From Oscillospiraceae bacterium (lineage in GTDB: Bacteria > Bacillota > Clostridia > Oscillospirales > Ruminococcaceae), in the NCBI GenBank assembly GCA_018110855.1, contig JAGBFZ010000038.1, forward strand, positions 1 through 25,364: DNA of 25,364 bases, in the 5' to 3' direction. Shown one piece after another: positions 1-25,364 of this stretch; position 1 is the first letter of the stretch; each line of letters opens with the position of its first letter. The position numbers were made by a program, and so were the translations under genes. The notes under the pieces were generated by a model. The model saw nothing but the letters and a program-made list of their open reading frames with translations, searched no databases and had not been told where the DNA came from.

Positions 1-63
1 TATCAGGCTGTGGCTGACAGGGCTCTGGAGGCTTTTGAAGGTTATATCAAGGAGATGATGTGA
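1..63 (+). CDS. C-terminal fragment of an unidentified protein (5' end outside window)
   Basis: Frame 1 is open from the window edge and ends at TGA 61-63. It gives 20 residues that look helical and charged (YQAVADRALEAFEGYIKEMM). The stop codon shares its last base with the ATG of the next small gene, so the two are probably cotranscribed. Too little is visible to name the protein. The fragment reads in the same direction as plsX and the following genes, which suggests the operon began upstream. Confidence 0.55.
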   Translation, partial: YQAVADRALEAFEGYIKEMM

Positions 64-230
64 TGATCGTCAAGGTTTCTTTTATTCTCACTATTGCTGT
101 TATTGTTCTCTCTATCGCAAACTGCCTTCTGAATATTATCGGCGGTAATTACGTTCTGTCGGTGATATGGGGAATTGTGGCTGTGCTTAATATCGCTGCC
201 ATAGTGCTGAAAATAAAACAGAAGAAGTGA
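63..230 (+). CDS. Small hydrophobic membrane protein, 55 aa
   Basis: ATG at 63-65 overlaps the preceding TGA by one base and is preceded by AAGGAG at 49-54 with 8 nt spacing. The 55-residue product has a first hydrophobic stretch at about residues 5-27, a short polar break (GGNY), and a second stretch at about 30-49. It ends in a basic tail (KIKQKK). This reads as a two-pass inner-membrane microprotein with a positive cytoplasmic end. I recognise no family. The overlap on one side and 4-nt gap to the next gene on the other support translation. It could belong functionally with the following membrane protein, but that is inference only. Confidence 0.55.
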   Translation: MIVKVSFILTIAVIVLSIANCLLNIIGGNYVLSVIWGIVAVLNIAAIVLKIKQKK

Positions 231-234
231 TAAT

Positions 235-750
235 ATGAATGACATTTTTTACGAGTTTGAATCCGAGATAAAATACAGAAAGCTGAAACCAAAGCAGTAT
301 CTTGCTATATTGATAATCGGGATACTGATCTCTGCCCGGCCCCTTCTGGGTTCGCTGTTTTTTATCATATTCTATTTATTTACGGGAGAAATGGTCATTG
401 ATCTGGCGGGGATGCCGTTCTTTTCTGCTTTACTTGTTTGTATCCTGTTCTTCTTTCTCCCCCTTTCTATTTTTGTGGGAGCTATCAGATTATTCACAGC
501 AAAGGCATATCTGAATTTCACATTCAGAAGTGAAGCGGTGGACATTCTGGTCGTTCCTAAAAAGAAGACGGTCAATGTTCCCTATTCAAAGATAACCGCT
601 GTGAGGACAAACAGCTTATGCTATTTTTTCTACACAAGCAAAAATCTCGCTTATCTGCTTTCCAAAGAGGCTATGGGAAATGTGAGCAATGAGGAATTTT
701 CCGAGTTCATCAGAGAACATATGGGCATTAAGGTCATTGAAATTACTTGA
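235..750 (+). CDS. Membrane protein with YcxB-like C-terminal domain
   Basis: This 171-residue protein has two hydrophobic segments at about residues 22-50 and 58-87, with FFLPLSIFVGA in the second. A soluble domain of about 80 residues follows. The order beta-rich stretch, VPYSKITAV, FFYTSKNLAYLLSKEA and then an acidic helix is the pattern I associate with YcxB-like proteins, small PH-like modules on bacterial membrane proteins of unknown function. The tail KEAMGNVSNEEFSEFIREHMG fits that family's end. The gene starts 4 nt after the small membrane protein. It ends 14 nt before the plsX start, so it is probably in the same transcript. Family assignment is from recognition of the motif, not a search. 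Confidence 0.75.
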   Translation: MNDIFYEFESEIKYRKLKPKQYLAILIIGILISARPLLGSLFFIIFYLFTGEMVIDLAGMPFFSALLVCILFFFLPLSIFVGAIRLFTAKAYLNFTFRSEAVDILVVPKKKTVNVPYSKITAVRTNSLCYFFYTSKNLAYLLSKEAMGNVSNEEFSEFIREHMGIKVIEIT

Positions 751-764
751 AAGGAAGTAACTGT

Positions 765-1775
765 ATGAATATTATCGTTGACGCATTCGGCGGAGACAAT
801 GCTCCCCTTGAGGTCATCAAGGGTGCTGCGCAAGCTGTTGCCGATTTCGGTGTGGACATCACTCTCACGGGAAATGAAAAAATTATTAAAGAGACTGCCG
901 AGAAAAATAATATCAGTCTTGACAGGATCTCGATCATACATACCGAATCGGTCATTGACATTCACGAGGAGCCAACGGAAGTCATCAAGAGCCGCAAGGA
1001 CTGCTCCATGGCGGTAGGTTTGCAGGCTCTTGCTGATGACAAGGGCGACGCTTTTGTTAGTGCGGGCAGCACAGGCGTGCTGGTTGTGGGCGCTACATTT
1101 ATCGCAAAGAGGTTAAAGGGCGTTAAACGTCCTGCTCTGGCTCCCATTCTCCCCACGGCACAGGGTCATCTCATTCTCATGGATGGCGGCGCTAATGTGG
1201 AATGCCGTGCGGAAATGCTCATGCAGTTCGGTATTATGGGCAGCTGCTACATGGAAAAGGTCATGGGAATCAAGTCTCCCAAGGTGGGGCTTCTGAATGT
1301 GGGCGCTGAGGACACAAAGGGAAGAGAGATCGACAAGGAGGCTTACAGGCTCCTTTCCAATGCTCCTGTGGATTTCTACGGCAATCTTGAGGCGAGAGAT
1401 ATGCCTAAGGGCGTTTGTCAGGTGGCTGTTTCCGATGGATTTACGGGAAATATCGCTCTCAAGCTCTATGAGGGCATGGGCTCATTCTTTGCAGGCGAGC
1501 TGAAGGGTATGCTAACTGACGGTCTCACGGGCAAAATTGCTGCTCTCCTTATTATGAAAAAGGTGAAGGCATTTAGGAAAAAGCTCGATTACAAGGAAGT
1601 CGGCGGAGCTGTTCTCATGGGTATTTCCAAGCCTGTTATCAAGGCTCACGGCAGCTCCGACGCAAGGGCTTTTTACAATGCCATCAGGCAGGCTAAGCAG
1701 TGCGTTGAGGGTGATGTTATCGGTGAGATTTCCCGTGCTCTCGAAAGCTGCAAGGCAAATACCAAAAGCGAATAA
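765..1775 (+). CDS. plsX: Phosphate acyltransferase PlsX
   Basis: PlsX converts acyl-ACP and phosphate to acyl-phosphate, the donor used by PlsY in the first step of phosphatidic acid synthesis. It acts as a peripheral membrane enzyme. The start at 765 gives 336 aa, the usual size, beginning MNIIVDAFGGDNAP. The family N-terminus and ribosome binding site AAGGAAG (751-757, 7 nt spacing) decide this start over an in-frame ATG at 747. Family-like stretches include SAGSTGVLV, LMDGGANVECRAEML, NVGAEDTKG and AVSDGFTGNIALKLYEG, and the C-terminal GAVLMGISKPVIKAHGSSDARAF. In many Firmicutes plsX sits with fabD/fabG and acpP before rnc. Here it is followed directly by a promoter and rnc, with no acpP between them. 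Confidence 0.97.
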   Translation: MNIIVDAFGGDNAPLEVIKGAAQAVADFGVDITLTGNEKIIKETAEKNNISLDRISIIHTESVIDIHEEPTEVIKSRKDCSMAVGLQALADDKGDAFVSAGSTGVLVVGATFIAKRLKGVKRPALAPILPTAQGHLILMDGGANVECRAEMLMQFGIMGSCYMEKVMGIKSPKVGLLNVGAEDTKGREIDKEAYRLLSNAPVDFYGNLEARDMPKGVCQVAVSDGFTGNIALKLYEGMGSFFAGELKGMLTDGLTGKIAALLIMKKVKAFRKKLDYKEVGGAVLMGISKPVIKAHGSSDARAFYNAIRQAKQCVEGDVIGEISRALESCKANTKSE

Positions 1776-1791
1776 ATTTACAAATTGTCTA

Positions 1792-1820
1792 TTGACATAT
1801 TGAAACGTATGTGCTATAAT
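1792..1820 (+). promoter_or_regulatory. Sigma-A promoter for rnc
   Basis: A perfect -35 TTGACA (1792-1797) and perfect -10 TATAAT (1815-1820) are separated by 17 nt, in the 65-nt gap between plsX and rnc. Transcription would be expected to start near 1827, only about 14 nt before the preferred rnc start codon at 1841. Confidence 0.9.
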
Positions 1821-1840
1821 TTAGAAAGGATATGTCTGAA

Positions 1841-2548
1841 ATGTCCGACAAGGAACTGAATGAAAGGCTGTCTGCCTTTGAAGAAAAAATCGGCTACTGC
1901 TTTAAAAACAAAAATCTGCTTCACGAGGCGCTTTCTCACTCCTCCTATGCCAATGAATGCAAAAAGGGAAGAAATTCCAACGAGAGGCTGGAATTTCTCG
2001 GTGACAGCGTGCTTTCCATCGTTATTTCCGAGCATCTTTTCAACCATTTCAAGCACCTCCCCGAGGGCGAGCTTACCAAAATAAGGGCTTCTCTGGTTTG
2101 CGAAAAGGCTTTGTTTGAATTTTCAAAGCAGATCTCTCTGGGGGATTTTATCCTGCTGGGCAAAGGCGAGGAGAACACGGGGGGAAGAAACCGTCCCTCT
2201 ATCGTTTCGGACGCTTTTGAGGCGGTCATTGCTGCGGTTTTCTTAGACGGCGGCATGGAAGCGGCAAGGGAATATGTGCTTGGCTTTATTCCCAAAGACC
2301 TTGACAGAAGCTCCGTTAAAAAGCTCCAGGATTACAAGACCATTTTGCAGGAGATCATTCAGAGAAATCCCGAGGAAAAGGTGGAATATGTGCTGAGAAG
2401 TCAGTCGGGTCCCGACCACGACAGGCATTTTGTGGTGGAGGTCTGCCTTAACACCAATGTTATCGGTCACGGCGAGGGTCATAGCAAAAAGCAGGCTGAA
2501 CAGCAGGCTGCAAAAGAAGCATTGCGGCTTATGGGCTGCGAGGTCTGA
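1841..2548 (+). CDS. rnc: Ribonuclease III
   Basis: RNase III cleaves double-stranded RNA in rRNA maturation and mRNA/antisense turnover. The 235-residue product has the catalytic domain first, with signature NERLEFLGDSVL at residues 47-58 (acidic residues E48, E51 and D55). A second acidic cluster is SDAFEAVIAAVFLDGG. A double-stranded RNA-binding domain starts at DYKTILQE and ends HGEGHSKKQAEQQAAKEAL. An in-frame ATG at 1832 would give three extra residues, but GAAAGGA (1824-1830) is too close to it. ATG 1841 is 10 nt away, so I chose 1841. The next gene starts 1 nt after the TGA stop, so it is translationally linked. The gene has its own consensus promoter. Confidence 0.97.
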   Translation: MSDKELNERLSAFEEKIGYCFKNKNLLHEALSHSSYANECKKGRNSNERLEFLGDSVLSIVISEHLFNHFKHLPEGELTKIRASLVCEKALFEFSKQISLGDFILLGKGEENTGGRNRPSIVSDAFEAVIAAVFLDGGMEAAREYVLGFIPKDLDRSSVKKLQDYKTILQEIIQRNPEEKVEYVLRSQSGPDHDRHFVVEVCLNTNVIGHGEGHSKKQAEQQAAKEALRLMGCEV

Positions 2549-2549
2549 T

Positions 2550-3602
2550 ATGAGTCACGGGAATATTTCGATCTTTATCCCCCATCTTGGCTGCCCAAAT
2601 GCCTGCTCCTTCTGCGATCAGAGGACAATAAGCAGCACTGCTCATGCGCCATCTCCCTATGAGGCGGAGGACGTTATCAGGGGGGCTTTTGAGAGAATTA
2701 CAAACCCTTCGGACAGAGCTGATACCGAGATCGCTTTTTTCGGCGGCAGCTTTACGGCTATTGACAGGGATTACATGACAGCTCTTCTCGGGCGTGCTTC
2801 AAAATATCTCAAAACACCCGAAAAGGACGGCTTTCGCGGTATAAGAATTTCTACTCGTCCCGACTGCATTGACGAGGAAATTCTTATGCTGCTGAAAAAA
2901 TACGGTGTCACGGCAATTGAGCTTGGAGCGCAGTCCATGTCGGACAAGGTTCTTGAAATGAACAACAGAGGGCACTCTTCTGTGGACGTTATTCATGCAT
3001 CGGAAATGATAAAGGCTCACGGCTTTGAGCTTGGGCTGCAGATGATGGTGGGACTTTACCAAAGCACCGTATATGATGAATACCGCACCATGGCCGAGTT
3101 TATTAAGATCGCTCCCAAAACCGCAAGGATATATCCCGTTTGCGTACTTGAAGGCACCCGTCTTGCAGAGCTTTTCAAAAGCGGTGAATATATTCTCTAC
3201 CCATTTGAAAAAGCGGTGAATATATGCGGAGTGATATACTGCGGACTTACATCGGCAGGGATAAATGTTATCCGAATGGGGCTTCATGCGGAGGACGGTG
3301 TGGAGAAAAGAGCCATTGCGGGATTTTATCACCCTGCGTTTGCGGATATCGTTCGTTCGGATATAGTTAAAAATGTCATTTTGAAATATTATATGTCTGA
3401 AATGTCCGATGAGGACAGAAATATGACTATCGAGATAGAAGCGCCTCCCAAGCTTTTAGGTGCAGTTTACGGACACAAAAAATCAAACAGGTTATTTTTT
3501 GAATCGGCTGGGATAAAAATCAAAGCATCCGTAAACACAAGCCTTTTACCAAATGAAATTTCCATTAACAAGGACGTGCAGAATGTATTTAAAATCACTT
3601 GA
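2550..3602 (+). CDS. Elp3-like radical SAM protein without acetyltransferase domain
   Basis: The 350-residue product begins MSHGNISIFIPHLGCPNACS. Cys15, Cys19 and Cys22 form the CxxxCxxC cluster motif that binds a 4Fe-4S cluster and S-adenosylmethionine. FFGGSFTAI, ISTRPDCIDEEIL, TAIELGAQSM and the LGLQMMVGL region are typical of the Elp3/COG1243 type. The C-terminus (MSEMSDEDRNMTIEIEAPPKLLGAVYGHKKSN) matches the Radical_SAM_C-type tail, and no GNAT acetyltransferase domain follows. Eukaryotic Elp3 modifies wobble uridine. This shorter bacterial form between rnc and smc is common in Clostridia, and its substrate is not known to me. The start one base after the rnc stop is supported by GCGAGGT at 2538-2544. 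A longer in-frame extension back to 2430 lies inside rnc and is rejected. Confidence 0.9.
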   Translation: MSHGNISIFIPHLGCPNACSFCDQRTISSTAHAPSPYEAEDVIRGAFERITNPSDRADTEIAFFGGSFTAIDRDYMTALLGRASKYLKTPEKDGFRGIRISTRPDCIDEEILMLLKKYGVTAIELGAQSMSDKVLEMNNRGHSSVDVIHASEMIKAHGFELGLQMMVGLYQSTVYDEYRTMAEFIKIAPKTARIYPVCVLEGTRLAELFKSGEYILYPFEKAVNICGVIYCGLTSAGINVIRMGLHAEDGVEKRAIAGFYHPAFADIVRSDIVKNVILKYYMSEMSDEDRNMTIEIEAPPKLLGAVYGHKKSNRLFFESAGIKIKASVNTSLLPNEISINKDVQNVFKIT

Positions 3603-6600
3603 ATTACAGGGCTTCAAGTCCTTTCCCGATAAGATAAAGCTGGATTTCGGCAAGGGAATCACAGCAGTTGTGGGTCCCAACGGAAGCGGTAAATCCAACA
3701 TTGGCGACGCTGTTCGCTTGGTGCTGGGCGAGCAGTCCTCCAAAACCCTCAGAGGATCCAAAATGGAGGACGTTATTTTTGCGGGTACTCAGCTCAGAAA
3801 GCCAATGGGCTTCGCCGCGGTCACCCTTTGCATTGTCAATGACAAGGGTATCCTGAATATTGACGCTCCCGAGGTCACTGTGACGAGAAAGCTTTACAGA
3901 AGCGGTGAGAGCGAATATCTTATTAACGGGGCGCAGGTACGTCTCAAGGACGTTTCCGAGCTTTTCATGGACACGGGTCTGGGCAGAGACGGCTATTCGA
4001 TTATCGGTCAGGGACGTGTAGCGGAGATCGTTTCCTCAAAATCGGGCGAAAGAAGAAGCATTTTTGAGGAAGCGGCGGGCATTTCAAAATTCCGTTTCAG
4101 AAAGGCGGAGGCTCAGAGGAGACTTTCTCAGGCGGAGGAAAATATCCTGAGACTTACGGATATCATTTCCGAGCTGGAGAGCCGTGTGGAGCCGCTCAGA
4201 AAGCAGTCGGAAAAGGCTGCTCAGTTTATAGAGCTTTCCGAGGAGAAAAAATCTCTGGAAATTACCGTATGGGTCCATGAGCTTTCAGCTCTCAGGGAAA
4301 AGCTTTCCGAGCTGTCGGACAAGCTGCTTATCAACACCTCGGAATATTCCTCCTGCGAGGCGGACATTGAACGTCTTGAGGAGGAATACAGAAGTGTTTA
4401 CAGCGAGATAGCAAAGGGTAATATCCGCATTGAGCAGCTGAGAAATGACATTCTTGATGCTGAAAAGGCGAATACGGGGCTTCATGCGGACATTGCGGTT
4501 TACAAAAACGAGATAGTTCATTTTAATGAGAATATTGAAAATCTTGAAAAGCAGATGGAAACTGCCAAGCTTTCGGACAGCGAAAACAGGCGGCTCACCG
4601 AGGAAAAAATCGCTCTTATCGATAAGATAGGCAGGGACATTGAGCAGGCTGACAGGGATTTTGCTTCGGCTGCAGACAGGCTAAACGAGGCTGCGGGCAG
4701 GCAGGAGGGCTTTGAAAAGGAATTTTCGGGTCATGCGGCGGAGCTTAACAGGCTTTACATAAGGCAGTCCGAGCTGAAGGTCACTGCCAGCTCCTCGAAT
4801 AATGCTCTGAGTGAGATAAAGGAGCAGGAGGCTGCAGCACTAAAGCAGCTTGAGGTCATTGAGGAAAGCGGAAAAAATCTTGATAGCGAGCGGAAAGAGG
4901 TCACAGACGGTCTTGCTCTTCTTGATGAAAAAAGAGCGGAGCAGGAAAACCGCATAAGCGGCATGAACAGGCTTTTTTCCGCAAAATCCGACAAGCTCAA
5001 AGGTGCCGAAAAAGACCTTTCCGAGCTTACTCTGAGTGTCAGAGACAAGGAAAACAGGATAAGGCTTTTATGTGATCTGGAAAACAGCATGGAGGGCTTC
5101 GGTCATGCGGTAAAGCAGGCTTTAAAGGCGGGAAAAAGCGGCAGGATAGGCGGCATTATCGGTTCTGTGGCTCAGATACTGAATGTTCCCTCCGAATACA
5201 GCGTGGCTGTGGAGACCGCTCTGGGCGGCGCTTTGCAGAACATTGTCACCGAGGACGAGGAAGCGGCTAAGCGCAGCATCCGTATGCTCAAGGATATGAA
5301 TGCGGGACGTGCTACCTTCCTTCCCATTACATCGGTGAAGGGAAACAGGCTCAGTGAAAACGGGCTTGACAGCTGTAACGGCTTTATTGCTTTAGGCTGC
5401 GATATTGTTACATATGACCCCAAATTTTCGGGTATCGTTAATTCGCTGCTCGGAAGGACGGTCATTGCCGAGGATATTGACTGTGCGGGAAGCATTGCGA
5501 AGAAATATAATTACCGATTCAAGATAGTCACCCTTGACGGTCAGGTGGTAAATGCGGGCGGTTCCTTTACGGGAGGCTCCGCTAACCGTTCATCGGGTGT
5601 TCTTACCCGAAAAAATGAGATAGAGCGGTTAAATTCAGAGCTTGCGGAGGATAATAACAGGCTTGCGGATATTAAGTCAAAGACTGCGGCTCTTAAAGCA
5701 GAGGTCGACAAAATGAGGATAGACCTTGAGGCGGCAGGCGATGAGATTCGAATTATCGAGCAGGACAGGATACGCTTTGAAGCCGAGATAAAGCGAATTG
5801 AGCAGGTATCTCAGCAGAATGCTGCGGGAAAGAAAAATGCAGAGGAGCTTATTGAACGGCTCAAAAAGCGTTATGAGAAAACAAAATTCTCTGCCGAGAA
5901 TGCAGTTTCGGAGCTTGAAAATATTGACAGGCTCATTGCCGACGGCGAGGACAAATCGGGCAGGGACGGGGCGCTTCTCGAAAAGCTCAAGGAGGAAAGA
6001 GACAGCATTTCCGCAGAAATGTCCGCTCTGAAGATACGAAGGGCTGAGCTTGAAAAGGACAGGGAGGCCGCTAAGGAGAGCCTGTCCGCTCTTGAAGAGC
6101 AAAGCAGAAGCATTGGCGACAGCTCCGTTAAGTCCGCTATGGCGATCGAAGAGCAGAAAAAGCTTATTGCCGAAAGAGAGGAGCTTATCCGTGAAAGAGA
6201 GACTGCCCTCAAGGGTTCGGGCGACCGTACTTCCGAAATAAAGGCTCAGATATCCGAGGCTCAGAGCAGGAATCTTGAGATGGAAAAACGCTCGGGCGAG
6301 ATACGCAGTCAGATAAAGGACTCCAATGCCGAAAAGGAGAAATTCGGTGCGGAAAAGACCCGTCTCGAGGAACGTCAGAGGACTGCTCAGGTTTCATATG
6401 ATAAGATAGTTTCCGATATGGCGGAGCAATATGAGCTTTATCCCTCCGAGGCGGAAGAGCTTGCTCTGAAAGACGCTGACACAGCCGAGATAAACATTCG
6501 GCTTTCTTCCGTAAAGCAGAAGATACGAGCTTTGGGAACGGTCAATCTTGCGGCTATCGAGGAATACAAGGAGGTCTCGGAGAGGTACGAATTTATGTCG

Positions 6601-7146
6601 GGGCAGCTTTCCGATGTGAACAGCTCCAAGCGTGAGCTTGAAAAGCTTATTGACGAGCTGACAGAGACTATGAAAAAGAAATTCTCCGAGAGCTTTGACA
6701 TTATTAACAGCAACTTCAAGCAGATATTTACCGAGCTTTTCGGCGGCGGAAAGGCTGAGCTTGCTCTTACTGACCCCGAGGATGTGCTTGAATCGGGCAT
6801 TGAGATAAATGTTGCTCCCCCGGGCAAGGTCATCAAGAGCCTTTCGCTGCTTTCGGGCGGTGAGCAGGCTTTTGTGGCTATTGCGATATATTTTGCTATT
6901 TTACGGCTCAGACCCGCTCCCTTCTGTATTCTTGACGAGATCGAGGCGGCGCTTGATGATATGAACGTTACGAGATATGCGAAATATCTCCATAATTTTA
7001 CCGATACCACTCAGTTTATTACCGTTACACACCGTCGTGGTACTATGGAAGAGGCTGATGTTATGTACGGCGTTACCATGCAGGAAAAGGGCATTTCAAG
7101 GCTTCTTAAAATGGAGCAGCCCCCTGCCGATGAGGAGAATGAATAA
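3583..7146 (+). CDS. smc: Chromosome segregation protein SMC
   Basis: SMC is the ATPase of the SMC-ScpAB condensin that organises and segregates the chromosome. The 1187-residue protein has the full architecture. Walker A GPNGSGKSN is at residues 31-39. Long coiled coils rich in E, K, R and L flank a hinge at about 515-670 (GGIIGSVAQILNVP and VNAGGSFTGGS). The C-terminal head carries signature LSGGEQ at 1090-1095 and Walker B CILDEIEAALDD from about 1115. ATG 3583 gives the canonical MYLKSLELQGFKSF and has AAGGACG 6 nt upstream. A start at 3553 would add ten unrelated residues. The gene overlaps the radical SAM gene by 20 nt and shares one base with the next start, so it lies inside one operon. 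Confidence 0.98.
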   Translation: MYLKSLELQGFKSFPDKIKLDFGKGITAVVGPNGSGKSNIGDAVRLVLGEQSSKTLRGSKMEDVIFAGTQLRKPMGFAAVTLCIVNDKGILNIDAPEVTVTRKLYRSGESEYLINGAQVRLKDVSELFMDTGLGRDGYSIIGQGRVAEIVSSKSGERRSIFEEAAGISKFRFRKAEAQRRLSQAEENILRLTDIISELESRVEPLRKQSEKAAQFIELSEEKKSLEITVWVHELSALREKLSELSDKLLINTSEYSSCEADIERLEEEYRSVYSEIAKGNIRIEQLRNDILDAEKANTGLHADIAVYKNEIVHFNENIENLEKQMETAKLSDSENRRLTEEKIALIDKIGRDIEQADRDFASAADRLNEAAGRQEGFEKEFSGHAAELNRLYIRQSELKVTASSSNNALSEIKEQEAAALKQLEVIEESGKNLDSERKEVTDGLALLDEKRAEQENRISGMNRLFSAKSDKLKGAEKDLSELTLSVRDKENRIRLLCDLENSMEGFGHAVKQALKAGKSGRIGGIIGSVAQILNVPSEYSVAVETALGGALQNIVTEDEEAAKRSIRMLKDMNAGRATFLPITSVKGNRLSENGLDSCNGFIALGCDIVTYDPKFSGIVNSLLGRTVIAEDIDCAGSIAKKYNYRFKIVTLDGQVVNAGGSFTGGSANRSSGVLTRKNEIERLNSELAEDNNRLADIKSKTAALKAEVDKMRIDLEAAGDEIRIIEQDRIRFEAEIKRIEQVSQQNAAGKKNAEELIERLKKRYEKTKFSAENAVSELENIDRLIADGEDKSGRDGALLEKLKEERDSISAEMSALKIRRAELEKDREAAKESLSALEEQSRSIGDSSVKSAMAIEEQKKLIAEREELIRERETALKGSGDRTSEIKAQISEAQSRNLEMEKRSGEIRSQIKDSNAEKEKFGAEKTRLEERQRTAQVSYDKIVSDMAEQYELYPSEAEELALKDADTAEINIRLSSVKQKIRALGTVNLAAIEEYKEVSERYEFMSGQLSDVNSSKRELEKLIDELTETMKKKFSESFDIINSNFKQIFTELFGGGKAELALTDPEDVLESGIEINVAPPGKVIKSLSLLSGGEQAFVAIAIYFAILRLRPAPFCILDEIEAALDDMNVTRYAKYLHNFTDTTQFITVTHRRGTMEEADVMYGVTMQEKGISRLLKMEQPPADEENE

Positions 7147-7793
7147 TGAAATATTTCGGCGGAGAGCTTAGTGCTGTTCACAAGGATCTGAGCGGAATTA
7201 TTCGCAAAAAGGGAAAATTTGAAGAGGCAAGGGAGCTTTTTTATAAGCTCCACTCTCAGCTTCACAGCAAAGAGGTTTACGGCGTGGACGAAACAGAATT
7301 TGACCGGCTTATGCATGGAATAGATCAGCATAACTGCGGCACTGCTTTATGGGAGCTGTGGCATATTTCAAGAATTGAGGATATTACAGCAGGTATCCTT
7401 CTTGGCGGCGGAAGTCAGATCTTTTCTGCGGAAATTGCCGAAAAGATAGGCTCCCCCGTTTCCGATACGGGCAATGCAATGACTGATGATGAGGTGAATG
7501 CTTTTGCGGCAAATGTCTCTTTTGATGAACTGCTTTCATACAGAAATGCGGTGGGCAGGCGCTCCCGTGAGATAGTTTCTTCCCTGACCGAATCGGATAT
7601 GAAAAGGCATTTTACCGAAGATGCAAGGGAAAAGCTCTTTATTTCGGGCGGGCTTACCGATAATCCCGATTCGGCATGGCTTGCGGATTACTGGCTTTCC
7701 AAGGACTGTGCGGGCATTATTCTTATGCCGCTGACAAGGCATCAGATACTTCATCTGAATCAATGCGGAAAATATTTTTCTAAATTAAAATAG
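7146..7793 (+). CDS. DinB-superfamily protein
   Basis: The 215-residue protein has the pattern of the DinB/YfiT four-helix metal-binding superfamily. An N-terminal helix carries KLHSQLHSK, followed by LWELWHISRIEDITAGIL, the typical WHxxRIED element. Near the end comes LTRHQILHLNQC, giving the third histidine position. These proteins often bind zinc or nickel through three histidines. Known members are thiol-transferases or damage-induced proteins, but most have no assigned activity. The ATG overlaps the smc stop by one base and has GAGGAG 8 nt upstream, so it is translated with smc. It ends with TAG, showing amber is used as a normal stop here. Exact substrate is unknown. Confidence 0.78.
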   Translation: MKYFGGELSAVHKDLSGIIRKKGKFEEARELFYKLHSQLHSKEVYGVDETEFDRLMHGIDQHNCGTALWELWHISRIEDITAGILLGGGSQIFSAEIAEKIGSPVSDTGNAMTDDEVNAFAANVSFDELLSYRNAVGRRSREIVSSLTESDMKRHFTEDAREKLFISGGLTDNPDSAWLADYWLSKDCAGIILMPLTRHQILHLNQCGKYFSKLK

Positions 7794-7852
7794 TCTTTGT
7801 CCTCTGCTTTAATATTTAATAAATTATTAAACATTATCCCAAGGGTTTATTC

Positions 7853-7863
7853 TATAATATAAT
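7853..7863 (+). promoter_or_regulatory. Possible -10 region(s) upstream of ftsY
   Basis: Two overlapping TATAAT hexamers (7853-7858 and 7858-7863) lie about 40 nt before ftsY in a 110-nt gap. No good -35 is present at 17 nt. TTAAAC (7828-7833) at 19 nt from the first hexamer is the nearest candidate. Weak support. Confidence 0.4.
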
Positions 7864-7903
7864 TATCGGAACTTTTGCCGAAAATTTAAGGAGGCTGACG
7901 CAT

Positions 7904-9205
7904 ATGGGCTTTTTTGAAAAAATTGCCGAGGGTATCAGAAAAACAAGGGACTCTATGATGGAAAAGGTCAATTCCCTGCTCAATTCCTTCACTAAGATAG
8001 ATGAGGATTTTTTTGAAGAGCTTGAGGAAACTCTTATTATGTGCGACATAGGCGTTCAGACCTCTATGGATATCTGCGGAGAGCTGAGAAAGGCTGTCAA
8101 GGAAAAGGGCATAAAAGAGCCTTCTCTTATCAAGGACGAGCTTAAAAGAATTATTGCCGATATGCTGGGCGAGGACAAAAGGCTCGATGTTTCAAGCAAG
8201 CCTGCGGTTATTCTTGTTATCGGTGTGAACGGCGCAGGCAAGACAACCACAATCGGAAAGCTTGCCGCAAGATTCGTTTCCGAAGGAAAAAAGGTGGTCG
8301 TTGCGGCGGCTGACACATTCCGCGCGGCTGCCATTGATCAGCTGCAGGTCTGGGTGGAAAGAGCGGGCGCTGAAATTGTCAAGCACGCCGAAGGCTCCGA
8401 CCCGGCGGCGGTGGTTTTTGACGCTATTACTGCTGCAAAGGCAAGAAATGCGGACATTGTTATCTGCGACACTGCGGGCAGGCTCCACAACAAGAAAAAT
8501 CTTATGGACGAGCTGAAAAAGATCACAAGGATCTGCCGTCAGCAGGCGGAGGGCTGCTCTCTTGAGACTCTTCTTGTTCTTGACGCTACTACGGGTCAGA
8601 ATGCGGTCAATCAGGCTAAGCTGTTCTCCGAAACTGCGGATATTACGGGTATCGTTCTTACAAAGCTTGACGGTACGGCTAAGGGCGGTATCATCATCAC
8701 GATACACAGAGAGCTGGGTATTCCCGTTAAGCTGGTGGGCGTGGGCGAAAAGGTTGACGATCTTATGGATTTCTCCGCTCACGATTATGCGGAGGCACTG
8801 TTTGTTTCCGAGACGGATTTCAGCGGAAATTACGAGAGACTTACGGGCGGTGAAGATGAATTTACCGAGGATAATGATATTATTTCCGAAGATGATATTT
8901 CTGAGGATAACGCTTTTGAAGAAGCTGTTAATGAGGAGGATATTACCGAAGAAATAATTCCCGAAGAGGTTTCCGATTCGGAAGATGAATCCGAAGAAGC
9001 TCCTGAGGAAAGCTTTGCAGAAGAGGATATTTCCGACGAAATTCCCGTTGAGGAAAATGATGATAATGCAGAAATTGCCAATGAAACAGATGATATTTCC
9101 GAGGAGGAAAAGCCTGCGGAAAAGAAGAGCTTAAAGGACGGCAAATTTGGCTTCTTATTCAAGGAGATAACATTCGGCAAGAAGAAAAAGGACGAGGATG
9201 AATAA
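7904..9205 (+). CDS. ftsY: Signal recognition particle receptor FtsY with C-terminal acidic tail
   Basis: FtsY is the SRP receptor GTPase that docks ribosome-SRP complexes at the membrane. Residues 1-300 form the NG domain, starting directly with MGFFEKIAEGIRKTRDSM. G1 GVNGAGKT is at 107-114, DTFRAAA at 137-143, DTAGR at 189-193, and TKLDGTAKGG at 253-262. After VGVGEKVDDLMDF and SAHDYAEALF a tail of about 130 residues follows. It is very rich in Asp, Glu, Ser and Ile, and ends in an aromatic and basic patch (KFGFLFKEITFGKKKKDEDE). E. coli FtsY has its acidic domain at the N-terminus, and many Firmicutes FtsY lack one, so this arrangement is unusual. AAGGAGG (7888-7894) precedes the ATG by 9 nt. 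The next gene starts 2 nt after the stop. Confidence 0.96.
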   Translation: MGFFEKIAEGIRKTRDSMMEKVNSLLNSFTKIDEDFFEELEETLIMCDIGVQTSMDICGELRKAVKEKGIKEPSLIKDELKRIIADMLGEDKRLDVSSKPAVILVIGVNGAGKTTTIGKLAARFVSEGKKVVVAAADTFRAAAIDQLQVWVERAGAEIVKHAEGSDPAAVVFDAITAAKARNADIVICDTAGRLHNKKNLMDELKKITRICRQQAEGCSLETLLVLDATTGQNAVNQAKLFSETADITGIVLTKLDGTAKGGIIITIHRELGIPVKLVGVGEKVDDLMDFSAHDYAEALFVSETDFSGNYERLTGGEDEFTEDNDIISEDDISEDNAFEEAVNEEDITEEIIPEEVSDSEDESEEAPEESFAEEDISDEIPVEENDDNAEIANETDDISEEEKPAEKKSLKDGKFGFLFKEITFGKKKKDEDE

Positions 9206-9207
9206 TT

Positions 9208-9777
9208 ATGAAGATAATACTTGCTTCTAACAATAAAAACAAGCTCCGTGAATTTCGTGAGATACTTGAGCCAGCGGGCTTTGAGGTTGTTTCTCAGAGC
9301 GAGGCGGGGGCTGACATTGAGGTGGAGGAGACAGGCTCCACCTTTGAGGAAAATGCTTACCTAAAGGCAAAGGCTATTTATGATATGATGAAGCTGCCTG
9401 TTATTGCAGACGACAGCGGGCTTGAGGTTGACGCTCTGAACGGGGCTCCCGGTATCTATTCCGCAAGGTATGCGGAGGAGGGAAAGCGGTGCGCAAGGGT
9501 GCTTTCCGAGCTTGAGGGCGTTCCCGATGAAAAGAGGACGGCAAGATTCATATGCTGCATCTGCTACATTGATGAAAATGGCGGGAAGCACGTTGTCAAG
9601 GGTGCCTGCGAGGGTAAGATCGGCTATGAAAAGCGAGGTACAAACGGCTTCGGCTATGATCCTATTTTTATGTACGGTGACAGGAGCTTTGCGGAAATTT
9701 CTGCGGAGGAAAAGAACAGGGTGAGCCATCGGAGCGAGGCGTTAAGGAAGTTTGAGGAAGTTATCAAAGGAGAGTAA
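9208..9777 (+). CDS. rdgB: XTP/dITP pyrophosphatase (HAM1/RdgB family)
   Basis: This house-cleaning enzyme hydrolyses non-canonical purine triphosphates (ITP, dITP, XTP) to the monophosphate and pyrophosphate, keeping inosine and xanthosine out of nucleic acids. The 189-residue protein has the usual length. It carries the family marks in order: N-terminal LASNNKNKLREFREIL, the acidic loop VIADDSGLEVDALNGAPGIYSARYA, then GFGYDPIFMY, and near the end FAEISAEEKNRVSHR. The gene starts 2 nt after ftsY and is followed 6 nt later by yhbY, so it is within the same unit. GAGGAT in the ftsY tail is a plausible ribosome binding site. Confidence 0.96.
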   Translation: MKIILASNNKNKLREFREILEPAGFEVVSQSEAGADIEVEETGSTFEENAYLKAKAIYDMMKLPVIADDSGLEVDALNGAPGIYSARYAEEGKRCARVLSELEGVPDEKRTARFICCICYIDENGGKHVVKGACEGKIGYEKRGTNGFGYDPIFMYGDRSFAEISAEEKNRVSHRSEALRKFEEVIKGE

Positions 9778-9783
9778 TAAATT

Positions 9784-10092
9784 ATGCTTACAAGCAAACA
9801 AAGAGCTTATTTAAGAGGTATTGCCGCTAAGGAGGACACCATTTTTCAGGTGGGCAAGGGCGGCATTAATGACAATCTTATCACACAGGTAAACGACGCT
9901 CTCAAGGCGAGAGAGATCGTCAAATTAAAGGTGCTTGAAACTGCCATGCTGTCGGCTGCGGAGGCTGCTGCGGAAATTGCAGAGGCTACAAAGTCCGATG
10001 TTGTTCAGACCATCGGAAACAAGCTGGTGCTTTTCAAGAGAAATCCCCAAGAGCCGAAGATAGAACTGCCCAAGGCAGACAAGAAAAAGTGA
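9784..10092 (+). CDS. yhbY: YhbY-type CRM-domain RNA-binding protein
   Basis: YhbY is a small single CRS1-YhbY (CRM) domain protein associated with 50S ribosome assembly. The 102 residues begin MLTSKQRAYLRGIAAKEDTI. The glycine-rich RNA-binding loop QVGKGGIND, the ALKAREIVKLKVLET stretch and VVQTIGNKLVLFKRN near the end are typical of the family. The ribosome binding site AAAGGAGAG (9766-9774) is 9 nt upstream. The TGA stop overlaps the GTG start of nadD by 4 nt (GTGA), a translational coupling arrangement. The order yhbY, nadD, yqeK, rsfS is common in Firmicutes. Confidence 0.95.
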   Translation: MLTSKQRAYLRGIAAKEDTIFQVGKGGINDNLITQVNDALKAREIVKLKVLETAMLSAAEAAAEIAEATKSDVVQTIGNKLVLFKRNPQEPKIELPKADKKK

Positions 10093-10709
10093 CAACGGCT
10101 CTTTTCGGCGGCAGCTTCGACCCTGTTCATCTGGGTCATGTGAATGCGGTGAGGTCATTGCTAAAAAGCAGTCTTGTTCCCGACAGAGTAATAATCATGC
10201 CCGCTTTTGTAAATCCTTTTAAGGCGGGGCTTGAGAGGGAAAACAGGGCGGACTGCACAGACAGGCTGGAAATGTGCCGAATAGCATTCAATGCTCTCCC
10301 CCGCTGCGAGATCTCCGACTATGAGGTAAAGAAAGCCTCTCTCAGCTACACTGCGGATACCCTTGAGCATCTGCGTGAGATATATCCTGAGGACGAGCTT
10401 ATTTTAATGATGGGCAGCGATTCTCTTGCAACACTGCCCTCATGGAACAGGTTTCGGGATATTATCAATATGGCTCACATTGCGGCTGTTTCCAGATCTA
10501 TTGAGGAATCACGGAAAATTGAAGGCTATTCCCAAGCGGTAAGAGCGGCAGGCGGAAGAGTCACTATAATCGAGACCGAGCCTTTTGATATTTCCTCTAC
10601 GGAAATTCGTGAAAAAATTGTTAATAATCAGGATATATCTTGCTTTGTTGACGAAAATGTAGTAAAATATATTATGTCTAAGTCTATTTATAAACAGGGT
10701 GATTCTTGA
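10089..10709 (+). CDS. nadD: Nicotinate-nucleotide adenylyltransferase
   Basis: NadD transfers AMP from ATP to nicotinate mononucleotide, giving deamido-NAD for NAD synthesis. The 206-residue protein carries the nucleotidyltransferase signature GGSFDPVHLGH at residues 7-17. The family stretch LILMMGSDSLATLPSWNRF follows, and the C-terminal ISSTEIR is at 168-174. All are characteristic of NadD, and there is no sign of a PanC- or CoaD-type sequence. The start codon is GTG at 10089, overlapping the yhbY stop in GTGA, so it probably relies on coupling. The nearest ribosome binding site-like sequence (AAGGCAG) is rather far upstream. Confidence 0.95.
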   Translation: MTTALFGGSFDPVHLGHVNAVRSLLKSSLVPDRVIIMPAFVNPFKAGLERENRADCTDRLEMCRIAFNALPRCEISDYEVKKASLSYTADTLEHLREIYPEDELILMMGSDSLATLPSWNRFRDIINMAHIAAVSRSIEESRKIEGYSQAVRAAGGRVTIIETEPFDISSTEIREKIVNNQDISCFVDENVVKYIMSKSIYKQGDS

Positions 10710-10710
10710 A

Positions 10711-11298
10711 ATGGCTGTTGAAATATGCGGAGCGGACACCGATGAAATTAAGGATATTCTGAAAATCAGGCTCTCGAAGAAGAGATATTCCCACAGTATG
10801 AACGTTGCCGACGCTGCTTTAAAGCTTGCGGATAAATTCGGCGGGGACAGGGAAAAATGCTTCCTTGCGGGGCTTATTCATGATATATGCAAGGAGATCC
10901 CCACCGAGGAGCAGCTTAAAATGGGTAAAAGCTGCATCGTTCCGCTGAGCAAAGTGGAGGAGAAAATCCCTGCTCTTTATCATGCGGCGGCAGGCTCATG
11001 GTACTGCGAACACGTTCTTCACATTGCCGACGAGGATATACTGAGGGCGGTGAGATTTCACACTGCCGCAAGGGAGGGTATGTCTTTGACTGAGGAGATA
11101 ATTTATCTTGCCGACCTCATTTCCGACGACCGCTCCTACAAGGACGTGGGAAAAATGAGGAAGCTTGCCTTCGACGACCTGAAAAAGGCTATGCTTGAGG
11201 CTATCAGCTTCTCGGTGAGCGATGTTATTTCCAAAGGCTCCCTTATTCCCGAAAGCACCTCACAGGCTTACAACTATTACGCTGAACTTTTCAGATGA
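10711..11298 (+). CDS. yqeK: YqeK-family HD-domain hydrolase (symmetrical Ap4A hydrolase)
   Basis: YqeK proteins are HD-domain metal-dependent phosphohydrolases, and characterised members split diadenosine tetraphosphate symmetrically to two ADP. The 195-residue product shows the HD pattern: KRYSHSMNVADAALKLA with His28, then CFLAGLIHDICKEIP with His57-Asp58. Further histidines occur at LYHAAAGSWYCEHVLHI and RFHTAAREGM, and SDDRSYKDVGKMRKLA follows. ATG 10711 is preferred because CAGGGTGA (10695-10702) lies 8 nt upstream. An in-frame GTG at 10699 has no ribosome binding site. The start is 1 nt after nadD. Confidence 0.93.
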   Translation: MAVEICGADTDEIKDILKIRLSKKRYSHSMNVADAALKLADKFGGDREKCFLAGLIHDICKEIPTEEQLKMGKSCIVPLSKVEEKIPALYHAAAGSWYCEHVLHIADEDILRAVRFHTAAREGMSLTEEIIYLADLISDDRSYKDVGKMRKLAFDDLKKAMLEAISFSVSDVISKGSLIPESTSQAYNYYAELFR

Positions 11299-11311
11299 AA
11301 GGCGGTTTTTT

Positions 11312-11677
11312 ATGCCCGATAAATTTACAAAAGAACAAAAGCTTGAGATAATCGTCAAGGCTCTTGACAGCAAAAAGGCGGAGGATATCAAGGTCATCAA
11401 GGTGGGGGATCTTACCATTCTTGCGGACTATTTCGTTATTGCCGACGGAACATCAAGCACTCAGACAAAGGCTCTCGCCGACGAGACCGAATACAAAATG
11501 CATGAAAACGGCATTTCCCCCGAGAGGGTTCAGGGAAACAACGGCTCCAACTGGATAATCCTTGATTACGGGGATATCGTTGTGCACGTTTTCAGCAAGG
11601 ATCAGAGAGATTTCTACAACCTCGAACGTCTCTGGAGAGACGGCGAGGACGTGGATATTTCACAGTGGACTGTTTGA
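11312..11677 (+). CDS. rsfS: Ribosomal silencing factor RsfS
   Basis: RsfS binds ribosomal protein uL14 and blocks subunit joining, slowing translation under starvation. The 121-residue product has the family hallmarks VIADGTSSTQTKALADETE in the middle, followed by GNNGSNWIILDYGDIVVHVFSKDQRDFYNLERLW. ATG 11312 has GAAAGGCGG (11297-11305) 6 nt upstream. A longer in-frame reading back to 11222 runs inside yqeK and is not supported. It is 13 nt downstream of yqeK in the usual Firmicutes order. Confidence 0.95.
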   Translation: MPDKFTKEQKLEIIVKALDSKKAEDIKVIKVGDLTILADYFVIADGTSSTQTKALADETEYKMHENGISPERVQGNNGSNWIILDYGDIVVHVFSKDQRDFYNLERLWRDGEDVDISQWTV

Positions 11678-11701
11678 TCTGAATTACAGGGGGATATGAT
11701 T

Positions 11702-12199
11702 ATGGGGAACAATACCGATTATTCGGAGCTTTACAGCTCAGAAACTGCCGAAAACATTTCTGCGGCTGACATGAGCGAAGAGGAGCTTGCATTTATTAAA
11801 AAAGGCAAAACAAAGGCAAAGGTAATTGGGATTATTTACCTCGTTATATGCGGGATAAACACACTTAAAACGTTATTTGACTTCTCCGGGGGCATTGCAT
11901 ATTGGATCGGCGGCATGGCTGCTATGATTCTTTTTATTGCTATCGGAGTTATGTTTATCAAGGGAAAAAATGGTGGAAGAATCGCTCTTGGAGTGTTTTT
12001 CTGCATATGTGCCGCTGTTTCTCTGCTTATTTTTGTGCCGTCGCTGATATCTACTGCGGCATATGGCAGCACGTTTCTTCTGTACGGCATTTTATCATCG
12101 CTCATTTCCCTTGCGATAATCGGTGTGCCGATCTGGTTCACCTTATTTGATAAAAGCGTTAAAGCATACTGCAAAAGCAACAAAACAACTAAAAACTGA
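11702..12199 (+). CDS. Four-pass membrane protein of unknown function (paralogue A)
   Basis: The 165-residue protein has a short acidic N-terminus (MGNNTDYSELYSSETAENIS) and four hydrophobic segments. They lie at about residues 38-58 (VIGIIYLVICGIN), 65-88, 92-112 and 125-150 (LSSLISLAIIGVPIWFTL), followed by a basic tail. ATG 11702 is chosen over ATG 11696 because AGGGGGA (11688-11694) is only 1 nt from the earlier codon. The start of the membrane region (KGKTKAKVIGI) and the end (WFTLFDKSVKAYC) closely resemble the same parts of the next gene (GRKKAKITGI and YFTMLDKSVKEFT), so the pair looks like a tandem duplication. I recognise no named family. Confidence 0.8.
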   Translation: MGNNTDYSELYSSETAENISAADMSEEELAFIKKGKTKAKVIGIIYLVICGINTLKTLFDFSGGIAYWIGGMAAMILFIAIGVMFIKGKNGGRIALGVFFCICAAVSLLIFVPSLISTAAYGSTFLLYGILSSLISLAIIGVPIWFTLFDKSVKAYCKSNKTTKN

Positions 12200-12213
12200 A
12201 AGGGGTATTTACT

Positions 12214-13050
12214 ATGGACGAACTTAAAATGGAGGGCCTTGAGCTTCCCGACACAGGCGAAAGCTATGATGATATGCCCGACGCTTCTGAGGGTCTTGCG
12301 GAGGAGGTTTCGGAGGCTCCCCGTCCTTCCGACAGCATGGATAATTTTTCCGATATGGATATGCCTATGCTGAGCGAAATGGACGGCTCGGATATTACAG
12401 CTCCTGCTAAGCAGGCGGAAAAACCCGTTTCCCTTGAAAAGCCCGCTGCTCCCAAGCCTATGTTTGAGGATATGGGAAGTCCTGTTTCCAAGTCAGGTAA
12501 TTTTTCATCTTCACAAAACGATTTTGAAGAACGGTCGGGTACATATTCTGCCGTTAACAATGACCCTGTTCAGAGTTCTGCGCCCTCTTACGCAGACGCT
12601 TACGCTCAGAGCGGCTCTCAGAGCAGTTCATTCGGAGATTCCTTTAATTCTTTTCAGCAGGAACAGATGCAGCTCATTGCGCTGGGAAGAAAAAAAGCTA
12701 AGATAACAGGTATTCTTGCTATTGTGCTTGATGTTATCGAAACTCTGTTTATGCTCAATCTGAGAAATATCGTAACTACTGTTATTCGCATTGTTCTGAT
12801 CGTAAAATTTATGAACGGAAGCAACAGCTCAAGAGTTTACACTGCTATTTTCTCCGCCATCAGAATTGTTATGAACATCATTTCTGTCGGTCAGGTCAAT
12901 TCTTTGAGCAGCGAATTTGCAGAGTACGGTTTGTCGATAGTTATTACTATTACTCAGCTTATTCTGTTCATCGGAATTATTGCAAACTGCGTTGTCATTT
13001 ACTTCACTATGCTTGACAAGAGCGTGAAGGAATTTACCGTTAACAGATAA
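12214..13050 (+). CDS. Membrane protein with long acidic Ser-rich N-terminus (paralogue B)
   Basis: The 278-residue protein starts MDELKMEGLELPDTGESYDD. It has about 145 residues of low-complexity, probably disordered sequence rich in Asp, Glu, Ser, Pro and Gln. The rest is hydrophobic, with about four segments beginning near residue 160 (KAKITGILAIVLDVIETLF) and ending with IANCVVIYFTMLDKSVKEF. No signal peptide or catalytic motif is seen. AAAGGGG lies 8 nt upstream of the ATG, and the gap to the preceding paralogue is 14 nt, so they are likely one unit. The disordered cytoplasmic arm could be an interaction tether, but that is speculation. Confidence 0.8.
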   Translation: MDELKMEGLELPDTGESYDDMPDASEGLAEEVSEAPRPSDSMDNFSDMDMPMLSEMDGSDITAPAKQAEKPVSLEKPAAPKPMFEDMGSPVSKSGNFSSSQNDFEERSGTYSAVNNDPVQSSAPSYADAYAQSGSQSSSFGDSFNSFQQEQMQLIALGRKKAKITGILAIVLDVIETLFMLNLRNIVTTVIRIVLIVKFMNGSNSSRVYTAIFSAIRIVMNIISVGQVNSLSSEFAEYGLSIVITITQLILFIGIIANCVVIYFTMLDKSVKEFTVNR

Positions 13051-13113
13051 ACTGTTTTTCATGATATCAAATTTAATATGATATATTTTTTCTAATGCAA
13101 AGGACTGATTTTT

Positions 13114-15552
13114 TTGGAAAGATACGATTATGCCGCCATTGAAGCCAAATGGCAGAAATACTGGGAGGAGAACGAGACCTTCAAGACTGATGTTTGGGAT
13201 TTCTCAAAGCCTAAATACTATGTTCTCGATATGTTCCCCTACCCTTCGGGCGTGGGTCTTCATGCGGGACATCCCGAGGGCTACACCGCTACCGACATTG
13301 TTTCCCGAATGAAGAGAATGCAGGGCTACAATGTTCTTCATCCCATGGGCTATGACTCCTTCGGTCTCCCTGCTGAGCAGTATGCGGTTACTACGGGCAA
13401 TCACCCCAACGGCTTTACTCAGGAAAACATCAAGACCTTCTCAAAGCAGCTCAAGGAGCTTGGCTTTGACTACGACTGGTCTAAGATGATCGCTACCTCC
13501 GACCCAAAGTTCTACAAGTGGACTCAGTGGATATTCAAGCAGCTTTATCTGGACGGATATGCGAAGTATGTGGATATGCCTGTTAACTGGTGCGAGGAGC
13601 TGGGTACGGTTCTTTCCAATGATAAGGTCATTGACGGAAAATCCGAGCGTGGCGGCTATCCCGTTGTTAGAAAAAACATGAAGCAGTGGGTTATAGATCA
13701 GCCTGCCTTCGCCGAAAAGCTTCTTGAGGGACTTGAGGAGGTTGACTGGCCCGAGTCAACTAAGGCTATGCAGCGCAACTGGATCGGCAAATCCACAGGC
13801 GTTGAGGTCAAGTTTGACATTGTGGGCGGCGGCAATTTCAGCATCTACACCACCTGTATCGAAACTATCTACGGTATTACCTTTATGGTTCTTGCTCCCG
13901 ATGGTGACATTGTTAAGGAGCTTATGCCGAGGATAACCAACAAGGATGAGGTTCAGGCATACATTGACGAGACATTGAAGAAAAACGATATGGACCGCAC
14001 TGAGCTTAACAAGACAAAATCGGGCTGTGAGCTTAAAGGTGTTACCTGCATAAATCCCGTTAACGGCAAGGAAGTCAGAATGTTCATCGGTGACTTCGTT
14101 CTTGCAAGCTATGGCACAGGCGCAGTTATGGCTGTTCCATCTCACGACCAGCGTGACTTTGAGTATGCTGTTGCTCATAACATTGATATGATACAGGTAA
14201 TTGACGGCGATGATAGTCTCGGTCATGTTGATGTATCCGAAAAAGCCTTTGAAAAGGGAGATTATCTCGGCAAGGGCTACAAGCTCATCAATTCCGAGGA
14301 ATTTACGGGTCTTACCGTTGAAGAGGCTAAGGAAGCCATCACCTGCAAGCTCGAAAAGATGGGCGTTGCAAAGCGCACCACAAACTATCATTTCAGAGAA
14401 TGGATATTTGCCCGTCAGCGTTACTGGGGAGAGCCTGTTCCCGTTGTTCACACCGAAAACGGCGAGATCCACGTTCTCGATGATGAGGAGCTTCCTCTCG
14501 TTCTTCCGGAGCTTGCGGATTACAAGGGCAAAAACGGCAAGGCTCCTCTCGAAAATGCGGAGGAATGGAAAAAGTATGACAAAAACGGCATAAAGGGCAC
14601 AAGAGAGACCTCCACAATGCCCGGCTCCGCAGGCTCAAGCTGGTACTATTTCAGATATATCGACCCCGATAACGATAATGTATTTGCAGACCCCGAGCTT
14701 TTAAAGCATTGGATGCCCGTTGACCTGTACATCGGCGGTCCCGAGCACGCTGTCGGTCATCTTATGTACTCCCGTATCTGGAACAGATATCTCTATGACA
14801 AGGGTCTTGCTCCCACAAAGGAGCCTTTCAAAAAGCTTGTTCATCAGGGAATGATCTTAGGTGAGAACGGCATCAAGATGGGTAAGAGATATCCCGAATA
14901 TGTTATTAATCCCAGCGACATTGTAAGAGATTACGGTGCTGATACCCTTAGACTTTACGAGATGTTCATGGGTCCCCTTGAGGTTTCTAAGCCCTGGAGC
15001 AGCTCGGGTGTTGAGGGTGCAAAGAAGTTTATCACACGAGTATGGAATTTCTTTACCGAGCCTGCAAACCTTACTGAGGACAATGACGGCACTCTTACAA
15101 GAATTTACCATCAGACCGTTAAGAAGGTCACAGATGACTTTGAGGCTCTCGCATTCAACACCGCCATCAGCCAGCTCATGATATTCATGAACGCTGCCTA
15201 CAAGGCAGGCAAATGCCCCAAGGAATACGCAGAGGGCATTGTTAAGCTTATGTCTCCCATCACTCCTCATGTGGGTGAAGAGCTGTGGAGCAGACTTGGT
15301 CATGACAAGACCATCGCTTACGAGCCATGGCCAGTTTATGACGAAAAGGAGCTTGTGGTCGACACGGTTGAGATCGCTGTTCAGGTCAACGGAAAACTGA
15401 GAGGTACTGTTTCCATCGGCGTTGACGAGGAGCAGGAGTCCGCTCTTGCAAAGGCAAAGGCACATCCCGATGTGAAGGCTTTCATTGAGGGCAAGAACAT
15501 CATCAAGGAGATCTACGTCAAGGGCAGGATCATCAATATCGTGGCAAAGTAA
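13114..15552 (+). CDS. leuS: Leucyl-tRNA synthetase (TTG start)
   Basis: LeuRS charges tRNA-Leu. The 812-residue protein is full length. The first ATP-binding motif is HAGH at residues 50-53 in PYPSGVGLHAGHPEG. The editing-domain element TGAVMAVPSHDQRDFEYA follows, then FARQRYWGEPVP. The region TSTMPGSAGSSWYYFRYIDP comes next, and the position of the second ATP-binding motif reads KMGKR (588-592) rather than KMSKS. A C-terminal anticodon-binding domain ends with KEIYVKGRIINIVAK. The start is TTG at 13114, giving the family-like MERYDYAAIEAKWQKYW, with AAAGGA (13099-13104) 9 nt upstream. Only 63 nt separate it from the preceding gene and no T-box leader is visible. Confidence 0.97.
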   Translation: MERYDYAAIEAKWQKYWEENETFKTDVWDFSKPKYYVLDMFPYPSGVGLHAGHPEGYTATDIVSRMKRMQGYNVLHPMGYDSFGLPAEQYAVTTGNHPNGFTQENIKTFSKQLKELGFDYDWSKMIATSDPKFYKWTQWIFKQLYLDGYAKYVDMPVNWCEELGTVLSNDKVIDGKSERGGYPVVRKNMKQWVIDQPAFAEKLLEGLEEVDWPESTKAMQRNWIGKSTGVEVKFDIVGGGNFSIYTTCIETIYGITFMVLAPDGDIVKELMPRITNKDEVQAYIDETLKKNDMDRTELNKTKSGCELKGVTCINPVNGKEVRMFIGDFVLASYGTGAVMAVPSHDQRDFEYAVAHNIDMIQVIDGDDSLGHVDVSEKAFEKGDYLGKGYKLINSEEFTGLTVEEAKEAITCKLEKMGVAKRTTNYHFREWIFARQRYWGEPVPVVHTENGEIHVLDDEELPLVLPELADYKGKNGKAPLENAEEWKKYDKNGIKGTRETSTMPGSAGSSWYYFRYIDPDNDNVFADPELLKHWMPVDLYIGGPEHAVGHLMYSRIWNRYLYDKGLAPTKEPFKKLVHQGMILGENGIKMGKRYPEYVINPSDIVRDYGADTLRLYEMFMGPLEVSKPWSSSGVEGAKKFITRVWNFFTEPANLTEDNDGTLTRIYHQTVKKVTDDFEALAFNTAISQLMIFMNAAYKAGKCPKEYAEGIVKLMSPITPHVGEELWSRLGHDKTIAYEPWPVYDEKELVVDTVEIAVQVNGKLRGTVSIGVDEEQESALAKAKAHPDVKAFIEGKNIIKEIYVKGRIINIVAK

Positions 15553-15570
15553 TCATTTCGTAATAATGCA

Positions 15571-15604
15571 CAAAATTTTGCTTGAAAATTCGTTTTGGTT
15601 TTTT
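15571..15604 (+). terminator. Weak AT-rich terminator candidate after leuS
   Basis: CAAAATTTT (15571-15579) can pair with AAAATT..TTTTG (ending 15597) with a small bulge, followed by a run of six T (15599-15604). The stem has almost no GC pairs, so it may terminate poorly. It lies between leuS and the rpsU promoter, where a terminator would be expected. Confidence 0.3.
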
Positions 15605-15614
15605 CCGCAAACAC

Positions 15615-15643
15615 TTGACAATATTTAAGATATATTGTATAAT
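15615..15643 (+). promoter_or_regulatory. Sigma-A promoter for rpsU
   Basis: Perfect -35 TTGACA (15615-15620) and perfect -10 TATAAT (15638-15643) have a 17-nt spacer. The predicted start near 15650 gives a leader of about 50 nt. This is the strongest promoter by sequence in the window along with that of rnc. Confidence 0.93.
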
Positions 15644-15668
15644 GTTATAGTTATATCGTATATATAAT

Positions 15669-15693
15669 CCTCTGCCATTGGGCAAAGGGAGGG
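15669..15693 (+). promoter_or_regulatory. Leader hairpin overlapping the rpsU ribosome binding site
   Basis: CCTC (15669-15672) plus TGCC (15673-15676) can pair with GGCA (15681-15684) and GAGG (15689-15692) around a 4-nt loop ATTG, leaving a 4-nt bulge. The paired GAGG is part of the Shine-Dalgarno sequence AAAGGGAGGG (15684-15693), so folding would hide the ribosome binding site. A short stem; possible translational control. Confidence 0.4.
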
Positions 15694-15700
15694 AACAAAA

Positions 15701-15874
15701 TTGGCTGAAATTCATGTTGGTAAGAACGAGACCTTAGAGACTGCTCTTAAGCGTTTTAAGAGAAGTTGCGCTAAGGACGGCGTTATCGCTGAGGTTCGTA
15801 AAAGAGAGCACTACGAGAAGCCTTCTGTAAAGCGCAAGAAGAAGTCCGAAGCTGCTCGTAAGCGTAAGTATTAA
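15701..15874 (+). CDS. rpsU: 30S ribosomal protein S21 (bS21), TTG start
   Basis: This 57-residue, very basic protein is a component of the small subunit near the anti-Shine-Dalgarno region. It reads M(TTG)[18 protein letters not shown], then [38 protein letters not shown]. The elements [24 protein letters not shown] and a lysine/arginine tail are diagnostic for bS21. The start is TTG at 15701 with an excellent AAAGGGAGGG 7 nt upstream. No ATG is available in frame. It is transcribed from its own consensus promoter and ended by the terminator after the inverted repeat. Codon use (CGT, AAG, GTT) looks like that of a highly expressed gene. Confidence 0.97.
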
Positions 15875-15905
15875 TCGTTAAAATATTAATAGTATCGCTT
15901 TGTTC

Positions 15906-16008
15906 ATACTAAACACCATTAGAATTATGGAGAAGAAATCGCCGCAAAAGCTTTGATATATGCGGTTTTGCGGCGAGAGATTCCCATAATTCAATAGGTG
16001 TTTAGTAT
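15906..16008 (+). repeat. 103-nt three-tier inverted repeat, candidate structured RNA
   Basis: Three nested perfectly complementary arms are visible. ATACTAAACACC (15906-15917) pairs with GGTGTTTAGTAT (15997-16008). GAATTATGG (15922-15930) pairs with CCATAATTC (15984-15992). TCGCCGCAAAA (15939-15949) pairs with TTTTGCGGCGA (15966-15976). That is 32 base pairs around a 16-nt loop, with internal loops of 4/4 and 8/7 nt. It lies 31 nt after rpsU and 3 nt before a terminator, so it would be in the rpsU transcript. It could be a 3' UTR structure, a small RNA, or a short inverted-repeat element. I know no matching RNA family. Confidence 0.85.
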
Positions 16009-16011
16009 TAT

Positions 16012-16047
16012 AGCGGCGGCAGCCTTTTTACTGCCGCCGCTTTTTCT
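16012..16047 (+). terminator. Rho-independent terminator of rpsU
   Basis: A GC-rich 11-bp perfect stem AGCGGCGGCAG (16012-16022) and CTGCCGCCGCT (16031-16041) surrounds an 8-nt loop, followed by a T run. This is a textbook intrinsic terminator, ending the rpsU transcript including the upstream inverted repeat. Confidence 0.95.
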
Positions 16048-16067
16048 TATAACAAAGGAGCGTGTTT

Positions 16068-16553
16068 ATGCTGTTCACACCCACAAGAGCATACAAGAGC
16101 ATTCTGAGCGTTACCCCAGAAATACTCCATGAAATGGGAGTTACCGCACTCATTCTCGACATTGACAACACCATGACCACTCACGATAATCCAACTCCCC
16201 TTGAGGGACTGTTTGAGTGGCTTGACCTTATGCGTGAAAATAATATTAAAATGATGATCGTCTCAAACAATCACGTTCCGAGAGTCACGCCCTTTGCAGA
16301 GCTTTTAGGGCTTGATTTCATTCCCGAAGGTGCAAAGCCATTGCCTGTGGGCTATAAAAAAGCCATGGACAAGCTGGGAGTTTCCAAAAGCGAGCTATGC
16401 ACCATTGGAGATCAGCTTTTTACGGATATCTTAGGCGCAAAGTTTTTTGGGATTAAATCAATTCTCGTTCCCCCTATCGAGCCTGAGAAAACTCTGTTTT
16501 TTAAGATAAAAAGAGGGTTGGAAAAGCCTTTTCTGCCGAAGAATTATTTATAA
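16068..16553 (+). CDS. yqeG: YqeG-family HAD phosphatase
   Basis: YqeG proteins are small class IIIA HAD-superfamily phosphatases, and the physiological substrate is not established. The 161-residue product shows motif I DIDNTMT at residues 31-37 (nucleophile Asp31, acid-base Asp33), motif II VSNNH, and motif III plus IV in AMDKLGVSKSELCTIGDQLFTDILGAKFFG. ATG 16068 is preferred over GTG 16062 because AAAGGAG (16054-16060) is 7 nt from the ATG. It follows the rpsU terminator with no clear promoter of its own, so it may depend on read-through or an unrecognised promoter. The next gene starts 16 nt after its stop. Confidence 0.93.
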   Translation: MLFTPTRAYKSILSVTPEILHEMGVTALILDIDNTMTTHDNPTPLEGLFEWLDLMRENNIKMMIVSNNHVPRVTPFAELLGLDFIPEGAKPLPVGYKKAMDKLGVSKSELCTIGDQLFTDILGAKFFGIKSILVPPIEPEKTLFFKIKRGLEKPFLPKNYL

Positions 16554-16569
16554 AAAGGAGTATAATAAC

Positions 16570-17430
16570 ATGAGCGCTATATTCGGTCCCGCAGGAAGCG
16601 CAGAGAGCTTCAAAGCAATGGGATATAAAAAATCAATTCAGCTCCCCGAGTATCTGAAAAAATTCGGACTTACCCATTTTGAATATCAGTGCGGACAGGG
16701 AGTGAGAGTTTCCGAGGAATCCGCAAGGGAGATCGGGGAAGCATTTAAAAGTGCAGGCATGACCCTGTCACTCCATGCCCCCTATTTCATATCCCTTTCG
16801 GGAACGGACGAAGAAAAGAGACTGGGTTCCATAAACTACATACTTGCCTCCGCAAAGGCGGCAAAGGCTATGGGTGCAGAGAGGATAGTTATCCACAGCG
16901 GCTCCTGCGCAAAAATATCCCGTGAGGAGGCGCTGGAGCTTGCCAAGGACACCATGAAAAGAGTAAGGCAGGCGCTTATTTCCGAGGGGCTTGAAGACAT
17001 TATATGCTGCCCCGAGACCATGGGAAAGGTGAATCAGCTTGGCACTCTCGAGGAGGTCATTGAAATATGCAAGGTGGACGACAGCTTCATTCCCACGGTG
17101 GATTTCGGTCATCTGAATGCCCGCACATTCGGCGGTATCAAGACAAAGCAGGACTATGCTGAAATGCTCGACAAGCTTGAAAACGGTCTTGGTATCGACA
17201 GGGCAAGGATATTCCACAGTCATTTTTCAAAGATAATGTTTACCGAAAAGGGCGGCGAGAAAATGCACCTTACCTTCGGGGACAATCAGGGCTTCGGTCC
17301 CGACTATGAGCCGCTGATGGAGCTTATAGCCGAAAGAGACTGGTCCCCCACATTTATCTGCGAAAGCGCAGGCACTCAGACCGAGGACGCTAAGGAAATG
17401 ATGGATTATTATAACAGCGTGAAAAAATAA
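16570..17430 (+). CDS. nfo: Endonuclease IV-like TIM-barrel protein (AP endonuclease family 2)
   Basis: The 286-residue protein fits the endonuclease IV family, which cuts DNA 5' to abasic sites using a metal cluster. Likely ligands by comparison with E. coli Nfo are His69 (SLHAPYF), His109 (VIHSG), Glu149 (CPETMGK), Asp178 and His181 (VDFGHLNA), His218 (HSHFS), His233 (KMHLTF) and Glu265 (CESAG). The residue expected to be Asp two before His233 is Lys231, so one metal ligand appears changed, as may be normal in this subgroup. AAAAAGGAG (16552-16560) is 9 nt before the ATG. It is probably cotranscribed with yqeG. The exact activity is less certain than the fold. Confidence 0.87.
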   Translation: MSAIFGPAGSAESFKAMGYKKSIQLPEYLKKFGLTHFEYQCGQGVRVSEESAREIGEAFKSAGMTLSLHAPYFISLSGTDEEKRLGSINYILASAKAAKAMGAERIVIHSGSCAKISREEALELAKDTMKRVRQALISEGLEDIICCPETMGKVNQLGTLEEVIEICKVDDSFIPTVDFGHLNARTFGGIKTKQDYAEMLDKLENGLGIDRARIFHSHFSKIMFTEKGGEKMHLTFGDNQGFGPDYEPLMELIAERDWSPTFICESAGTQTEDAKEMMDYYNSVKK

Positions 17431-17515
17431 GATGGATCTGTAACATTTTCGGCTGCTGATTTGTTTTATTAGTAAGGGAGTATTCCCCTCACAATAATGC
17501 AAAGGAGAGCTTTGT

Positions 17516-18901
17516 GTGAAAAAGCTTATCATTGCCGCCGCTGCTGCTCTATTACTCTGCGGCTGCGAAACGGACAAGGACATGGTTGAAACGGATTATA
17601 TCGAAACAGAGCCGACTGAAACTGTAATTTCCGAGGTTTACATTCAGAGTGAAGCAGTGATCTCTGATGATGAAGCAGTATCGGGAATAGAATACCGTGC
17701 AAATCAGGAGCATCTGACGATAGATATGGATATCCTCTCCTCATCAGAAAACCTTGAGGAATATGCTGATATATCCTCCCTAAGAATAAATAACGTGGGA
17801 GATCATGATATCGGATTTATCGGGCAGTTTCAAAAGCTTGAGCATCTTTCACTATTCGGCTGTAACGGTACGAAAAGCTGCATATCCGCCCTTAACGACT
17901 CGGAAATAATTCTCCGCTCCCTTTATGTGAACGACAACAGCTATGCCGAAACAAACGGCGACGCACTTTTCAAGTCATTTCCCTCAACGGAAACGGTCTA
18001 TATGCAAAACAGCGATGAATGGAACAGCGCATCTCACAAAGAGGGGTTCAGATACTATGCAAGCCCCATTGTTGGCGAACCGTATGAAAATTATCCTCTC
18101 TGCCTGAATTTCATCAGTCCCGACAAAACGGGATATGTCTCGGAAATGAAGCTTTTCCGCAGGGAAAATGATTTTATTCTTCCTGCCGAAATATTAAGCG
18201 GCAGCTCTGTTCTGCCGCTCGATTTGGAAATAAAGCCGGGCGAAACGGCTGCATACACTGTTCCCGAGGACATTTTGGATTTAAAAAACGCTCCTGCGGG
18301 AAGATATATTGCAGTATGCAGCATGAGAACAGGGGACGAAGAGGAATATTCGGAAATAAAAAGCGAATTTTTTATCCATTCCCGACCGTTCACAAACGAG
18401 TTTCCCGACAGCTTCTTTGAAAACGGGAATATAAGCGACCCGAATACATACGGAACAAGCTATTATTTGTACAAGTCCCCCGATTTTCTTGACGAGGAAC
18501 AGCTCAGAGCCTTTGATCTGGCTTACAGGCTCGAAAGCATTTACTTCGGCACCGAAAGGGAAATATCGGAGCAATATGCAAGAGAGCATACTGCCGATGA
18601 ATTTATCACCGACCTTACAAAGGCATTCACCTATGACCGCATATATGAAAAAACGGCAAAGCTGTACTTTGACGAAAACGGGAATATTATCCCATGTTCT
18701 GCGAGCGGCGGCGTTGACATCAGCCTTATGGATATGGAATTTTTTCCCTTGTATTCCGATGAGGATGAGGTGCTTTTCAAAGCGGAGATACTTCACGGAC
18801 ATGAGGACGACCCTTATTTTGTTTGGTTCAGCGAGAGAAATTTCCATATGATAAGGACGGAGGACGGCTGGAGATTCGACTGCTTTAATCTGTGGTACTA
18901 A
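17516..18901 (+). CDS. Predicted lipoprotein with three-part exported region
   Basis: The 461-residue protein begins with a lipoprotein signal peptide (MKKLIIAAAAALLLCGCETD): two lysines, a hydrophobic stretch, and a lipobox-like LCGC with Cys17 as the likely lipidated residue. After an acidic linker, residues about 60-170 hold short leucine-rich-like units (ISSLRINNVGD and KLEHLSLFGCNG). A middle part (about 190-285) looks beta-rich (LPLDLEIKPGETAAYTVPED). The last part (about 330-461) has the spacing of an NTF2-like fold and ends EDGWRFDCFNLWY. The start is GTG with AAAGGAGAG 7 nt upstream. No named family is recognised. Gene function is unknown, and an exported surface role is inferred. 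Confidence 0.82.
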   Translation: MKKLIIAAAAALLLCGCETDKDMVETDYIETEPTETVISEVYIQSEAVISDDEAVSGIEYRANQEHLTIDMDILSSSENLEEYADISSLRINNVGDHDIGFIGQFQKLEHLSLFGCNGTKSCISALNDSEIILRSLYVNDNSYAETNGDALFKSFPSTETVYMQNSDEWNSASHKEGFRYYASPIVGEPYENYPLCLNFISPDKTGYVSEMKLFRRENDFILPAEILSGSSVLPLDLEIKPGETAAYTVPEDILDLKNAPAGRYIAVCSMRTGDEEEYSEIKSEFFIHSRPFTNEFPDSFFENGNISDPNTYGTSYYLYKSPDFLDEEQLRAFDLAYRLESIYFGTEREISEQYAREHTADEFITDLTKAFTYDRIYEKTAKLYFDENGNIIPCSASGGVDISLMDMEFFPLYSDEDEVLFKAEILHGHEDDPYFVWFSERNFHMIRTEDGWRFDCFNLWY

Positions 18902-18910
18902 TACTAAAAT

Positions 18911-18940
18911 ACGGGAACGTCTTTTTTGAGACGTTCCCGT
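18911..18940. terminator. Intergenic terminator hairpin between convergent genes
   Basis: ACGGGAACGTCT (18911-18922) and AGACGTTCCCGT (18929-18940) form a perfect 12-bp stem with a 6-nt loop. On the minus strand it is followed by ATTTTAGTAT, a short T run, so it best fits the end of the sulfur operon. On the plus strand the T run is poor, but the hairpin sits 10 nt after the lipoprotein stop and may serve both. Confidence 0.85.
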
Positions 18941-18944
18941 AGAA

Positions 18945-19361
18945 TTATATCACATAATCAAAATTATCCTCATTGCGAATAAGGTCGGCAATGGTTATGC
19001 TGTCAAAATAATCATTTGTGAGCTTGTAAAAATCATTCCACATCTTCATGGTCCTGCTTTCGGAGGCGGAGGCATTTTCGCCCATTGCCGAAATGGGCAG
19101 CAAATCGCCCTCGGCTGCACGGAGTATCTCCCCCACCTTGTATTTTTCGGGAGGTCTGTTCAGACGATATCCGCCGTTTTTTCCGTGAACACCCGAAACA
19201 AGATTTCCCTTTGAAAGCACAGGCAGTATCTGCTCAAGATATTTTATGGAAAGCTCCTGCCGTCCTGCAATATCTCTGACGGGAATACATTTTCCGCTGT
19301 AATGCTCTGCAAGGTCGATCATGACCTGCAGGGCATATCTTCCTTTTGTTGTAACGAGCAT
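18945..19361 (-). CDS. Rrf2-family transcription regulator, CymR-like
   Basis: The 138-residue protein has the Rrf2 winged-helix pattern: MLVTTKGRYALQVMIDLAEH, IPVRDIAGRQELSIKYLEQILPVL, and the wing SGVHGKNGGYRLNRPPEKYKVGEILRAAEG. Its only cysteine is Cys25, so it lacks the three clustered cysteines by which IscR and NsrR hold an Fe-S cluster. In that respect it resembles CymR, which represses cysteine and sulfur genes in Bacillus with CysK as partner. It is the last gene of the sulfur operon, 27 nt after cysN, with AAAGGAAG 9 nt upstream of ATG. A role as the operon's own regulator is inference from position and family. Confidence 0.88.
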   Translation of the reverse strand: MLVTTKGRYALQVMIDLAEHYSGKCIPVRDIAGRQELSIKYLEQILPVLSKGNLVSGVHGKNGGYRLNRPPEKYKVGEILRAAEGDLLPISAMGENASASESRTMKMWNDFYKLTNDYFDSITIADLIRNEDNFDYVI

Positions 19362-19388
19362 GGCGCTGATCTTCCTTTCATCAAAAAA

Positions 19389-21083
19389 TTATTTCCTGTC
19401 CGATTTAAGAATAACCTTTCTGTATTCGTCAAAGCGCACCCATTTTTCAAAGAATCCGCTCTTTTCCTCCTCGGTGCTTTCGGAATATTCCTTGAGGAAT
19501 GTCTTTACATCATTGTCGGAATATGCCTTCACTCCGAAGCCTCTGCCGTTTATTACCGGATATCCGCCGTAGGAATATTCCTCTGCGGAAATGATCTCGG
19601 TTATCTTTTTATCCCTGACCTTTACTGCTACCCAGTCTCTGAGAACGATAATATCAAAGCTGTCGGGATAATTATAGCTTTCTCCCGATGTGGGTATCTC
19701 GTCTCCAACGGTGTAGGTCGAATTAACGGGCTGATATTTCAGAACGTTCAGACTGCTTGTGTCATAGAAAAATTCCTCGAAAATATCTCCTCTTGCAGTA
19801 AGATCACCGAGCTTAAATGAAGCCCTGTCTGCAGCCGAGCCGCCCCTTTCGCTAAGCTCCTCCACAACTCCGCAGGCGGAGGTCATGTTGGTAACACGGT
19901 CAATCAGGATAAGCTCTCCCATGGTTTTGTGAGAGGTGAATTTATCCGCAGGGATAGCCTCGGTAAGAATGATATCGCAGAGAGCAATTCCGTTTTTGGA
20001 AAGCTTGTCGGTCTTGATATGCTCCCCTGTGTTCACATCAACGGCATATTCCACTCCCGAAAGTATTCCCGAAATAGTCTTTGTACCAAGCTTAACAAGG
20101 TAATCCTTGCCGATAACAAGCTCTTCATCATCCATCCAGAGTATGGACGCTTTCAGCCTTTTGTATACACCGATATCAGTGTCCTTAACAAGAACGCAGC
20201 CTCGTGAGACGTCCACCTCTTTATCAAGGGAAACGGTAACAGGCTGACCCTTATATGCAGTCTGCGCTTCCTTATCGGTAACAAGTATTCCCTTGACCGA
20301 AGCCTTTTCACCGCTTGGCAGAGCGGTTATTTCGTCTCCCACGCTTATGCTGCCCGATTCGATCTGTCCCTGAAAGCCTCTGAATGTGCGGTCGGGGCGG
20401 CATACCCTCTGAACGGGCATATAAAAGCCCTGTTCATCATGGTCGGATATGTCGATATTCTCAAGATATGTAAGAAGCGCAGGACCCGTATACCACTTGA
20501 TATTTTCAGACTTTTTGGTAACATTGTCGCCCTCGGTGGCAGAAAGAGGGATTATCTGAATATTCGGGAGAGAAAGCTCCTTTGTAAGCTCGTCTATCTG
20601 CACCTTTATCTCATTGAACCGCTCCTCGCTGTAATCCACAATATCCATTTTGTTTACAGCAAAAATGAAATATTTTATACCCATGAGACTGCATATTCTC
20701 GCATGGCGTCTTGTCTGAACAAGCACGCCCTGAGATGCGTCAATGAGAATTACAGCAAGATCTGCAAAGGAAGCTCCCACAGCCATGTTACGGGTGTATT
20801 CCTCATGTCCCGGAGTGTCCGCTACGATAAAGCTGCGGCGGTCGGTTGTAAAATATCTGTATGCCACATCAATGGTGATGCCCTGCTCACGCTCAGCCAT
20901 CAGACCGTCAAGGAGCAATGAATAGTCGATTTTTCCGCTTCTGCTGCCCACTCTGCTGTCCAGCTCAAGAGCCTTTTCCTGATCGGCATATAAAAGCTTT
21001 GAATCGTAAAGGATATGTCCTATCAGCGTTGATTTTCCGTCATCAACACTTCCGCAGGTAATAAATTTAAGAAGCCCTTTCAT
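19389..21083 (-). CDS. cysN: Sulfate adenylyltransferase subunit 1, CysN, with novel C-terminal extension
   Basis: CysN is the GTPase subunit of ATP sulfurylase, coupling GTP hydrolysis to formation of adenylyl sulfate (APS). The 564-residue protein has G1 GSVDDGKST at 11-19, DTPGHEEYTRNMAVGAS from 89 and NKMD at 144-147. EF-Tu-like beta domains follow, up to ILIDRVTNMTSACGVVEEL at about 410. A region of about 154 residues follows that has no P-loop, so it is not the APS kinase of CysNC fusions. It contains FDIIVLRDWVAVKV and ends KWVRFDEYRKVILKSDRK. Its function is unknown to me. The ATG overlaps the cysD stop by one base (TAATG), with GGGAGGG upstream. Confidence 0.95.
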   Translation of the reverse strand: MKGLLKFITCGSVDDGKSTLIGHILYDSKLLYADQEKALELDSRVGSRSGKIDYSLLLDGLMAEREQGITIDVAYRYFTTDRRSFIVADTPGHEEYTRNMAVGASFADLAVILIDASQGVLVQTRRHARICSLMGIKYFIFAVNKMDIVDYSEERFNEIKVQIDELTKELSLPNIQIIPLSATEGDNVTKKSENIKWYTGPALLTYLENIDISDHDEQGFYMPVQRVCRPDRTFRGFQGQIESGSISVGDEITALPSGEKASVKGILVTDKEAQTAYKGQPVTVSLDKEVDVSRGCVLVKDTDIGVYKRLKASILWMDDEELVIGKDYLVKLGTKTISGILSGVEYAVDVNTGEHIKTDKLSKNGIALCDIILTEAIPADKFTSHKTMGELILIDRVTNMTSACGVVEELSERGGSAADRASFKLGDLTARGDIFEEFFYDTSSLNVLKYQPVNSTYTVGDEIPTSGESYNYPDSFDIIVLRDWVAVKVRDKKITEIISAEEYSYGGYPVINGRGFGVKAYSDNDVKTFLKEYSESTEEEKSGFFEKWVRFDEYRKVILKSDRK

Positions 21084-21982
21084 TAAAAATAGCCCTCCCT
21101 TTTGCGGCGCTCCATGCTGCCCGCCGCTTCATTGTCAATAACTCTCGAGGTGCGCTCGGACGATACGGCGCTGAGAGTTTCCTCGATTATCTCATCGAGA
21201 GTGTCCGCATGGGACTCAATGCCGCCCGTAAGCGGATAGCAGCCTAAGGTCCTGAATCTTACAGACTTCATCTGCGGAACCTCTCCCTCTTTAAGCGGCA
21301 AACGGTCGTCGTCCACCATGATAAGGTTTCCGTCACGCTCAACAACAGGGCGCTCCTTCGCAAAATAAAGAGGAACTATATCAATATTTTCACGCTTTAT
21401 GTACTGCCAGATATCCTTTTCCGTCCAGTTGGAAATTGGGAAAACTCTTATGCTTTCGCCCTTGTTTATCTTAGCGTTGTAAAGCTTCCACATTTCGGGA
21501 CGCTGATTTTTGGGATCCCATGCATGAGCGGCGTTTCTGAATGAGAAAATCCTCTCCTTTGCACGGGATTTCTCCTCGTCCCGTCTGCCTCCGCCGAATG
21601 CTGCGGTGAAGCCGTATTTGTTGAGCGCCTGTTTTAACGCCTGAGTTTTCATGATATCTGTGTAGGCAGAGCCGTGGTCGAAGGGATTTATCCCCTGCTT
21701 GACACCGTCCTCATTGATGTATTCAAGCATTTCAATGCCAAGCTTCTTTGCGGTCTTATCACGAAATTCTATCATCTCCTTGAATTTCCATGTGGTGTTC
21801 ACATGGAGAAAAGGAAATGGCGGCTTTTCGGGATAAAACGCCTTCATTGCAAGATGGAGCATTACAGAGCTGTCCTTGCCGATGGAATAGAGCATAACAG
21901 GCTTCTCGCACTCCGCCGCAACCTCTCTGATTATGTAAATAGCTTCCGCTTCAAGCTCATCAAGATGTGTAAATTCGCTCAC
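21083..21982 (-). CDS. cysD: Sulfate adenylyltransferase subunit 2, CysD
   Basis: CysD is the catalytic ATP-pyrophosphatase subunit that joins sulfate to AMP. The 299 residues carry the PP-loop SIGKDSS at 33-39 in [21 protein letters not shown]. They also carry family stretches [37 protein letters not shown] and [17 protein letters not shown]. An in-frame GTG at 21991 overlaps the AGGAG ribosome binding site (21991-21995). The GTG at 21982, 8 nt downstream, is therefore the likely start, giving [18 protein letters not shown]. It lies 11 nt after the AprB-like gene and overlaps cysN by one base, in an uninterrupted operon. Confidence 0.96.
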
Positions 21983-21993
21983 GTTATTCACTC

Positions 21994-22308
21994 CTAATAC
22001 TTATTTGATTCTCTGGGGTCAACGTCAATATGTGAAACACTGCCGTCCGGGCTTTCAAATATCCACCGCAGCAGACCGCCCTCTTGTTCGGTGTGAAGAG
22101 TTGTTCCGCTGCCGCCCATGTCAGCGCCTAAGTAAAGGCTTATGGCGTGAACGGGACATTCCTTGAGGCATGAGGTGCAGCCCCAGCAGTCCTTTGGATA
22201 TTTGATAAATGCCTTTTTGTCAGCGCCTATTTTAATAAGTGTACCGGGACAAACCTCATGGCATTTTCCGCATCCGACGCATTTGCTTTTATCAATTGCT
22301 ATGCTCAT
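21994..22308 (-). CDS. aprB: AprB-like two-cluster ferredoxin subunit of adenylylsulfate reductase
   Basis: The 104-residue protein binds two 4Fe-4S clusters through Cys10/13/16/20 ([11 protein letters not shown]) and Cys41/44/47/51 ([11 protein letters not shown]). A tail of about 50 residues ([25 protein letters not shown] ...) follows, resembling the AprB tail that wraps around AprA and carries no extra cysteines. This tail separates it from a plain ferredoxin. It would pass electrons to the FAD of the AprA-like subunit for reduction of APS to sulfite and AMP. GAGGAGGG lies 11-12 nt upstream of ATG, inside the continuation of the AprA frame. The stop is TAG. It is shorter than classical AprB of sulfate reducers, so an assimilatory-type enzyme is likely. 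Confidence 0.88.
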
Positions 22309-22441
22309 AAAGCCGTTGTCCCTCCTCGGTAAGCTCTCTTAAAATTATTTTTATTTCGCCGTTTTCCATTCGGGAATTGACGTATTTTTTGTAATTTATA
22401 TTATCCTTATGAGGATAGTCGAGATTCTCGGCAAAGGAATG
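22292..22441 (-). other. In-frame continuation of the AprA-like gene after an amber codon
   Basis: After the TAG at 22442-22444 the same frame stays open for 49 codons to TGA 22292-22294. It reads HSFAENLDYPHKDNINYKK followed by YVNSRMENGEIKIILREL and [12 protein letters not shown]. It overlaps the aprB start by 17 nt, as other genes here overlap, and contains the aprB ribosome binding site. The reading looks like real protein, with a YP element and charged helix of the kind seen at the end of AprA and fumarate reductase-type flavoproteins. It is therefore most likely the original C-terminus of the preceding gene, now cut off, misread by a sequence error, or reached by read-through. Confidence 0.8.
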
Positions 22442-23974
22442 CTAGCGTGTTTCATGCCTTGCCCGTAAATGTGCGATAACGCTCCTGCATACTGTAAGCC
22501 GCTCCCGCAGCTCATAAATATACATAAGCTCCTGAAAATCATCGGCATGAAGCTTTTCGGACAGAACTTCAAGCTCTGTTATCCGCCTGTCGGCAATATC
22601 AAGCTGACTTGCGTTAAAGCGATAATTTGTCTTAATTCCTCCTGCATAGGAATCCATGACTGTCTGCATAGCTTCCTCAAGCTGCTCTGTGGAATAAAAG
22701 GAGTTATCCTCGCCCGTAAATCTCTCTATCTCGGCAATATGCGAATTTATCTCAGCTTCTCCAATATTGGCAGGAGCATTTTCCGAAATAAACCTTACCG
22801 CCGCAAGCGCTGCTATCTCTCCCTCTGCAAGAGCGCCCGTAACATATTTCTGAGGACAGCCTCCCGAAACATCTCCCGCAGCATATAAGCCCTTAATGGT
22901 GGTGGCACGGTTAGTATCCACCCAGTAACCGCTTGCGGTGTGACCGCCGACTATGTACGGTTCAGTGCCTTCTATCTCCACATTCTGCTCGGATATCTTC
23001 CTGCCGCTCTCCACCCATTTAAGGGTCTGAGAGGGAGCCATGTTCAGATAGGCTTTGAGTAAGGAATCCTCCGTTTCGGGAGAGATGCCCTCGGTTTTCA
23101 GATAACAGGGTCCCCTGCCCTCAAGGTTTTCCATAACAGTGCCGTAAACTCTTTCGGAGGTGGTAAGACCGTATTTTGTCTCGTATATTTCACCCTGAGA
23201 ATTTATTTGCTTTGCTCCCGCACCCTGCGCAAGAGTTCCCGTGGGAGCAATAGTGTCCTTGCAGCGAAGAGCGATAAAACGCATTTCAAAGGTGGTCATC
23301 TCCGCACCGTGACGTATGCCCATGGCATAGCCCGCACCCGTGTTAAAGGGAGGATACCACATTTTATGCCGTGAAGCGCCGGGATTATTGGGCTTGTAAA
23401 GTCCCGCCGCACCGCCTGTGGCAATTATCACCACATTTGCTTCAATGGAATAAAATGTGTCATTCTCGATACCGATGGCAAAAGCACCCTTTATCCTGTT
23501 GTCCGAAACGGAAATATCCGTAACGTTCACACGGTTCAGGACAGTAACATTCGGCAGCTTTTCAACAGCTGCCGCAAGAATGGGCTTGATATTCTCACCG
23601 TTTATCTTGATGTTTCTGTTTCCTCTTGCAGCATATTTTCCGTTCTCGTCCTTTAAAATGACGAGTCCCAGCTCCTCAAGCCTTTCTGTGACCTTGTTGA
23701 GCCGCTCGGACATGGTAATGAGCAGATCGTCACGGACAATGCCGTCTGCGTCCTTTTTTGCGTAATCAACATAATCCTGCGGAGTTCTTCCCTCGGTGAT
23801 GTATGCATTCAGCGCATTCACACCAGCCGCAAGACAGCCGCTGCGCTTGATATGCGCCTTTTCGCAGATAAGAATATTCAGCTCCGAATTTTCCGCAGCA
23901 GTCAGAGCCGCATAGCAGCCTGCCGCACCACCGCCAATGATAAGCAGATCGGTCTTTATCTTTTCTGTTTTCAC
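22442..23974 (-). CDS. aprA: AprA-like adenylylsulfate reductase flavoprotein, ended by in-frame amber
   Basis: AprA-like FAD proteins of the fumarate reductase/succinate dehydrogenase superfamily reduce APS to sulfite and AMP. The FAD dinucleotide motif GGGAAGCYAALTAAE is near residue 14. Next come VVIIATGGAAGLYKPNNPG, the YIVGGHTASGYWVDTNRATT region and the C-terminal FAD-binding GLYAAGDVSGGCPQKYVTGALAEGEIAA. It ends ERLTVCRSVIAHLRARHETR before TAG 22442-22444, where homologues usually continue. The next 49 codons in frame look coding. GTG 23974, 4 nt after trxB, is the likely start; in-frame GTGs at 23986 and 24022 are alternatives. This gives 510 aa, or about 560 with the continuation. 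It is paired with the AprB-like gene directly downstream. Confidence 0.88.
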   Translation of the reverse strand: MKTEKIKTDLLIIGGGAAGCYAALTAAENSELNILICEKAHIKRSGCLAAGVNALNAYITEGRTPQDYVDYAKKDADGIVRDDLLITMSERLNKVTERLEELGLVILKDENGKYAARGNRNIKINGENIKPILAAAVEKLPNVTVLNRVNVTDISVSDNRIKGAFAIGIENDTFYSIEANVVIIATGGAAGLYKPNNPGASRHKMWYPPFNTGAGYAMGIRHGAEMTTFEMRFIALRCKDTIAPTGTLAQGAGAKQINSQGEIYETKYGLTTSERVYGTVMENLEGRGPCYLKTEGISPETEDSLLKAYLNMAPSQTLKWVESGRKISEQNVEIEGTEPYIVGGHTASGYWVDTNRATTIKGLYAAGDVSGGCPQKYVTGALAEGEIAALAAVRFISENAPANIGEAEINSHIAEIERFTGEDNSFYSTEQLEEAMQTVMDSYAGGIKTNYRFNASQLDIADRRITELEVLSEKLHADDFQELMYIYELRERLTVCRSVIAHLRARHETR

Positions 23975-23978
23975 GGGA

Positions 23979-24899
23979 TCACTCACCCTTTTCGCTAAGA
24001 TATTTTTCAGCGGAATAAACACTGTTTGCGCCGTCCGCCGCAGCCGTTACCACCTGTCTCAAAGGCTTTGTTCGGACATCACCCGCAGCGAATATTCCCT
24101 TTGCGGAGGTAATACAGTCCTCACCCGCAATAACATAGCCATTCCCGTCAAGCTCCGCAATACCATCAAGAAGAGCGCTGTCGGGAGCATTTCCGATCGC
24201 CGCAAAAACGCCGTTTACGGGAATAACACGTTCCTCGCCGTTCTGCGATATCCGCAGATTCTCAACTCTCTTTTCACCCGAAATCTCCACAGGAACGGCA
24301 TTATAAATTATCTCGATATTTTCCGTCTCCATGATCTGCTTTGAAAGAGTCTTGTTTCCTCTGAAAGCGTCTCTTCGGTGGATAAGATAGACCTTTTCGG
24401 CTATCTTCGAGAGAAAAATCGCTTCACCCAAAGCAGTATCTCCACCGCCGATAACAGCGGCGGTCTTGTTTTTGTAAAATGCCCCGTCGCATACAGCGCA
24501 GTAGGAAACTCCCTTTCCCGCAAATTCAGCCTCGCCCTTGATACCGAGCTTTCTGTGAGAAGCCCCCGCAGCATATATAACGGTTTTGGTCATATAAGAG
24601 CTGCCGTCCTCAAGAGAGATCCTGTATAACCCATTATCGGGAACGATCTCAGTGACCTCGCCCTCAATGAATGAAGTGCCGAGAGCTTCGGCATGACTGC
24701 GGAATTTCTCCCCCAGCTCAAAGCCGTTTTCGCCGTAAAGCCCGGGGTAATTATCCACCCGCTCGCTTTCTGCGATCTGCCCCGTACCCATGTAATTTTT
24801 CTCGATAACTATATATTCAAGGGCTGCACGGCTTGCATATATGGCTGCGGAAAGTCCCGCAGCTCCGCTGCCGATTATAATGGTATCATAGATCTTCAT
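23979..24899 (-). CDS. trxB: Thioredoxin reductase
   Basis: TrxB uses NADPH to reduce thioredoxin. The 306-residue protein has FAD motif GSGAAGLSAAIYASRA from residue 10. The redox-active pair Cys134-Cys137 lies in SYCAVCDGAF. NADPH-binding residues are in VIGGGDTALGEA and IHRRDAFRGNK, and the C-terminal FAD loop is GIFAAGDVRTKPLRQVVTAAADG. ATG 24899 is preferred: AAGGAC lies about 10 nt upstream and the protein then starts MKIYDTIIIGSG. Other in-frame ATGs at 24917 and 24932 lie inside the preceding gene. It overlaps the JAMM gene by 14 nt. Its place in the sulfur operon suggests it supplies reducing power to cysteine or sulfite metabolism rather than only general thioredoxin turnover. Confidence 0.95.
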   Translation of the reverse strand: MKIYDTIIIGSGAAGLSAAIYASRAALEYIVIEKNYMGTGQIAESERVDNYPGLYGENGFELGEKFRSHAEALGTSFIEGEVTEIVPDNGLYRISLEDGSSYMTKTVIYAAGASHRKLGIKGEAEFAGKGVSYCAVCDGAFYKNKTAAVIGGGDTALGEAIFLSKIAEKVYLIHRRDAFRGNKTLSKQIMETENIEIIYNAVPVEISGEKRVENLRISQNGEERVIPVNGVFAAIGNAPDSALLDGIAELDGNGYVIAGEDCITSAKGIFAAGDVRTKPLRQVVTAAADGANSVYSAEKYLSEKGE

Positions 24900-25305
24900 C
24901 AATTGTAAGTCCTTCATTTTCTGCGGTATCACCGCTTATCTTGAATGAGTTCAGAACGGGCTTTTCCCTGTCCATAAGCGAAAGGATAAGATAGCTTGCC
25001 TTGCTGTCATAAGCAAGGCGCTTGTCCTCCTCGGAGGGACGTGAGGGAGATTCGGGGTGAGAATGCCAGTTTCCAAGCGGTGTCAGCCCGTTTGCCCGCA
25101 TATCCTTCACCGCCGCAAGCTGCTCCTTGGGGTCAAGGGAGAAATGCTCGTTTGAATGGTCGGTATTGGTAAGGATATAGACCTTTTTTATCACCTTGCC
25201 GCTGTCCGTTATCTCCCCTGCGATAAGCCCGCAGGCTTCCTCGGGAAGAACGCTTTCGGCGTGTTTTAATATTTTTTCAAAATCAGCTCTTTTCAGAGTT
25301 ATCAT
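24886..25305 (-). CDS. JAMM/Mov34-type metallopeptidase (Mec-like)
   Basis: The 139-residue protein is a minimal JAMM domain. It has the metal site HSHPESPSRPSEED (His81, His83, Ser91, Asp94), matching HxHx7SxxD, with the upstream conserved glutamate near residue 23 in LPEEACGLIAGE. The family cleaves isopeptide or C-terminal amide bonds. Small bacterial members such as mycobacterial Mec+ release cysteine from the sulfur carrier CysO. Such proteins often sit with ThiS- and MoeB-like genes. The ribosome binding site GAGGAAT overlaps the stop of the partial upstream gene, 7-8 nt before the ATG. In this operon a role in sulfur-carrier-based cysteine or methionine synthesis is likely by context. 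Confidence 0.9.
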   Translation of the reverse strand: MITLKRADFEKILKHAESVLPEEACGLIAGEITDSGKVIKKVYILTNTDHSNEHFSLDPKEQLAAVKDMRANGLTPLGNWHSHPESPSRPSEEDKRLAYDSKASYLILSLMDREKPVLNSFKISGDTAENEGLTIDEDL

Positions 25306-25311
25306 AAAAAA

Positions 25312-25364
25312 TCATTCCTCGTTTGTAAGATGAACTCCGTCACACTCATGCTGCTCGTAGTCGA
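25312..25364 (-). CDS. C-terminal fragment of the gene upstream of the JAMM protein
   Basis: At the right edge one frame is open to TGA 25312-25314 and reads DYEQHECDGVHLTNEE. The start lies outside the window. Its stop is inside the ribosome binding site region of the JAMM gene, so it belongs to the same operon. It contains one cysteine close to the C-terminus. Sixteen residues are too few to name it; a sulfur-transfer protein would fit the context but is not demonstrated. Confidence 0.55.
   Translation of the reverse strand, partial: DYEQHECDGVHLTNEE

Follow-up and report, generated by a model that had tools for sequence, protein, structure and literature searches.

An in-frame TAG at a conserved tryptophan site in an aprA-like gene of an Oscillospiraceae bacterium

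The window analysed here, a stretch of 25,364 nucleotides, carries an AprA-like gene whose reading frame meets a TAG codon and then stays open for a further 49 codons. This raises the question of whether the protein is truncated in the organism, whether the codon is an error of the assembled sequence, or whether TAG is read as sense at this position. We compared the site with its counterparts in homologous proteins and loci, and searched the genome for the machinery that reads or terminates at amber codons.

The interrupted aprA-like gene and its operon

The operon lies on the minus strand, in the order Prok-JAB domain gene (24886..25305, the first complete operon gene within the window), thioredoxin-reductase-like gene (23979..24932), aprA-like gene, aprB-like gene, cysD and cysN, and all coordinates given here for its genes refer to that strand. 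The 510 codons of the aprA-like gene that precede the TAG occupy 22445..23974, counted from a GTG at 23974, with a GTG at 24022 also possible in frame; their product matches NF005331, adenylyl-sulfate reductase subunit alpha. The sequence agrees with the frame as given in the preliminary description, running through ...RARHETR to the TAG at 22442..22444 and on through 49 open codons (HSFAENLDYPHKDN...YEHSN) to a TGA at 22292..22294. The orphaned 3' end of aprA, which encodes a conserved C-terminus, thus covers 22292..22441. The aprB-like gene for a ferredoxin subunit (21994..22308) has its ATG at 22306..22308, and both spacings proposed earlier hold, namely a 17-nt overlap of the aprB start with the longer aprA frame and a 133-nt gap (22309..22441) if aprA ends at the TAG. 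The overlap also occurs in relatives, with 17 nt in G013 and 20 nt in the same-genus genome G011, whose aprA frame is one codon longer than that of the window. The ribosome-binding site of aprB, GGAGG just 5' of the ATG, is located inside the orphaned aprA 3' end.

The next gene is cysD (21083..21991), encoding the small subunit of sulfate adenylyltransferase, followed by a cysN-like gene (19389..21083) for the large subunit with a C-terminal extension. CysN matches end at residue 407 to 418 of 564, leaving ~150 residues past the recognised domains; the last CysN domain of Pfam ends at 408, and the extension had no Pfam match at an E-value of 0.001.

Alignment of the 49 downstream residues, suggested in the preliminary description, gave whole-length matches to G011 (94% identity) and G013 (90%). 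With NF005331, for which the curated cut-off is 557 bits, the truncated and the read-through AprA both scored above the cut-off; without the 49 codons the match reached profile position 514 of 563 with 871.6 bits, and with read-through it reached position 562 of 563 with 933.5 bits, a gain of 62 bits. The full-length alignments and the extended profile match are more than chance would produce, and on sequence grounds the 49 codons after the TAG are the genuine AprA C-terminus. The gene resembles the AprA-type alpha subunits of NF005331 (PRK06854) in its score and in its operon with aprB and cysDN. However, the TAG causes the window copy to stop short in the profile: rather than a protein of ~560 residues with the conserved C-terminus, the frame yields 510 codons, and the C-terminus lies behind the TAG.

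The TAG site in relatives

When the read-through protein was aligned with homologous proteins (the best 120 of 7978), the TAG site was occupied by tryptophan in 120 of 120. The same site was located in DNA by tblastn mapping, which placed 103 loci including the window; all 102 others carried TGG, 22 of them from the genus and family searches and the remainder being the top 80 among 444 confirmed genome_contigs places, with some genomes counted twice, so that the 103 loci represent 91 distinct protein segments. The comparison with close relatives that had been called for therefore returned tryptophan or TGG in every relative examined. None of these 120 proteins and 102 loci had a stop at the site, and homologues that also end at HETR, which were looked for, did not appear among them. 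The TAG allele was seen in one assembly only among the genus, family and genome_contigs loci compared, and the bases flanking it are ordinary coding sequence common to the relatives.

Other stops were encountered in the aligned loci. Single TGA codons in G104, G194 and G068 from the family search were considered as shared stops and rejected, since each directly follows the usual C-terminal YEH and is an ordinary terminator. Stops also occurred close to the 5' terminus of the aligned segment in fourteen loci; these fall within the stretch aligned to the 16-residue N-terminal extension of the nearest homologue, P0002, and upstream of the start used for the window aprA.

P0002, the nearest homologue among the best 120 of 7978, is full length, has tryptophan at the site and shows five further residue differences from the window protein. 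One of these differences, valine at position 181 of the window protein, is unusual, as alanine is found in 117 of 119 others and valine is absent from P0002. Among columns that are otherwise invariant, the window AprA deviates at three, TAG included, and the other two departures are common to the intact P0002. Three such departures stand at the high end among the 120 proteins compared, 95 of which have none.

The dN/dS values against G011 were 0.075 before the TAG and 0.061 after it, the latter from a small sample of only 49 codons, and purifying selection on the two parts appears similar. Further decay, in the form of second lesions or relaxed selection, was not seen in the gene, and its single stop fits either a recent event or an error. 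One aprA copy was found in this genome, which is estimated to be 95% complete; a second intact copy was looked for there and none was found.

Nonsense change, consensus error or sense reading

Four options had been put forward for the TAG in the preliminary description. Two of them, a tryptophan codon changed to nonsense and a sequence error, are supported by the finding of TGG or tryptophan in all relatives examined, whereas programmed read-through and a suppressed amber are not supported, as no relative examined had a stop at the site, the flanking bases are ordinary coding sequence and no amber-decoding machinery was found, the tRNA set being incomplete. In the explanation that we propose, the codon for a single conserved tryptophan has recently turned into a stop, so that AprA breaks off after residue 510 of roughly 560. 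We judge such a recent, isolated change in the assembled strain to be the probable explanation, with appreciable doubt. The locus resembles ordinary nonsense alleles and young pseudogenes in that a gene found once and otherwise intact carries one stop and an intact, near-identical protein exists in the databases, and no difference from them was found. Most simply, the finding is an ordinary one, an isolated broken copy or a sequence error, and not a new reading of the code. A literature search on aprA and assimilatory sulfate reduction in ruminococci, and on in-frame stops in metagenome-assembled genomes, found no paper within the literature covered.

The strongest competitor is an error of consensus or assembly, in which case the organism would carry a tryptophan codon and the TAG would be confined to this contig. 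We regard this as a serious but less probable explanation. The TAG is one base away from the codon of all relatives examined, the near-twin P0002 has tryptophan, and the assembly consists of 455 contigs with an estimated contamination of 6.25%. Furthermore, aprA shows little decay elsewhere, and its lack of a second lesion is just as compatible with an error. Against it stands a comparison of gene ends with G011, in which 23 of the 24 other window genes could be aligned (the remaining one, located where the contig begins, found no counterpart in the G011 stretch that was retrieved). The ends of all 23 lie no more than three codons from those of their G011 copies and none is cut short, indicating that the local lesion rate is not visibly high; the same test applied to aprA as a positive control showed 51 further codons in G011. 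In addition, alleles with a single nonsense change are expected, as a rough generality, to outnumber such sequence errors in a typical genome. A real strain allele is moderately favoured over a consensus error, a preference based on this general expectation rather than on the data here.

Functional read-through or natural amber suppression would require the ribosome to insert an amino acid at the TAG so that full-length AprA is made. The downstream codons are indeed conserved and constrained, and the TAG is followed by C rather than U, which is not the strongest context for termination. However, the site is free of stops in every relative examined, so this is not a conserved read-through programme, and programmed read-through, whose chief hallmark would be a stop shared by relatives, finds no support. 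Local RNA folding was also unremarkable, as the 141 nt around the TAG gave a z-score of -1.35 and 18 of 200 shuffled sequences folded equally well.

The proposed check for an amber suppressor was run and came back empty within the material available. Among 29 tRNA-like matches ARAGORN read 27, and a CUA anticodon was present in none of them; the recovered set lacks tRNAs for several amino acids, tryptophan among them, and the absence of this anticodon is for that reason weak evidence. A pyrrolysine reading was considered and rejected, as the PylS search of this genome (estimated 95% complete) gave two weak matches, the better of which reached 18.7 bits where the cut-off is 178.15. We consider read-through or suppression at this codon very unlikely, and its specific form, in which a natural amber-suppressing tRNA missing from the fragmented assembly reads the TAG in the AprA ETRW motif often enough to sustain sulfate assimilation, slightly more so. 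One tRNA-like match of 99 nt (L139:1501-1599, plus strand; 36.9 bits) was left unread by ARAGORN. It may be a candidate selenocysteine tRNA, with UCA discerned by eye in a possible anticodon loop and a predicted fold that does not form a clean cloverleaf.

TAG serves as an ordinary stop elsewhere in this genome, as had been stated earlier for two genes of the window. The aprB-like gene has its terminal TAG at an identical position in the window and in both G011 and G013, and the DinB-like gene ends with TAG where G011 has TAA; coaE on another contig, C96, also ends in TAG, after its NCBIfam profile match. In a sample of 188.8 kb (the window and 20 other stretches), 18 open frames of at least 150 codons ended in TAG. 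These were judged by eye, with aprA, coaE and the DinB-like gene checked, and in aprA the continuation is the same protein. A scan of the same sample for in-frame continuations past stops flagged ten cases, zero of them at TAG; as the scan also missed the known aprA case, it carries no weight here.

The release factor that recognises amber codons was searched for by profile. The RF1 search of this genome gave a 254-bit match, below the cut-off of 423, which was taken for RF2. An RF1-like C-terminus was also found, as a 41-position match in a 46-residue frame on contig C96; it ends at base 14322 of this 14324-base contig, indicating that the contig end truncates the gene. Of the 20 genus genomes, the window's own included, 16 had an RF1 match above the cut-off. 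The RF1 fragment, the presence of RF1 in most genus genomes and the three TAG-ended genes argue against read-through as well as against recoding. A genome-wide reassignment of TAG to tryptophan or another residue, to which the lack of a full-length RF1 match in this assembly and the incomplete tRNA set might lend themselves, is extremely improbable, and we rejected recoding on the RF1 evidence together with TAG at natural gene ends, in keeping with the earlier view that general amber recoding is unlikely. Where a fragmented assembly shows an in-frame stop with intact codons behind it, the best reading, once relatives have been checked, is a one-off lesion or error, and caution is advisable before more is made of it.

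Consequences of a truncation and the AprA branch

If the nonsense change is real, translation would end at the TAG, and AprA would lose its last tenth, the conserved C-terminal segment ETRW...DYP. The lost stretch includes a segment conserved in archaeal enzymes with solved structures, and the truncated AprA would probably be inactive. With a ribosome-binding site of its own, aprB may continue to be translated, subject to some polarity. Since reduced sulfur is available in gut habitats, the allele would probably be tolerated. A real allele would mark a strain without this reduction step, dependent on external reduced sulfur.

Among solved structures, PDB 8a8o is closest by sequence to the window AprA, with 616 bits; the structures that follow, 1jnr and 2fja, score 282. 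Both 8a8o and 1jnr/2fja contain the ETRW motif of the TAG site, as opposed to the window copy, which is truncated at that tryptophan. The 8a8o protein is the alpha subunit of the PAPS reductase of Methanothermococcus thermolithotrophicus, and a glutamine (alpha 145 in A. fulgidus) is given as conserved in APS reductases (PMC10322725). This glutamine aligns with an asparagine in the window AprA, according to a manual count on the alignment of structure homologues. The seven aprA-bearing genomes of the genus were also searched for APS kinase, and no match covered more than 37 of 152 profile positions; matches of 37 positions were found in five of them and none in two. The longest APS kinase match in the genus, 115 positions, was in G018, a genome without a strong aprA match. 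The short matches in the aprA-bearing genomes make the use of PAPS doubtful, and the substrate of this bacterial AprA branch may be either APS or PAPS.

The gene is patchily distributed. Strong full-length aprA matches were present in 7 of 20 genus genomes, and matches at E-values of 1e-100 or below in 17 of 297 family genomes, the window's own genome being included in both counts. The genome_contigs search also found aprA relatives in Fibrobacter genomes, and the patchy spread together with these relatives suggests loss or transfer of the gene.
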